Shown in pieces: positions 1 to 64,000 of a stretch of DNA of 64,000 nt. The notes beneath the pieces are model-generated. The model was not told where the DNA came from. It saw only the letters and a program-made list of their open reading frames with translations, and did not search any database. Numbering within the stretch: the first letter of the stretch is position 1; each line of letters opens with the position of its first letter. The position numbers were made by a program, and so were the translations under genes. Source of the stretch: Alcaligenaceae bacterium (lineage in GTDB: Bacteria; Pseudomonadota; Gammaproteobacteria; Burkholderiales; Burkholderiaceae_B); contig JACCET010000006.1 in NCBI GenBank assembly GCA_013416405.1, forward strand, positions 1 to 64,000, read 5' to 3'.

Positions 1-1
1 G

Positions 2-106
2 CTGGAACGTTTGCCGTTGGCCGAAACGATTGATGACATTGAGGCATTGTTGCCGTGGAATATTCATGACCAGGATTTAGCCATGAATCTGGCGGCATCG
101 AAATAA
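2..106 (+). CDS. IS66-family transposase, C-terminal fragment (partial at window edge)
   Basis: The frame is open from the first bases and stops at 104-106. The 34 visible residues (LERLPLAETIDDIEALLPWN and onwards) match the IS66 transposase C-terminal pattern, a 'vLerLP...iddLLPWN' tail. The stop codon is followed about 20 bases later by an IS66-like terminal repeat, which supports the call. The catalytic DDE part lies outside the window. This rests on recognition of a short tail, so moderate confidence. Confidence 0.6.
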   Translation: MERLPLAETIDDIEALLPWNIHDQDLAMNLAASK

Positions 107-107
107 T

Positions 108-127
108 GGGGGAGATGGACCGCTTAC
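108..127. mobile_element. Right terminal inverted repeat of the IS66-like element
   Basis: Read on the minus strand this stretch begins GTAAGCGGTCC, the form typical of IS66-family ends, which begin GTAAGCG. It lies directly after the transposase stop, as expected for the right end. The adjacent 8 bases (128-135) would be one copy of the target duplication; the other copy is outside the window. Confidence 0.5.
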
Positions 128-309
128 ACTTTTCCCTTTGCTGTTCGCAACTGCGGTTCTAAAGACTGAATCACGCGCTGTGCATTTTCCTCCTGCCGCA
201 AATAGAGATAAGCAACAGTCTCGATCAGAACGCTTCTCTTCCTCGCATTAATTGACCATTCAGCAAAGTTGCATTCACTTGTAATGACAGGTTTCAACGA
301 AAAAGGCAT
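124..309 (-). pseudogene. Short ORF whose 3' end is cut by the IS66 end
   Basis: A 61-codon frame starts at 309 and reads into the insertion-sequence end, where the TAA at 126-124 is formed by the terminal repeat itself. The last native codons are therefore lost and the original protein was probably longer. The sequence has a helical stretch (IETVAYLYLRQEENAQRVIQ) but no family I recognise. It could also be a chance frame in AT-rich DNA. Confidence 0.3.
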
Positions 310-371
310 TTCAGTAATTAATTTTTATAAAAAGTGACAAAACATATTGTATCGATAGAAGCTCAGTAAAG

Positions 372-872
372 GTGCGAATCTATGCTTTTGACTGCAAGGC
401 TCCGGCGATTCATCGGCTATGGCAGACCACCGCATTGATCTGGCATCGGTTCGTCAACATGCGGGTGAATTTCCCCATTTCAGATGGAGACCACAACACA
501 AAATGGTATGCGCTCTACAAGCTAGCTGACTCCGATCCTTCAGTGATCGAGAGTCATAAGCACTACTTGTTATTTAGAGATATTGTGGCTATGTCGATAC
601 TGCTAGTCCCGATGGTTCCCCTAGCAACGCACTTTTCCGGCATAGATGTCATGTCTCTCAAGCTTTCGGTAATGAAACGCCTATTGCAAGCGTTCCAAAC
701 CCTGATACCGACATGCGAACGGAATCTTGCAATACTAAGTTTTCCGGGATTTCCGGAGACCTCATTTAAGGAAATAGATATGAACGCAAATCTTACGACT
801 CTCGAAAACGCCCCAAGTAAAACAGGCCAGAAATCTGGCGGTGGTCGGGGAAACAACCCTTCTAAAAAGTAA
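372..872 (+). CDS. Hypothetical protein, possible membrane protein, possibly degenerate
   Basis: A 166-codon frame with a GTG start. Residues 1-60 are soluble in character with several Trp/Tyr (KWYALYKLADSDPS). Residues about 70-90 are a hydrophobic stretch (FRDIVAMSILLVPMVPLATH) that could be one membrane segment. The C-terminus is low-complexity and basic (GQKSGGGRGNNPSKK). The quality of the sequence falls after the hydrophobic segment, so an old frameshift is possible. It converges on the next gene with a 12-base gap. GC is well below the core genome, as expected of island cargo. No function can be assigned. Confidence 0.4.
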   Translation: MRIYAFDCKAPAIHRLWQTTALIWHRFVNMRVNFPISDGDHNTKWYALYKLADSDPSVIESHKHYLLFRDIVAMSILLVPMVPLATHFSGIDVMSLKLSVMKRLLQAFQTLIPTCERNLAILSFPGFPETSFKEIDMNANLTTLENAPSKTGQKSGGGRGNNPSKK

Positions 873-884
873 CACCGCCCGAAT

Positions 885-2084
885 TCAAACAGACGCTTGC
901 GACGACCCGCCATGTTCGGCCTGATAGTCGCAAGCATATTTGCGCCAAGCGGGATATCTTTCGCGCCCCCATGTAGCGAAGTCCGAATAACCATGCGGCA
1001 ATTGAGGCCAAGGCGCAATGACAGCCCTCTCAGATTCGGTAAGGCAATCGTTGATTCTCATCGTCATCGACTGATGTACATATCCGATAAAGTTCACAGC
1101 CAGCGCCATGTAATACCGATGCCAAAATGGTTTATAAGCCTTATCGCCAAATAGTGCTGCAACCAAGGTTTCAAGCCATTCTCTGTCGGGCTGATGGCTC
1201 CCGCTACTCCACCGCTTTAAGGTGACCATCTCCATTTTGATAGTAGTCAGTTTTGGGTGGTCGTAGAATGCGGAGATAGTGCGCACCCCGGATTTCGCCT
1301 TGGTCCAGTCAAACAATAAAGCTGTGGGATTTTTGAACGGTTTGTCCAATGTCGGCCATACACTCATCAACGCATTGGTGTCGTTGGCCAGACAGTCGGT
1401 TTCATAAGAATGGTCCATTATTACCAGATGGGCTAAATGGACTTCAACGGCCACGAGCGCCCTCAAGAACACATAGCGCGTCTGTGTGGCAGCATTCTTC
1501 ATAGCAACCATGACATCCGGCCAGATAAATCGCTTCAATAATTCATTATTCACGATTGCTTCGTAGGCTTGCGGGTATGCCTCTTGCATCAAGTGCTGAT
1601 GTGCCAATGCCGATGCGGTTTCAACATCTATTAGGAAAGACTGATCCAGCGAAGACGCCAACCGGCCGGTGTTGTGATTTAACCCCCAAAAAAATGCTCC
1701 ATACTCCCCTATTTGGTGCTCTATGCTGATCATGGCACGCTCATTTTTGGTGTGTGTGGCTAAAGCGAGCTCGGCCTCAATTCCCTCACTGAAGATTGCC
1801 CGCACATCGTCCGGGAAACCAAACGCTTCAACCATTTCTTGGAGCAGCGCCGCCACAACGTCGGGCGCAGGTTTCTTCCTTCCCTTTGAAACGGCATCAA
1901 AGCGTTTAAATAAAGACTCATGACCCGCAGCCTTGAAAATGCCACTCAGGGAAAAACCACCCAATCTTATAAAAACATGGGGCGAAAACAAGAAAAATCC
2001 AGAGAAACAAAATGGCGCGGGCTTTCCGGAAAATGGTCTCAGAAAGCGCGGCCCCAAAGTAACTTTAGTGGGAAGACTGCTCAT
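885..2084 (-). CDS. Uncharacterised 399-residue protein (island cargo)
   Basis: A long open frame that I do not recognise. The first ~55 residues (rich in Phe, Pro, Gly) look unlike the rest, and no ribosome binding site is visible ahead of the ATG at 2084, so the true start may be further in. From about residue 60 the protein is a mixed alpha-helical, Trp- and His-containing soluble protein (EHQIGEYGAFFWGLNHNTGR; ATQTRYVFLRALVAVEVHLA) with no clear signal peptide or nucleotide-binding motif. It lies between the unknown plus-strand ORF and the toxin-antitoxin genes. Island location suggests an accessory role; nothing more can be said. Confidence 0.55.
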   Translation of the reverse strand: MSSLPTKVTLGPRFLRPFSGKPAPFCFSGFFLFSPHVFIRLGGFSLSGIFKAAGHESLFKRFDAVSKGRKKPAPDVVAALLQEMVEAFGFPDDVRAIFSEGIEAELALATHTKNERAMISIEHQIGEYGAFFWGLNHNTGRLASSLDQSFLIDVETASALAHQHLMQEAYPQAYEAIVNNELLKRFIWPDVMVAMKNAATQTRYVFLRALVAVEVHLAHLVIMDHSYETDCLANDTNALMSVWPTLDKPFKNPTALLFDWTKAKSGVRTISAFYDHPKLTTIKMEMVTLKRWSSGSHQPDREWLETLVAALFGDKAYKPFWHRYYMALAVNFIGYVHQSMTMRINDCLTESERAVIAPWPQLPHGYSDFATWGRERYPAWRKYACDYQAEHGGSSQASV

Positions 2085-2188
2085 AAAGGCGCGAAATCAT
2101 TGATGTAATGGAGGGTGCTGACGTATGGCAAACCTGTTCCGTGTCCTTTCCCTATGGTCGGGTTGCATGACCGTTTCAAGAAAGGAGT

Positions 2189-2473
2189 TCATGCCAAAGC
2201 ATCGATGACCGCTTCGGGATTGTGCTCAATCACATTGAGCAGCACCAGCGCCGGGCCACGCGGTGTTCTGTCGCCTCGTTCCCAATGCCGCAGTGTGGCC
2301 GTTGAAAACCCGAATCGCGCCGCAAACTGCTCTTGCGTCATGCCCACTTTGGCGCGCACGGCCTTCACGTCCACGGACCTGGGCCGATGCACCTTGACAC
2401 CGATCTCTTTACCACGCGCGTGCTCAATGGCTTCCTGCAGTCCCTGCTTGATGCTGTCGAATGCGTTGCTCAT
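2189..2473 (-). CDS. XRE-type antitoxin (HigA/NadS-like)
   Basis: A 94-residue protein with a helix-turn-helix in the C-terminal half (VGMTQEQFAARFGFSTATLR followed by HWERGDRTPRGPA). This is the canonical XRE fold of the NadS/HigA antitoxin group, which binds and neutralises a RelE-type toxin and represses its own operon. I chose the ATG at 2473 because it overlaps the toxin stop codon as ATGA and has an AAGGA ribosome binding site inside the toxin gene. The gene order is toxin first, as in higBA. Family assignment is firm; the name is not. Confidence 0.85.
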   Translation of the reverse strand: MSNAFDSIKQGLQEAIEHARGKEIGVKVHRPRSVDVKAVRAKVGMTQEQFAARFGFSTATLRHWERGDRTPRGPALVLLNVIEHNPEAVIDALA

Positions 2474-2829
2474 GATGCATGTCCTTTCCAAATGTGTACC
2501 AATAGATCAACCAAACCTGCCAACTCATTACGCTCAGCCTTACTCAGGTTGACCTTGTCACCTTTGGCGAACAAGGTCAACAGGTAGAGCGGCATGGCAT
2601 CGTCGTGGAAGTAGTAAATAACACGTACGCCACCGCTCTTGCCCTGCCCGCCTCGGCCCCAGCGAAGCTTGCGTACGCCGCCGGTTCCTTCCATCAGGTC
2701 GCCCGCTTTGGGGTGCTCAGCCAGATAGCTGATTAAATCGGAACGCTCATTCTGGCTGAGAAGCTTGTCGGCCAAGCGAATAAATGAAGGCAACTCCGCA
2801 ATGCCGTTTAAAGTTTGATTGTAATCCAT
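2470..2829 (-). CDS. RelE/HigB-type toxin of a type II toxin-antitoxin pair
   Basis: A 119-residue protein with the RelE-like toxin core: LPSFIRLADKLLSQNE, then GTGGVRKLRWGRGGQGKSGG, then VRVIYYFHDD and LFAKGDKVNLSKAE. It matches the RelE family with the 'R-x-G-x-G-x-SGG-R-v-iy-y' signature. Members cleave mRNA, usually at the ribosome. It is the first gene of the pair and overlaps its antitoxin by 4 bases (ATGA), so the two are translationally coupled. The pair probably stabilises the island, which is inference from family behaviour. Confidence 0.85.
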   Translation of the reverse strand: MDYNQTLNGIAELPSFIRLADKLLSQNERSDLISYLAEHPKAGDLMEGTGGVRKLRWGRGGQGKSGGVRVIYYFHDDAMPLYLLTLFAKGDKVNLSKAERNELAGLVDLLVHIWKGHAS

Positions 2830-2877
2830 TGGATGAGTTCCGTGCAGAGTAATGATTCCACAGCATCACCATACAGA

Positions 2878-3381
2878 CTAGGAGTCTGGCGATAAAATTT
2901 CCTCGTCCAGATCGTTGGACAGGCGCTTGAGCGCCTTGGCCTGCCGCGTGCGTTCGGCTGCCTGCCAGCGAGTCACAGCGCTGCGCAGCACACGGCGCTG
3001 GTTACCGACCTTTTGATGCAGTTCCACCGCGCCGGAGTCGATCAGCTTGGCCATGTAGGGCCGGCTGACGTTGACGAGTTGCGCCGCCTGCTCGGTGGTG
3101 AGAACCGGATCGTCGTTGTGAGCCACTGCCTTGTGATCTGTGGTTCGCAGTTGCACGGTTGCGCGACCCAGCATTTCGATCAATTCGTGCGTAATCGCCT
3201 CATCGGCTTCCTTGCTGAGCGTGACATGGCGCCGGACAATCGACACGACGGGTTCCACGTCGAACGATAATTCGAACATCGGCAAAGCGCGAGCAGACTC
3301 GGCGCGCACTCCAGCCGCCCGGCGAGGGGCCGGCGCAGTACGCCGCTTGTCCGGAGAAGGGAACGTTTGCTTAGTAGTCAT
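2878..3381 (-). CDS. Excisionase-type helix-turn-helix DNA-binding protein
   Basis: A 167-residue protein. Residues ~1-30 are a basic, Ala/Arg/Pro-rich tail. Residues ~85-145 form a MerR/excisionase-type winged helix (VLTTEQAAQLVNVSRPYMAK followed by LIDSGAVELHQKVGNQRRVL). In other islands proteins of this type sit ahead of a PIN-domain toxin and act as its antitoxin, but here the next gene is the RelE toxin, 48 bases away. It may be an autoregulator, an orphan antitoxin or a replacement partner. No Shine-Dalgarno sequence is visible ahead of the ATG. Confidence 0.7.
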   Translation of the reverse strand: MTTKQTFPSPDKRRTAPAPRRAAGVRAESARALPMFELSFDVEPVVSIVRRHVTLSKEADEAITHELIEMLGRATVQLRTTDHKAVAHNDDPVLTTEQAAQLVNVSRPYMAKLIDSGAVELHQKVGNQRRVLRSAVTRWQAAERTRQAKALKRLSNDLDEEILSPDS

Positions 3382-3388
3382 AGTTGAT

Positions 3389-3426
3389 ATGATAACACTA
3401 ACTCGAAATTATCGAAATAGTCGAAA
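3389..3426 (-). promoter_or_regulatory. Promoter with three phased TCGAAA repeats
   Basis: TCGAAA occurs at 3403, 3412 and 3421, exactly 9 bases apart. On the minus strand a TATCAT -10 candidate lies at 3394-3389, 7 bases before the ATG at 3381. The repeats cover the -35 region, as an autorepressor site would. The rest of the gap 3382-3682 holds no gene I can support. Confidence 0.4.
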
Positions 3427-3682
3427 CCCAATAAAATCCTCCAGCAGTTCCAACTCTCGGGCAGCGACTGTGGTCGCTGCCTTCAAGAGACAGCCGCGTT
3501 TCCAACGATCCATTCCTATCGAGTTAATTTGCTCACTATCCTTAATACTGGAAGACTCTGCCCTCCTTGCGCAAATCAGCGCCTTCGGCGTCATGATGCC
3601 ATAATCAGCATCACGCATAGCTCTGGCTTATTCCGACAAGCCAACACAGTTTATATATTCCTCCTACGCATAAAAGGCCACT

Positions 3683-4789
3683 GTGCCCGTTAACCAAAAG
3701 ATACGGCCAACCATGAAATCCCCAAAAGAATCTCAGCACGATGTCACCGAAACCGCGATCAGAAAAACAGCCGACCTCGGGGCCAAAATCGCATTGAGTT
3801 TCATCCCTGGCGCATCTACCGCCTATGAGTTAGCAAAGCTGGGCGTGACCCAAGCACAGGCCTATGTAGAACAAAAGCAGAATCAGCGTATAGTGGATTT
3901 TCACGCCATGCTTATCAAGCAGGACGAGCATTGGAATCAGGACATGGCCGATGCCTACATTGAGGCTGCCGATTACCACTTGCTGTTGAGCGCATGCGTC
4001 CAAGATCTGGAGGATGAAAAAACAGAACTCTATGCTGCCCTTGCAAAGAATGCGGCTCTGCGCCGTATCACACCGCAAGACATTCGTTTTTTTACCTTGT
4101 CGCTACGTGAACTATCGCTAAATGACGTCAAGGAAATGCAAGTCGCCTACATTGCAAGCAAGTATCCATTGATCCCTCCATCTGGCGCTGGCAACTATAA
4201 GAAAGACCTGTCGCTTGAGCGAGCGTCAGACCATCAGGTCTATGGGCGCAAATTGATGGAGCAGCGCGGATTCGTCAAAGACGAAGTTCTTAGCGGCTAT
4301 GGCGAACAGTTCATTGCAGCCTGCCATCTTCCGAATCAGCTCACACCCGGCGCAATCGGCATGAAAGAGTGGAAAAATGCAAACTCCCCCTTGCTCCTCC
4401 TATGTTATGAAATCGGGGATACCTACATCACGGCATTCAGCGATAGGCTTTCCCAAAACCTAAGAACACAAGGTTATGCAACAACGGGGTTGGCCGCGAT
4501 CACCCGAGAGAAGGCTATTCCTTTTATTCGGTACAGTCTGCTGATTTTCAAAGACAAGCCTGAATCCATCGTTGAGCATATTCGCTTCATCGAAAAAACG
4601 CTGAAAAAAGGCTCCATCGCCTTACAGTTATCGAAGAACTTTCCGGCGGTGCTTGAACCTGTGCGTCATCTTTTCGCACATGTGCTTCCCGTCGACGACC
4701 CCGATCCGCGACACGCAGCAGATATCGTTGCGCAGCTAATAGCAACGGATGAAACAACCGGCGAACCGGCCGCTGAGCAGACGACTTAG
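3683..4789 (+). CDS. Uncharacterised 368-residue protein (island cargo)
   Basis: A long frame at lower GC than the core genome, not recognised. Residues ~20-55 contain a Gly/Ala-rich, weakly hydrophobic helix (LGAKIALSFIPGASTAYELA) followed by a charged helical region (EQKQNQRIVDFHAMLIKQDE). The middle and C-terminus are soluble, ending in an acidic tail. A second possible start is the ATG about 10 codons in (MKSPKESQHD). There is no signal peptide. It stands alone between the regulator/toxin cluster and the AlpA gene, in a position often used for accessory or defence cargo. No function is claimed. Confidence 0.6.
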   Translation: MPVNQKIRPTMKSPKESQHDVTETAIRKTADLGAKIALSFIPGASTAYELAKLGVTQAQAYVEQKQNQRIVDFHAMLIKQDEHWNQDMADAYIEAADYHLLLSACVQDLEDEKTELYAALAKNAALRRITPQDIRFFTLSLRELSLNDVKEMQVAYIASKYPLIPPSGAGNYKKDLSLERASDHQVYGRKLMEQRGFVKDEVLSGYGEQFIAACHLPNQLTPGAIGMKEWKNANSPLLLLCYEIGDTYITAFSDRLSQNLRTQGYATTGLAAITREKAIPFIRYSLLIFKDKPESIVEHIRFIEKTLKKGSIALQLSKNFPAVLEPVRHLFAHVLPVDDPDPRHAADIVAQLIATDETTGEPAAEQTT

Positions 4790-4911
4790 CTGTCTACACC
4801 AGCGAGATACGCCCCGCTACGCTGCCGCAGGTTTCAGCAATAGTCGATGAACGCTACCATTGCTCCGTACAACAGAAAAACGTGCAGCGCCACATATTCG
4901 CGGAGTGCGAC

Positions 4912-5286
4912 ATGGATAATCAACCGTTCCAGAAAAGTAGCCAACGCCATGGCATCGAAGCATCGATGCCGCTGCCCGATTCTGACGCTTACGGTGATCT
5001 GCCTCAGTTTCCAAAGGGCGGCGTATTGCCTTTTCGTCGTACCATCCGCCGCCAGGAACTACGCCAGATCGTCCCTTTGGCCGAAACAACCATCTACGAA
5101 ATGGAGCGCCGAGGCGAGTTCCCGCGCCGCTTCAACCTGACGCCGCGTTGCGTCGTCTGGGACTTGGAAGAGGTGCATGCTTGGATAGAAGCGCGCAAGC
5201 AAGCCTCACGCTTCACCTCAACAAGTCGCTCGACAGGGCCGGATGTCAGGCAACGCAAAACACGTCCCGTCAAAAACTCACCGTAA
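4912..5286 (+). CDS. AlpA-family phage/island transcriptional regulator
   Basis: A 124-residue protein with the AlpA helix-turn-helix core at residues ~45-100: FRRTIRRQELRQIVPLAETT, then IYEMERRGEFPRRFNLTPR and VVWDLEEVHAWIEAR. This fold activates excision or integrase genes in P4-like elements. I took the ATG at 4912 (MDNQPF); an in-frame ATG lies 10 codons upstream. It is close to the integrase gene, fitting a role in island mobility. The N-terminal ~40 residues and the Ser/Thr/Arg-rich tail are longer than in the short AlpA proteins. Confidence 0.8.
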   Translation: MDNQPFQKSSQRHGIEASMPLPDSDAYGDLPQFPKGGVLPFRRTIRRQELRQIVPLAETTIYEMERRGEFPRRFNLTPRCVVWDLEEVHAWIEARKQASRFTSTSRSTGPDVRQRKTRPVKNSP

Positions 5287-5310
5287 TGCCCAATCATCCC
5301 CCTACCCCTC

Positions 5311-5583
5311 TTAATCCCCTAGGGCACGTTGGGTCCCGACCACATCCGGCGCGGCTTCAATCAGTCGGGCCGACGGCGCAGCGCGCCGTACGTCCGCCAA
5401 CGCGCTACGCATTGCGGCACCGGCATCGGTGGCTTCGCGGGTGAACTTCAACGCCAAGCGCCCCGGCTGCCCAATACCCACCAAGGCATCGTTGCAGCCC
5501 GCTTCGCCCAGGCGCTCAAGCAACGCATCCGGGTTGCGATCGTCGTCGGCGAGCTGATATGTCAGGGTAAAGGTGTATTCCAT
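5311..5583 (-). pseudogene. Truncated regulator gene (N-terminal domain only)
   Basis: The 90 residues from the ATG at 5583 (MEYTFTLTYQLADDDRNPDA) look like the N-terminal domain of a group of island DNA-binding proteins in which a helix-turn-helix follows the IEAAPDVVG segment. Here the match ends at that point and the frame stops after a few unrelated residues (TQRALGD), so the DNA-binding half is missing. The junction lies near 5330, just after the AlpA gene. The comparison with full-length relatives is from memory, so moderate confidence. Confidence 0.45.
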
Positions 5584-5667
5584 CGCACTACTCCTTAGCA
5601 TCGTTGTCAGCCTCTTGCTGCTTACGGTACGTGATGCAGTTTAGTGATCTCCAGCATGGGAACGATT

Positions 5668-5695
5668 GGCCAGGCTGCCAGATGACAGCCTGGCC
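5668..5695 (-). terminator. Hairpin terminator of the integrase gene
   Basis: Perfect 10-base arms GGCCAGGCTG / CAGCCTGGCC around an 8-base loop, starting 6 bases after the integrase stop codon. The downstream tract is only weakly T-rich, so termination is likely but not proven. Confidence 0.5.
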
Positions 5696-5701
5696 GCCAT
5701 C

Positions 5702-6958
5702 TTACGCCATCGCGCTCAACGTCGGCACCACCGCGTTCGCCGGCGTCAATGCGGGCACGTAGCTCTCCCCGTCGATCCAAGCATCAACCATGTTGGCCCA
5801 CTCTTGCAACATGTGGCGCCGCTGCTCGGCGTACTCGGCCTTGTTGTAGATCGAGCGCGAAGAACGGCCGTCTTCGTGCGCCAGGCACTTCTCGATCCAA
5901 TCGCGGTTGAAGCCGACTTCGTTCAGCAGCGTCGAGCCGGTACGGCGCAGGTCGTGGACGGTGAACGGCTCCAGCGGCAAACCGGCGGCCTTGGCCCGCT
6001 CCGCCACAATCTGCGTGATCCGGTTCAAGGTCGCCTGGGACATGCAACGGTCAGAATCATAGCGCGAGGGAAGCACAAACTTGGAGCCAGCCGCGCACGT
6101 ATGCAGCGCAACGAAGATATCGAGCGCCTGACGAGACAAATAGACCACATGCGGATTGCGCCCTTTCATCCGTTCCTTGGAGATCGTCCAGACTGCGTTC
6201 TCAAAATCGACTTCGTCCCAGGTGGCTTTGATCAGTTCGCTTTTGCGCACCAGCGTGAGCAGAATCATGCGTAACGCCAGTCGGATGGTCGGATAGGTCG
6301 CCACCGACTCCATCTGTCGGGCCATCAGCCGAATCTCCAGCGGCGACAAGGCGCGATCCTTTGGTACAAAGGTCGCAATTGACGCAGCACTCACGTCGTT
6401 GCCCGGGTTATCCACCTTCTCGCCGTGCAGGATGGCGAAGGTGTAGACCTGTTTCACGATGTCTCGAATGTGGACCCCTGTGGCGGGGGCACCACGATCC
6501 TTCACCTTGTTGCAAAGGGCGCGCAGGTCACCGGCGGTGATTTCATTGAGCTTCCGATTCTGAAAGGCCGGCAGGATGTCCCGAGCAATGATGTGCTTGC
6601 GCATCGCCTTGGTGCTGTCGGCCATGCGGGCACCGGCCAGCCATTTTTCGGTCATGTCACCGAAGGTCTTGGCGGCGGTCAGCCGGCGTTTCTCGCGCTG
6701 CTTCTCCAGCGCCGGGGAGATGCCCTGGGCGACGGCTTTCTTAGCGTCGATCAGCTTTTCACGAGCCAGGGCCAGCGAAATGCCCGCTGGCCCGTAGCGG
6801 CCAATGGTCAGCGTCTCGCGCCGACCGTTGAGACGGTAATCATAGCGGAAGGTGATGGTACCGGTGGGCGATACCGTGACGTACATCCCGTCGCGGTCAG
6901 AAGCCTTATAAATCTTGGCCTTAGGCTTGAGATTGCGTAGTGCGGTGTCAGTAAGCAT
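5702..6958 (-). CDS. P4-type tyrosine integrase of the genomic island
   Basis: A 418-residue site-specific recombinase. Residues ~1-90 form the arm-type DNA-binding domain of P4-like integrases (DUF4102-like). Residues ~95-190 are the SAM-like core-binding domain. The catalytic domain follows with R238 (TLVRKSEL), H335-x-x-R338 (HDLRRTGS), H361 (LAHED) and the tyrosine nucleophile Y371 (IYNKAEY). All catalytic residues are present, so it is probably active. It is read in the same direction as guaA and starts 300 bases past the guaA stop, the usual layout for an island inserted at the guaA 3' end. Confidence 0.95.
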   Translation of the reverse strand: MLTDTALRNLKPKAKIYKASDRDGMYVTVSPTGTITFRYDYRLNGRRETLTIGRYGPAGISLALAREKLIDAKKAVAQGISPALEKQREKRRLTAAKTFGDMTEKWLAGARMADSTKAMRKHIIARDILPAFQNRKLNEITAGDLRALCNKVKDRGAPATGVHIRDIVKQVYTFAILHGEKVDNPGNDVSAASIATFVPKDRALSPLEIRLMARQMESVATYPTIRLALRMILLTLVRKSELIKATWDEVDFENAVWTISKERMKGRNPHVVYLSRQALDIFVALHTCAAGSKFVLPSRYDSDRCMSQATLNRITQIVAERAKAAGLPLEPFTVHDLRRTGSTLLNEVGFNRDWIEKCLAHEDGRSSRSIYNKAEYAEQRRHMLQEWANMVDAWIDGESYVPALTPANAVVPTLSAMA

Positions 6959-7258
6959 CGAAGTTTTCTCCTGTTTATGACGGCTTTTTACCGTCAGGGG
7001 TCAGGAGACCTGCTGATGCCCGGAAAGCCGCATAAAATAAGCTTTCCAGAGGAGCGTTTTACCGTCAAAGACCGATTTGGTCTGAATAGTGAACGGCAGG
7101 GTCTTAATCGGGCCACCGGTTCCTACCGCCACTTCTATCGTCAACTTGTTTTGCTGGTCAGCGATAGCTACCGATAGTCACCGCAACATATTTACTTATA
7201 AATCAATACGTTACGGTGGTTTTTCGATAAGTAGCGATAGTCCCAAAAGGACCTGATT
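6959..7258. other. Island-end region between integrase and guaA (probable arm sites)
   Basis: No credible gene. It contains the inverted repeat TGACGG/CCGTCA (6978-6996), the inverted repeat GGAAAGC/GCTTTCC (7022-7047), a second TTTTACCGTCA copy (7057-7067), and repeated GATAGTC/GCGATAG motifs near 7161-7180 and 7234-7242. Short repeats of this kind between an integrase gene and its attachment site are typical of integrase or excisionase arm sites and of the integrase promoter. Confidence 0.5.
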
Positions 7259-7274
7259 TTATTCCCACTCAATA
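7259..7274 (-). other. Probable attachment site at the 3' end of guaA
   Basis: The end of guaA reads GAGTGGGAATAA on the minus strand. The 3' end of guaA is a documented integration site for islands using this class of integrase, with a short direct repeat including GAGTGGGA. I saw no second copy in 1-7258, so the other end must be beyond the left edge. Confidence 0.55.
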
Positions 7275-8845
7275 GTAGCAGGCGGTTTGCTGGACACGTC
7301 GTATGTCACACGATTGATTCCGCGCACTTCATTAATGATGCGCGACGACACTTTCTTCAGCAAAGCATAGGGTAGCTCGGCCCAATCGGCGGTCATGAAG
7401 TCGGAAGTTTGCACGGCACGCAGCGCCACGACATAATCATAGGTGCGTCCGTCGCCCATTACGCCTACCGACTTGACCGGCAGGAATACGGCAAAGGCTT
7501 GCGAGGTCAGGTCGTACCAGCTTTTGCCGCTGGTATGGTCTATGGTGCTGCGCAGCTCTTCGATAAAAATGGCATCGGCGCGGCGCAGCAAGTCTGCATA
7601 TTCTTTCTTGACTTCGCCAAGGATACGAACGCCCAGGCCAGGCCCGGGGAATGGGTGCCTGTACACCATGGCGGGCGGCAAACCCAGCGCAACGCCCAGT
7701 TTACGCACTTCGTCTTTGAACAACTCGCGTAAAGGCTCCAGCAATTGCAGGTTCATGTCGTCGGGCAGTCCGCCAACGTTATGGTGCGACTTTATGGCGA
7801 CCGCCTTGCCTGTTTTGGATGCAGCCGATTCGATAACGTCGGGATAAATCGTGCCCTGTGCCAGCCAGCGGGCATTGCGCAGCTTGCCCGATTCGGTCTG
7901 GAACACCTCAACGAATTCCTTGCCTATGACTTTACGCTTGGCTTCGGGATCGGACACGCCAACCAGTTTTCCCATAAAGTCAGCCGTGGCATCAACGTGT
8001 ATGACCTTGATTCCGAAGTGGCCAGCAAACATGGCCATGACTTGCTCGGCCTCGTTCAGGCGCAACAAGCCATGGTCAACGAAGACGCAGGTCAGTTGGT
8101 CGCCGATAGCCTTATGGATCAGCGCCGCGGCCACGGATGAATCAACGCCGCCCGACAAACCCAGGATGACTTCGTCGCTGCCGACCTGGGCACGTATGTT
8201 TGCTACGGCCTCGTCGATGTAATCGGGCATGTTCCAGTCACGATCACATCCGCAGATTTCGGTAACGAAACGGGCCAGCATGGCTTCGCCCTGAAGCGTA
8301 TGCGTAACTTCGGGATGAAACTGCACGGCATAAAAGCCACGGGTTTCGTCTGCCATGCCCGCTATCGGGCACGATGGCGTGGATGCCATCAGTTTGAACC
8401 CCGGCGGCAAGGCGGTGACCTTGTCGCCGTGGCTCATCCAGACCTTGAGCATGCCATGGCCTTCGGTGGTGCTGAAGTCCTGCAAACCATCAAGCAAGCG
8501 TGTGTGGCCGTGCGCACGCACTTCAGCATAGCCAAATTCGCGATGATCCGACCACTCTACCTTGCCACCCAATTGTGTGGCCATGGATTGCATGCCATAA
8601 CAGATGCCCAGCACCGGCACGCCGGCCTGGAACACCTGAGCCGGGACTTTCATGGACTCTTCGGCGTAGGCGGATGCATGGCTGCCTGACAGGATGATGC
8701 CTTTCAAGCCTTGCTGATCTTGTATGAAGGCATCGTCGACATCGCCCGGATGTATTTCGCAATATACGCCCGCTTCACGTACGCGCCTGGCTATGAGCTG
8801 GGTAACTTGTGAACCGTAATCGAGAATAAGGATACGCTGGTGCAT
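7259..8845 (-). CDS. guaA: GMP synthase (glutamine-hydrolysing)
   Basis: Converts XMP to GMP using glutamine and ATP, the last step of GMP synthesis. The N-terminal class I glutamine amidotransferase domain (residues ~1-200) has the nucleophile Cys82 in GICYGMQ and the His/Glu pair in QFHPEVTH. The ATP pyrophosphatase domain has the PP-loop LSGGVDSS. The C-terminal dimerisation domain ends in the conserved TIEWE. I chose the ATG at 8845 ([11 protein letters not shown]); a further 21 codons upstream are open but are not part of the family. 528 residues, full length. The island abuts its stop codon without altering the protein. Confidence 0.97.
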
Positions 8846-8952
8846 GGCTTGAAGAAAAAAAGAAATCAAGGCGTTAATGTAACGTATTGGCGCCCTTTTC
8901 GCTGGCATAACGGCACAAGTACAGCTACAGTTTCACGTAACAAGGAGCATCA

Positions 8953-10104
8953 ATGCAGCATAAGCAGTCCGCCGTTTTACTGGCATTTACCGGTTTCATT
9001 GCTTTGGCCGTGGCCATGGGCATAGGGCGCTTCGCTTTCACGCCCTTACTGCCCATGATGCAAGACGACGCAGGCCTGACACTGGCGCAAGGTGGTTGGC
9101 TGGCCAGCGCCAATTATCTGGGCTATTTGATTGGCGCGTTGGCTGCAGGCATGCTCAGCTATTCGCCCTCGGCCATGCTGCGCGGCGGCTTGCTGTTGGT
9201 TGTGGTCACCACCGCGTTGATGGGGCTGACCGACTCGTGGCTGGGATGGCTGGCCTGGCGGTTCATTGCCGGGGTAGCCAGTGCTTGCGTGCTGGTCGGC
9301 ACCGCGTCACTGTGCCTGTCCCGCCTGTCCGCACTGGGTGCATCAAGACGCGCGGGCCTGGTATTTGCCGGGGTTGGCAGCGGTATCGCCCTGGCGGGCC
9401 TGTTGTGCATGGCGCTGGGACTAGCCTCCGTACCTTCGGCACAAGCCTGGCTTCTGCTGGCATTTTTAGGCCTGGTGGGTATGCTGACAGCCCGACCTTT
9501 ATGGAAGATACCCTCCACAGTGCAGGCCCCGTCAGCAAGCAACCCGCATGGCGGAATGACTAGTCACACACAGTGGAAACTGGTGCTGTGCTACGGCCTA
9601 TTCGGATTTGGCTATATTCTGCCCGCCACCTTCCTGCCAGCTCAGGCCCGCATGCTTATCGACGATCCCGCCATTTTTGGTTTGGCCTGGCCCATACTGG
9701 GGCTGGCAGCGGCAATATCTACGGCACTGGCCAGCACGCTGCTGGCGAATTGGCGACGCCGTACGCTCTGGGCCGTCTGTCAGCTTGTCATGGCGGTAGG
9801 CGTACTGCTGCCCGTCGTCTGGCCCGGCATGATCGCCATCATTATCGCTGCGCTCTGCGTAGGGGGAACCTTCATGGTCATCACCATGCTTGGTATGCAA
9901 GAAGCGCAAGCCGCCGGTGGCAACCAGCCCAAGAAGCTGATTGCCGCGCTAACAGCAGCATTTGCTGCTGGCCAACTGATCGGGCCCATGTTTTTCAGCC
10001 TCAGCCACGCCTGGTTCAATACCGATCTGAATTTTGCGCTGGTTTTAGCGACGATCGGACTGGTGATCAGCAGTATCTGGCTGTTCATGCCTGATCGAGC
10101 ATGA
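8953..10104 (+). CDS. MFS transporter, YbfB/YjiJ family
   Basis: A 383-residue inner-membrane protein with about 12 hydrophobic segments. The first has the family signature (FIALAVAMGIGRFAFTPLLP), and residues 38-70 (LTLAQGGWLASANYLGYLIG) continue it. The start ATG has a good AAGGAG ribosome binding site. It is divergent from guaA and convergent with guaB. Substrates of this family are mostly unknown, with drug or metabolite export suggested for some; no substrate is claimed. Confidence 0.85.
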   Translation: MQHKQSAVLLAFTGFIALAVAMGIGRFAFTPLLPMMQDDAGLTLAQGGWLASANYLGYLIGALAAGMLSYSPSAMLRGGLLLVVVTTALMGLTDSWLGWLAWRFIAGVASACVLVGTASLCLSRLSALGASRRAGLVFAGVGSGIALAGLLCMALGLASVPSAQAWLLLAFLGLVGMLTARPLWKIPSTVQAPSASNPHGGMTSHTQWKLVLCYGLFGFGYILPATFLPAQARMLIDDPAIFGLAWPILGLAAAISTALASTLLANWRRRTLWAVCQLVMAVGVLLPVVWPGMIAIIIAALCVGGTFMVITMLGMQEAQAAGGNQPKKLIAALTAAFAAGQLIGPMFFSLSHAWFNTDLNFALVLATIGLVISSIWLFMPDRA

Positions 10105-10121
10105 CTGCAGCGCCATGGTTT

Positions 10122-10155
10122 CAGACCCTAACCTGGTCTGCAACGCAGCGCTGCG
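10122..10155. terminator. Inverted repeats between convergent MFS and guaB genes
   Basis: CAGACC/GGTCTG arms (10122-10140) are followed by the palindrome CGCAGCGCTGCG (10144-10155). The position between two convergent genes suits a bidirectional terminator, but there is no T-run, so the call is weak. Confidence 0.3.
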
Positions 10156-10164
10156 CCTTAGCCT

Positions 10165-11628
<1,464 letters not shown>

Positions 11629-11649
11629 CTAGGCTCCGTGCAAAGCAAG

Positions 11650-11655
11650 ATTATA
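11650..11655 (-). promoter_or_regulatory. Candidate guaB -10 box
   Basis: A perfect TATAAT on the minus strand about 25 bases before the guaB ATG. The -35 region is not close to consensus. Confidence 0.45.
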
Positions 11656-11694
11656 CGCCTAAACCTAGGGTCTGTACCTATGCCTTGCAAGAAC

Positions 11695-11718
11695 GGTGGG
11701 GCGTCACCGACCCCCACC
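11695..11718 (-). terminator. Candidate purL terminator hairpin
   Basis: Perfect 7-base arms GGTGGGG/CCCCACC with a 10-base loop, 24 bases past the purL stop. The following tract (GTTCTT on the minus strand) is short. Confidence 0.4.
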
Positions 11719-11741
11719 ACTCGCACCCGACAATAGCGGGC

Positions 11742-14700
11742 TTATCCCAACCATACCCGTGCATTGCGGAACATGCGCAGCCAGGGGCTATAGCCACCGT
11801 GCTCGGTGTCAAGGCCGTTGTCCTGCCTGCCCCAACGTTCCGGTGTCCATGACATCATCACATTGCGCGTGACCCGTTCCGGGTGCGGCATCATGATGGT
11901 GAAGCGGCCATCGGCCGTGGTGACGCCGGCCAGGCCCTGTGGACTGCCATTGGGATTGTAGGGGTACTGTTCCGTAGGCTGGCCGTAGTGGTCGATATAG
12001 TTCAGGGCGGCGTGCACCATGGGTTGGCTACCCTGGGCGGAAAAGTCGGCATAGCCTTCGCCGTGTGCCACGGCAATTGGCACACGGGCGCCTTCCATGC
12101 CTTGCAGGAATAGCGAAGGCGATTGGGCAATCTCGACCAACGACAACCTGGCTTCGTATTTTTCAGACTGGTTGCGTGTGAAGCGCGGCCAGGAATCTGC
12201 CCCCGGAATCATGCTTGCCAGTGCCGCCATCATCTGGCAGCCATTGCACACACCCAGCGCAAAGGTGTCGGGGCGCGCGAAGTAGGCGGCAAACTGATCC
12301 GACAATTGATCATTGAAGCGTATGGTGCGGGCCCAGCCTTCGCCCGCCCCCAGCACGTCGCCATAGCTGAAGCCACCCACGGCCACCATGCCCTGTACAT
12401 CGTCCAGCCTGGCGCGCCCCGACAGCAGGTCGGTCATGTGCACGTCCTGTGCCTCGAAACCGGCCTTGTCAAAGGCCCAGGCCATTTCAACCTGACTGTT
12501 GCAGCCCTGTTCGCGCAGAATAGCCACCTTGGGCCGCTTGCCTGTGGCGATGTAGGGTGCGGCAATATCTTCCTGCGGATCAAAATCGACCCGCACGGCG
12601 AGACCAGGATCGTTCTTGTCTTGCCACATCTCGAATTCAGCTTGCGCGCAGTCGGGATTGTCGCGCAGCGCCATGATGCGACGTGTGACCTCGGCCCACT
12701 GCTGTCCCAAGTCTGCCCGCGGCTGCTGATAAATGCATTGGCCGTCGCGGTAAAGCTGGATTTCGTCCAGAGTATTCAGGCTGCCTATGACATGGGAATG
12801 CGCCGACAGGCCGGCCTGTCGCAATTGCTGCATGACGCTATCGCGCTGCGCCGCCGGCACTTGAATGACCGCACCGATCTCCTCGGCAAACAAGGCTTTC
12901 AGGGTGAGTTCGTCGCGCTGCACGGATACTTGCTCGGTGCGTATTTTGTAGTCGCCCCAGTCGGCGGCCACGGGGTCTATGGTGAGCATATCCAGATTGA
13001 CGGACACACCCACATGACCGGCGAAGGCCATTTCACAAACGGTTGCCAGCAGACCGCCGTCTGAGCGGTCGTGGTAAGCCAGAATGGCGCCTTGCGCGGC
13101 CAGATCGCGCACCGTCTTGAAAAAGGCAACCAAGGCCTGCGCATCGTCAAGATCGGGGGTTTCGTGCCCTGTTTGATTATAAGCATGCGCCAATACAGAG
13201 CCACCCATGCGCTGGCGCCCCTTACCCAGATCTATCAGTATCAATACCGTATCGCCGGCATCGGTACGCAATTGCGGCGTGAGTGTGGCACGCACATCGC
13301 TGACAGGTGCAAAGGCCGTTACGACCAATGACACGGGTGCAATCACCTGGCGCGCCTCACCCTGGTGATCCCAGGCCGTACGCATGGACAGCGAGTCCTT
13401 GCCCACGGGTATGGACAGCCCAAGTTGCTGGCACCATAGACTGGTGGCCGATACGGTGTCGTATAGGGCAGCATCTTGCCCGGGCACACCGCAGGCAGCC
13501 ATCCAGTTGGCCGACAACTTGATATCCTTGATGGACTTGACGTCGGCCGCCACCAGATTGGTCAGGGCTTCGGCAACAGCCATGCGTCCGGAGGCCGGCG
13601 CATCGATCACGGCGATAGGCGTGCGTTCACCCATGGCCATGGCCTCGCCGCGCACGCTTTCGTAGTCAGCCAGCGTGACGGCGCAGTCGGCGACAGGAAT
13701 CTGCCAGGGGCCGACCATTTGATCGCGGCTGGAAAGCCCGCCCACCGTGCGGTCACCTATGGTGATAAGAAAATTCTTGCTGGCCACTGTGGGATGTCGC
13801 AGCACGCGAGCTATGGCGTCGTCCAGGGCAATTCCGGTAAGATCCAGCGCCACATGCGTGGACGCAATGCGCTGAACATCGCGCGTCATGCGGGGCGGTT
13901 TGCCCAGTATGACATCGATGGGCACATCAACCGGCCGCAATTCGTCGGCGGCAGGCGGGTTGACCGGCGCTGGCGTGGCTACGGGTTCGTTGCCATCATA
14001 ACCAGGCAGACCTTCGCCGAAAGTGACACGCAATTGACGCTCTTCGGTGGCTACCCCCACGACGGCATAAGGGCAGCGCTCACGCCTGGCGATCAGATCA
14101 AAGCGCGGCAGATCTTCCGGCAGGATAGCCATGACATAGCGCTCTTGCGACTCATTGCTCCAGATTTCCGCAGCCGACAGACCGGACTCTTCCAGGTGAA
14201 CTTGTTCCAGTTCGAACAAAGCCCCCCGCCCCGCGTCATTGACGAGCTCGGGAAAGGCGTTGGACAAGCCACCCGCGCCCACGTCGTGGATGGCGATAAT
14301 GGGATTGTGTTCGCCCTGCTGCCAGCAGCGGTCTATGACTTCCTGGGCGCGCCGTTCGATCTCGGGGTTGCCACGCTGAACAGAATCAAAATCAAGTTCG
14401 GCGCTATTGGTGCCCACACTCATGCTGGAGGCCGCGCTGCCTCCCATGCCTATGCGCATGCCCGGCCCACCCAGCTGTATAAGCAGCGCACCCGGGGGGA
14501 TGGGATCTTTGTGGGTAAGACGCGCGTCGATGGAGCCCAGGCCGCCAGCTATCATGATGGGCTTGTGGTAACCCCAGCGGGTATCGCCCTCGGTTTGTTC
14601 GAAGGCACGGAAATAGCCCAGCAGATTGGGACGCCCGAATTCGTTGTTGAATGCGGCCCCGCCTATCGGGCCGTCCAGCATGATGTCCAACGGGCTGGCG

Positions 14701-15818
14701 ATGCGATCGGGCGCGCCGTGCACATCGGTTTCCCAGGGTTCGATGGCATCTTTGAACTGCAGGTTGGACACCGTAAAGCCGGTCAGGCCGGCCTTGGGCT
14801 TGGAGCCCCGGCCTGTTGCGCCTTCGTCACGAATTTCGCCGCCCGCGCCTGTGGACGCCCCGGGAAACGGCGCAATGGCTGTGGGATGATTATGCGTTTC
14901 CACCTTCATCAGCGTGTGGACCGTGGCCGCGTGGGAGGTGTAAACGGGTTCAGCACCCGCCTGCCCTGCATGGAACAGGGTTGCCGGCCCGCCCGCCATG
15001 ACGGCGGCATTATCGGAATAGGCAACCACCGTACCTTCGGGCTGCGCGGCATGCGTGGCCCGTATCATGCCAAACAGCGTATTGTCTTGCGCCTGGCCAT
15101 CAATCACCCACTGGGCATTGAAAATCTTGTGACGGCAATGTTCGCTGTTGGCCTGCGCAAACATCATCAGCTCGACATCGGTCGGGTTGCGGCCCAGTTG
15201 CTTGAATGCCGTTTCCAGATACTCGATTTCGTCGTCGGACAAAGCCAGACCCAGCGTGCTGTTGGCATGCGTAAGTGCCGTCAACCCTTGACCCAGGACA
15301 TCTATGGTTTGTATGGGTTTGCCGGGCAGCGAAGCAAACAGGGCCGAGCCGTCGAATGCGTCGTCGACCACGGTTTCGGTCATGCGGTCATGCAGACAGT
15401 CGGCGATTGTTGCCAGTTGATCGGCATCAAGCTTTTTGGCGCCCAGCAGGCCTCGTGAGGGGGTAACGGTATAGCGTATGCCACGCTCTATGCGTCGCAC
15501 GTCGGCCAGACCGCAATTGTGCGCAATATCGGTGGCCTTGCTGGCCCATGGCGACACCGTGCCAAGCCGGGGTATCACACGCAGGATCAGCGCATTCTTG
15601 CTGTTTTCACCAGCGGTAGCTGCAACGCCGTAATCCAGCAGCTGTGCCAGCTTGTCCTGGGCTTGCTGATCAAGAGCGTTTTCAGTCCAGACGTAGTGCT
15701 CGAACTGGCCGTGGATGTCGGAAACCGGCAGGCCCAGATCGGCAAAACGCCGCAGCAGGCGCTCGCGGCGAAAAGAGGACAAGACCGGTGAGCCAAGAAA
15801 GTACTGGATAGGATTCAC
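11742..15818 (-). CDS. purL: Phosphoribosylformylglycinamidine synthase (single-chain)
   Basis: Makes FGAM from FGAR, glutamine and ATP in purine synthesis. This is the large one-chain form of proteobacteria, about 1358 residues. An N-terminal PurS-like part ([11 protein letters not shown] when started at GTG) precedes two tandem AIRS-type halves ([20 protein letters not shown] near residue 310) and a C-terminal glutamine amidotransferase with nucleophile Cys in [11 protein letters not shown] and His/Glu in MPHPERV. I chose the GTG at 15818 because homologues begin here. Upstream codons are open to 15893 but not conserved. Confidence 0.95.
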
Positions 15819-15850
15819 GATGCAACGCAAGGAAAGATGGGAAATACGGC

Positions 15851-15881
15851 ATTTTACCCGTTTGCGGCTCGATCGCTGCAA
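15851..15881 (-). promoter_or_regulatory. Candidate purL promoter
   Basis: On the minus strand TTGCAG (15881-15876) and TAAAAT (15856-15851) are separated by 19 bases, about 33 bases before the GTG. The spacing is longer than ideal. I saw no PurR box or purine riboswitch. Confidence 0.3.
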
Positions 15882-15953
15882 GGCAGGTATCAAGCAGGAA
15901 TAAGGCTGACCACCGGCCTTGACGCGAAACCGGATGGCTGGCCAAATTGGGCA

Positions 15954-16511
15954 CTAGCCGTCCGGATAGCTCACCTCAAGAATGTCAAGCTCGTCCACCC
16001 CCGCCGGGGTACGCAAGGTGACCGTATCGCCCTCGCGGGCCTTGAGCAACGCCCGGGCGACCGGGGAAATCCAGCTGATCTTGCCTTGCAGGGGCTCGGC
16101 CTCGTCGACGCCCACTATCGTTACCTTGAAGCTTGCACCCGCCTTGTCCGAGTACTCGACCGTGGCGCCAAAAAAAACCTGATCCTTGTTGGGCTGAGTG
16201 GCCGGATCGACCACTTCGGCCATTTCCAGGCGTTTGGTTAAAAAGCGCATGCGTCGGTCGATTTCACGCAGCCGCTTCTTGCCATACAGATAATCACCGT
16301 TCTCGGAACGATCGCCGTTGGACGCCGCCCAGGACACGACCTGGACGACCTCGGGGCGCTCCTCGTTCATCAAGTGCGCCAGTTCGGCGCGCAAGCGCTT
16401 ATACCCTTCAGTGGTTATATAGTTTTTCGTACCGGGAGGCAGCGGCGCCGCTGCGGGCTCCAGGTCGTCATCATCATCGTGATCAGACTCTTTGACAAAT
16501 GCTTTATTCAT
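15954..16511 (-). CDS. greB: Transcription elongation factor GreB
   Basis: Rescues backtracked RNA polymerase by stimulating transcript cleavage. 185 residues from the ATG at 16511. An acidic N-terminal extension (SDHDDDDDLEPAAA) precedes the coiled coil, which has GreB-type residues (NGDRSENGDYLYGKKRLREI), and then the FKBP-like C-terminal domain (ISWISPVARALLKAREGDTV). The GDYLYGK-RLREIDRR pattern separates it from GreA. The next gene upstream on the same strand ends 49 bases away. Confidence 0.95.
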   Translation of the reverse strand: MNKAFVKESDHDDDDDLEPAAAPLPPGTKNYITTEGYKRLRAELAHLMNEERPEVVQVVSWAASNGDRSENGDYLYGKKRLREIDRRMRFLTKRLEMAEVVDPATQPNKDQVFFGATVEYSDKAGASFKVTIVGVDEAEPLQGKISWISPVARALLKAREGDTVTLRTPAGVDELDILEVSYPDG

Positions 16512-16560
16512 GGGAATCGACCATATCAAATAATCCGCTCAAAGCCTTGCCCTGATGGTA

Positions 16561-17391
16561 TTAAATCCAATCGTGCCAGATGGGTGTCAGGCCCGAAGGC
16601 AGCGCAGGCACGCTGCCCAGATCAAGCTTACCCTCTTTGGGGCTGTGAAAGTCAGAGCCGCTGGACGCCAGAAAACCGTATTGACGTGCTACCCGGGCAT
16701 ATTCAATGTATTCGTCGGGGCTATGGCTGCCGGTGACCACTTCAATGCCGGCGCCCCCGAGATCCTTGAATTGACTGAAAAAAGCGTCGAACTGCACAGG
16801 CGTATAGCCGTAGCGTCCGGGATGGGCGACCACCGCCTGCCCGCCGGCCTGGAGTATCCAGCCGACGGCCTGTTCCAGCGTGGACCAGTGCATGGGAACG
16901 CTTGCGGCCAAGCCATCGCCCAGGTATTTGTCGAATACCTTTTGCATGCTGTCGCAATAACCTTGGGCAATCAGGAAGCGGGCAAAATGCGTGCGGCTGA
17001 TCAGCGCGGGATTGGCGGCGTACGGCAAAGCCCCTTCGTAGGCATTGGGAATGCCCATCTGCTCCAGCCTGTCGGCCATTTCACGGGCGCGTATCGTACG
17101 ACCGGCGCGTATATCGGCCAGGCCGGCATTCAACTGTGGGCTATCTTCATCTATGCCCAGCCCAACAATATGAACGGTATGCAGCGCCCAGGTCACCGAG
17201 ATTTCAACACCAGGAATGAACTTTATGCCCAGCGCCTCGGCCGTGGTACGCGCCTGTGCCAGGCCCGACACTTCGTCGTGATCGGTCAGAGCCCACAGTT
17301 GCACGCCGTTGGCATGGGCACGCTCAGCCACTTCCGCAGGGGTCAGGACACCGTCGGAAATCGTTGAGTGGCAGTGCAAATCGACGTTGAT
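16561..17391 (-). CDS. PHP-domain phosphoesterase/exoribonuclease (RnmA/TrpH-like, YciV family)
   Basis: A metal-dependent phosphoesterase of the YciV group, whose E. coli member is a 5'-3' exonuclease acting on short RNA and on 5S rRNA maturation. Metal ligands are visible: VDLHCHST near the N-terminus, ALTDHD, GVEIS, VVAHPGRYG and GSDFHSP. Length (277 residues) is normal. There is no ATG, GTG or TTG upstream of the HCH motif. The TTG at 17379 would cut into that motif, while an ATC at 17391 gives the usual N-terminus (NVDLHCHS) and has GGAG 7 bases upstream. I therefore place the start at ATC. Confidence 0.85.
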   Translation of the reverse strand: MNVDLHCHSTISDGVLTPAEVAERAHANGVQLWALTDHDEVSGLAQARTTAEALGIKFIPGVEISVTWALHTVHIVGLGIDEDSPQLNAGLADIRAGRTIRAREMADRLEQMGIPNAYEGALPYAANPALISRTHFARFLIAQGYCDSMQKVFDKYLGDGLAASVPMHWSTLEQAVGWILQAGGQAVVAHPGRYGYTPVQFDAFFSQFKDLGGAGIEVVTGSHSPDEYIEYARVARQYGFLASSGSDFHSPKEGKLDLGSVPALPSGLTPIWHDWI

Positions 17392-17496
17392 AGGCTTGCT
17401 CCGGTCTGTTGGAATAAAAGTAATACTTGTTTAAGAGTTTAACCAAGTTCGACCCGAAGTGTACGCTATGCGCATATCCGGGCTGGCAGTACCGAA

Positions 17497-18444
17497 TCAG
17501 GCCAGCAGGAAATTCCGTATCGGATCGATTTGATCGTCGGTGCGCAGCGTGGGCGCATGCCCCACATTGGGCACGACATGCAGGCCGGCATGGGTATTGC
17601 GGGCCAACATCTGCTTTGCGGTTTCCGCTGTCAGCAGGTCAGAGGACTCGCCCCGCACGACCAGAACCGGGCTGGATATGCTTTCATAGGCACTCCACAG
17701 CAATGCCTCGGAGGCCTTGACTATTTCTGCGGATTGTCCGGCAAAGGGCTCGGCGATACGCAAATCATAATTCTTGATCCACTTTCCGTCTTGCTCGGTA
17801 AAAACGTGCTGCGTCAGCGCTTCCCAGCCCTGCTGGTCGTGCTCGCCGAAGCCTGTCGATATACTGCGTACGTAGTCAGTGGCCTGGCCAAAGGAGTCGA
17901 AGCTCATGGGCTGGCCAACATAGGTGCCTATGCGCTCAAGCCCCGAAAGACTAAGGCTGGGCCCGATATCGTTCAAGATGATCTTGCCCAGCCGCAAGGT
18001 TTCGGACTTGGGCATGCCCGCCTGCTCAGGCCTGGGCTGCAATTGGGCGGACATGGCCAGCGTACCCGCCAATGCCAAGCCTATCAAGCCCCCCATGGAC
18101 GTGCCCACCCAGTCCAACTGCCGGGGGTTCAAACGTGCAATCAGGGTCAGCACGTCGGACACATACTGGGGCACCACGTAAAACGTCGGATTGATCAGCC
18201 AGTCGGACTGGCCACGACCCACGATATCGGGGCATATCACCCTGTAGTCGCTGGCCAGCCTGGTGGCCAAACGATCAAAATCGCGACCGGTACGCGTCAG
18301 GCCATGCACGCACAGCAGCACCTTGTCGTTGTCAGGATCGCCCCATTCCCAATAGGCCATGCGGTGCGTGCCAGCGGGGCTGGCGCAGGTTACATAATCA
18401 AGCCGCGGTTCAGGCATGCCATAGGCGACTACTTTTTCAGTCAT
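17497..18444 (-). CDS. Alpha/beta-fold hydrolase
   Basis: A 315-residue cytoplasmic hydrolase. The oxyanion loop is LCVHGLTRTGRDFD, the nucleophile elbow GTSMGG, and the catalytic His lies in VGHAPTL near the C-terminus. An acidic residue (VRGESSDLL) is suitably placed. I took ATG at 18444 (MTEKVVAYG); a GTG three codons upstream is possible. It belongs to the large group of esterases/hydrolases in beta-proteobacteria without an assigned substrate. It lies downstream of the lpd gene, separated by a long AT-rich inverted repeat. Confidence 0.85.
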   Translation of the reverse strand: MTEKVVAYGMPEPRLDYVTCASPAGTHRMAYWEWGDPDNDKVLLCVHGLTRTGRDFDRLATRLASDYRVICPDIVGRGQSDWLINPTFYVVPQYVSDVLTLIARLNPRQLDWVGTSMGGLIGLALAGTLAMSAQLQPRPEQAGMPKSETLRLGKIILNDIGPSLSLSGLERIGTYVGQPMSFDSFGQATDYVRSISTGFGEHDQQGWEALTQHVFTEQDGKWIKNYDLRIAEPFAGQSAEIVKASEALLWSAYESISSPVLVVRGESSDLLTAETAKQMLARNTHAGLHVVPNVGHAPTLRTDDQIDPIRNFLLA

Positions 18445-18455
18445 GGGGCGCACTC

Positions 18456-18509
18456 TATATAGTTGATTTTCTGGTCAGTTGATTGTAGCGCCTGAAAATT
18501 AACTATATA
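18456..18509. repeat. AT-rich inverted repeat between E3 gene and hydrolase
   Basis: Arms of 16 bases (18456-18471 and 18494-18509) match at 15 of 16 positions around a 22-base spacer. The right arm covers the stop codon of the E3 gene. It could fold as a terminator-like hairpin or act as an operator for the hydrolase. There is no T-run beyond the stem. Confidence 0.45.
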
Positions 18510-19918
18510 TGCAGGGCGTGCCCCAGTGCACGCATGGCCGCCTCTTGTACGGCTTCTCCCAAAGAGGGATGTGCATGTATCGTGCCAGCCACGTCTTCCA
18601 GCCGCGCCTGCATTTCCAGAGACTGGGAAAATGCCGCACTAAGTTCAGATACACCCCGCCCCACTGCCTGCCAGCCCACGATCAGGTGATTATCCCGCCT
18701 GGCCACGACCCGTACGAAGCCGTCTGTGGAGTCAAGAGTCATGGCACGACCATTGGCGGCAAAGGGAAATACGGCACTGACCACATCCAGCCCCTGCTCG
18801 GCGGCCTCGTCGGGTGACAAGCCGGCCACAACAATTTCCGGGTCGGTAAAACATACGGCGGGAATCGATGCCGGGTTGAATCGGCGGTGCCGGCCGGCTA
18901 TGACTTCGGCCACCATTTCGCCCTGGGCCATGGCGCGATGGGCCAGCATGGGCTCGCCGGTCAGGTCGCCTATGGCCCAGACATTACGCATGGAGGTACG
19001 GCATTGCTCGTCTATGCGCAGCGCGGGGCCATTCATCTCGAGCAGCAAGGATTCCAGACCATAGCCAGACGTGCGGGGACGGCGCCCCACAGCAACCAAG
19101 ACCTGCTCGATCGGCAATATGGTTTCCTGGTTCTGGTCGGCAACAATACGCAGGCCATCGCCGGATTCGGTCAGGCCGCTGACGCGGTGGGACAAATACA
19201 AGACTACGCCCAGCTTCTTCAAGGCCGCCTGAACGGGCTTGACCAGTTCAGCGTCGTAGGCGGGCAGAATGCGATCCTGTGCCTCGATGATGCTGACCTT
19301 GACGCCCAGCTTGGCATAGGCCATGCCCAGCTCCAGCCCTATGTAGCCGGCTCCGATCACGGCCAACTGCTTGGGCAGGCTGGTGGGCGACAAGGCCTGG
19401 GTTGACGAAATGACCGGGCCGCCAAAGGGCATGAAGGGCAATTCGACCGACTCGGAGCCAGTGGCCAGCAGCAAATGCTCGCAGCTGAAACGCTGTGGCT
19501 GGCCGGTTTCGTCAGCCTTGTCCGACGCACCCGAAGGCTGAACCTCTATGGTCTTGCCGTCGATGATTCGCGCCCAACCCTTGACCACTTGCACGCCGTG
19601 CTTCTTGAGCAAGGCGGCCACGCCGCCCGTCAGTTTGGTGACTATGCCGTCTTTCCAGGCTACCGTTTTGGCAATATCGACGCTGGGCGACTGCAGGCTT
19701 AATCCCAAGGGCGAATCGCCCGCATAATGGCCAAGCTTGTGGAACTCTTCGGCCGCGTGAATAAGGGCTTTGGATGGAATGCAACCTATGTTCAAGCAGG
19801 TTCCGCCCACGCCATCGGCCTCGACCAAAGTTGTTTGCACACCCAGTTGGGCGGCACGTATGGCGGCCACATAGCCACCGGGGCCGCCGCCAATAATCAA
19901 TAAAGTTGTTGTTTGCAT
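18503..19918 (-). CDS. Dihydrolipoyl dehydrogenase (E3) of a branched-chain 2-oxoacid dehydrogenase
   Basis: Reoxidises dihydrolipoamide with FAD and NAD+. 471 residues, family length. The N-terminal FAD motif is [10 protein letters not shown], the redox-active pair is C41/C46 in [13 protein letters not shown], the NAD motif is [10 protein letters not shown], and the C-terminal HAHPSLGE carries the catalytic His. It is the last gene of a four-gene operon, 9 bases after the E2 stop, and so presumably serves this complex rather than the pyruvate or 2-oxoglutarate complexes. Confidence 0.95.
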
Positions 19919-19927
19919 ACCTGCGCC

Positions 19928-21265
19928 CTACTCCACGAACAACATGGCCGGACACTCCAGGTATCCGCGTATTTTCTGAATAAACTCGGCGGCATGCAGG
20001 CCGTCGACCACACGATGGTCAAAAGACGAGGAAAGATTCATCATCTTGCGTGCCACCACTGCGCCACCCAGAATAACGGGGCGCTCAACAACACGGTTGA
20101 CGCCCACGATGGCCACTTCAGGGTGATTGATGACAGGCGTGGAAACCACCCCGCCCAACGCGCCAAGGCTGCTCAGGGTGATGGTGGATCCCGACAGCTC
20201 GTCGCGAGCGGCGCGGCCGGAACGGGCCGCCTCGGCCAGCCTGGCGATTTCGCTTGCGCAGGCCCAAAGGTTCAGCGTTTCAGCATGTCGCAGTACCGGC
20301 ACCATCAGGCCAGCTTCGGTCTGGGCGGCTATGCCCAGATGAACCGCGCCGTAGCGGGTAACGACGCCGGCTTCGTCATCGTAACGGGCGTTGATTTGCG
20401 GAAAATCACGCAAGGCCAACACAATGGCACGGGCCAGCAAAGGCAACAAGGTAAGCTTGCCGCGCTGGCTGCCCCATTGGGCGTTCAGGCGACCCCGCAG
20501 CGCTTCGAGTTCAGTAACGTCGATTTCTTCAACATAGGTGAAATGCGGAATCCTGCGCTTGGATTCCTGCATTTTTTCCGCGATCTTGCGACGCAATCCG
20601 ATGACGGAAACCTGCTGCTCGTCGTCTCGTGACGCATAAGCCGCAACGGTACCGCCGGTTGTTGTCGCCGCCGCCCCGCGCGCCAGATAGGCATCAAGGT
20701 CGTTATGGGTAATCTGGCCACCCACACCGGTTGCCGGCACATACTGCAGTTCCAGGCCGAGATCCCAGGCGCGCTTCCGTACTGCGGGCGAAGCCAAAGG
20801 CTTTTCGCCCTGCGCACGCGCGGCTGCCGGCGCCACCCGGGCAGATACAGCCGCCGGGGCGCCGGCGATACCCGGCTCAGGCACAGCAACACTGCTTTTT
20901 GCAGGCTTAGACGACTCAGACGCAGCCTTGGGCTTGTTATCGTGGGCCGCTTCAGGTGGCGACGCTGCCACATCGGCGCGAGCGGGGCTGGCGTCCTTTG
21001 CACCCGCCGCGACATTACCCGCGCCTTCCACCTGCAAGCGTATGAGATCTGAACCCACCGCCATGACCTCGCCCACTTTACCGCCCAGCGACTCGACCGT
21101 GCCATTGACGGGCGATGGTACTTGCACCGTGGCCTTGTCCGTCATGACATCGGCCAAAACCTGGTCTTCAACAACGGTATCGCCCGGCTGAACATGCCAT
21201 TCAACCAGCTCGACCTCAGCAATGCCTTCGCCGATATCCGGCATTTTTATAAGATGCACACCCAT
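19928..21265 (-). CDS. Dihydrolipoamide acyltransferase (E2) of the branched-chain complex
   Basis: Transfers acyl groups to CoA. 445 residues: one lipoyl domain with the lipoylated K44 (MTDKATVQVPSP), an Ala/Pro-rich linker at ~85-150, a peripheral-subunit-binding domain (ASPAVRKRAWDLGLELQYVP, then VGGQITHNDLDAYLA), and the catalytic domain ending with DHRVVDGLHAAEF. The MTDKA lipoyl motif is characteristic of branched-chain (bkd) enzymes. It follows the E1 beta gene after 2 bases. Confidence 0.93.
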   Translation of the reverse strand: MGVHLIKMPDIGEGIAEVELVEWHVQPGDTVVEDQVLADVMTDKATVQVPSPVNGTVESLGGKVGEVMAVGSDLIRLQVEGAGNVAAGAKDASPARADVAASPPEAAHDNKPKAASESSKPAKSSVAVPEPGIAGAPAAVSARVAPAAARAQGEKPLASPAVRKRAWDLGLELQYVPATGVGGQITHNDLDAYLARGAAATTTGGTVAAYASRDDEQQVSVIGLRRKIAEKMQESKRRIPHFTYVEEIDVTELEALRGRLNAQWGSQRGKLTLLPLLARAIVLALRDFPQINARYDDEAGVVTRYGAVHLGIAAQTEAGLMVPVLRHAETLNLWACASEIARLAEAARSGRAARDELSGSTITLSSLGALGGVVSTPVINHPEVAIVGVNRVVERPVILGGAVVARKMMNLSSSFDHRVVDGLHAAEFIQKIRGYLECPAMLFVE

Positions 21266-21267
21266 GA

Positions 21268-22341
21268 TTATTCTCCCCCCTGGCCGACCGCTGAGGCCGT
21301 ATCTGGATTCATGACGCGCCGATAGGCATCGGCAACCCGTCCGGGACTAGGGAAATACGCCCATTCATGGGCATGCGGATAAGGCGTGTCCCAACCGGCT
21401 ATGCGCTCAATGGGCGCTTCCAGATGATAAAAGCAGTGCTCTTGTATCAGGGCGGTCAGTTCGGCACCAAAGCCGCTGGTTTGCGTGGCTTCGTGCAGAA
21501 TCACGCAGCGCCCGGTTTTCTTGACCGAAGCTTCAATGGTGTCGATATCAAGAGGCCAAAGACTACGCAAATCTATGATTTCAGCGTCTATACCCGATTC
21601 GCGCGCAGCGACCTGGGACACATACACCATGGTGCCGTAAGTAATAACGGTTAGATCGGCACCCGGCCGAACCACCGAAGCGGACTCCAGCGGCACAGTG
21701 TAATAACCCTCGGGCACCTTGCCCATGGGATGCTTGGACCAGGGCACCACAGGTTGATCGTGATGACCGTCGAAAGGCCCGTTGTACAAGCGCTTGGGCT
21801 CTAGAAAAATGACAGGATCATCGCTTTCTATGGCAGCAATCAGCAGGCCCTTGGCGTCGTAGGGATTGGACGGCATGACGGTACGCAGCCCACTGACGTG
21901 GGTAAACATGGCTTCCGGGCTCTGACTATGAGTTTGCCCGCCGTAGATACCGCCACCGCAAGGCATGCGTATGGTCAGGGGCGCAATGAATTCACCGGCG
22001 GAGCGATAGCGCAGCCGCGCGGCCTCGGACACGATCTGGTCGGTAGCCGGATAAAAGTAATCGGCGAACTGTATCTCTACTACAGGACGCAGGCCATAAG
22101 CGCCCATGCCCACTGCGGCACCCACGATGCCGCCCTCGGAAATGGGTGCATCGAAAACGCGGTTGCGTCCGTGCTTGGCCTGCAGGCCTTCGGTACAGCG
22201 GAATACACCGCCGAAATAGCCGACGTCTTGTCCGAAAATCACGACATTCTCGTCGCGCTCCAGCATGACATCCATGGCCGAACGCAGGGCCTGGATCATG
22301 GTCATGGGGACTGTTGTGTTGTGTTTGTTGTCTTTTTCCAT
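21268..22341 (-). CDS. 2-oxoisovalerate dehydrogenase E1 beta subunit
   Basis: Part of the thiamine-diphosphate-dependent decarboxylase of branched-chain amino acid breakdown. From the ATG at 22341 the protein has 357 residues: MTMIQALRSAMDVML, VVIFGQDVGYFGGVFRCTEG, APISEGGIVGAAVGMG, and GGGIYGGQTHSQSPEAMFTH, all standard E1 beta elements. The start is 2 bases after the E1 alpha stop. A 14-codon open stretch further upstream lies inside the E1 alpha gene and is not used. Confidence 0.93.
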   Translation of the reverse strand: MEKDNKHNTTVPMTMIQALRSAMDVMLERDENVVIFGQDVGYFGGVFRCTEGLQAKHGRNRVFDAPISEGGIVGAAVGMGAYGLRPVVEIQFADYFYPATDQIVSEAARLRYRSAGEFIAPLTIRMPCGGGIYGGQTHSQSPEAMFTHVSGLRTVMPSNPYDAKGLLIAAIESDDPVIFLEPKRLYNGPFDGHHDQPVVPWSKHPMGKVPEGYYTVPLESASVVRPGADLTVITYGTMVYVSQVAARESGIDAEIIDLRSLWPLDIDTIEASVKKTGRCVILHEATQTSGFGAELTALIQEHCFYHLEAPIERIAGWDTPYPHAHEWAYFPSPGRVADAYRRVMNPDTASAVGQGGE

Positions 22342-22343
22342 GA

Positions 22344-23639
<1,296 letters not shown>

Positions 23640-23694
23640 TTAAAGCATCTTCGCCGATTCGCGCTATTTTCGCAAGTTCCAGGTCAGTTCCAGG

Positions 23695-24354
23695 TCAGGG
23701 CTCGTCGCCGTGCAACCCATGCTCGACGGCATAAACCGCCACCTGCACCCGGCTGGAAAGATTCAATTTCTTCAGAATGTTCTGCACGTGTATTTTGACT
23801 GTACTTTCGGCCACATCCAGATTGCGGGCAATGAGCTTGTTACTTTCTCCCCGGGCAAGGCATTGCATGATTTCACGCTCGCGCGTCGTCAGCCGTGCAC
23901 GTTCCAGCTCGGGGGATGTATCCCCGGTTGCATGTGAACGAAACTGCGCCACCAGCTTGGCCGTCATGCTGTCGGAAATGGTGGGTTCTCCGGCGGCAAC
24001 CCGGCGTATCGCCGCCGTCAGGGCATCGGCCTCTATATTCTTGAGCAAGTAGCCGCTTGCACCATCGCGCAACGCCCGGCCCAGCTCTTCGGCCTCTTCC
24101 GACACAGTAAGTATCAGGACCGCGCACGCGGGCAAGTCTTGTACCAGCAACTGCAAGGTATCCAGGCCCGACAGGCCAGGCATGTTCAAGTCCAGCAATA
24201 TGACATCGGGCGTCAGGGCCTTGGCTCGCTTGATGCCCTCGAGCCCGTCGGAAGCCTCGCCGACTATGTCGAAATCTGGCTGGCGTTGCAGCAACAGGCG
24301 TACGCCCGAGCGGAACAGACTATGATCATCGATAAGAAGGATGCGAATGCTCAT
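23695..24354 (-). CDS. narL: NarL-family response regulator
   Basis: 219 residues. The receiver domain has the acidic pair at D9/D10 and phospho-acceptor D55 (DVILLDLNMPG), with a Thr/Ser switch (LILTVSEE) and K in YLLKNIEADAL. The C-terminal LuxR-type helix-turn-helix (LTTREREIMQCLARGESNKL, then IARNLDVAESTVKIHVQNIL) is the NarL type. It follows the NarX-like kinase by 31 bases and the nitrate reductase operon, so it most likely activates nar promoters when nitrate is present. Confidence 0.9.
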   Translation of the reverse strand: MSIRILLIDDHSLFRSGVRLLLQRQPDFDIVGEASDGLEGIKRAKALTPDVILLDLNMPGLSGLDTLQLLVQDLPACAVLILTVSEEAEELGRALRDGASGYLLKNIEADALTAAIRRVAAGEPTISDSMTAKLVAQFRSHATGDTSPELERARLTTREREIMQCLARGESNKLIARNLDVAESTVKIHVQNILKKLNLSSRVQVAVYAVEHGLHGDEP

Positions 24355-24385
24355 GGTGGCTCATGGGATCAGGAAAATAGTCATC

Positions 24386-25969
24386 TCAGGCAGCCTGCCT
24401 TGCATCGGCACGCAATAAAAGCATGATGGACGCGCCTGCGCCAGGACTGGAGTGCAATTCAAGCACGGCCTTCATGCGCTTGGCGCGCTCTTGCATGATA
24501 CGGCGCCCGAAGTGCTCGTCGGCTCGCTCATCGACTTCCTTGGGGTCGTAACCGACCCCGTTGTCTGACACCGACAATTCAAAATCATGCCGGTTCTGGA
24601 TTTTTATTTCCACCTTGGTGGCCTGGGCGTGCTTGCGTACATTCGACAAGGCCTCTTGTAGTATGAAAATAACCTGCAACTGCTGCTCAGGTGGCAAAGG
24701 CGGCCCGGCCAAGTCATCGGCGTTCAGCACCACTTCAATACCGCTCTGACGCCTGAAGCGTACAACCGTAGCCTCAACAGCCGTAAGCAAATCCCCCTGC
24801 TCCAGGCGGCTGCGAAAATTACCCAGCAATTCGCGCACATCCTGGTAGCTTTCATCGACCCCGGCACGCAGCAAAGGCACTATGCCATTGACCTCGGACA
24901 GGTCGCCGCGCGTTGCCGCCTGATCGAGCAGCTGCAGCTGCAGATTAAGAAAATTCAGGCCCTGGGCTATGCTGTCATGCAGGCCCTGTGCCATCAGGCT
25001 GCGTTCATGCACCATGGCCAGTTGCCGAGCCACAGCGCTTAGGCGGCGGTTCTCAAGGGCAATGCCCAGATGTTGGCCCAGCGTTTCCAGCAAATGCCGC
25101 TCTGCAGGGCTGAGTGCAAGGGTGCGCCCGAAATGCAATGAGAACGAACCCAGCACTTCTTTTTGCGCCTGTATGCGAAAAACCGCAAGGCTGCGGAATC
25201 CTTCCTTGGCACACTGGAAATCAATGGGTGTTGCAACCTTGTGTATGTCTTCGATAAACAGTATTCCGCTGCGCGTGGCTGTTCCGCAATAACAGCCATC
25301 GACCTTCATGCAATGCTCTGAGCGGTCATGAGCCTCGGACAGGCCTCGCGAAACCACCATGGTGAGGTGCTCGCTCTTGGGGTCAAGCGTGCGTATGGTT
25401 CCGCCACCCGCCTGAAACTGCTGGATCACCCGATCAAGAAACCCCGCGCACATATCTTCGATTTCGTTGGGCTGATTCAGAAATGCGGTGATATCGTAAA
25501 GCGCACCCAGCTCTTGATTTTGTTCGTTAAGCTGCGCCGTTTTCTCGTCGACCCGCGCTTCCAGATCGCCATACAGACCCTCAAGTTCATCGGCCATGCG
25601 ATTGAAACCACTGGCCAGCGCACCGAACTCATCCTGGGTTTCAACGGGCAGCCTCACGCCGAACTGGCGCGCGGCCACGCTGCGCAGGCCGTCGCCCAGC
25701 CTGAGGATGGGAAAGATGATCCACAAGTACAGCAAATAGATCATGGTGAGCGTGCCCAGACAGGCAATCACCACAAGTATGCCCTGCGTCAGGCGCAACT
25801 GCGATATCTTGCTGGCGCTATCGGCGCCTTCAATCTGCCAGGACAGCCAAAGTGTCCAGGCGATCATGGACAATACGACGACCAGCGCCACCACCGAGCT
25901 GGCGATGATGCGAGTGGAGAGCCGGTCGCGTAGCGCAGGCTGATTGGAAAGCGCAGTCATATCGTTCAT
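24386..25969 (-). CDS. narX: NarX-like sensor histidine kinase without a periplasmic sensor domain
   Basis: 527 residues. TM1 spans ~21-44 and TM2 ~63-90, with only about 18 residues between them. HAMP (~88-140) and a signalling helix follow, then a GAF-like central module with a cysteine group (C220, C226, C228, C253; SEHCMKVDGCYCGTATR), then a HisKA_3 domain with H331 (QGLHDSIAQGLNF) and a HATPase domain (NDNGVGYDP-like: VSDNGVGYDPKE). E. coli NarX has a ~115-residue nitrate-binding periplasmic domain, absent here. Context (nar operon, NarL partner) makes it the nitrate-system kinase, but its signal may be cytoplasmic. Confidence 0.85.
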   Translation of the reverse strand: MNDMTALSNQPALRDRLSTRIIASSVVALVVVLSMIAWTLWLSWQIEGADSASKISQLRLTQGILVVIACLGTLTMIYLLYLWIIFPILRLGDGLRSVAARQFGVRLPVETQDEFGALASGFNRMADELEGLYGDLEARVDEKTAQLNEQNQELGALYDITAFLNQPNEIEDMCAGFLDRVIQQFQAGGGTIRTLDPKSEHLTMVVSRGLSEAHDRSEHCMKVDGCYCGTATRSGILFIEDIHKVATPIDFQCAKEGFRSLAVFRIQAQKEVLGSFSLHFGRTLALSPAERHLLETLGQHLGIALENRRLSAVARQLAMVHERSLMAQGLHDSIAQGLNFLNLQLQLLDQAATRGDLSEVNGIVPLLRAGVDESYQDVRELLGNFRSRLEQGDLLTAVEATVVRFRRQSGIEVVLNADDLAGPPLPPEQQLQVIFILQEALSNVRKHAQATKVEIKIQNRHDFELSVSDNGVGYDPKEVDERADEHFGRRIMQERAKRMKAVLELHSSPGAGASIMLLLRADARQAA

Positions 25970-26049
25970 TTCATAGTCATTAGATCACCCGCGCCCGCAC
26001 CGGCGACTCTATATGTTTGAAATTATTGATAAAACGCAAGCTTTATGGC

Positions 26050-26796
26050 TCATTGCATCAGAAGGCTGTCGGCGCCTTCCAGTTCGATGCCTTCGATCTG
26101 GGCCCGTCCTACCAGCAGCTTGAGGTATTGCTTCCAGGCCGTATCGCGACTGGTGGCGGCCAGTGCCAGTGCAATACCGCCTGCCACGGTATCGTAGGGC
26201 TGCAGCTTGCCCTCGACACGACGGTTCACCCTGACGATATGCAGGCCATAACGGGTTTCCAGCAAACGTGGCAGCAATTGCTTTTCTTGCAAGGCGAATA
26301 CCACGCGCTCGAACTCGGGCACGGTATCGCCACGTGTCAGCTGGCCCAGGCTGCCCCCTACCGCTCCGGATGGACAGTTGGACAGCGCCCGAGCCTTTTC
26401 GCCAAACAAGGCCGGTTCGGCAATAAGCAGATTCAAGGTATCTTGCGCCAGGGCGCGCAGCGCAACCAGGTCGACCAACGGGGTTACCTGGAACAGAATA
26501 TGATCCACTTCCAGCAACTGCCCTACCGTGTACCGATCTGTATGCTGCTCATAATAACGACGGCAGGTAGGTTCATCAGGTACGGGCGCCCGGGTTTCCT
26601 GCTCAAGTAAGGCATCTATCGTTGCCTCGTCGTTGTCGCCGCTTATGCCCAGCCTGGCCGCTTCGTCGAGCAACACACGACGCAACACCAGGGCGGTCAT
26701 CGCACTTTGCATGGGATGATCCGCTTCGGCATGCAGCGGCAGCTCTTGTTCCATCTGAGCATCTGTCAGCTCAACACCATTCACTTTTACAGTCAT
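26050..26796 (-). CDS. Parvulin-type peptidyl-prolyl isomerase of the nar operon
   Basis: 248 residues, NifM/PpiC-like: an N-terminal SurA-like helical part (MTVKVNGVELTDAQMEQELP), then a rotamase domain (VDHILFQVTP ... GGSLGQLTRGDTVPEFERVV ... LETRYGLHIVRVNRRVEGK). There is no clear signal peptide, so it is probably cytoplasmic. A PPIase gene after narI is common in beta- and gamma-proteobacterial nar operons and is thought to help fold the reductase. It begins 33 bases after narI. Confidence 0.85.
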   Translation of the reverse strand: MTVKVNGVELTDAQMEQELPLHAEADHPMQSAMTALVLRRVLLDEAARLGISGDNDEATIDALLEQETRAPVPDEPTCRRYYEQHTDRYTVGQLLEVDHILFQVTPLVDLVALRALAQDTLNLLIAEPALFGEKARALSNCPSGAVGGSLGQLTRGDTVPEFERVVFALQEKQLLPRLLETRYGLHIVRVNRRVEGKLQPYDTVAGGIALALAATSRDTAWKQYLKLLVGRAQIEGIELEGADSLLMQ

Positions 26797-26829
26797 ACTG
26801 AACTCCGCAACAATACGGGTGGGAAATAA

Positions 26830-27513
26830 CTAGCGCGGACGCACGAGCTGCCAGGCGCGCCCCAGGTAACCCACCGAAGCAAAGCCGCTCCAGACGTGCA
26901 CCAGACGCGTGAAGGGAAAGATCACAAACAGCGTCATGCCCATGAATAAATGCGCCTTGAACAAGACCGGCGCATCAGCCAAATAAGTAGCAGCATCGCC
27001 ACGGAAGGTAAAGATATGCTGGGCCCAGTGCATGAGCTGCACCATCATGTCGCCATCCAGATGGCTGGCAGACACGGCAATGGTGGACAAGCCCAGCAGC
27101 AACGTCAGCAGTATCCAGACCAGCAGGACTTTGTCTCCTTTGCTGGTAACGGCGGCAATGCGCGGATCGGTCAGGCGACGATGCAGCAGGATCAGCAGGC
27201 CAACCAGGCACATGATGCCCATAACGCCCCCCGCGACCATCGCAACGACCTGTTTCACGCTGTGTGTAACGCCCAGCGTGTCCCAGACGATCACCGGTGT
27301 CAGCAGGCCAACCAGATGTCCGAAAAACAAGCCTATGATGCCGATATGGAAAAGAATGCTGCCCAGGCGCAGGTTGCCGCGATACAGCAACTGCGAGCTA
27401 TCGCTTTTCCAGGTGTATTGCTCGCGCTCGAATCGCAGCAAACTGCCCAGCAGGAATATGGACAGAGCTATGTAGGGATAAATGCCAAAAATGAATTGGT
27501 CAAACGTGTTCAT
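26830..27513 (-). CDS. narI: Respiratory nitrate reductase gamma subunit (cytochrome b)
   Basis: 227 residues, five membrane segments. It takes electrons from quinol on the periplasmic side and passes them through two b hemes to NarH. His heme-ligand candidates lie in LFHIGIIGLFFGHLVG and FKAHLFMGMTLFVIFPFTRL followed by VHVW. The start MNTFDQFIFGIYPYI is typical. It follows narJ by 18 bases. Confidence 0.96.
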   Translation of the reverse strand: MNTFDQFIFGIYPYIALSIFLLGSLLRFEREQYTWKSDSSQLLYRGNLRLGSILFHIGIIGLFFGHLVGLLTPVIVWDTLGVTHSVKQVVAMVAGGVMGIMCLVGLLILLHRRLTDPRIAAVTSKGDKVLLVWILLTLLLGLSTIAVSASHLDGDMMVQLMHWAQHIFTFRGDAATYLADAPVLFKAHLFMGMTLFVIFPFTRLVHVWSGFASVGYLGRAWQLVRPR

Positions 27514-27531
27514 GGTGCTTATCCTTGATAA

Positions 27532-28173
27532 TCAGCCGGCCGCGGCGCGGGGGTGGAATCTAAGAGTGTGTTCGCCCCCGATCGATGGGCGCAGCAAGGG
27601 CTCGACGCCGTCGGCACCCACACCGAAGGTTTCCATGGCCTCGTCCATGTCGCGCACCGGCGGCTCGGCCTGGGCTCTGGGCTCGACTTGGGTCAGGCTG
27701 CGCAACACTGTGAACACGACGGCGTACGGGCTATCATTGCGACCCAGCCGGTCGCCTATTGCCGCCAGCACATGAATGGCTTCGCCCAGCAAAAGCTCGG
27801 CAGCAGCCGGTTCGAGCAGACTCAGGTATTCCAGGAATAGCGGCACATGATCGGGCAGTTCGGCAGCGGCGGGCTCAAAGCCGTTGCTGCGATATTCTTG
27901 CAGCAGATCGACCATGGCCTGCCCGCGATCACGGCTTTCGCCATGCACATGTTCGAACAGATGCAAGGAGTGAGCGGGACTGCGATCGAAGGTCGCCACA
28001 TAATTTTCCTGGACGGCGATAAGGTCGCCGGCGCCCAGAAATTCCGTTAACGGCTTGAGCTGCTGGGCCGCCTGAGGCCAGGCTGATAGTGCCTGCTCAA
28101 TTTCAGGCAAGGCATCAAGCATGTCTTGCTGTGGATAATCGAGCACTGCGGAAAGTATCCGGTAAAGACGCAT
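27532..28173 (-). CDS. narJ: Nitrate reductase assembly chaperone (delta subunit)
   Basis: 213 residues from the ATG at 28173 (MRLYRILSAVLDYPQ), which has an AGGAG ribosome binding site. It is a TorD-family chaperone that binds the NarG N-terminus and assists cofactor insertion before membrane attachment. FDRSPAHSLHLFEHVHGESR and DHVPLFLEYLS are family hallmarks. Upstream in-frame codons overlap narH and are not used. The narH stop lies 14 bases upstream. Confidence 0.95.
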   Translation of the reverse strand: MRLYRILSAVLDYPQQDMLDALPEIEQALSAWPQAAQQLKPLTEFLGAGDLIAVQENYVATFDRSPAHSLHLFEHVHGESRDRGQAMVDLLQEYRSNGFEPAAAELPDHVPLFLEYLSLLEPAAAELLLGEAIHVLAAIGDRLGRNDSPYAVVFTVLRSLTQVEPRAQAEPPVRDMDEAMETFGVGADGVEPLLRPSIGGEHTLRFHPRAAAG

Positions 28174-28187
28174 GATGGGCTCCTGGT

Positions 28188-29759
28188 TCACCTGGCGACC
28201 ACAGTCGGCTTTTTGCGCGACTTGGGCATTTCTGTAAAAATTTTGCTGCCTTGCGGCTTGCGGCCAAACAGGCCGGGCTCGGACACGCCGTCGGAACAGC
28301 CGTTGCCGAAAGTGAAGCCGCAACTGCCCTTCTCGTTGAAGCTGTCTTCAACCATTTCCTTGTGGCTGGACGGGATCACGAAACGGTCTTCGTAGTTGGC
28401 TATGGCCATGATCTGATACATGTCTTCGACCGTTGCGGCGTCAAGCCCCACGGCATCCAGCACGGCGGTGTCGGTTACGCCATGCACGGTTTCAGAACGC
28501 TTGTAGGCACGCATGGCCAGCATGCGCTTAAGTGCATGCACTACGGGTTCCTCTTTGCCGGCGGTCAGCAGGTTGGCCAGGTAGCGCACGGGTATGCGCA
28601 GGCTTTCCACATCGGGTATCACGCCGTTAACACCAAACGTGGTGTGAGGCATGCGGCCGGCTTCAGCTGCCGACTGTATGGGCGATAGCGGCGGGATATA
28701 CCAAACCATGGGCAGTGTGCGGTATTCGGGATGCAACGGGAAGGCTACCTTCCATTCGCACGCCATTTTGTACACGGGTGAACTGCGCGCCGCCACCAGC
28801 CAGCTTTCGGGTATGCCCTGCTTGCGGGCCTCGGCGATGACTTCGGGAGAATGCGGATCAAGAAAAACGCCAAGCTGCGCTTCGTACAGGTCTTGTTCGT
28901 CCGGGGTGGCTGCCGCGCGCTCGATCTGATCGGCGTCGTACAGCATCACGCCCAGGTAGCGGATGCGCCCAACACAGGTTTCAGAGCAGACCGTGGGTTG
29001 CCCGGCCTCGATGCGCGGATAACAGAAGGTGCACTTTTCGGCCTTGCCGCTTTCCCAGTTGTAATAAACTTTTTTATAGGGACAGCCCGAGATACACATG
29101 CGCCAACCCCGGCATTTGTCCTGGTCGACCAGAACGATGCCGTCGTCTTCGCGCTTGTAAATAGAGCCCGACGGGCAACTGGCCACACAGGTGGGATTCA
29201 GGCAGTGTTCGCACAGCCTGGGCAGGTACATCATGAAGGTATTCTCGAACGTGGAATACATTTCCTTTTGCACACCCTCGAACAAGGCATCTTTGCTGCG
29301 CTCGCTGAATTCTCCGCCCAGATCATCTTCCCAGTTCGGCCCCCAGGTAATCTTTTCCATCTTCTTGCCGGTAAGCACAGAGATGGGGCGCGCCGTGGGC
29401 GGCGTCTGGCTAAGCGGTGCGTTTTGCAGATGCTCGTAATCGTAGGTGAACGGCTCGTAGTAATCGTCGACCTGGGGCAGATTGGGATTAGCAAACAGGT
29501 TGGCCAATATGCGCAGTTTGCCACCCTGGCGTGGTTGCAGCTTGCCTTGCGCGGTGCGCGTCCAGCCACCCTTCCACTTGTCCTGGTTCTCCCATTCCTT
29601 GGGATAGCCTACGCCGGGCTTGGTCTCGACGTTGTTGAACCAGGCGTATTCAACGCCATCGCGGCTGGTCCAGACGTTCTTGCACGTGACCGAGCAGGTA
29701 TGGCAGCCTATGCATTTATCCAGGTTCAGCACCATACCGATTTGTGCACGAATCTTCAT
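28188..29759 (-). CDS. narH: Respiratory nitrate reductase beta subunit (Fe-S)
   Basis: 523 residues. Four ferredoxin-like cysteine clusters are present: CIGCHTCSVTCKNVW; CEHCLNPTCVASCPSG; CRGWRMCISGCPYKK, with the Trp in place of Cys that gives the [3Fe-4S] centre; and CTFCYPRIEAGQPTVCSETC. It carries electrons from NarI to NarG. Its ATG overlaps the narG stop by 4 bases (ATGA). Confidence 0.97.
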   Translation of the reverse strand: MKIRAQIGMVLNLDKCIGCHTCSVTCKNVWTSRDGVEYAWFNNVETKPGVGYPKEWENQDKWKGGWTRTAQGKLQPRQGGKLRILANLFANPNLPQVDDYYEPFTYDYEHLQNAPLSQTPPTARPISVLTGKKMEKITWGPNWEDDLGGEFSERSKDALFEGVQKEMYSTFENTFMMYLPRLCEHCLNPTCVASCPSGSIYKREDDGIVLVDQDKCRGWRMCISGCPYKKVYYNWESGKAEKCTFCYPRIEAGQPTVCSETCVGRIRYLGVMLYDADQIERAAATPDEQDLYEAQLGVFLDPHSPEVIAEARKQGIPESWLVAARSSPVYKMACEWKVAFPLHPEYRTLPMVWYIPPLSPIQSAAEAGRMPHTTFGVNGVIPDVESLRIPVRYLANLLTAGKEEPVVHALKRMLAMRAYKRSETVHGVTDTAVLDAVGLDAATVEDMYQIMAIANYEDRFVIPSSHKEMVEDSFNEKGSCGFTFGNGCSDGVSEPGLFGRKPQGSKIFTEMPKSRKKPTVVAR

Positions 29760-32700
29760 TTTGCGGCTCCTTCGTTCATTGCTTCCTGTTCGAGCGGGCC
29801 TTCCAGCCAGTCTATGTTGGTCATTTTCCTGAGCACCACGAACTCATCGCGATTGCTGCCTACCGTACCGTAGTAATTGAAGCCATAGGCCTGTTGGGCG
29901 TACCCTCCTATCATGTGCGTGGGCTTGAGCACCGTACGCGTCACGGAGTTGTGTATGCCCCCGCGCTTGCCGCTGATTTGCGAGCCCGGCACATTCACGA
30001 TTTTTTCCTGGGCGTGGTACATCAGGCACATGCCCACCGGCACGCGCTGGCTCACCACCAGCCTGGCGGTCACGACGCCATTGACGTTAAATACCTCCAC
30101 CCAATCGTTATCGACCAGCCCCGCCTGCTTGGCTTCGGTTTCGGACACCCAGACATGCGGCCCGCCGCGACTGAGCGTAAGCATGCGCAGATTGTCGGAA
30201 TAGGTGCTGTGTATGCCCCACTTCTGATGCGGCGTGATCCAGTTCAGCACCAGCTCGTGCTCGCCATTGGAGTAGCGGTTCAGCATGGGCTGCACCGTCT
30301 TGGTATCGACCGCGGGCTTGTACACGCAAAAGCCTTCGCCGAAATCCAGCATCCAGCGGTGATCCTGATAGAACTGCTGGCGGCCGGTAAGCGTGCGCCA
30401 TGGAATCAGCTCGTGCACATTGGTATAGCCCGCGTTATAGCTGACCTCTTCGCTTTCGACGCCCGACCAGGTAGGCGAGGAAATAATCTTGCGCGGCTGC
30501 GCCTGTATGTCGCGAAAGCGGATCTTGTCGTGCTCGCGACCCAGCGCCAGATGATCGTGATTCAGTCCAGTAATCTTGGACAGGGCCCGCCATGCCTTGA
30601 GCGACACATGGCCATTGGTTTCGGGTGCGAAAGTTAGTATCATTTCGGCCGCATCTATAGCGGTATCCAACCTGGGCCGACCTTGGCTGACGCCAGGCTC
30701 GGAAACCAGCTTATTGATACCCCCCAGTTCCTTGACCTCGTGTTCGGTATTCCAGCCTATGCCCTTGCCGCCATTGCCCAACTTATCGAGCAAGGGGCCT
30801 ACCGACGTGAACTTGCGGTAGATATCCCGATAGTCGCGCTCGACCACGGTCATGGTGGGGGCTGTCTTGCCGGGGATGAGTTCGCATTCGCCATGCTTCC
30901 AGTCTTGCGGCGCGAACGGCTGGCCCAGTTCTCCGGGCGTATCGTGCATGAGCGGCGCCAGCACGATGTCTTTGCGCGTGCCCAGGTAGTCTCCGCCGAT
31001 CTCGCTGAACTTCTGCGCCAGCAACTTGTAGATTTCCCAGTCGCTCTTGCTTTCCCACAAAGGCTGCACCGCTTCGCTGAGCGGGTGAATGAAGGGGTGC
31101 ATGTCGGACGTGTTCAAGTCGTCTTTTTCGTACCAGGTGGCCGTAGGCAAAACGATATCGCCATAAAGACAGGTGGTGCTCATGCGGAAATCAAGGACAG
31201 TGAGCAGGTCGAGCTTGCCCTGTGCGCCCTCTTCGCGGAAACGGACTTCGGAAGGCTTGATGGCGTGGCTTGCATCGCTGAACAAGGCGTTTTGCGTGCC
31301 GAGCAGGTATTTCAGCAGGTACTCGTGCCCCTTGCCGCTGGAACCCAACAAGTTCGAGCGCCATACAAACATATTGCGCGGAAAGTTGGCTGGGTTGTCG
31401 GGGTCGTCGCAGCTCATATTCAGCTTGCCGCTTTTCAGTGCCTCGACGGTGTAGGCGACCGGATCCATGCCTTGCGCTTCGGCCTGCTTGACCACATCCA
31501 GTGGATTGGTTTCCAGCTGTGGCGCAGACGGCAGCCAGCCCATGCGTTCCGACTTGGCGTTCAGGTCTATCATGCTGAGCTTGTCGTAGTCAGCCACATT
31601 GGCTGTGGACGACAGGATTTCGTCTATACCCAGTTTTTCATGTCGCCACTGATTGCTGTGCGCGTAAAAGAACGACGTGCCGTTCATCTGGCGCGGCGGA
31701 CGGGACCAGTCGAGCGCAAAAGCCAGAGGCGCCCAGCCTGTTTGCGGGCGCAGTTTTTCCTGGCCCACGTAATGGGCCCAGCCGCCTCCGCTTTGCCCCA
31801 CACAGCCGCACATGACCAGCATATTGATGATGCCGCGATACGCCATGTCCATGTGATACCAGTGGTTTAGGCCGGCACCGACGATGACCATGGATTTGCC
31901 ATGGGTGTCGTGGGCGTTCTGCGCGAACTCGCGCGCCACCTGTACTACGCGCTCACGCGGGACGGTGGTGTATTTTTCCTGCCATGCCGGCGTATAGGGG
32001 ATGTCGTCATCGAAATCGGTGGCCACATTCGGTCCGCCCAGGCCGGCATCGACGCCGTAGCTTGCCATTTGCAGGTCGTATACCGTGGCCACCAGTGCGT
32101 TGCTGCCATCGTCCAGCAACAGCTTTTTGACTGGAACACGACGTACCAGGACGTCGTCGTGCCCGCCGGCAAAATATGGGAAAGCTACGTCGGCAACGTC
32201 ATCGTAGCCGTCCATCAAGCTAAGCTTGGGCACGACTACCTGACCGCTTGCCGCGTCTTTGAGCTCCAGATTCCAGCGCCCTACCTTACCGCCTGATTCG
32301 GCGCTGTCTTCGCCCCAACGCAAGCCTATGGTGCCATTTGGAACCACCAGTTCGCCGGTCAGCTCGTCGATGAGCAGCGTCTTCCATTCGGGGTTGTTGT
32401 CCTGGCCCAGTGCGTTATCAAGGTGCGAGGCTCGCAGGAAGTGGTCGGGCACCAGCCTGCCTTCATGCTCTTTGAGCATGACCAGCATGGGCATATCTGT
32501 GTATTGCCGGGCGTAATCGCGAAAGTAATCGGATTGCCCAGACAGATGAAATTCCTTCAGGATTACGTGGCCCATGGCCATGGCCAATGCAGCGTCGGTA
32601 CCCTGCTTGGGCGCCAGCCAGATATCACCGAACTTCACCATTTCACCAAAATCACTGGATACGGCAACCGTTTTGGTGCCCTTGTAGCGGACTTCGGTAT

Positions 32701-33499
32701 AAAAGTGCGCATCGGGCGTGCGCGTTTGCGGTACGTTCGAACCCCACACCATCAGATAGGTGGAGTTGTACCAGTCGGCCGATTCGGCAACATCGGTTTG
32801 TTCGCCCCACACCTGGGGGCTGGCCGGCGGCAGGTCGCAATACCAATCGTAAAAGCTCAGGCACACACCGCCGATCAGGCTAAGGTAGCGCGAGCCGGCC
32901 GCATAGCTGACCATGCTCATGGCAGGTATGGGCGAAAAACCTACAACGCGGTCGGGGCCGAACTTGTCTATGGTGTAGGCGTTGGCAGCGGCGACGATTT
33001 CCATGGAGGTGTCCCAGTCGGCACGGACAAAGCCGCCCAGGCCGCGCACAGACTTGTAGTGCTGCGCCTTGACCGGGTCCTGGCTGATCGATGCCCAGGC
33101 ACTGATAGGATCCATGGTTTTGCGCGCCTCGCGCCACATGGCCATGAGGCGCCCACGTATCATGGGGTACTTCACGCGCTGCGCCGAATAGACATACCAG
33201 CTGTACGATGCCCCGCGCGGACAGCCTCGGGGTTCGTGGTTGGGAAGATCGGGACGGGTGCGTGGGTAATCGGTTTGCTGCGTTTCCCAGGTAATCAAGC
33301 CATTTTTGACGTAGATTTTCCAGGAACAGGAGCCTGTGCAATTGACACCATGAGTCGAGCGCACGATTTTGTCGTGCTGCCAGCGGCTGCGATAGGTGTT
33401 TTCCCATTTGCGATCTTCATTGACGACTTCGCCATGCCCACCCGAAAAGGTGGACTGGACACGCGACATGAATTTCAGTCGGTCGAGGAAGTGGCTCAT
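29756..33499 (-). CDS. narG: Respiratory nitrate reductase alpha subunit (molybdoenzyme)
   Basis: Catalytic subunit reducing nitrate to nitrite with Mo-bisMGD in the cytoplasm. 1247 residues, full length. The N-terminal [4Fe-4S] site has the NarG pattern H50-x3-C54-x3-C58 with C93 (HGVNCTGSC; RGCPRGASYS). The Mo-ligand region is YNSTYLMVWGSNVPQTRTPD. The N-terminus lacks a functional twin-arginine signal, as is normal for membrane-bound NarG. The gene starts 156 bases after narK2 and has its own conserved upstream element. Confidence 0.98.
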   Translation of the reverse strand: MSHFLDRLKFMSRVQSTFSGGHGEVVNEDRKWENTYRSRWQHDKIVRSTHGVNCTGSCSWKIYVKNGLITWETQQTDYPRTRPDLPNHEPRGCPRGASYSWYVYSAQRVKYPMIRGRLMAMWREARKTMDPISAWASISQDPVKAQHYKSVRGLGGFVRADWDTSMEIVAAANAYTIDKFGPDRVVGFSPIPAMSMVSYAAGSRYLSLIGGVCLSFYDWYCDLPPASPQVWGEQTDVAESADWYNSTYLMVWGSNVPQTRTPDAHFYTEVRYKGTKTVAVSSDFGEMVKFGDIWLAPKQGTDAALAMAMGHVILKEFHLSGQSDYFRDYARQYTDMPMLVMLKEHEGRLVPDHFLRASHLDNALGQDNNPEWKTLLIDELTGELVVPNGTIGLRWGEDSAESGGKVGRWNLELKDAASGQVVVPKLSLMDGYDDVADVAFPYFAGGHDDVLVRRVPVKKLLLDDGSNALVATVYDLQMASYGVDAGLGGPNVATDFDDDIPYTPAWQEKYTTVPRERVVQVAREFAQNAHDTHGKSMVIVGAGLNHWYHMDMAYRGIINMLVMCGCVGQSGGGWAHYVGQEKLRPQTGWAPLAFALDWSRPPRQMNGTSFFYAHSNQWRHEKLGIDEILSSTANVADYDKLSMIDLNAKSERMGWLPSAPQLETNPLDVVKQAEAQGMDPVAYTVEALKSGKLNMSCDDPDNPANFPRNMFVWRSNLLGSSGKGHEYLLKYLLGTQNALFSDASHAIKPSEVRFREEGAQGKLDLLTVLDFRMSTTCLYGDIVLPTATWYEKDDLNTSDMHPFIHPLSEAVQPLWESKSDWEIYKLLAQKFSEIGGDYLGTRKDIVLAPLMHDTPGELGQPFAPQDWKHGECELIPGKTAPTMTVVERDYRDIYRKFTSVGPLLDKLGNGGKGIGWNTEHEVKELGGINKLVSEPGVSQGRPRLDTAIDAAEMILTFAPETNGHVSLKAWRALSKITGLNHDHLALGREHDKIRFRDIQAQPRKIISSPTWSGVESEEVSYNAGYTNVHELIPWRTLTGRQQFYQDHRWMLDFGEGFCVYKPAVDTKTVQPMLNRYSNGEHELVLNWITPHQKWGIHSTYSDNLRMLTLSRGGPHVWVSETEAKQAGLVDNDWVEVFNVNGVVTARLVVSQRVPVGMCLMYHAQEKIVNVPGSQISGKRGGIHNSVTRTVLKPTHMIGGYAQQAYGFNYYGTVGSNRDEFVVLRKMTNIDWLEGPLEQEAMNEGAAK

Positions 33500-33579
33500 T
33501 CATTTCTCCGTACTGCCGAGGAGCTCGGCGCTGTGGCGTTCGTGTATGTGGATACTCTAAGGATTTATCGGGACACGAT

Positions 33580-33622
33580 CTATTCTTCTGTGTGGGAAGG
33601 CGGCAATGGCAAAGGAACTAGT
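33580..33622 (-). promoter_or_regulatory. Conserved upstream element of narG (matches narK1 element)
   Basis: 43 bases that align without gaps to 36441-36483 at 32 positions. On the coding strand the element begins ACTAGT and contains two spaced TTGCC motifs. It lies 80 bases before the narG start. A second ACTAGT inside a GAACTAGTTC palindrome lies at 33638-33647. Confidence 0.5.
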
Positions 33623-33655
33623 GCCTATAGGTCTTATGAACTAGTTCTCTGCCAT

Positions 33656-35041
33656 TCAACATGGCATGACCGCGTTCTTGCGCGCATAAAACCACCAGGT
33701 AATGCCTACGCAACTGATATAAAACGCGATGAAGCACAGCAAGGCGGCCGACACACCGCCCGTCATGTCTATGGATGTACCGAAGCTTCTTGGAATGAAA
33801 AAGCCGCCGTAGGCGCCTATGGCTCCGGAAAAACCCAGCACCGCAGCTGACTCTTTGCTGGCGTCGGTAACGGCCTGCCGGGCCGCCTGCTCGCCCTGGC
33901 CTTCGGCTGCGCGCTGGCGCTCGGTCAGGAAGATGACGGGGATCATGCGAAAGGTCGAGCCATTACCGATGCCAGTAAGCGCAAACAGCACAATGAAAAC
34001 CCCCAGGAATCCGAAGAAATTACCCGCCTGTCCCTGGGCGGGAATAAAGAACAGCAAGGCCAGGACGGCAGCAATCATGCCTATGAAGGTGTAATAGGTA
34101 ACCCGCGCACCGCCCAGCTTGTCGGACACCCAACCGCCCAAAGGCCGGGTCAGCGAGCCGACCAGCGGCCCCAGGAAGGCATAGGTCATGGGATCGACTT
34201 CAGGAAACAGCGTCTTGGTCAGCATGGCGAAGCCCGCCGCAAAACCAATGAATGAACCGAAAGTACCTACATACAGCCAGCACATCAGCCAATTGTGCTT
34301 GCGCCGAAAAATGACCGCCTGATCGGCAAACGACGCTCGCGCCTCGGCAATGTCATTCATGCCGAACCAGGCCGCAATCGACGCCGCCAGTATGACCGGC
34401 ACCCAAATGAAACCGGCATTCTGCAGCCACAGGCTGTGTTCGACGCCGTCAACCGTATACGACTGCGAAGCGCCACCCAATGCGCCGAACATACCCACGG
34501 AAATGACCAGCGGTACGACAAACTGGGCGATAGACACACCTAGATTGCCCACACCGGCGTTCAAGCCGGTAGCCAGGCCCTTCTTGGATTTGGGAAAAAA
34601 GAAACTGATATTGGCCATGCTGGAACTGAAGTTGCCTCCGCCCAGGCCACACAAGAGCGCGAGCACCAGCAGCGTGGGATAGGAAGTGGACGGATCGCGT
34701 AATGCAAAGCCCATGCCCAACGCGGGTATCAGCAAAGTAGCCGTGGAAATCGCCGTCCAGCGACGTCCGCCGAAGATGGGCACAAGAAACGAGTAGAAGA
34801 TACGCAGCGTCGCGCCTGACAGCGCGGGCAGTGCCGTCAGCCAGAACAGCTGGTTTTTGGAAAGCTGGAAGCCGGCGCGATCCAGATTCACCACCACTAC
34901 GCTCCACAGCATCCAGATGCTGAAGGCCAGCATCAGGGCGGGAATCGAAATCCAGAGATTGCGGTGCGCCACCCGCGAACCGGTGTCTTTCCAGAACACC
35001 GCGTTCTCGGGATCCCAACGGGTCAGGACTTGACTGCTCAT
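33656..35041 (-). CDS. narK2: NarK2-type nitrate/nitrite transporter
   Basis: 461 residues from the ATG at 35041 (MSSQVLTRWDPENAVFWKDT). 12 membrane segments of the nitrate/nitrite porter family are visible, with signature stretches in the fifth and eleventh segments (LCGLGGGNFSSSMANISFFF; GNGSTFRMIPVIF). The long N-terminal extension and loop are typical of the NarK2 type, which exchanges nitrite for nitrate. An upstream open stretch of 48 codons overlaps narK1 and is not used. It follows narK1 by 56 bases with a strong hairpin between. Confidence 0.93.
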   Translation of the reverse strand: MSSQVLTRWDPENAVFWKDTGSRVAHRNLWISIPALMLAFSIWMLWSVVVVNLDRAGFQLSKNQLFWLTALPALSGATLRIFYSFLVPIFGGRRWTAISTATLLIPALGMGFALRDPSTSYPTLLVLALLCGLGGGNFSSSMANISFFFPKSKKGLATGLNAGVGNLGVSIAQFVVPLVISVGMFGALGGASQSYTVDGVEHSLWLQNAGFIWVPVILAASIAAWFGMNDIAEARASFADQAVIFRRKHNWLMCWLYVGTFGSFIGFAAGFAMLTKTLFPEVDPMTYAFLGPLVGSLTRPLGGWVSDKLGGARVTYYTFIGMIAAVLALLFFIPAQGQAGNFFGFLGVFIVLFALTGIGNGSTFRMIPVIFLTERQRAAEGQGEQAARQAVTDASKESAAVLGFSGAIGAYGGFFIPRSFGTSIDMTGGVSAALLCFIAFYISCVGITWWFYARKNAVMPC

Positions 35042-35071
35042 GTTTACACTCACTGAAAGAAGGATGGGGGT

Positions 35072-35091
35072 CGGGCGCCGGGCGGCGCCCG
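35072..35091 (-). repeat. GC-rich hairpin between narK1 and narK2
   Basis: Perfect 8-base arms CGGGCGCC/GGCGCCCG around a 4-base loop in the 56-base intercistronic gap. There is no T-run, so it is more likely an mRNA-stability or attenuation element than a terminator. Confidence 0.5.
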
Positions 35092-35097
35092 GGAGAA

Positions 35098-36372
35098 TCA
35101 GGCGGTATTTCCCAGGGCGGAAGCGGAGTCGCGCTGGCCCTGCGAGGGACGGAAGCTGAAGTGCATCCATACCAGCGACACGCAAACCGTGCCGTACAGC
35201 AACATGAAGCTGCTGGAGCGTATGCCGGTGATATCGAGCAGAGCACCGAACATGATCGGCAGCACGAAGCCGCCAAGGCCGCCCGCCAGGCCGACGATGC
35301 CCGAGACGGCACCTATGTTGTCGGTGAACTCATCGGAAATGAACTTGAATACCGATGCCTTGCCTATGGCCATGGCGATACCCACCACGAACATCAGCAC
35401 GGTGAATGTCGTGGGGCCCAGTGCAATGTGAAAGGTCTGCGGTCCGGTGGCCGTCTGTATGGTGAATTCCGTCTGGGGATAGCTGAGCATGAAGAAGGCC
35501 ACCCAGCACACCCACATCACCCACCAGGTAGTCTTGTATGCACCGTAGCGGTCGGAGATCCATCCGCCCAGGGCGCGCAGCACACCGCCCGGCAACGAGA
35601 AACAGGCTGCCAGGAAAGCAGCGACCTGAATGTCGAAGCCGTACTCGCCGATATAGTATTTGGTCATCCACAGCGCTAGCGCCACATAGCCGCCGAACAC
35701 CACCGAGTAATACTGACAATAGCGCCAGACCCGCCTGTCCTTAAGCACCTTCATCTGGTCTTTGAAACTCGCGCTCTTGCCCGTCCGGTGCGACGGGTCA
35801 CTGGCCGAGAAGATCCAGAACAGCAACGCGGTGACCAGCAGCGCTGCGGCATAGACCTTGGGAACTATCGTCCAGACGCCACCGGCGGCAATAATGAGCG
35901 CCGGCGCCACAAACTTGGTAATGGCCGAGCCCGAGTTCCCCGCGCCGAACACCCCCATGGCGAACCCCTGCCTGTGGCGCGGAAACCAGCGCGCAACATA
36001 AGGGGTGCCCACAGAGAACGACCCGCCGACCAGGCCCACGAACAGGGCCAGCACCAGGAAATGCCAATATTCGGTGGCATAAGCCATAAGCCAGATCGGC
36101 ACCACGGCAACCATCATGGTCAGGAAAAATACTATGCGCCCGCCATAGCGGTCAGTCCAGATGCCCAAAGGCACGCGAATCAGGGAACCGGTCAACACAG
36201 GCATGGCCGCCAACAGTCCGAATTGGGTTTCAGACAAGTTGAGCTGGGTCTTGATGGGGATACCCAGCACCGCAAACATCATCCACACTGCAAAGCAGAC
36301 GGTGAAGGCGAAGGTACTGGAAACCAGAACCATGTTTGCTTTGCCGGAACCGGCGCTGGAGGTACTGCTCAT
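35098..36372 (-). CDS. narK1: NarK1-type nitrate/proton symporter
   Basis: 424 residues, 12 membrane segments of the NNP family: RVPLGIWTDRYGGRIVFFLT and GLVGGSFSVGTPYVARWFP (first nitrate signature), then GAVSGIVGLAGGLGGFVLPI (second). Short loops and no N-terminal extension are typical of the NarK1 type, thought to import nitrate with protons when nitrite has not yet accumulated. A narK1-narK2 pair, sometimes fused, is common ahead of narGHJI in denitrifiers. It is probably the first gene of the operon. Confidence 0.93.
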   Translation of the reverse strand: MSSTSSAGSGKANMVLVSSTFAFTVCFAVWMMFAVLGIPIKTQLNLSETQFGLLAAMPVLTGSLIRVPLGIWTDRYGGRIVFFLTMMVAVVPIWLMAYATEYWHFLVLALFVGLVGGSFSVGTPYVARWFPRHRQGFAMGVFGAGNSGSAITKFVAPALIIAAGGVWTIVPKVYAAALLVTALLFWIFSASDPSHRTGKSASFKDQMKVLKDRRVWRYCQYYSVVFGGYVALALWMTKYYIGEYGFDIQVAAFLAACFSLPGGVLRALGGWISDRYGAYKTTWWVMWVCWVAFFMLSYPQTEFTIQTATGPQTFHIALGPTTFTVLMFVVGIAMAIGKASVFKFISDEFTDNIGAVSGIVGLAGGLGGFVLPIMFGALLDITGIRSSSFMLLYGTVCVSLVWMHFSFRPSQGQRDSASALGNTA

Positions 36373-36440
36373 GGTCTTGCGCTGCCTTTCTGATCAATTG
36401 ATGACGATGGCACAAGATTAGGGGGCAGACGCCTGCGCGA

Positions 36441-36483
36441 CCATTCCTCTGTGGGACAGTACGGCAACGGCAATGGGACTAGT
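36441..36483 (-). promoter_or_regulatory. Conserved upstream element of narK1 (matches narG element)
   Basis: Aligns ungapped with 33580-33622 (32 of 43 identical). It lies 68 bases before the narK1 start. It is not a recognisable FNR box, nor a clear NarL heptamer pair. Confidence 0.5.
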
Positions 36484-36582
36484 CACTCGCTGTGGGTAGT
36501 ATCCGGTGTGGCCATCCACGACCAACTGACGACACCTCCTGCCATGCCGCCCTTACGCTGGCGTATTTAAAGGCATATTTTC

Positions 36583-39081
36583 GTGACAGGACGCTTGAGT
36601 CTGCTGGCCTTCGTAGCGGCAAGCGGAGCCGTGCATGGCTTGCCGCAAATGCCTGGTCGCGCCTGGCTGTTGGGTCTGTGCTGTGCGGCAATGGTATTTA
36701 CCGTGATGGCAGCAAGGTATTTGCCGGCACGGCGCCGCTGGCAGCTGCTGACACCCCTCTGGATGGCGATGGCCGGCTTGCTGCTGACGGTGGCGCGTGT
36801 TGAACACCGCCTGGCCGACACCCTGCACTTTGAAAACGAAAACAAGGTCTCGCGGGTAGTGTTGCGGGTGGCCGGCCTGCCCCGGCTGGGCCCCGACAGC
36901 CGCCAGTTCGAAGCCGAAGTGATTTCATCCATACCCGAAGGGGTACCGTCGCGCATACAGGTTTCCTGGTCGGCCGGGCAATGGGCAGGCCCCTATGGCC
37001 GTGCCGATCGCGCACCATCCGATTTTCCTGAGCTGATTCCAGGCCAAGTATGGCGCATGGCATTAACCCTCAAGCCACCACACGGCACACGCAACCCGCA
37101 AGCCTTCGACTATGAATCCTACGCCTTTGCCCAGGGTATTCGGGCCCTGGGCAGCGTGCGCGGCACGCCCAAGTATCTTCATGACGAGCCATGGGCAAGC
37201 TTGCCCGTCGTCGCGCAAAGGGCCAGATACAGGCTGCGGGCCGCCATGCAGCCTTATCTGCAGGACAAGCGCTACGGCGCCGTCCTGCTGGCGCTTGCCA
37301 TAGGCGACCAGGCCAGTGTTCCGGCTAACGACTGGATAGTTTTCAATCGCACGGGAATCACTCATCTGGTTTCGATCAGCGGATCTCATATCACCATGAT
37401 CGCCGCGCTGGGCGGTATTGCAACCTTATTCCTGTGGCGGCGCATGCGCTGGCGCGGCGCGGCGTGGGCCGAACGCCTGCCTGCCCAGGTTGCCGCCGCC
37501 ATGGCAGCGTTGTTGATAGCCTGGCTGTACTGTTTGCTTGCGGGCTGGGGCGTGCCTGCCCAGCGCACCTTCTTCATGCTGGCCGTTATCGCCTTTACGT
37601 ATATATTTCGTATCTATATGACAGCGTTCAGGCTGCTCACGGTCGTAGCCTTTGTACTGGTATTACTGGATCCCTGGGCTTTGCTGGCCAGCGGGTTCTG
37701 GCTGTCGTTCGGGGCGGTTTATGTGTTGATGAGCAGCGGCGGATGGTACGGCCTGGCCGTGGGATCATCGCGCCACACATGGCGGCAACGTCTGCCCACA
37801 TTTCTTGCCACCGCAACACGCTTGCAGCTAGCCATTACCGCAGGCCTGATGCCTTTGTTAGCCATTATCTTCCATGAAGTGTCTCTGGCATCGCCCCTGG
37901 CCAATGCGTATGCCATCCCGGTCATCAGCCTGCTGGTCACGCCCCTGGCTTTGCTGCTGGCCGGAGCCGCCCTGGTGCCGGGGCTGGACACACTGGCATC
38001 AGCCTGTGCCTGGCTGGGACATGCGGCGCTGCATACCGTCATGGTGCCCACCGCGTGGTTGTCTGAATTCGAGATGGCGAACTTCAATGTGGCCGCCGCC
38101 CCTTTATGGCTGACGCTCCTCGCCATGCTGGGTCTGGTGCTGGCCACCCTGCCCCACGGTTTTCCCGGCCGGCGTCTGGCCTGGCTGCTGATGGCGCCCG
38201 CTCTGCTGTGGCGGCCCGGGGGTCCGCCTGAGGGTGGCTGGAATCTGCACGCGCTCGATGTTGGACAAGGCAGCGCCATCGTCATACAAACCAGGCACCA
38301 CGCCGTGCTGTTCGACGCGGGCCTGCGCAGCAGCTCAAGCTCTGATGCCGCCGCGCGCGTTATCTGGCCTTTTCTGCGCTCGCAAGGCATCAGCCGCCTG
38401 GGCGCGCTGATCGTTTCGCACGCCGATATCGATCATGCCGGCGGCGTACGCAGCTTGCTCGAGGCCTTGCCTGTGGCGCAGTCCTACAGTTCCTTCGACC
38501 TGCTGGCCTATCTGAAACGCGAAGCAGGGTTACTGGGCATACCGGATCAACTGCCGCCCTTGCCCCTCGCCATGTCTGCGTGCGAATACGGCATGGGCTG
38601 GCATATTGACGGCGTAACGTTTGAGTTCTTATGGCCCTTGGCCAACAGCGCAACGGCCGAATCGAAGCGGCAAAACAAGGCGCGCAATGCCCAGGCTTGC
38701 GTGCTGCGCATACGCGGCCGGCACCACAGCGCCTTGCTGACAGCCGACATCGGCAGTGGGCAAGAGTCCATGCTGGTTGCCAGAGGGCTGGGTAAAACGG
38801 ATGTAGTCATGGCTGCCCATCACGGCTCCAAAAGCTCTTCCAGCCCTGGCTTTATTGCTGAAACACAAGCGGTGCACGTGGTGGCGCAAGCAGGCGCCTG
38901 GAATCGCTACGGACACCCCGCCGCCGCAATCCAGGAGCGTTGGCAAGCCGGCGGCGCCCGGTTCTGGCGAACCGATCATCATGGCGCGATCAGCCTGTCT
39001 TCACGCCATGAAGGCCTGCGGGCACGCAGCGAAAGAATGGCCGCTCGCCGCTACTGGCAGCACCAAGTTCACGAACCGTAG
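36583..39081 (+). CDS. comEC: DNA internalisation competence protein ComEC/Rec2
   Basis: 832 residues with a GTG start. The N-terminal part has membrane segments and a DUF4131-type soluble domain. The central Competence domain carries GITHLVSISGSHITMIAALG and about eight further membrane segments. The C-terminal metallo-beta-lactamase-like domain (DVGQGSAIVIQTRHHAVLFD; SHADIDHAGG; AAHHGSKSSS) has intact metal-ligand motifs. ComEC forms the inner-membrane channel for single-stranded DNA in natural transformation. It is divergent from narK1 and stands alone; other competence genes are not in the window. Confidence 0.95.
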   Translation: MTGRLSLLAFVAASGAVHGLPQMPGRAWLLGLCCAAMVFTVMAARYLPARRRWQLLTPLWMAMAGLLLTVARVEHRLADTLHFENENKVSRVVLRVAGLPRLGPDSRQFEAEVISSIPEGVPSRIQVSWSAGQWAGPYGRADRAPSDFPELIPGQVWRMALTLKPPHGTRNPQAFDYESYAFAQGIRALGSVRGTPKYLHDEPWASLPVVAQRARYRLRAAMQPYLQDKRYGAVLLALAIGDQASVPANDWIVFNRTGITHLVSISGSHITMIAALGGIATLFLWRRMRWRGAAWAERLPAQVAAAMAALLIAWLYCLLAGWGVPAQRTFFMLAVIAFTYIFRIYMTAFRLLTVVAFVLVLLDPWALLASGFWLSFGAVYVLMSSGGWYGLAVGSSRHTWRQRLPTFLATATRLQLAITAGLMPLLAIIFHEVSLASPLANAYAIPVISLLVTPLALLLAGAALVPGLDTLASACAWLGHAALHTVMVPTAWLSEFEMANFNVAAAPLWLTLLAMLGLVLATLPHGFPGRRLAWLLMAPALLWRPGGPPEGGWNLHALDVGQGSAIVIQTRHHAVLFDAGLRSSSSSDAAARVIWPFLRSQGISRLGALIVSHADIDHAGGVRSLLEALPVAQSYSSFDLLAYLKREAGLLGIPDQLPPLPLAMSACEYGMGWHIDGVTFEFLWPLANSATAESKRQNKARNAQACVLRIRGRHHSALLTADIGSGQESMLVARGLGKTDVVMAAHHGSKSSSSPGFIAETQAVHVVAQAGAWNRYGHPAAAIQERWQAGGARFWRTDHHGAISLSSRHEGLRARSERMAARRYWQHQVHEP

Positions 39082-39114
39082 ATCTTGATATCTTGCGATG
39101 CTCAGCCAGGAACC

Positions 39115-39612
39115 TTAGCCCAACAGCCCCAGCAATCGCCGCAACTCAGCCTGCTCAGCGCTCGTCAGTCTGGCGCTGATCCTGGCATCGTGCGCCTGTA
39201 TGGCCTGAATAATGCCAGCCAATGCCTGCTTGCCTGCGCTGGTCAGGGCCAGCGCATGCGCACGCTTATCGACGGCCGAATCGCTGCGACTGACGAAGCC
39301 CAGCTTTTCCAGCGAGTTGACCACCTCGACCGCACCAGAGCGTGCAATGCCCATGGCCGCAGCCAGCTCGGTGAGTTTCATCTGCGCATTGCCGTCTATG
39401 ATGATCATGGCCGAGAAGCGCGGCGGCGTGATGGACCAGGCATCCAACGCATCCAGAAAGTCCTGATAAATACGTATTTGCGCACGCCGCAAGGCATAGC
39501 CCATCAAATCTTCCAATATGCCGTACTCCACCCCCGGAACCTGGGCGCCCGTGGACTCACCGCGCTGTGCGGGGCGCCTATGCTGGGGACGTGAACTGGG
39601 CTTTCTGGACAA
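39115..39612 (-). CDS. MarR-family transcriptional regulator
   Basis: 165 residues. A basic N-terminal tail of ~25 residues precedes the winged helix (MKLTELAAAMGIARSGAVEV, then VNSLEKLGFVSRSDSAVDKR and HALALTSAGKQAL). It is divergent from the flavin monooxygenase cluster, and a perfect inverted repeat lies in the gap. It probably represses that cluster and responds to an aromatic ligand; that is inferred from MarR behaviour. Confidence 0.88.
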   Translation of the reverse strand: MSRKPSSRPQHRRPAQRGESTGAQVPGVEYGILEDLMGYALRRAQIRIYQDFLDALDAWSITPPRFSAMIIIDGNAQMKLTELAAAMGIARSGAVEVVNSLEKLGFVSRSDSAVDKRAHALALTSAGKQALAGIIQAIQAHDARISARLTSAEQAELRRLLGLLG

Positions 39613-39624
39613 TGTGATTCCTGA

Positions 39625-39653
39625 ACGTTTTTTAAGGTGTACAGCTTAAACGT
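39625..39653. promoter_or_regulatory. Imperfect inverted repeat next to the marR-type gene
   Basis: Nested arms ACGTTT/AAACGT and TTAAG/CTTAA around GTGTACAG, 12 bases before the regulator start. It may be a second, weaker operator for autoregulation. Confidence 0.3.
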
Positions 39654-39731
39654 ACAGAGTCCAATTCAGCCTTCTACGCCTTAATTTGCATCAATAATAC
39701 GGGTAAATCCTGATAGGTGTTAACCCCGGTC

Positions 39732-39756
39732 ATATTGTTATGATACATAACAATAT
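39732..39756. promoter_or_regulatory. Perfect MarR-type operator
   Basis: Arms ATATTGTTATG and CATAACAATAT are exact reverse complements, 11 bases each, with ATA between. It ends immediately before the AGGAG ribosome binding site of the monooxygenase gene, so a bound dimer would block transcription start or early elongation. Confidence 0.7.
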
Positions 39757-39768
39757 AGGAGACCGGAT

Positions 39769-41022
39769 TTGAAAGTCATTATCGTCGGCGCAGGCATAGG
39801 GGGCTTGACCCTGGGGCTTATGTTGCAGCAACGCGGCATCGAGTGCGACATTTTTGAAAGCGTGCGCAGCCTGCAGCCGCTGGGCGTTGGCATCAATCTG
39901 CTGCCACATGCCGTCAATGAACTCAATCAGTTGGGCGTGCTCGATACGCTCACCGCGCAAGCCATCACCACTTCCGCCCTGCACTATTACAACCGCCACG
40001 GCCAGCCCATCTGGCAGGAACCACGAGGCCTAGCGGCCGGTTATCCCGTGCCGCAGCTATCCATACACCGCGGCGAACTTCAGTTGTCGTTGGCCGAGAT
40101 CGCTGCACAGCGTTTGGGCAACAACCGCATCCATACAGGCATGGCCTTTGAATCGCTCAAGCAAGATGCCGATGGTGTTACCGCCAGCTTCCGCAATCGC
40201 AACACCAACGAAGCGGTAGAAGTACGGGGTGACTTGCTCATAGGCGCCGACGGCATACATTCGGCCGTGCGCAAGCATTTCTACCCACAAGGGGATGCCC
40301 TGCGTTTTTCGGGACGCATGTTGTGGCGAGCCATTACTGATGGCGAACCCTACCTGGACGGCAAGACCATGTTCATGGCCGGCCACCAGGATCAGAAATT
40401 TGTCTGCTACCCCATTTCCGAACCGCTGCGCCAGCAAGGCCGGTCGCGCATCAACTGGATAGCCGAGCTGCGTGTGCCCAATCCCGGTCTGCCCAGCACA
40501 GACTGGAATCGCGTCGTCGATGCTTCGGTGTTCGCCGACAGGTTTGCCTCGTGGAAATGGGACTGGATAGATATTCCCGCCGTGATCAGCGGCGCCGAAG
40601 CCATCTATGAGTTCCCTCTGGTTGATAAAGACCCGCTGCCTCGCTGGACGCATGAGCGTGTGACCTTGCTGGGCGATGCCGCCCACCCCATGTACCCCAT
40701 AGGCTCCAATGGCTCGGCCCAAGCCATACTGGATGCACGCTATCTGGCAGGCCGACTGCAGGCCATGAGCAAGCCCGCCAAGGCTAATATTGAACTGGCG
40801 CTCAAGGAATACGAAGCCGAACGGCTGCCCATCACGGCAGGCATCGTGTTGCGCAACCGTTTGAACGGCCCCGAACAAGTCATGCAGTTGGCGCACGAGC
40901 GGGCGCCAGAGGGCTATTCGCATATACACGATGTGGTTTCCGAAGCCGAGCTGAACGAGATCTCTACGCGCTACAAGCGCCTTGCCGGTTTCGATCCAGC
41001 CGCGCTGAAAGGTCGGCACTGA
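39769..41022 (+). CDS. FAD-dependent aromatic monooxygenase (PhzS/salicylate-hydroxylase-like)
   Basis: 417 residues with a TTG start 7 bases after AGGAG. The Rossmann FAD motif is VGAGIGGLTLG (residues ~6-16), the DG motif is LLIGADGIHSAVR (~150), and the GD motif is LLGDAAHPMYPIGSNG (~300). The AILDARYLAGRL stretch is seen in the PhzS-like flavin-dependent oxidoreductases. It adds oxygen to an aromatic or heteroaromatic ring using NAD(P)H. It heads a cluster with a DUF3237 protein and a Bug-type binding protein, suggesting breakdown of an aromatic acid. Confidence 0.88.
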   Translation: MKVIIVGAGIGGLTLGLMLQQRGIECDIFESVRSLQPLGVGINLLPHAVNELNQLGVLDTLTAQAITTSALHYYNRHGQPIWQEPRGLAAGYPVPQLSIHRGELQLSLAEIAAQRLGNNRIHTGMAFESLKQDADGVTASFRNRNTNEAVEVRGDLLIGADGIHSAVRKHFYPQGDALRFSGRMLWRAITDGEPYLDGKTMFMAGHQDQKFVCYPISEPLRQQGRSRINWIAELRVPNPGLPSTDWNRVVDASVFADRFASWKWDWIDIPAVISGAEAIYEFPLVDKDPLPRWTHERVTLLGDAAHPMYPIGSNGSAQAILDARYLAGRLQAMSKPAKANIELALKEYEAERLPITAGIVLRNRLNGPEQVMQLAHERAPEGYSHIHDVVSEAELNEISTRYKRLAGFDPAALKGRH

Positions 41023-41057
41023 CGCCGTCTTGATCTTTTCTGCAAGGAATAAAACTG

Positions 41058-41525
41058 ATGACTGCACCTACCCTTCCCCCCGAACTGGAACACTTGGCCA
41101 CCATTATTGTTGACGTGGCCACCGCCCAGGAAATCGGCCATACACCCGGCGGAAGACGCCGAGTTATCCCCATTACCGGCGGCACTGTCACCGGCAAGCT
41201 CTCCGGGCACATTCTGCCCGGGGGTGCCGATTTTCAGGTCATACGATCCCACACGTTTACCGACATTCATGCCCGCTATGTCATAGAAACCGATCAGGGC
41301 GAAACGGTTTACGTGGAAAACACCGGTATACGCACGGGTTCAGCCGAAGATATCGCCGCATTGGCTCATGGCAAACCCGTGGATCCGGCCCGTATCTACT
41401 TTCGCAGCTACCCGCGTTTTGAAACGGCCGCACCCCGTCTGGACTGGCTCAACACCCATCTGTTTCTCGGCACCGGCGCGCGTTACCCCGACCGGGTAGA
41501 ACTGAATTTCTATCTTATTCGCTAA
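41058..41525 (+). CDS. DUF3237 family protein
   Basis: 155 residues. The family pattern is clear: IGHTPGGRRRVIPITGGTVT, GHILPGGADFQVIRSHTFTD, IHARYVIETDQGETVYVENT. DUF3237 proteins are beta-barrel proteins often encoded beside monooxygenases and dehydratases of catabolic clusters; their reaction is not established. The gene is 35 bases after the monooxygenase and 24 bases before the Bug-type gene, so the three are probably one operon. Confidence 0.88.
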   Translation: MTAPTLPPELEHLATIIVDVATAQEIGHTPGGRRRVIPITGGTVTGKLSGHILPGGADFQVIRSHTFTDIHARYVIETDQGETVYVENTGIRTGSAEDIAALAHGKPVDPARIYFRSYPRFETAAPRLDWLNTHLFLGTGARYPDRVELNFYLIR

Positions 41526-41549
41526 CAAAACCAACAACGGAGACTCACC

Positions 41550-42533
41550 ATGAAACCATCATCCCTGGGCAAACTGCTGACTGCCGCCAGCCTTGCAGTG
41601 CTTTCGGCCTCGACCTTGGCCACGGCTTCGGCCGCCTACCCTGAACAGCCTATACGCCTGACTGTCGGGTTTCCCGCCGGCACAGGGCCAGACATCGTGG
41701 CACGCACCGTAGGCGATCAGTTGGCCAAGGAAATCGGTCAGTCGGTGGTGGTAGAGAACAAGGCGGGCGCCGGCGGGCAGATTGCCGCCTACTCCGCCGC
41801 GCACAGCCCCGCCAACGGCTACAACATTCTGATGGGCGAGGTGGGTTCCATCAGCATTGCACCGGAAACCACGGCCACGCTGTCGTATAAGCCCATAGAA
41901 GAGTTCGACCCCATTACCGAGGCCGTGCGCGCCAACTTCGTGCTGGTCACACCGGCCGACTCGCCCTACAAGACATTGAAGGACTTTGTGGCAGCGGCCA
42001 AAGACAGTACCGAGCGCTTCAACATCGCCACCTTTGGCGCCGGCACACCCGGCCATTTCGGCGCCGAAATGCTGGCTGAAGCCGGTGGCTTCAAGATAGA
42101 ACCCGTGCACTATCGTTCCACCGGCGATGCCGTGGCAGCCATCATCAGCGGCCAGGTACAAGGCGCTTTTGTCACCACCGCCATGGCGGCTCCACAGCTG
42201 GCAGGTGGAAAAATGGGCGCCCTGGCCATTACCGGCAGTGAGCGCACCAAGATGCTGGGCGACATTCCCACATTCAAAGAGCTGGGCATGCCCGACGTTG
42301 ATTTCGGCGCATGGTTTGCCTTCTTCGCTCCCAAAGGCACGCCCGATGCTGCCCTGAATACCTTGAATCAGAAGATTGTCGCCGCACTGCAGGCTGACAG
42401 CGTGCGCAAGACCCTGGAAGGAAATGGGTTTGTGATTGTGGCGTCTGACCGCAAAGCACTGGCGGATCTGCTGACCGCCGAGCAAGAACGCTGGGCCGGC
42501 GTGGTCAAGAAAACCGGATTCAAGATCAACTGA
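41550..42533 (+). CDS. Bug/TctC-family periplasmic substrate-binding protein
   Basis: 327 residues. A signal peptide (~1-28) is followed by AAYPEQPIRLTVGFPAGTGP, the Bug-family opening. Domain features GAGGQIAAYSAAHSPANGYN and GTPGHFGAEMLAEAGGFKIE match the family, which binds carboxylates. Burkholderiales carry many such genes without adjacent membrane partners, as here. Its operon position suggests it binds the aromatic or carboxylic substrate of the monooxygenase pathway. Confidence 0.92.
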   Translation: MKPSSLGKLLTAASLAVLSASTLATASAAYPEQPIRLTVGFPAGTGPDIVARTVGDQLAKEIGQSVVVENKAGAGGQIAAYSAAHSPANGYNILMGEVGSISIAPETTATLSYKPIEEFDPITEAVRANFVLVTPADSPYKTLKDFVAAAKDSTERFNIATFGAGTPGHFGAEMLAEAGGFKIEPVHYRSTGDAVAAIISGQVQGAFVTTAMAAPQLAGGKMGALAITGSERTKMLGDIPTFKELGMPDVDFGAWFAFFAPKGTPDAALNTLNQKIVAALQADSVRKTLEGNGFVIVASDRKALADLLTAEQERWAGVVKKTGFKIN

Positions 42534-42539
42534 TAGGAA

Positions 42540-43361
42540 TCAACCGTTCACGGCGATGGACGCCAGACGTGGTAATACTCGCTTGGCATTAGTCGCCGTG
42601 GCCATGATCAGTTCTGCACGCGCCAGGCCTCGCAGCCTGGCCATCTCGGTGGCAACACCTGCCACCTCGCCCGGCTCATTTCTGGCGGCGGGCTGACCCG
42701 GCCCGCCCAGCCAGGCCGGTGCAATATCGGGCGCATCGGTTTCCAGCACCAGAGCCTCCAGCGGCAACTGTTCCGCCAGCCGCCTTATCTGCAGCGCCCG
42801 CGTGAACGTCATGGCTCCACCAAAGCCCAGCGCGAAACCCTGATCAATAAACTGGCCCGCCTGCTGAAAACTGCCGTTAAAGGCGTGTGCGATGCCGCCA
42901 ATGGCCTCTCGCTTGCGCAAATGCTTGAGCACCCTATCTTGCGACCTTCTAACATGCAGCAGCACGGGCAGACCATAGCGCTCGGCCAGATCCAGCTGGG
43001 CTGCATAGAAAACCTCCTGCTTGTCCCGCATATCGGCTTCCTTGAGTTGGGGCAGAAAGAAATCCAGTCCGATTTCCCCTATTGCAACCAAGCGAGGATC
43101 ATCCAGCGCCGCAACGATTTTGGATTCCAGCACATCCAGGTCGGATGCTTCCGCTTCGGGCACGCATATGGGATGTATGCCCAGCGCGTAACAGCCACCA
43201 CTGAATGAATGAGCCAGATCGCGCACGGTATCGAAGTTGGAACGCGCAACGGCGGGGATAACAATGGCCCCCACCCCTTGCTCACCGGCTCTTTGAATAA
43301 CAGCCAGGCGATCTTCGGCAAACTCCGCAGCATCCAGATGGCAATGTGTGTCTATCAGCAT
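42540..43361 (-). CDS. TatD-family metal-dependent deoxyribonuclease
   Basis: 273 residues of the TatD TIM-barrel hydrolases: metal ligands DTHCHLD at the start, GEIGLDF, LLHVRRSQD, GIAHAFNG and LETDAPDIAP. E. coli TatD is a 3'-5' exonuclease/DNase. It is read on the same strand as lolD, 51 bases downstream, a frequent arrangement. Confidence 0.92.
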   Translation of the reverse strand: MLIDTHCHLDAAEFAEDRLAVIQRAGEQGVGAIVIPAVARSNFDTVRDLAHSFSGGCYALGIHPICVPEAEASDLDVLESKIVAALDDPRLVAIGEIGLDFFLPQLKEADMRDKQEVFYAAQLDLAERYGLPVLLHVRRSQDRVLKHLRKREAIGGIAHAFNGSFQQAGQFIDQGFALGFGGAMTFTRALQIRRLAEQLPLEALVLETDAPDIAPAWLGGPGQPAARNEPGEVAGVATEMARLRGLARAELIMATATNAKRVLPRLASIAVNG

Positions 43362-43412
43362 AAGCCTCTTTATTCCATGGAATTACTTGCTACCCCGCGC
43401 CTACGGCTGGTC

Positions 43413-44129
43413 TCAGGCCGGTGTAATCGGTGGCGTTTCAGTGTCGACCAAACGACCTTTGTCCATGTATAACTGCCTGTGGGCCAGCGCGGCCAGCGCC
43501 TGATCATGCGTCACAATCACAAAAGCGGTTCCGAATTCACGATTGACCTGAACCAGCAGATCGAACATGCTTTCTGCCGTATAGCGGTCAAGATTGCCGG
43601 TCGGTTCATCAGCCAGCACGCAAGTAGGACGCGTAACCAGGGCACGGGCCAATGCCACCCGTTGGCGTTCGCCGCCCGACAACTGGCCGGGGTAGTGATC
43701 CACGCGTTCAGCCAAACCTACCTGTTCCAGCACAATTTGTGCCTGCTCTCGCGCCTGGGCCCGCTTCTGGCGACGCACAATTAATGGCATGGCAACATTA
43801 TCGAGCGCGGAAAATTCGGGCAGCAAATGATGAAACTGATAAACAAAACCCAGGCTGCGGTTGCGCAACTTGCTGCGTTGGGCTTCGTTCAGGCCGGCCG
43901 CCGGCTCGCCATTGATGAACACAGTGCCCGACGTTGCCTGGTCGAGCAAGCCCAGCGTATGCAGCAAAGTGCTTTTTCCTGAACCCGACGCGCCCACGAT
44001 GGCGACCATTTCGCCAGAATCAACATGCAGGCTGACATCACGCAGTACCTGCACTTGCCGCCCACTTTCCTGATAGGTCTTGACCAGATTGCGCGCGCTG
44101 AGCGCGTGTACCATTTTTGTATCAGTCAT
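43413..44129 (-). CDS. lolD: Lipoprotein-releasing ABC transporter ATP-binding protein
   Basis: 238 residues from the ATG at 44129. Walker [11 protein letters not shown]-loop [20 protein letters not shown], signature LSGGERQR, Walker [10 protein letters not shown]. With LolC/E it extracts lipoproteins from the inner membrane and hands them to LolA. The start overlaps the lolC stop by 8 bases. Confidence 0.95.
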
Positions 44130-45393
44130 GACGCAATACCTGTGCGGGTTGCAGGCTGGAAGCACGCCAGCTGGGGTAGAGCGTGGCCAGTAGGGAAAGC
44201 ACCAAAGAAGTCACGGCCACGATCACGATATCTGTCATCTGGGGGTTGGACGGCAGTTCACTGATGAAATAAATTTGCTGTGGCAGGAACTGTACCCCCA
44301 GCATGCGTTCGATGAAGGGAACAATGACATCGATATTGTAGGCAAGCAGCGTGCCAAAGCCCACGCCCAACAAGGTTCCCACCACGCCTATCAGCGAGCC
44401 TTGCACCAGGAAAATACGCGCGATCTCTCCCGGGCCGGCGCCCAGCGTACGCAGTATTGCAATATCGGAACGCTTGTCCTTCACCGCCATCACCAGCGAC
44501 GACAGCAGATTGAATGCGGCCACCGCCACGATCAGGGCCAGAATCAGGAACATCATGCGCTTCTCAGTCTGCACGGCGGCAAACCAGGTACGGTTGTTCT
44601 GGGTCCAGTCTTGCGCATGCACAAATGGCGGCAACACATTGCGCAGCTCTTGTGCCACCAGGGGGGCTTGGTGCATATCGGCAATGCGCAAGCGCACCCC
44701 ACTGGCGCCACTGTCACGAAATAGCTTGGCGGCGTCTTCGTACTGAATGAAGGCCATAGAGGCGTCATATTCGTAGTGACCAGACGAAAAAAGCCCGGTT
44801 ACTGTGAACTGCCGCATTCTGGGCGTAAAACCCGCCGGAGAAATGGATCCTTGCGGCGCCATCACCAGCACCGTGTCGCCCACACCCACGCCCAGGGATC
44901 CGGCCAGTTGGTTACCCAGCACAATGGAAAAACTGCCCGACGTCAAGGTGTCGAGCTTGCCCGACACCATCTGTCCGGCCACATCGGATACCTGGCTTTC
45001 AAGGCCTGGATCTATGCCCCGTATCTGCACACCGCTCAGTGCCTCGCCACGCACTATCATGCCCTGGGCCGCCACAAACGGCGCAACGCCTTGTACCTCG
45101 GGGTTCTTTCGGGCGCTGGCGGCAATCTCGCGCCAGTCCGACAATCCCTGATCGGGCGCCATGCGCGGCACGTAGAGTTCGATATGCGGCAGCACCGACA
45201 GCATGCGATCCCTGACCTGCGTCTGGAAGCCGTTCATGACGGACAAGACCACGATCAACGCCGCCACACCCAGCGCAATGCCTGCCATAGAGCTGGCAGC
45301 AATAAACGACACAAAGCGGTCGCCACGCCCGCCACGACGGCCGGCGCGAGCCAGACCGGCGTAACGCGCCCCTATCCATAATTCATAAGACAT
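44122..45393 (-). CDS. lolC: Lipoprotein-releasing ABC transporter permease LolC/E
   Basis: 423 residues from the ATG at 45393 (MSYELWIGARYAGLARAGRR). TM1 is near 27-50 (GIALGVAALIVVLSVMNGFQ). A large periplasmic domain follows, and three C-terminal TM segments end in [17 protein letters not shown], a LolC/LolE hallmark. Beta-proteobacteria with one such gene use it for both permease positions, so LolC and LolE cannot be distinguished. Confidence 0.94.
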   Translation of the reverse strand: MSYELWIGARYAGLARAGRRGGRGDRFVSFIAASSMAGIALGVAALIVVLSVMNGFQTQVRDRMLSVLPHIELYVPRMAPDQGLSDWREIAASARKNPEVQGVAPFVAAQGMIVRGEALSGVQIRGIDPGLESQVSDVAGQMVSGKLDTLTSGSFSIVLGNQLAGSLGVGVGDTVLVMAPQGSISPAGFTPRMRQFTVTGLFSSGHYEYDASMAFIQYEDAAKLFRDSGASGVRLRIADMHQAPLVAQELRNVLPPFVHAQDWTQNNRTWFAAVQTEKRMMFLILALIVAVAAFNLLSSLVMAVKDKRSDIAILRTLGAGPGEIARIFLVQGSLIGVVGTLLGVGFGTLLAYNIDVIVPFIERMLGVQFLPQQIYFISELPSNPQMTDIVIVAVTSLVLSLLATLYPSWRASSLQPAQVLRHD

Positions 45394-45433
45394 CGTTAAT
45401 GTCACCGTTTCCCATAAACACTACAATTCAGGA

Positions 45434-46375
45434 ATGCGTATCGTACTACCTGGCGCTTTGCCCCACCCTCGCGAAGCGCGCGAACTGACTTCCCATCTGC
45501 AAACCAGTGCTCCCACCCTGCTGGGCTGGCTGCGGCAGGCGCGTGCGCGGTTGATTCCCGCGGATCCCGCCCATACCGGCTGCACGCCCCATGAACTGTG
45601 GCAATTGATGGCCCAGGGCTTTCATGCCGAAGGTGAGCAGAATTTTGCCACAGGCCTGGGACCCTTATGGGCGAAAGATGTTGCAGAACAAGACCAGCCA
45701 GTCTGGCTGGTCGAGTTGGTTCATGTATCGCCATCGCGCGATGGTGCGGCCTTGCTGCCCGCCAGCGAACTGGCCATCACGCCAGAGCACAGTGTAGCGT
45801 TGTACGCATCGGTGCTGGATCTGTTTGCCGAGGCGGGTTTCCACTTGAGTCCGTCGGAAACCTCGCGTTGGCGTATTGCCTTGCCTGAAGGCTATACCCC
45901 GGCCTGTGCCAGCCCGACTCTGGTTTCGCTCACCTCGGTCAACGACTGGTGGCCCCAGGATATCGCTTCGCGCCCCTGGCGGCGTCTGTCCAACGAAGTC
46001 CAGATGCTGTGGTTCGAGCATCCCGTCAACCAGGAGCGCTATCAGGAGGGTCTGCCACCCGTCAACAGCCTGTGGCTGTTCGGAGGCGCGCGTGCCCGGC
46101 AGTTTTCCAGCATGGCGCCACTGCAAGACACTCACTGTTACGGCGAGCTGCAGGAATTCAGCGTCAAACACGACTGGGGCGGCTGGCTGGCTGGTCTGGA
46201 GCAACTGGAAAAGCGCGTGTTTGCCCCTTTGGCGGGCGGCAAGATGCCCGAGCTGGTTTTGACCGGCACCGACAGAATCGTTGAGCTTTCCCGTCCCACA
46301 ACCCTGGGCCGATGGGCCCAATGGCTGCCCGGCAGCCAGAACACATGGAGCCGCTGGTGGTCACCCCAAAACTAA
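45434..46375 (+). CDS. Conserved protein encoded ahead of recJ (function unknown)
   Basis: 313 residues, Trp-rich, no signal peptide and no known catalytic motif. It resembles a conserved beta-proteobacterial family often labelled 'phosphoglycerate mutase', but the RHG motif of that enzyme is absent and the label is doubtful. Conserved pieces include SVNDWWPQDIASRPWRRLSN and VNSLWLFGGAR. It overlaps the recJ start by 31 bases, so the two are translationally coupled. It is divergent from lolC with a 40-base gap. Confidence 0.75.
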   Translation: MRIVLPGALPHPREARELTSHLQTSAPTLLGWLRQARARLIPADPAHTGCTPHELWQLMAQGFHAEGEQNFATGLGPLWAKDVAEQDQPVWLVELVHVSPSRDGAALLPASELAITPEHSVALYASVLDLFAEAGFHLSPSETSRWRIALPEGYTPACASPTLVSLTSVNDWWPQDIASRPWRRLSNEVQMLWFEHPVNQERYQEGLPPVNSLWLFGGARARQFSSMAPLQDTHCYGELQEFSVKHDWGGWLAGLEQLEKRVFAPLAGGKMPELVLTGTDRIVELSRPTTLGRWAQWLPGSQNTWSRWWSPQN

Positions 46376-48069
46376 GTACGCGTCCGGCCAATTTTGAAGC
46401 AGCCCAGGCCCTGCAGGCCGCCGGCATACATCCCTTGCTCTCGCGGCTTTGGGCGGCGCGCGGTGTATCGCATCCCGACCACACCCGCCTGGCCTGGAGC
46501 GCGCTCATCCCCCCGGGGCAGCTGACTCACGTACAGCAAGCCGCCAAGGTGCTGGCCGATGCCATACAGGCGCGCAAGAAACTGCTGATCGTGGCTGACT
46601 ACGATTGCGACGGCGCGACCGCCTGCGCCGTGGGACTACGTGCGTTGCGCAGCATGGGTGCCAACGTGGATTTCCTGGTGCCCAATCGTTTTGAAACCGG
46701 CTACGGCCTGTCGCCGGCCGTGGTGGAACTGGCTGTTCAACATGCGGCGGGCAAGCCCGACATGCTGATTACCGTCGATAACGGCATTGCCAGCGTGGAC
46801 GGCGTGGAAGCCGCAACACAGGCCGGTATGGACGTGGTCATTACCGACCACCACCTGCCTGGCGACATCCTGCCACAAGCCCTGGCCATCGTGAACCCCA
46901 ACCAGCCCGGCTGCGGTTTTCCATCCAAGAATCTGGCCGGTGTGGGCGTGATTTTCTATCTGATGCTGGCCTTGCGTGCCGAGCTCAGGCAGCGCGGCGT
47001 CTACGCAGCCGACGGCGGCCCGCGCCTGGACAACCTGGCTGATCTGGTGGCCCTGGGCACCGTCGCCGATGTTGTAAAACTGGACGCCAACAATCGCCTG
47101 CTGGTGACGCAAGGCCTGCAGAAAATGCGCAGCGGACGCATGCAGGCCGGCGTACGCGCCCTGTTTGCCGTCGCGGCACGCGAACCACGTCAGGCCAGCT
47201 GTTTTGACCTGGGCTTTGCACTGGGGCCGCGCATCAATGCGGCGGGACGCCTGGCCGACATGAGCCTGGGCATAAACTGCCTGGTCACCGACAACGAAAG
47301 CGAAGCACTGAATCTTGCCCGGCAACTGGAAACCATGAACCAGGAACGGCGCGGCATAGAAACCACCATGCGCGAAGAAGCGCTGGCAGCCGTCGAAACC
47401 GCGCATCCCGTTATCGGTGCCAGCGTTTGCGTGTATAACCCGGACTGGCATCAAGGCGTAGTGGGTCTGGTGGCTTCGCGGCTCAAGGAAACCTATTGGC
47501 GCCCTACCCTGGCCTTTGCCCGCTCCGATACGGGCGAGCTGCGCGGCTCGGGTCGCTCTATACCCGACGTGCATCTGCGCGATGTACTCGACTTGGTCTC
47601 GAAACGGAATCCGGGCATTATCCTGAAATTCGGCGGCCACGCCATGGCGGCGGGCCTGACATTGCGTGAAGACGCCTATGATCTGTTCATTCAGGCCTTC
47701 GACAGCGCCGTCAGGGAAATGAGCGGCAAAGCCAGCTTCGATCCCATCATAGAAACCGACGGATCACTGGAAACCGGCTACGCCAATCCCGAGGTCGCCG
47801 GCCTGCTTCAACAACAAGTCTGGGGCGCCGGTTTTCCTGCCCCCATCTTTCGCGATACGTTTCACGTACGCCAGCAGCGCCTGCTTAAGGAAAAACACCT
47901 GAAGCTAAGCCTGGAGCGTGGGCATCAGCGCTTTGACGCCATCTGGTTCAATCATGCCGACATGCTGCCTGAACAGGCCGACGTTGCCTACAGGCTGGAT
48001 CTGAACGTGTGGAACGGCGTAACCACGGCTCAATTAATCATAGAACACGCCTGCGCGCCGCAATATTGA
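46345..48069 (+). CDS. recJ: Single-stranded-DNA-specific exonuclease RecJ
   Basis: 574 residues from the ATG at 46345 (MEPLVVTPKLSTRP). 5'-3' exonuclease in recombination and repair. DHH-family motifs: VADYDCDGATA (motif I), TVDNGIAS, VITDHHLPG (DHH motif) and LGTVADVV. The DHHA1 domain has the KFGGHAMAAGLTL motif, and a C-terminal OB-fold follows. An 11-codon open stretch ahead of the ATG lies inside the upstream gene. Confidence 0.96.
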   Translation: MEPLVVTPKLSTRPANFEAAQALQAAGIHPLLSRLWAARGVSHPDHTRLAWSALIPPGQLTHVQQAAKVLADAIQARKKLLIVADYDCDGATACAVGLRALRSMGANVDFLVPNRFETGYGLSPAVVELAVQHAAGKPDMLITVDNGIASVDGVEAATQAGMDVVITDHHLPGDILPQALAIVNPNQPGCGFPSKNLAGVGVIFYLMLALRAELRQRGVYAADGGPRLDNLADLVALGTVADVVKLDANNRLLVTQGLQKMRSGRMQAGVRALFAVAAREPRQASCFDLGFALGPRINAAGRLADMSLGINCLVTDNESEALNLARQLETMNQERRGIETTMREEALAAVETAHPVIGASVCVYNPDWHQGVVGLVASRLKETYWRPTLAFARSDTGELRGSGRSIPDVHLRDVLDLVSKRNPGIILKFGGHAMAAGLTLREDAYDLFIQAFDSAVREMSGKASFDPIIETDGSLETGYANPEVAGLLQQQVWGAGFPAPIFRDTFHVRQQRLLKEKHLKLSLERGHQRFDAIWFNHADMLPEQADVAYRLDLNVWNGVTTAQLIIEHACAPQY

Positions 48070-48100
48070 AATACTAATACTATGCGGACTTGGGCTGGCC

Positions 48101-49042
48101 TTACGCGCGGGCCGACCTGGGCCGGGACGGCAAAGTGGCCATCAGAAGGCCGGACAGCGCAATAGAAAACGCAAAAAACTGCATGCCGCCCAAGGTTTCC
48201 CCCAGTACCAGAACGCCCACCATTGCCGCACTGATGGGCAGCATGACGGTAAAAACGCCTGCCTGCGAGGCGGGCACCGACTTCAAACCCACCATCCATA
48301 ACCAGACCGTCCATACACTGGCAGCCAGCGCATAAAACAGCAAAAGCACCCACATATTCAGGCCTACGCCTGTAAAATCGAAGTGCAGCGCGGTGTACAG
48401 GCCCATGGGCGTCATCAGGGCAAAGCCCCATAAATTGATGACCGCGCTGATGCGCTTGGGGCTGAGCACCGCAGTCAATTTCTTGCCTATTACCGCATAC
48501 GCCCCTTCGCACAGCACGGCGCCAAAGATCAACAGATTACCCAGCCACTGCCTTTGCGGATCAGCATCAGCGCCAGACACATCCAAGCCGTTGGACGTCT
48601 GGGGTACCTGCGTGAACGACAGCAGCCCTATGCCAATCACGCCACAGCCTATCGCAGCCCATACCCTGGCGCTGATCGCTTCTTTCAGGAACACCCGACT
48701 AAGCACCGCGACCGTGGCGGGGATGCAGGACATGATGACACCGGCCGAGACGGCGCTGGTCATGCTCACGCCCAATATCATGCACAGGGTAAACAGAAAA
48801 TTACCCAGAAACGACTCAAGAAAGATCAGCCAGCGCGTTTGTACCGACAAGACGGGCTCGGTGGCCGGCTTGCGTATCCAGCGCAGCATGGCGACCGCAC
48901 CTATACCAAAACGCAGCCAGCCCAACAGGAATACCGGTAAGACCAGCGCCAGCGGCTTGGTCAACGCCACATACGCACCAACCAGCGACATGGACAACGC
49001 CAGGCAGGCATAGGCTTTCAGCTGATTGGACAACAGGCTCAT
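48101..49042 (-). CDS. EamA/DMT-family transporter
   Basis: 313 residues with ten hydrophobic segments in two EamA repeats (KAYACLALSMSLVGAYVALT ... and WGFALMTPMGLYTALHFDF ...). Inner-membrane exporter-type protein with no predictable substrate. It converges with recJ. No terminator is visible between them. Confidence 0.85.
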   Translation of the reverse strand: MSLLSNQLKAYACLALSMSLVGAYVALTKPLALVLPVFLLGWLRFGIGAVAMLRWIRKPATEPVLSVQTRWLIFLESFLGNFLFTLCMILGVSMTSAVSAGVIMSCIPATVAVLSRVFLKEAISARVWAAIGCGVIGIGLLSFTQVPQTSNGLDVSGADADPQRQWLGNLLIFGAVLCEGAYAVIGKKLTAVLSPKRISAVINLWGFALMTPMGLYTALHFDFTGVGLNMWVLLLFYALAASVWTVWLWMVGLKSVPASQAGVFTVMLPISAAMVGVLVLGETLGGMQFFAFSIALSGLLMATLPSRPRSARA

Positions 49043-49154
49043 GAAAAACTCGACAAGGGTGCAAGCCCCGTATTATCACCTATACCCCTTGCCTGAACCG
49101 GAGCACAATAAGCAGCACAGATGCAGGCACACCCCGCCTGTGCTGCCGCCGGTT

Positions 49155-50099
49155 TCAGGCGCCCTGCGGGGCCTCGCCCCCGCAAGCGCCTTCCGTCATC
49201 ATGACTGCCGATGCCTTTTTGATCTCTTCGGGGCTTAGATCCTGAATGTGCGTCGCGACCGACCAGCGATGGCCAAAAGGATCTTCCAGCAAGCCATAGC
49301 GATCACCCCAGAACATGTCCTGTACTTCCATGATCAGCCTGGCACCCGCAGCTATGGCCTTTTTGGCTGCTTCGTCGGCATTCTCTACATAGACATGCAG
49401 GGAAACCGGCGTGCCCTTGAGCGCCAGCGGGCCCAGAGCCCCCCACTGAGGATTTTCATCAAACAGGAAGATGGCGGAATTGCCTATATGCAGGTAAGCA
49501 TGGGCAATCTTGCCGTCTGGCCCCTCTAGTCTGCCCATTTCTATGGCACCAAAGGCACGTTTGTAGAAAGCTATGGCATCGGCCGCGTTGGCGCACACCA
49601 AATGAGGCGTTACGGTGCTCATGCCCGACGGAATGGCCCTGACCTTGTCGGGGTTTTCAGGATCCAGATCGAACATGGCCTTCCAGCTCATCATGTCAAA
49701 GGGTGCGGAAAAATGCTCGTGGGCAATCAGCCACTTGTCACCTGATTTGCGATAGCTGCTACTCATGCGCATCCAGGCTGACTGAACATTGCCCTGCTCG
49801 TCCGAGCCACCGCAGCGTATTAGGCCATGAATACTGGCCAGGTCGCCCGAAACCTGGATATCCAGCTCGCCCGGTTCGAACACCATGGGCCCGCCGCACA
49901 TGTCAAAGCAGCTTTTCCAGTGATCCCTGTAGGCTTGCTGCCCCTTGAACTGAAGTTGAAGTACCGCATCATAAGCCACCACATCGGGCGTGTAGTGCGC
50001 GATGATGGCATCGGCATCCCGTGCTTGTATCGCCGTCAGCCAACTGGATATTGCCGACTTGACCTGCGCTCGTGCTGCATTTCCTGCTGCATCCATCAT
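49155..50099 (-). CDS. Two-domain protein: SnoaL/KSI-like plus VOC (glyoxalase-like)
   Basis: 314 residues from the ATG at 50099; a second ATG directly follows and either suits the AGGAG upstream. Residues ~8-125 are a SnoaL/ketosteroid-isomerase-like cone (AISSWLTAIQARDADAIIAH ... DKWLIAHEHFSAPFD). Residues ~145-265 are a PhnB-like VOC domain (VTPHLVCANAADAIAFYKRA ... DRYGLLEDPFGHRWSVATH). It is divergent from an HxlR regulator, which probably controls it. A detoxification role is plausible but unproven. Confidence 0.82.
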   Translation of the reverse strand: MMDAAGNAARAQVKSAISSWLTAIQARDADAIIAHYTPDVVAYDAVLQLQFKGQQAYRDHWKSCFDMCGGPMVFEPGELDIQVSGDLASIHGLIRCGGSDEQGNVQSAWMRMSSSYRKSGDKWLIAHEHFSAPFDMMSWKAMFDLDPENPDKVRAIPSGMSTVTPHLVCANAADAIAFYKRAFGAIEMGRLEGPDGKIAHAYLHIGNSAIFLFDENPQWGALGPLALKGTPVSLHVYVENADEAAKKAIAAGARLIMEVQDMFWGDRYGLLEDPFGHRWSVATHIQDLSPEEIKKASAVMMTEGACGGEAPQGA

Positions 50100-50181
50100 G
50101 AGTCTCCTGGTTTTATTTAAGGCCTGGGCGCTGCCAGCCATTTTTTGCTTTGCACCCGCCTGAATCCGAAATTTAGCATTA

Positions 50182-50225
50182 CTTAGTCCTAAAAAACAAC
50201 CAACTAAAATGTAAATAGGATTAAC
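50182..50225. promoter_or_regulatory. Imperfect inverted repeat in the HxlR divergent promoter
   Basis: CTTAGTCCTA (50182-50191) and TAGGATTAAC (50216-50225) are near reverse complements (8 of 10) with centres 34 bases apart, in the AT-rich gap between the divergent genes. A likely site for the HxlR protein. Confidence 0.4.
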
Positions 50226-50241
50226 AAGGTAAACTGGCGTT

Positions 50242-50973
50242 ATGAATAGAAATAAACTGGCCGCGCATCAGGCGGTCGAACAACAGACCGTTATGCAAAC
50301 AACAAGAAGAAGTTACGACGACGGCTGCGCCGCCGCGCACGCATTGGATCTGGTTGGCGATCGCTGGGCATTGCTGATAGTGCGCGAATTGCTGCTGGGC
50401 CCCAAACGGTTCACGGGTTTGCGAAGTGGCCTGCCTGCCATCAGCCCCAACGTCCTGACGCAGCGCCTGAACGAGCTTGAAACCGCCATGGTGCTACGGC
50501 GACGCAAGCTGCCACAGCCCGCCAACGCATGGGTTTACGAACTGACAGACTGGGGCCAATCGCTTGAGCCCATCATGCTGCAATTGGCGCATTGGGGTGC
50601 GCAATCTTCGTCATTTGTGCGCGGAGCGCCTTTGGGCATTGATGCGCTTGTCTTGTCATTCAAGGCCATGTTCCAGCCCAATGCAGCAAGTAAGGTGCAG
50701 GTCAGTGTTCAACTGCATTTCGACGACGAAATCTTCAGCGCCGAAGTACATGCAGGCCAGTTACAGATCTCGCGGGGCCGCGCCGCGCAGCCAGCAGCAA
50801 CACTGTCAACGAACCCTCAGACCATGCTGAGCCTGGTCTATGGCAAGTCCGATATCGACCAGTCCGTGGCAGTTGGCACGGCTAGTTATTCTGGCGAACG
50901 CGCTGCGCTGGATACCTTTTTTTCCGTCTTCACACTTCCCCCTGCCACCACGCAAGACGATGCCGAGTTTTGA
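50242..50973 (+). CDS. HxlR-family regulator with C-terminal SCP2-like domain
   Basis: 243 residues. Residues ~25-120 are the HxlR winged helix (CAAAHALDLVGDRWALLIVR, then LGPKRFTGLRSGLPAISPNV and LTQRLNELE). Residues ~130-235 resemble the SCP2/sterol-carrier fold seen in a subgroup of HxlR proteins, probably a ligand sensor. The ATG at 50293 (MQTTRRSYDD) is an alternative start. It is divergent from the SnoaL-VOC gene. Confidence 0.85.
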   Translation: MNRNKLAAHQAVEQQTVMQTTRRSYDDGCAAAHALDLVGDRWALLIVRELLLGPKRFTGLRSGLPAISPNVLTQRLNELETAMVLRRRKLPQPANAWVYELTDWGQSLEPIMLQLAHWGAQSSSFVRGAPLGIDALVLSFKAMFQPNAASKVQVSVQLHFDDEIFSAEVHAGQLQISRGRAAQPAATLSTNPQTMLSLVYGKSDIDQSVAVGTASYSGERAALDTFFSVFTLPPATTQDDAEF

Positions 50974-50986
50974 AGACAGCCTGAAT

Positions 50987-51202
50987 TCAGACCTGAAAAA
51001 AGGGTTCAAGCAATTGCCTGGCCATGTCGGCATGTGCCTCTTCCACCAACAGAATCTGCTCGTTCAGGCTATTGGATACCGGCCCCGGATACATGGAACT
51101 GAAAGCGCCTCCTTGCATCACGAAATGAATTTCGTAAGCCTGCATCAAAGAAACGATAACCGCCGCTTCGGATTCTGATTTCGGCGAATAGATTGGTATC
51201 AT
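50987..51202 (-). CDS. DUF2007-type small protein (putative signal-transducing protein)
   Basis: 71 residues from the ATG at 51202 (MIPIYSPKSESEAAVIVSLM). The pattern of an N-terminal strand, an 'E-A-x-x-x-x-x-L' helix and a C-terminal LLVEEAHADMARQLLEPFF matches small DUF2007 proteins. Residues upstream of this start are not conserved in character. It converges on the HxlR gene. Confidence 0.65.
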   Translation of the reverse strand: MIPIYSPKSESEAAVIVSLMQAYEIHFVMQGGAFSSMYPGPVSNSLNEQILLVEEAHADMARQLLEPFFQV

Positions 51203-51309
51203 ATTTGTTTGCCCCCCACTAACGCTTACTGCGATCTTAGCGTTTAATGTACACGCGTCATACCCGTGCGCAGTCCAAACCACCGATCCAGGCCGGAGAA
51301 TCTGTTTTT

Positions 51310-52242
51310 ATGGCTGTTTTCGACATTAACCCCATCGTCAGTTCACTGAATGCCGTTAGGCAAGAATGGCGCGAATCTCAACGACGCTCGCGCGAGCCCG
51401 GTGGCCGTGAGTTTCCGTCTCCGCAGGCCATCAGCGATATTCTGAACGACTTGAAAGGCGTACTGTTTCCCATGCGCTTGGGGCCACTCGACCTGCGCCA
51501 GGAAAGCGAAGATTTTTACATCGGCCACACACTGGATTCGGCGCTGCACGCACTGCTGAACCAAGTCAGGCTGGAACTGCGCTATCAAGTGCGGCACGAA
51601 CAGCTGGACCAAAACGAAATCGAAGCGCGCGCCGTAAAACTGGTGCAGGCCTTTGCCTCGTCCTTGCCCGAAATGCGTCGCCTGCTCGACTCTGATGTGC
51701 TGGCCGCCTACCAGGGCGACCCCGCCGCACGCAGCGTGGATGAAGTCCTGCTGTGCTATCCGGGTGTCCTGGCCATGATCCACCACCGTATCGCTCATCA
51801 GTTCTACCAACAAGACCTACCCTTGCTGGCCCGCATGACCTCTGAATTGGCCCATTCGCAAACAGGCATAGACATACACCCCGGCGCCCAGATCGGCCCC
51901 TGCTTCTTCATTGATCACGGCACGGGTGTCGTCATTGGGGAAACGGCCATCATCGGTAAGGGCGTGCGTATTTATCAAGCCGTTACGCTGGGCGCCAAGC
52001 GCTTCCCCACCGATTCCAACGGCAAGCTGGAAAAAGGCCTGCCGCGCCATCCCATCGTCGAGGACGATGTCGTCATCTATGCGGGCGCCACCATATTGGG
52101 TCGGGTCACGCTTGGGCGCGGCTGCACCATAGGCGGCAATGTCTGGCTCATTAACGATGTGGCCGCAGGCAGCCATGTAACCCAGGCCGCGTCTCAGGGC
52201 ACACGCACCTGCGATCCTGCCGTCGAAGGAGCCGAGAAGTAG
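51310..52242 (+). CDS. Serine O-acetyltransferase (EpsC-like)
   Basis: 310 residues from the ATG at 51310 (MAVFDINPIVSSLNAVRQEW). The N-terminal helical domain includes YPGVLAMIHHRIAHQFYQQD, and the left-handed beta-helix of hexapeptide repeats carries IDIHPGAQIGPCFFIDHGTG and VVIGETAIIGKGVRIYQAVT. It makes O-acetylserine from serine and acetyl-CoA for cysteine synthesis. The longer N-terminus is the EpsC/CysE2 type rather than enterobacterial CysE. The following gene starts 6 bases after its stop. Confidence 0.92.
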   Translation: MAVFDINPIVSSLNAVRQEWRESQRRSREPGGREFPSPQAISDILNDLKGVLFPMRLGPLDLRQESEDFYIGHTLDSALHALLNQVRLELRYQVRHEQLDQNEIEARAVKLVQAFASSLPEMRRLLDSDVLAAYQGDPAARSVDEVLLCYPGVLAMIHHRIAHQFYQQDLPLLARMTSELAHSQTGIDIHPGAQIGPCFFIDHGTGVVIGETAIIGKGVRIYQAVTLGAKRFPTDSNGKLEKGLPRHPIVEDDVVIYAGATILGRVTLGRGCTIGGNVWLINDVAAGSHVTQAASQGTRTCDPAVEGAEK

Positions 52243-52248
52243 TCGGTC

Positions 52249-53148
52249 ATGAGTCAAAAGCTTTCTCCTTCCACTGTTTTCCTGCTGATCATTCCACCTG
52301 CCATGTGGGCCGGAAATGCCGTCGTGGGGCGTTTGGTCAACGACCTGGTTCCGCCCATCACGCTGAATTTCCTGCGATGGGCGATAGCCTTTCTGATCAT
52401 TGCACCACTGGGCTATTCCGTCTTTCGCAAAGGCAGCGGGCTATGGACGCTACGCAAACGCTATCTCGTATTGGGTCTGCTGGGCATAGGTCTGTTCAAC
52501 ACCTTGATGTACATAGCCCTGCACACCTCCACAGCCATCAATGTGACCCTGGTTGGCGCCAGCATGCCTGTCTGGATGCTGGTAATAGGCGCAGTGTTCT
52601 TTGGCTCCCGCATTGCAGGCACGCAGGTGGCTGGCGCCGTCCTGTCCATAGCCGGCGTCCTGACCGTACTGGGCCAGGGGCAGTTGGCACAGCTGCTGGC
52701 CCTGCGTTTCGTGCCGGGCGATATCTACATGATTTGCGCCGCCATCGTCTGGGCGTTGTATAGCTGGCTGCTGGTCTCGTCGACCGATACGCCAGAGATA
52801 CGCAGCAACTGGGCCACCATACTGCTGGCCCAACTCTCGTTCGGCGTGGTGTGGTCAGGCGCTTTTGCGATGGGCGAATGGGCACTGACCGACGTCCACA
52901 TACAGTGGGGTTGGCCGCTGGCGGCTGCCGTGGCCTATGTGGCGGTGGGCCCGGGTATTATCGCCTTCCGTTGCTGGGGCCTGGGCGTGCAGCGTGTGGG
53001 GCCAACCACAGCGGGCTTCTTCAACAACCTGACCCCGCTGTTTGCCGCGCTGCTATCGTCGGCCTTCCTGGGCGACACGCCGCAGCTCTATCACGCGGTA
53101 GCCTTCGCCCTGATCGTTGGCGGCATCATTTTGTCGTCCAGACGATAA
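52249..53148 (+). CDS. EamA/DMT-family transporter
   Basis: 299 residues, ten hydrophobic segments in two EamA repeats (LLIIPPAMWAGNAVVGRLVN; AVAYVAVGPGIIAFRCWGLG). It starts 6 bases after the serine acetyltransferase gene, so the two are co-transcribed. A link to export of a cysteine-pathway metabolite is possible; some EamA proteins export O-acetylserine or cysteine. That is inference from position only. Confidence 0.87.
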   Translation: MSQKLSPSTVFLLIIPPAMWAGNAVVGRLVNDLVPPITLNFLRWAIAFLIIAPLGYSVFRKGSGLWTLRKRYLVLGLLGIGLFNTLMYIALHTSTAINVTLVGASMPVWMLVIGAVFFGSRIAGTQVAGAVLSIAGVLTVLGQGQLAQLLALRFVPGDIYMICAAIVWALYSWLLVSSTDTPEIRSNWATILLAQLSFGVVWSGAFAMGEWALTDVHIQWGWPLAAAVAYVAVGPGIIAFRCWGLGVQRVGPTTAGFFNNLTPLFAALLSSAFLGDTPQLYHAVAFALIVGGIILSSRR

Positions 53149-53237
53149 ATCCAGTACATCGGCGCGCAAACTGTGCAGACATTACTAGCGTAAGGGTCGC
53201 TGCGCCGACAAAGTTCACGGTTGATTTAGAAGCGGAA

Positions 53238-54611
53238 TCAGATCAGGCCCAGACCCTGCAGCATAACCAGCAGAATCAAGGCGGGCGACACGTAGCGCAG
53301 CAAGAAGAAAATGGCTTTGGCCACACCAGCATTGGCCAATTGGCCTTGATTGGACAAAGCCTGACTGAATCTGTCTGCCCCCCAGAACCATCCCAGGAAC
53401 AGCGCTATGAAAATACCGCCTATGGGCAATAGAATATTGGAAGACAGATAATCGGCCAGGACGAACATAGTCATGCCCGCCACCTTGAATTCCGACAAGG
53501 TGCTGTGGGACAAGGCGGCGCCTGAACCGGCCACCATCAGCAACACCAGCGTTACCAGTATGGCCATACAGCGGGAAATACCAAAGCGCTCATGCAGAAT
53601 CACGACCGGCACTTCCATCAACGACAGCATGGCACCGGTGGCCGCGACGGCGGTCAGCACAAAGAACATGACCATCAGCCCATGGCCCATAGGCATCTGG
53701 GCGAACACCGCAGGTATAGTGATGAATACCAGCGACGGCCCCGAAGAAGGCTCGAAGCCAAAAGTGAATACGGCTGGAAAAATGGCGATTCCCGCCAGCA
53801 ACGATACGCATAGATCGGCACACATGACACGAAATGCCGTTACCGGTATGTTCTGATCATCGCGAAAATAGCTGCCGTAGGTCATCATGGTGCCCATGCC
53901 TATGGACAGCTTGAAGAAAGCCAGCCCCATTGCCGTCAGCACCACGCCCGCGCTGAGCTTGCTCCATTGCGGATTGAACAGGAAAGCCAGGCCCGCAGCG
54001 GCCCCGTCCAGCGTCAGGCTGGCACCACCCAGCAGCAGCAACAACAGGAAAAGCAAGGGCATGAGTTTCTTGGTGATGCCCTCTATGCCCTTGGTGACAC
54101 CACACAGCAAGATGCCGCCTATGAACACCAGCACCACCCACTGCCATAGCAAAGACTGCACGGGATCACGACTTAGGGTGTCGAACGCGGCCAGAGTCAC
54201 TTTCGGATCGCTGCTCAGTATGGAGCCGTTCACCGCCTTGACCACATAGGCAAATACCCAGGCCACGACCTCGGAATAAAACGACAGAATCAGGAATGCG
54301 GCCACCATGCCCGAGGCGCCTATCAGCCACCAAGGCAGTCTGCCTGGCGCAAGCGTACGCATGGCCGTGACGGGATTGGCCCTGGCCTTGCGGCCCAGCG
54401 TGAGCTCGGCAATCATGACCGGCAGTCCGATCAGCAACGTGGACAGCAAGTAAACCAGCAGGAAACTCGCGCCACCATTGGCACCGGTCAGCGACGGAAA
54501 CTTCCAGATATTGCCCAGCCCCACGGCCGATCCCAGCGTTGCCGCCAGCACACCGAAGCTGGATGAAAACCCTTCTCGGGTCGGCTTTGTACGATTATTG
54601 TTCTGACTCAT
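53238..54611 (-). CDS. NSS-family sodium-dependent transporter
   Basis: 457 residues, LeuT-like fold. TM1 has GVLAATLGSAVGLGNIWKFP with the unwound Gly-rich sodium/substrate site, and TM2 has NGGASFLLVYLLSTLLIGLP. Imports amino acids or related compounds with sodium. It is the last gene of the ABC importer operon, 9 bases after the second binding-protein gene, so its substrate may be related to that of the ABC system. Confidence 0.92.
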   Translation of the reverse strand: MSQNNNRTKPTREGFSSSFGVLAATLGSAVGLGNIWKFPSLTGANGGASFLLVYLLSTLLIGLPVMIAELTLGRKARANPVTAMRTLAPGRLPWWLIGASGMVAAFLILSFYSEVVAWVFAYVVKAVNGSILSSDPKVTLAAFDTLSRDPVQSLLWQWVVLVFIGGILLCGVTKGIEGITKKLMPLLFLLLLLLGGASLTLDGAAAGLAFLFNPQWSKLSAGVVLTAMGLAFFKLSIGMGTMMTYGSYFRDDQNIPVTAFRVMCADLCVSLLAGIAIFPAVFTFGFEPSSGPSLVFITIPAVFAQMPMGHGLMVMFFVLTAVAATGAMLSLMEVPVVILHERFGISRCMAILVTLVLLMVAGSGAALSHSTLSEFKVAGMTMFVLADYLSSNILLPIGGIFIALFLGWFWGADRFSQALSNQGQLANAGVAKAIFFLLRYVSPALILLVMLQGLGLI

Positions 54612-54620
54612 GGCGCCCGC

Positions 54621-55466
54621 TCAGTGGCAGTCGGCCACCACCTGATCCAGATAAACCTCGAAGGCGATATCGTTGGCCCGGGTCTTGGTCAGTGCCGCCA
54701 GGTGTTTGCTGGATTTCCACTGGTGGGTCAGTTGCTTGAGCGCGCTGACCATAGGCTGATCGTTGGCCGCAGCCAGAAATACCAGCGGCTCTTTATCCTT
54801 TACCGTAAGCTTGGCCGAAAACTTCTTCCATTCAGGCAGTTTCAGCAAAGACTTGAGCATGGTTTCGTCGTGCACCGCGGCATCACATTCGCCTATGCGC
54901 AAGGCCAGCAAGGCGTCAGCAGGGGCTCGGTAAATCATTTCCTTGGCCCCGTAGCGCGATGCCATGGTGCCCACATAACGCCCGCCTTCAGACAGGCAGA
55001 CCGTACGGCCCTGCAACTGTTCCCAGGACTTGATATCGGTATCGGTACGCATGATGGCCATGGGCGCAAGCACATAGCCGGTAGGAATCACCACGCGGGC
55101 CTGTTCCGTGGACTGCACGCCAGACGCGGATGCCAGCACCGCCCTGGGCTTATCCGTGCTCAGCAGCACGTCCTTGCCGCCGGCCTGGGCCGGCACCGCC
55201 TGCAAGGCCAGCGCCAACTTGTCTGCCAGCGCCTGGGCCAGCGCGGTATCTATGGCTTCGGGTGTACGAACCTTGGTGCCGCCCACAAATGGGGGCACCA
55301 CGTAATGCATGCCCACCTGCAACGGATCGGCTGCAGCGCCCTGCTCTGCTGTCCCGTTGCCGGCTTGCGACAGCATGGGCATTGCGACCAGGCTTATGGC
55401 CAGCGCACTCAGGATCAACCTGGCAGCGGAAAAAATAGAGGACATGGCAGCAGGCAAGTTATTCAT
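54621..55466 (-). CDS. Periplasmic binding protein, SBP_bac_3-like
   Basis: 281 residues. Signal peptide ~1-35 (LILSALAISLVAMPMLSQAG). The mature part follows the type-II binding-protein plan (LQVGMHYVVPPFVGGTKVRT; EAIDTALAQALADKLALALQ; VCLSEGGRYVGTMASRYGAK; IGECDAAVHDE). There is no second permease for it. It starts 2 bases after the permease gene and precedes the NSS gene. It could be an alternative receptor or a periplasmic sensor/capture protein. Confidence 0.78.
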   Translation of the reverse strand: MNNLPAAMSSIFSAARLILSALAISLVAMPMLSQAGNGTAEQGAAADPLQVGMHYVVPPFVGGTKVRTPEAIDTALAQALADKLALALQAVPAQAGGKDVLLSTDKPRAVLASASGVQSTEQARVVIPTGYVLAPMAIMRTDTDIKSWEQLQGRTVCLSEGGRYVGTMASRYGAKEMIYRAPADALLALRIGECDAAVHDETMLKSLLKLPEWKKFSAKLTVKDKEPLVFLAAANDQPMVSALKQLTHQWKSSKHLAALTKTRANDIAFEVYLDQVVADCH

Positions 55467-55468
55467 GT

Positions 55469-56242
55469 TCAGACGTATTGATAGCGCAGCACCTTGCGCT
55501 TCAGGTTTTCAAGTATGACCTGATCGATCAGGGTGGCCAGTATGGCTATGGTCAGGATATTCGCCATCACACCCAGCATGTCGGCGGTTTCACCTGCGTA
55601 GGCCAGCGAACGGCCCAGGCCCTGGCCGAAGCCTATCAGCATTTCAGCCGAAATCAGTGCACGCCAGGCGTTGCCGAAAGCCAGTTGCGCGCCCGTGATC
55701 AACTCGGGCATGACGGCAGGCAGATAAACCCGCTTGAGCATATCCCAGCGGCTGGCGCCCATGACCCGCGCGGCCGACACATGCACGTTAAGCACGCTTT
55801 CCGTGGCATTCATGACCGACAGAGCCGCCGGGAAAAACGCAGACAGGGCAATGACCACAATAATGGGCATGTTGCCAAAGCCCATCATGATCAGGAACAG
55901 CGGCACCCAGGCGATGGACGGGATGGACTGCAAAATGATGATGGCCGACTTGAGCACTTCACGAAAGAAAAACAGCACGCCGCCTATCAGTCCGAAGCCC
56001 ACCCCAAACAGCAGCGCGGCGCCATAGCCAAAGCCCAGGCGCACCAGGCTGCCCGACAGCGCTGCCCGAAAGTCAGACGACTGTATGTCTTCCCACAAAC
56101 GAACCATGACCGAAGGCACCCCCGGCATAAGAAAGTCGGGCAAAGACCATGCGGCAATCTGCCAGAACAGCAAAATGGCTGCAATGGCGACCACCATAGC
56201 TAATTTTTTCTTGTAACCGGTAAGGCGAATCTGTGTACTCAT
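55469..56242 (-). CDS. ABC transporter permease (SsuC/TauC-like)
   Basis: 257 residues, six membrane segments, with the BPD permease EAA loop (SAARVMGASRWDMLKRVYLP followed by AVMPELITGAQLAFGNAWRA) that docks the ATPase. The family imports sulfonates, taurine, nitrate, cyanate or pyrimidine precursors. The gene is downstream of the binding protein, with a strong hairpin between. Confidence 0.92.
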   Translation of the reverse strand: MSTQIRLTGYKKKLAMVVAIAAILLFWQIAAWSLPDFLMPGVPSVMVRLWEDIQSSDFRAALSGSLVRLGFGYGAALLFGVGFGLIGGVLFFFREVLKSAIIILQSIPSIAWVPLFLIMMGFGNMPIIVVIALSAFFPAALSVMNATESVLNVHVSAARVMGASRWDMLKRVYLPAVMPELITGAQLAFGNAWRALISAEMLIGFGQGLGRSLAYAGETADMLGVMANILTIAILATLIDQVILENLKRKVLRYQYV

Positions 56243-56257
56243 GAATGCTCAAAATAC

Positions 56258-56285
56258 ATGATGGCCGGTGCGTGCCGGCCATCAT
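56258..56285 (-). repeat. Intercistronic hairpin between binding protein and permease genes
   Basis: Perfect 11-base arms ATGATGGCCGG/CCGGCCATCAT with a 6-base loop. It lies about 70 bases past the binding-protein stop. Such stems protect or terminate part of the transcript so that the binding protein is made in excess. Confidence 0.6.
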
Positions 56286-56353
56286 AGGCTAGTTATTTAC
56301 AGCGGCACTACGCTGCTCCGCGCTCCGGCCTTGATGCCGAAGCAGGCGGCATT

Positions 56354-57349
56354 TTACAGCTTGCGTGCTTCCTGCCATTCCAGATCAATAATCTGGCTTA
56401 CGTCGAACGGCTGGCCATCACGCGTTTTCAGTGAACCCTGGGCCTGCATGATGTCGGCAATTTCCTGCATGCGATCCAGTTCCTTTTCGGTCAGCTTGGG
56501 GCTGAAAGTCTGGCTCTTGATGGCATCACGAATGATGTCGTTGCGAGGCACATCGCCGTGCTTGAGCGTCTTGAGCGTGGGTTCGGCAATAAAGTAGCTG
56601 GCGATCAGCTTTGCGCCCTCTTCAGGCTTGTTGGTCAGCAACTCAATGGCTTCGCGCTGCGCGTCCAGCGATTTCCAGACCTCTTCCTTGCGATTCTTGA
56701 CGGTATCGCCCGAAGCGATCACCACCATGCAAGGGAAAGGCCAAACTTCACCGACTTCATAGATTTGCGTAACTGGAGCAACCAGTTGTGCAATGCGTGC
56801 TTGCGGCTCGAACAAGAAGGCGGCGTCGACACGTTTGCCCACCAGCGATTGCACCGCCACCTGCGGACTCACGCCCATGATCGACAGGTCCTCAGGCTTA
56901 AGGCCCGCTTCTTTCAGTACCACGCCCTTCAGCACCGTATCGGCCGTGCTGCCTTCTTTCTGGGAGGCCAGCGTGTGCCCTTTAAGGTCTGCTACGCTCT
57001 TGATGCCCGAATCATCGCGCACGACAATCGCGTGGAAGCCATGCTGGGCGCCACCAACCACTTTCAAGTCGGCTCCCTTGGAAGACCACGAAGCGGCATT
57101 GGTGAAACCCAGCACGCCGGTATCCAGTTGGCCACCAACGATGGCCTTGATCAGATCGGTGCCCGACTTGAATTCGACCAGTTCCACATCCAAGCCATGC
57201 TTTTTATAAAATCCGCCCTCGTAGGCCGCAATAGCCTGCGCGTCGTCCATGACGCGCAGATAACCGATCTTGAAGGTATCGGCAGCCAGTACTGGCGATG
57301 CCAGGGCGAAGGCCGCAAGAACGGGCAATAACAGACGTGACAATTTCAT
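56354..57349 (-). CDS. ABC transporter substrate-binding protein (NMT1/TauA/SsuA-like)
   Basis: 331 residues. Signal peptide ~1-22 (LLLPVLAAFALASPVLAADT). The mature protein has FKIGYLRVMDDAQAIAAYEG, KKHGLDVELVEFKSGTDLIK and AIVGGQLDTGVLGFTNAASW, the NMT1/TauA pattern. The substrate cannot be predicted; candidates are sulfonates, taurine or other small organic compounds. Its ATG overlaps the ATPase stop by 4 bases. Confidence 0.9.
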   Translation of the reverse strand: MKLSRLLLPVLAAFALASPVLAADTFKIGYLRVMDDAQAIAAYEGGFYKKHGLDVELVEFKSGTDLIKAIVGGQLDTGVLGFTNAASWSSKGADLKVVGGAQHGFHAIVVRDDSGIKSVADLKGHTLASQKEGSTADTVLKGVVLKEAGLKPEDLSIMGVSPQVAVQSLVGKRVDAAFLFEPQARIAQLVAPVTQIYEVGEVWPFPCMVVIASGDTVKNRKEEVWKSLDAQREAIELLTNKPEEGAKLIASYFIAEPTLKTLKHGDVPRNDIIRDAIKSQTFSPKLTEKELDRMQEIADIMQAQGSLKTRDGQPFDVSQIIDLEWQEARKL

Positions 57350-58119
57350 GCTTCAACTTCCTCTAGGATGACAGTGTTTTCTTCGTGCTCGGCGTGTATG
57401 CCCAGCAAGCCCAGAATTTCGCGGCGCATAGCGGCAAATTCCGACAGATCGTGTGTTTTTTCGTGCTGGGTCAGATTGAATTCCTTGAGCACGGTGGCCG
57501 GGCGCTGGCTGAACACCAGAATGCGGTCAGCCAGAAACAAGGCCTCGTCCACATCGTGAGTCACCAGCAGCACAGTGGGCCCGGCTTCACGTATAAGCTG
57601 ACGCAGGGCGTCTTGCAAAGTCATGCGCGTCAGGGCGTCAAGGGCACCAAAGGGCTCGTCCAGCAACAAGGCCTTGGGATGAGAAATAAACGCGCGAGCC
57701 AGGGCGGCGCGCTGACGCATGCCGCCCGACACCTGGTGCGGAAAGTAATTCTCAAAACCCTTAAGGTTGACCTTGGACAGCCAGTCGGCAGCCTGAGCCC
57801 TGGCCTTGTTCTTGTCCATTTTCTGGAATTCCAGTGCCAGCGCCACGTTTTGCGCCAGCGTAAGCCATGGATACAAGGCGTTTTCCTGGAACATCAGCGT
57901 GCGCTCGGGATGAGGCCCCTGAATGCGTGCACCATCGGCCAGCATAGCGCCGCCACTGGGCGTTTCCAGCCCGGCGGCAATGTGCAACAACGTGGACTTG
58001 CCGCAGCCTGATGGTCCCACCAGGGCAACAAGCTCGCCCGACTCGATGTCACGGCTGAAATCCTCGATCACCCGCAGGCCCGAGAATTCTTTTTCTATAT
58101 TCTGAAACGACAGCTTCAT
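57346..58119 (-). CDS. ABC transporter ATP-binding protein (SsuB/TauB-like)
   Basis: 257 residues. Walker A GPSGCGKST, Q-loop MFQENALYPWLTLAQNVALA, signature VSGGMRQRAALARAF, Walker B ALLLDEPFGALD, H-loop VTHDVDEALFLADR. First gene of a five-gene operon (ATPase, binding protein, permease, second binding protein, NSS transporter). The 183-base gap upstream (58120-58302) has AT-rich promoter-like stretches but no site I can name. Confidence 0.93.
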   Translation of the reverse strand: MKLSFQNIEKEFSGLRVIEDFSRDIESGELVALVGPSGCGKSTLLHIAAGLETPSGGAMLADGARIQGPHPERTLMFQENALYPWLTLAQNVALALEFQKMDKNKARAQAADWLSKVNLKGFENYFPHQVSGGMRQRAALARAFISHPKALLLDEPFGALDALTRMTLQDALRQLIREAGPTVLLVTHDVDEALFLADRILVFSQRPATVLKEFNLTQHEKTHDLSEFAAMRREILGLLGIHAEHEENTVILEEVEA

Positions 58120-58302
58120 GAGTACTCAATTTGCGATTTGGTTATATCGAACTTTACTGAGCACCACCCGCCTTCACAAGAAAGTATATGGTCTTTACTT
58201 ATGCATTCCAGCAATATAGCGACAACAGCCAAGCAGCAAGCCGATGCGCGTAACCATAGCCACCCTACCCTTTCAACGCGCCGTTACAGAATTGTTGCAA
58301 AA

Positions 58303-58929
58303 TCACACGGATTTCGCCTTCTTGGGCGGCGGCGTAAAAGCCGCCGGCCTGTCCATGCCGTGGTATTCCGGGTTGGGGATCATGTCTATACCTATCGCCA
58401 TACGGTTAGACATATTGAAGAAACCCACGGTATCGGCCAGATCGAAAATATCTTCATGGCTCAGGCCCACATCGGCCAGTGCTGCGCGATCGGCTTCGAC
58501 CACCTGCTCGGGCGTCTTGGTCAGCTTCCAGGCAAAATCCAGCATGGCGCGCTGGCGCTTATCCAGGGGCGCCACCCGGTAATTCATCACCATCATTTCG
58601 CCCAATTGCGGGTCACCGGACAACGCCCGCACGGCCTGGCCATGTGCAACCAGGCAGTAATAGCAATGATTCGCGCTGGATACCACCACGGCAACCATTT
58701 CCCGTTCGAGCTTGCTTAAGCCCGAAGGCGCCAGCATGAGCTCGTTATACATGGCCATGAAATTGCGCAGCTTGTTGGGCCGCAGGCTATAGGCGGCCAG
58801 CACATTGGGGATCAGCCCCAGTTTTTCAGTGCACTTGGCAAATACGGCCTGTATGTCTTCATCAAGACTGGCGGCGTCGGGCACGCCCACGGCCGACACA
58901 TGATTGGGTTGCGGCATCAGAGTCTCCAT
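58303..58929 (-). CDS. AhpD-like carboxymuconolactone decarboxylase family protein (peroxidase-related)
   Basis: 208 residues. The AhpD/CMD active-site motif is EREMVAVVVSSANHCYYCLV, with C89, C92 and H96, as in the peroxidase-related group. Such proteins use the CxxC pair in thiol redox reactions. It is divergent from a hemerythrin gene, suggesting a joint role in oxidative or nitrosative stress, which is inference. Confidence 0.88.
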   Translation of the reverse strand: METLMPQPNHVSAVGVPDAASLDEDIQAVFAKCTEKLGLIPNVLAAYSLRPNKLRNFMAMYNELMLAPSGLSKLEREMVAVVVSSANHCYYCLVAHGQAVRALSGDPQLGEMMVMNYRVAPLDKRQRAMLDFAWKLTKTPEQVVEADRAALADVGLSHEDIFDLADTVGFFNMSNRMAIGIDMIPNPEYHGMDRPAAFTPPPKKAKSV

Positions 58930-58938
58930 TCCTTATAA

Positions 58939-58960
58939 TCATTGAACGATACTAAAGTAT
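58939..58960. promoter_or_regulatory. Divergent promoter region of the AhpD-like and hemerythrin genes
   Basis: The 47-base gap has an ATACT-AA-AGTAT inverted repeat (58949-58960) and AT-rich -10-like sequences on both strands (CTTATAATC just upstream). It may be a shared operator. The regulator is unknown. Confidence 0.3.
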
Positions 58961-58976
58961 ATGCAGGGACTATGCC

Positions 58977-59540
58977 ATGGCTACAGACTTTCCCGGTTTC
59001 TCCGGACCCACCGCCAGCACAGAAGCGCCGCTGGAAATGCTCAGCGCCTGCCACCATCGCATAGAGCGGCAGTGCAACACCTTAAGGCGGCTTGAGCCTC
59101 ATTTGCGCGAACACGGCGCCGATGAAGACGCCCGCAACGCCGCCAGCCGCATCATGCGCTACTTCGATACCTCGGCTCTGCAACATCATGCCGACGAAGA
59201 ACAAGACCTTTTCCCCGCCCTGCTTGAATCCATGGCCGGCTCTGACCCCGTCTGTATAAAAGGGCTGACCGAAGGCCTGGCCAACGATCACCGCAAACTC
59301 GAAGCAGGCTGGCGTCAGCTGCGCAAAGTGCTGGCGCAGGTCGCCGACGGCGTATCGGTCGAACTGCCGGCCGACACACTGGACGCCTTCGTCAGCCTGT
59401 ACGAACGCCATATGAAGCTGGAAGAGGAAGAGTTACTGCCCATGGCCGCGCGTCTGCTCAGCGATGCCGACATTACCCGCATAGGCCTGGCCATGCGCCA
59501 GCGCCGCGGCATCAGCGATACTGATATCGACGCAAGCTGA
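58977..59540 (+). CDS. Hemerythrin-domain protein
   Basis: 187 residues. A four-helix bundle with diiron-ligand candidates: LSACHHRIERQCNTL, QHHADEEQDLFPALLE, NDHRKLEAGW and HMKLEEEELLPMAARL, the HxxxE pattern of hemerythrin HHE domains. Bacterial members bind oxygen, NO or iron or repair Fe-S centres. It is in the cytoplasm (no signal peptide), beside an AhpD-like gene. Confidence 0.88.
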   Translation: MATDFPGFSGPTASTEAPLEMLSACHHRIERQCNTLRRLEPHLREHGADEDARNAASRIMRYFDTSALQHHADEEQDLFPALLESMAGSDPVCIKGLTEGLANDHRKLEAGWRQLRKVLAQVADGVSVELPADTLDAFVSLYERHMKLEEEELLPMAARLLSDADITRIGLAMRQRRGISDTDIDAS

Positions 59541-59561
59541 GATACCGCGCTGCGCACACCG

Positions 59562-62500
59562 CTATAGCCTGACCACCTTCAGCGCTTCACCAAACACACG
59601 GCGCGCCGGCTCCAGCAAGGATTCGTGGTGACTTAGAAAAATGACCTGGGTGTGCCGCGACAATTCCGCCATGGCTTGCAAGCCTGCCTCGGTTCGACCG
59701 TCGTCATAATTGATGAACAAGTCATCGGCAATGAATGGCAAAGCGGGTGCCTGCTCCAGGTGCAGCTCCAGCGCTGCCAGGCGCAAGGCCAGGTAAAGCT
59801 GATCGCGCGTGCCATCGCTCAAGCCTTCTATGCCTACACGCTGTCCGTCGCTGCGCTGCCCCTCCAGCACCATGGGGTGCCGGTCAAAATCCACCCTGAG
59901 CCGCTCGAATGAATTCAGAGTCAGTTGGGCAAATATCGTGCTGGCGCGTGCCAGCATGGGGCCTTGTTTTTCTTCCCGATAACGATCTATAGACCAACGC
60001 AGCAACCGCGATGCCGTATAGACTTTGACATAACGTTCAGCGGCATCACTCATTCTGGCCAGCGCGTCCTGCCGCTTGGCCTCGGCCCGAGCCGCGTCGT
60101 CGGCGCCCGCCATGGCCTGTAATTCACGCTCGGCATCGGCCTGCTGCACGGCCAAGTCGCTGTGCGCTGCAGTAGCCTGCTCAATATCGGCCTGCAAACG
60201 CGTCAACTGTGTAACCACTTCGGCCACATCAACGCCGTCCAACTCTAGCTGCAACTGGGCCTGGGTCAAGCCATCGCCTTCTTGCAACAAGCGCGCACGC
60301 GCCTGCTCGGCGCGTAGTTGCAGCCTGCGATGCCTATCAGCTTTTTCTATGACCGGCCCCAGGGCTTCCAGCGTAGTTACCCCGGCTCGATCCAGCATAG
60401 GCTCAATGGCACCACGCGACTGCTGCAATGTCTGTTCGGCTGCTCGAATCTCGGCCCGCTCGGCCTGTATGGCGCGAGTCAGCTGGGCAGCTTGTTCTTG
60501 TGCCCTGCTGGCTAGCGCCAGCCTGTGCGTCAACGTCTGGCTGATCTCAAAAGCCTGGGCGTGCGACAACCCTTCATTATCGGCATACTCCAGACTCACC
60601 ACACTCGCCAGCCTGGCCGCCTGCTGTGCAAAATCGTGCAACTCAGCCTGCATCACGTCCAGCCTTTCACTGCGCAGGCGACGCATCTGGTCAAGCTGGC
60701 CAGACACCTCTGCAATCAGGGTCAACACGCCTTGGGCGGCACCCGGACCGGTGTCGGCCGGCAGCCCTGTTTTTAACAGGGCATCGCTCCAGGCTTGCTG
60801 CCATAGCTCATGCCGGGACAGTGCCTCGTTCAGGGTTTGCTGTGCAGCCTTCAGTGCAACATTGGCTTGGACGGCCTGCGCTTGCCAAGCCTCGTGCCGG
60901 GTCGCCGCCGCGTCCGCCTCGCGAATATAAGCCTCGGCCGTGGCACGCAGCCCGTTCAGTGTTGGTGTTTGCTCGCCCGAATCATTAACCTCAGTATGAC
61001 CAGCCTGACTCAGCGCACCGGCCAGCCTGTCCAGGGCCGCCTGCTGCGCGTCCTGCAACAGATCCAGATCTTGTTGGGCGCGCGTCAATGCCTGCTCGGC
61101 ATCATGCACCTGAGCCTTGCGCACCAGCCAGTCCGGCGCCTGCTCCAGCGTCAATTCCGTCAGACCCAGCTGGGTACTGGTCGCCAGCCATTGAGCATCA
61201 AAATCATCCAGCACCTGACAGCTTTGCGCATGACGTTGCTGTGCCTGTTCTACATCCTGGCAGGCTTGTTCCCACTGATGCCGCAGGCTTTGCAGTTGCG
61301 CTGCCTCTTGGGCTTTGTCGTAGCGCTGGTCAGCCAACTCATCGGCGCTGCGCAGCGCCGCTTCGAACGGCTCGGCCGCATCGGCCAAGACGGTAACGCC
61401 CTGCCTGATGGACTGCCATGTATCGTCGCGCAGACGACGAGCCTGGGCCAGTTCTTCCTGTGTGGCCGGGCTATGCTGCTCACCATACTGGCGCAGGCGC
61501 AACGCACACTTGTCAGCAATAGCCGCCAGCTCTTGCTGGCGCTGCGCCACGGACTTCACATCGGCCAGCAAATCACGGCGCTCGGCCAGCCACGCAGCCA
61601 GAACCTGTGCCGTCGGCAAGGCTAGGCCGGCCAGTTGCTCTGGCGGCATAGCCCACTGCCCCAGACCAGCCAGCGCCTGCTCCAGCGCCGTCTGACCATC
61701 ATGCACCTGCAGCTTTGCCTTCTGTGTGGCCGACTCGGCATCGCCCAGCGTCTTGGCTCGTTCCAGCGCCTCGCGCAGCGCCAGGCTGACCTTGGGAACG
61801 GGCTGAGCACCCAGCCTGGCCTGAATGGCGTCAGCATCCGCCTTGCGGTCGCCCAGCAAAGTCTTGGCGCTCTCCAGCGCCTGGGCCAGGGCACCCTGAT
61901 CACGCAACAGCTGCTCGATATGCTTGCGCAAAGGCAAGGCGGGCAAGCTGGCCCGCAAGGCCTGCTCCAGGGCAAGCCCATGAGGCTGCGCCGCCATGGC
62001 TGCTTCTTGTACCAGATCCAGCTCATACAATTGCTGCAAGGCCTGCTGCCCCAGCTGTTGCAGCTGGCCCTGATAACGCTCCATGGTCGACGGATGGCTG
62101 GCGTACTGATGGCGCAGTGTATCCAGTGCTGATATCTCTGTGCCCAGGCTTAATATAGTATCTTCAATAGCTATACTTTTTAAGGCAGTCTCCAGACGCT
62201 GCAATTCCTTGCGCCGATACTCAAGCCCATGTTGGGCCACGGCCTGGTCGCGCTCGGCCTGCTCCAGTGTCTGGGCCGCATCGGGTGCCAGACTTACAAC
62301 ATCACCCAGTTCGGCCAATTGCGCCAGGCTATCGTTCAGTTCCTGCATCACCGGATTCACACGACGTATGCGCTCCAGCCTGTCGCGCCGGGTCTGTTGC
62401 GCCATCAGCAAATCGCGCTGGGCGCGCAGCTGTTCAGCCAAGGCCTGAACTCGCTCATGAGCATCCGCCCACTTGCGCGTATGCACGGTGGAGTTTTTCA

Positions 62501-63089
62501 GGATCTCGACGGCAGCGTCCATATCGGCACGTGCCGCATAATACACACGCTTGGACGAACGCGTAGGCGCCCAAAGGCTGTCTGCTTCTTGATCCAGCGC
62601 ATCGCGCACCCGCCCCAGGCTGGCCAGGCCCGCCGCCGATTGGAACAGAATTTGCCCTACGTCGTCTTGTGCGTTCAGTATGCTGTTGCCGCCCTGTACC
62701 AGTCGGGGATGATCCAGGCCGAACATTTTGTCGAAAAAATCACGGCTGGCACCGCCCAGATAGTCATGCAAAGCCGTCTCGGGCAGCGGTGTTTCATCGG
62801 GTGCCCGCAAGGTATTCTTGTTGGCCTTCAGGCGCATGAATTCCAGCACCTGGTCGTCGTGCTGCACGACGGCGCCCAGACGCAATTCTGATTTGGCGTG
62901 CACGAAATCCAGCGGCGTGCGCAGCGGAAAGCCGAACAGCAAATCCAGGATGGCGCCCCGTAGTGTGGATTTACCGGCCTCGTTGGGCCCCAATATCAAA
63001 TGAAAGTCGAATTCCGACGGCCCCGGAAGATCAATACGGCTGTCGGTGAATTTCCCATAGCGGATCAGATCCAGCCTTTGCAATCGCAT
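59562..63089 (-). CDS. YhaN-like SMC/Rad50-type coiled-coil ATPase
   Basis: 1175 residues. N-terminal ATPase half with Walker A GPNEAGKSTLRGAILDLLFG, then about 800 residues of Gln/Ala-rich coiled coil, and a C-terminal half with the signature-like EGLSDGTRDQLYLALRLAAL and Walker B PALPFIADDLFINYDDGR. This is the YhaN/RecN-SbcC organisation. It pairs with the exonuclease encoded 4 bases upstream and probably works on DNA ends during repair. I see no zinc-hook CxxC in the coiled coil. Confidence 0.9.
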   Translation of the reverse strand: MRLQRLDLIRYGKFTDSRIDLPGPSEFDFHLILGPNEAGKSTLRGAILDLLFGFPLRTPLDFVHAKSELRLGAVVQHDDQVLEFMRLKANKNTLRAPDETPLPETALHDYLGGASRDFFDKMFGLDHPRLVQGGNSILNAQDDVGQILFQSAAGLASLGRVRDALDQEADSLWAPTRSSKRVYYAARADMDAAVEILKNSTVHTRKWADAHERVQALAEQLRAQRDLLMAQQTRRDRLERIRRVNPVMQELNDSLAQLAELGDVVSLAPDAAQTLEQAERDQAVAQHGLEYRRKELQRLETALKSIAIEDTILSLGTEISALDTLRHQYASHPSTMERYQGQLQQLGQQALQQLYELDLVQEAAMAAQPHGLALEQALRASLPALPLRKHIEQLLRDQGALAQALESAKTLLGDRKADADAIQARLGAQPVPKVSLALREALERAKTLGDAESATQKAKLQVHDGQTALEQALAGLGQWAMPPEQLAGLALPTAQVLAAWLAERRDLLADVKSVAQRQQELAAIADKCALRLRQYGEQHSPATQEELAQARRLRDDTWQSIRQGVTVLADAAEPFEAALRSADELADQRYDKAQEAAQLQSLRHQWEQACQDVEQAQQRHAQSCQVLDDFDAQWLATSTQLGLTELTLEQAPDWLVRKAQVHDAEQALTRAQQDLDLLQDAQQAALDRLAGALSQAGHTEVNDSGEQTPTLNGLRATAEAYIREADAAATRHEAWQAQAVQANVALKAAQQTLNEALSRHELWQQAWSDALLKTGLPADTGPGAAQGVLTLIAEVSGQLDQMRRLRSERLDVMQAELHDFAQQAARLASVVSLEYADNEGLSHAQAFEISQTLTHRLALASRAQEQAAQLTRAIQAERAEIRAAEQTLQQSRGAIEPMLDRAGVTTLEALGPVIEKADRHRRLQLRAEQARARLLQEGDGLTQAQLQLELDGVDVAEVVTQLTRLQADIEQATAAHSDLAVQQADAERELQAMAGADDAARAEAKRQDALARMSDAAERYVKVYTASRLLRWSIDRYREEKQGPMLARASTIFAQLTLNSFERLRVDFDRHPMVLEGQRSDGQRVGIEGLSDGTRDQLYLALRLAALELHLEQAPALPFIADDLFINYDDGRTEAGLQAMAELSRHTQVIFLSHHESLLEPARRVFGEALKVVRL

Positions 63090-63093
63090 ATGC

Positions 63094-64000
63094 CTACTCC
63101 GCCTTGCTTAGATGCGCCATCAGGGCCGGGCCAACCTCGTTAAGCAAGCCGCTCAGGTCGCCTGCCCTGATGTCGTCGAACCAGGGTACGCTGCCTTGCA
63201 GCTCCGGGGGCGCCTTGCCCACCAGGCCCATAAGCTCGCTTTGCAGGCTTTCCAGAAAATCTGTATCGGTTTCCGCCTGCAGCAACAAGGTGCGCAAGTC
63301 GGCCAGGGCTTCGGCACGATCATGCTCGGTAGCGGGTTCGGCCGGCGCGCTCGTGGCCAGCTTGACCTTTTCCAGCCAAAGTCTGTCATGGCCCAATGCG
63401 GCCACCTGCCCCAATACTTCGGCACGCAGTTGGCCTTCCTGGCCAAAGAGCTCACCATGCACGGCACTGACACCTTCCACCACAACACGGACGGCCAGCA
63501 ACAGATCGGAATCCTGCTCAGCCAGCAAGTCCTGCATGGCGTTGCCTATGGCACGCACGACTTGGGCGAAGGAATCGCAGGCCGACACATCGACGACCAG
63601 CCTATGCCAGCGCAACACATCGACCAGCAGACGCTCGACCTGGACATGGCCCTGGGCGTCGACGTTGACCATGACCGCACCGCGCGGCCCGGTTTCACGG
63701 ATATTGCGTCCTTGCAGATTGCCCGGGAAAACCACGCAGGCCTCGCCCGGCCACATGCCGTATTCATGCACATGGCCCAGGGCCCAATACTGGTAGCCCT
63801 TGGCCTGCAGTTCGGCCAGCGAACACGGTGCGTAGTTCGCATGGGCGGCATTGCCTTCCAGCGCGGTATGCAGCACGCCTATATTGAACATGCCCGGCAC
63901 TGGTGGCGGATAAGTGGCGGCCAGATTATCGGTGGTGGCAGCCACTTTGAAGCTGCGCCCGTGCACGGCCAATTTCAGATCGTTGTGCGTAAAGGTAGAC
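63094..64000 (-). CDS. YhaO/SbcD-like DNA repair exonuclease, C-terminal part (cut by window edge)
   Basis: About 302 C-terminal residues are visible; the frame stays open to the last base, so the N-terminal metal-binding motifs are outside. Visible metallophosphatase motifs: FNIGVLHTALEG and YWALGHVHEYG, followed by GNLQGRNIRETGPRGAVMVN, as in YhaO/SbcD exonucleases. A C-terminal helical region, possibly the ATPase-binding part, ends the protein. It is coupled to the YhaN-like gene, with its stop 4 bases before that start. Confidence 0.88.
   Translation of the reverse strand, partial: STFTHNDLKLAVHGRSFKVAATTDNLAATYPPPVPGMFNIGVLHTALEGNAAHANYAPCSLAELQAKGYQYWALGHVHEYGMWPGEACVVFPGNLQGRNIRETGPRGAVMVNVDAQGHVQVERLLVDVLRWHRLVVDVSACDSFAQVVRAIGNAMQDLLAEQDSDLLLAVRVVVEGVSAVHGELFGQEGQLRAEVLGQVAALGHDRLWLEKVKLATSAPAEPATEHDRAEALADLRTLLLQAETDTDFLESLQSELMGLVGKAPPELQGSVPWFDDIRAGDLSGLLNEVGPALMAHLSKAE

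Follow-up and report, generated by a model that had tools for sequence, protein, structure and literature searches.

In Escherichia coli, NarL and NarP recognize operators of the consensus TACYNMT-NN-AKNRGTA, in which two inverted heptamers stand 2 bases apart (the 7-2-7 layout), and NarL contacts the DNA through Lys188, Val189 and Lys192. One study gives TACCCCTAAAGGGGTA as an engineered form of the E. coli narG -89 site, and it describes napF and yeaR as promoters at which NarL-family activation proceeds from positions abutting the -35, with the 7-2-7 site at about -38 to -49 (PMC4549865). In Burkholderia pseudomallei, a narL mutant is unable to use nitrate while an fnr mutant is merely delayed, and RegA and NarL are both activators of denitrification genes in a Burkholderia species (PMC8191878). 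These phenotypes fit NarL as a main activator in the group, RegA being a second activator there.

The locus described here resembles the E. coli NarL/NarP system in several respects: its putative sites lie close to nitrate reductase promoters and are built of inverted 7-base halves with 2 bases between them, half-sites standing alone appear to be used as well, and hybrids of both kinds of half-site exist. It differs in having G rather than C at position 3, which gives the half-site TAGTYC, and in that the spacing of the core site from a GAATGG box and from the promoter hardly varies. Like napF and yeaR, the promoters would be activated by a NarL-family protein (putatively) from positions abutting the -35, but the clear half-sites lie at -67 and beyond.

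The shared element and its two predicted promoters

The window, by which we mean the whole analysed stretch of 64,000 nucleotides, carries on its minus strand, in this order, narK1, narK2, narG, narH, narJ, narI, a PpiC-type gene, narX and narL, with comEC upstream of the nar cluster on the opposite strand. The product of narK1 (35098-36372, minus strand) belongs to the nitrate/nitrite transporter family, with a TIGR00886 score of 219 bits that lies under the cut-off of 312, and narG (29756-33499, minus strand) encodes the nitrate reductase alpha subunit (TIGR01580, 2139 bits). The first-pass annotation had described a 43-base element common to the promoters of these two genes, and this observation holds. 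The narK1 copy (ACTAGTCCCATTGCCGTTGCCGTACTGTCCCACAGAGGAATGG; 36441-36483, minus strand) lies 68 bases from the start codon, the narG copy (ACTAGTTCCTTTGCCATTGCCGCCTTCCCACACAGAAGAATAG; 33580-33622, minus strand) lies 80 bases from it, and an ungapped alignment of the two has 32 identities in 43 positions. A best 43-base match of 32 positions was reached in 0 of 1000 order-1 Markov pairs (maximum 27) and in 0 of 990 random window pairs (maximum 29). Across the genome of the source strain, the composite pattern of the element has two perfect matches, which are the two window copies, and one further match with 2 mismatches.

As far as sequence can tell, the element is a conserved control region of two predicted sigma70-like promoters and recurs in relatives. 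In the narK1 copy, a single putative variant NarL heptamer, TAGTCCC (36475-36481, consensus -73 to -67), overlaps ACTAGT (36478-36483), and a GAATGG box (36441-36446) overlaps the predicted -35-like hexamer TGGTCG (36438-36443), which shows conservation in its T, G and C columns and is separated by 17 bases from the predicted -10 hexamer TAATCT (36415-36420), all on the minus strand. On the same strand, narG has a putative variant NarL inverted pair in the 7-2-7 layout, TAGTTCA-TA-AGACCTA (33628-33643; 1 mismatch to TAGTYCNNNNGRACTA), upstream of the element, a third heptamer, TAGTTCC (33614-33620), overlapping ACTAGT (33617-33622), and a GAATAG box (33580-33585) overlapping the predicted -35-like hexamer TAGATC (33577-33582), with the predicted -10 hexamer TAGAGT (33554-33559) again 17 bases away. 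In both promoters the predicted hexamers stand 17 bases apart, and of TTGACA no letters other than T, G and C are kept.

Conservation of the promoter core in relatives

Relatives were collected in one scan of genome contigs, and the narK1 loci with flanks represent the best 80 of 474. The window brings the sample to 81 upstream regions of narK1; for narG, taken wherever the locus included it, there are 70. The closest named relative among the matches listed is Pusillimonas sp. MFBS29, with a NarK1 identity of 93 percent, and on this ground the source is assigned to the Alcaligenaceae. A scored search for a GAAT-type hexamer 19-21 bases ahead of a TAnnnT-type -10 found this pair in 79/81 narK1 and 54/70 narG regions (the window plus the best 80 of 474), the spacing being 20 bases in 132 of the 133 detected cores and 19 bases in one. 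Because this search favours GAAT/-10 pairs, it was repeated with a plain pattern that was not hand-scored, G[AG].[GC]AAT[AGT][GT]-N20-TA...T. It occurs in 71/81 narK1 and 49/70 narG regions of the same sample, against 0.2 and 0.0 expected from shuffles, and has no match on the reverse strand of these 81 and 70 regions. Ten of the 16 narG regions without the core have a narK2-narG gap of less than 110 bases. Going by the record titles, and with the orders that the names imply, most of these loci are from Burkholderiales, while some are from Neisseriales and one is from Dyella.

CTAG stands at most 1 base off its expected place in 54/79 narK1 and 37/54 narG cores, and exactly 36 bases ahead of GAAT in 43 narK1 and 33 narG rows. 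The consensus derived from the 76 rows with this 36-base spacing (effective number 29.6; numbering that sets the -10 at -12 to -7) reads GRACTAGTcMCAtTGCc at -77 to -61, followed by a weakly conserved middle, CGGnGAATGGtC at -42 to -31 and TAnRcT. Its core promoter consists of the -35-like TGGTCG, 17 bases and TAnRcT, and the hexamer at -35 to -30 retains T, G and C of TTGACA across the 76 rows.

The alignment of nar upstream regions from relatives, which the first-pass annotation had put forward as a check, finds the element conserved, though the sub-motifs named in that annotation fare unequally. CTAG occupies its aligned place in 76/132 promoter rows and exact ACTAGT in 52/132, and GAAT is present in 114/132, a figure inflated because the rows were found by the GAAT-type box and -10. 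The second TTGCC is restricted to 4/132 rows (both window rows and narG of the Crenobacter loci L064 and L076) and CACAGA to 3/132 (both window rows and narK1 of the nearest relative, L034), so that these two parts do not hold as features of the element. Among near kin, CTAG of the narG core is replaced by CTCG in L034 and by CTAC in L035 and L036.

Also borne out is the earlier statement that neither promoter region has a good FNR box, TTGATNNNNATCAA: the best match in both window regions has 3 mismatches among the 10 specified letters, and FNR was rejected on this ground as a regulator acting through a box in the window. FNR-like boxes with at most 2 mismatches occur in 30/81 narK1 regions (4.4 expected) and 3/70 narG regions (3.0 expected); most of those at narK1 are of the Achromobacter TTGATCC type, and the Achromobacter narK1 regions carry a 2-mismatch FNR-like box of the TTGATCCAGCGCAA type farther upstream. 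A sigma54 promoter, the consensus of which we take to be TGGCAYRNNNNTTGCW, was rejected too, the best matches having 4 (narK1) and 3 (narG) mismatches of 12.

A proposed variant NarL operator

In many loci one or two more CTAGs precede the core site, and the recurrent CTAG spacing of 14 corresponds to an inverted pair CTAGTTC-NNNN-GAACTAG, which is TAGTTCN-NN-NGAACTA when written in 7-2-7 form. CTAG most likely marks a variant NarL operator, TAGTYCn-NN-nGRACTA, that would share the E. coli 7-2-7 layout and differ by the change of C to G at position 3. With at most 1 mismatch, the TAG 7-2-7 pattern is found in 18/81 narK1 and 19/70 narG regions (the best 80 of 474 plus the window), against 0.1 in shuffles of each. 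The excess is weaker for the E. coli pattern, which with at most 2 mismatches occurs in 13/81 narK1 regions (3.2 in shuffles) and 11/70 narG regions (2.3 in shuffles). Two Undibacterium loci and L079 carry a hybrid site, TAGTTCT-AA-AGGAGTA, made up of a variant half and an E. coli half; since such hybrids are in-frame, they place the variant palindrome in the NarL 7-2-7 frame.

The first-pass annotation had also seen no clear NarL heptamer pair in the two regions. This is true of the E. coli-type pair (TACYNMT, 7-2-7), for which the best match in narK1 and narG of the window has 3 mismatches of 12, but not of the variant, since the narG pair at 33628-33643 departs from it at 1 position of 12. 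The window narK1 region has a single half-site instead of a TAG-type pair, its best 16-base match having 4 mismatches. A full NarL pair at -48/-33 with the GAATGG box as one half was considered and rejected, as the left half misfits the consensus columns; compared with a NarL half-site the box agrees at 4/7 positions (CGAATGG against CGAACTA), a poor resemblance. A search of open-access full text found no earlier description of a TAG-type NarL site, and we propose the putative TAG type here as a variant NarL operator.

Genomic distribution of the sites

The 18-base palindrome was searched for in 29 genomes of about 138 Mb. Ten perfect copies were found, in 10 of the 29 genomes, and all of them lie ahead of nitrate reductase operons, nine upstream of narG and one, in Craterilacuibacter, upstream of a napF-like gene and napA, where two inverted pairs stand side by side. 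Places with one mismatch number 13, and among the 8 examined 7 are at nar or nap promoters (assigned by locus or by sequence) and 1 lies beyond narI and ppiC. The genome of the source strain has merely 4 places within 2 mismatches of the palindrome, one of which is narG, and a wider regulon in this genome was rejected for this reason.

In 14 genomes the composite pattern has 14 matches that deviate from it at no more than one position. Each of them lies at narK1 or narG, and they come from 9 genomes, the other 5 having none at this level. With exactly 2 mismatches there are 19 matches, and of the 16 given loci, 2 are at nar (L192, L206). Up to 2 mismatches, the composite pattern is found 33 times in the 14 genomes, below the 45 matches of its reversed control, and in the 29 genomes the palindrome, when one mismatch is allowed, is likewise rarer than its reversed control. 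The controls outnumber the patterns because CTAG is rare, and as the patterns are not enriched over them, the case rests on the location of the close matches.

Pairing of NarL type with site type

The proposed binder is the product of narL (23695-24354, minus strand), which has receiver and GerE domains and NarL as its closest solved relative, in keeping with membership of the NarL family. Its recognition helix, STVKIHVQN (23779-23805), has K187, I188 and Q191 at the places of E. coli residues 188, 189 and 192; the NarLs compared here are numbered by what we take to be the E. coli NarL numbering. NarL was searched for in 34 of the 80 relatives' genomes and matched in 34/34, two matches covering the receiver part only, and the recognition helix was read in the 30 NarLs given a locus as well as in the window. 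All 30 relatives and the window have Lys, Ile and Gln at E. coli Lys188, Val189 and Lys192, with Ala for Ile in Dyella.

In a wider sample of 370 genomes of the class, narG was present in 66, 40 regions were taken and NarL was found in 16 of them, with Lys192 in 14 and Gln192 in 2 (L162, L177). Residue 192 in the 47 NarLs found beside nar genes is Gln in 33 and Lys in 14. Of the 33 Gln192 genomes, 19 score as TAG and 3 as TAC, the latter being L062, L064 and L100, which fit the E. coli pattern better, with 11 undecided, and of the 14 Lys192 genomes 12 score as TAC and none as TAG, with 2 undecided (Fisher's p 8e-7, a figure that ignores kinship). In the NarL tree, Gln192 and Lys192 form one split with a support of 100/100, so that the TAG/TAC association represents one evolutionary event and not repeated changes. 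The nar promoters of the Lys192 NarLs (14 of loci L148-L187) likewise have a NarL-type inverted pair ahead of the first nar gene, which in four of them lies, by eye, about 53-56 bases ahead of a TAGACT-like -10. They differ in having TAC heptamers in 12/14, and the plain GAATGG-type pattern, the box 20 bases ahead of its -10, is found in 0/26 regions from these 14 loci.

The distant Gln192 locus L177 was scored undecided because just its narG gap was read. An after-the-fact scan of 20 kb found one site within 2 mismatches there, TAGTTCCTTCGAACTA, a perfect 16-base match directly past narL. It is followed by GGCGAATGG-N20-TAAATT and stands ahead of a formate/nitrite-transporter-like gene (167 bits, under the model cut-off of 232) that leads to narG.

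Proposed mechanism and alternative explanations

It is quite probable, judging from these sequence comparisons, that the two copies consist of putative NarL half-sites of the variant TAG type and the -35 edge of separate narK1K2 and narGHJI promoters, both activated by NarL. Each copy would combine an activator-binding region with a -35 edge, one promoter serving narK1K2 and the other narGHJI, and the CTAG part would offer at least one half-site to the NarL whose gene closes this cluster. The family to which this NarL belongs would recognize TAGTYC(N) where E. coli NarL recognizes TACYNMT, two halves giving the same 7-2-7 inverted layout. NarL-P bound to one to three half-sites (about -96 to -67) would help polymerase at a weak sigma70 promoter (TGGTCG, 17 bases, TAnRcT), and the GGnGAATGG box (-41 to -33; in most cases with 36 bases to CTAG and 20 to the -10) may serve either as a low-affinity NarL half-site beside sigma or as a binding place for a partner protein. 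We infer both the binding and the activation by NarL, and also that the change of Lys192 to Gln (with Val189 to Ile) caused the base change. The earlier suggestion that the element may combine a site for the local NarL or another regulator with the core promoter is supported by its conserved place beside the -35/-10 and by the sites ahead of nitrate reductase operons, and the choice of NarL also by the in-frame TAG/TAC hybrids and the association with one NarL type.

The partner-protein option, in which NarL occupies CTAG and a second protein on GAATGG replaces FNR in conferring oxygen control, modifies the NarL explanation rather than opposing it and is a possibility of some weight, if the lesser one. 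It agrees with the best FNR match of 3 mismatches in the window and with the presence of the GAATGG-type box in 71/81 and 49/70 regions against 0/26 from the Lys192 loci, but the partner was not found, and the box overlaps the -35 and may belong to promoter recognition itself. Another explanation, in which an activator other than NarL binds a single 43-base site bounded by CTAG and GAATGG, appears unlikely to us. The nearly fixed 36-base spacing does suggest one rigid complex, and RegA/RoxR would be the first protein to consider, as nitrate respiration of a Burkholderia species is under RegA control and RegA, like NarL, activates denitrification genes there (PMC8191878). Yet the in-frame hybrids with the E. 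coli heptamer and the perfect palindromes ahead of nitrate reductase operons favour NarL. RegA as the binder was rejected, since the genome of the source strain has no member of the ActR/PrrA/RegA family above the cut-off (best 63 bits against 250, with a model that may not cover betaproteobacterial RegA). Finally, the two promoters lie 2.9 kb apart in one cluster and their similarity could be a by-product of gene duplication or of shared promoter ancestry, without regulatory meaning; among the 53 loci with two cores, the paired 43-mers share as few as 8 positions. Across these loci, however, the mean number of shared positions is 22.6, where random placements give 11.4, and it is 13.6/31 against 8.5 when the CTAG and GAAT ends are left out. 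The same columns are also retained in the 76 aligned rows (effective number 29.6), and such a by-product is highly improbable.

Predictions of nitrate regulons based on the E. coli heptamer would miss most such promoters. If NarL does act through the TAG-type sites, the Gln192/TAG pairing would be a change of specificity, simple and open to test, within a large family of regulators, and the element would explain how such operons can be controlled without an FNR box. A broader scenario, which we offer as a speculation and consider rather doubtful, is that in a large, mainly betaproteobacterial branch of NarL the change of Lys192 to Gln altered DNA reading, and the nar regulon moved from TAC to TAG heptamers with an FNR-independent layout in which GAATGG stands at a fixed 36 bases. 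One two-component system would then set nitrate respiration, with a conserved Cys-x5-Cys-x-Cys of NarX as the oxygen or redox input.

NarX in the source strain

The sensor kinase gene narX (24386-25969, minus strand) encodes 527 residues in the window, compared with 640 to 694 in the 17 relatives read (counted from the most upstream start). The NarX proteins of these 17 relatives have a periplasmic stretch with the LRM motif, which is absent from the window NarX, and a search of the same genome at E 1e-15 turned up no further NarX-like gene. In the source strain, the way in which NarX senses nitrate may therefore be altered, and the input to the element may be constitutive or of another kind. 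Compared with the nearest relative, 118 residues are missing from the window NarX, and the ends of this in-frame deletion carry a short GCCG repeat.

NarX Sensor Kinase

The narX gene of the window (24386-25969, minus strand), coding for the sensor kinase partner of NarL, has a shortened product, and sequence comparison places the junction at ~25814-25831: a 118-residue periplasmic stretch of the nearest relative's NarX is absent; the NarX of all 17 relatives read contains it. The loss preserves the reading frame, the break ends carry a GCCG repeat, and no second NarX was found in the window's own genome. The window product carries a Cys-x5-Cys-x-Cys motif, reading CMKVDGCYC, which is present in each of the 30 NarX fragments (L114-L143) from loci with Gln at the NarL residue aligned to E. 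coli position 192, and likewise in NarX of locus L177. It was found in none of the NarX from the 14 Lys192 loci (L181 among them being a fragment only), nor in that of L162. Redox input through this motif is possible.

Upstream Sequences in Other Loci

In the narG upstream region, the core CTAG, read as part of a putative variant NarL half-site, is replaced by CTCG in the closest relative (L034) and by CTAC in the next two (L035 and L036), and therefore position 3 varies even among near kin.

In the narK1 upstream regions of many loci from Achromobacter (within the range L039-L061), a TTGATCCAGCGCAA-type sequence recurs on the upstream side of the CTAG core, ~30 bases away, and may be a degenerate FNR/Dnr box.

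A related stretch, of type CTAGTCCTTTAGTAGGGGG, occurs upstream of narK1 in L058, L063, L069, L071, L072 and L077, belonging to Zwartia, Sheuella and related MAGs; the L069 version is CTACTCCTTTAGTAGG. Where NarL was read in these loci, it is more divergent.

In Craterilacuibacter (L232), two TAG-type NarL pairs are predicted at 1501-1541, upstream of a napF-like gene and napA, and an FNR-like TTGATGCAAATCAA lies immediately downstream of the pairs.
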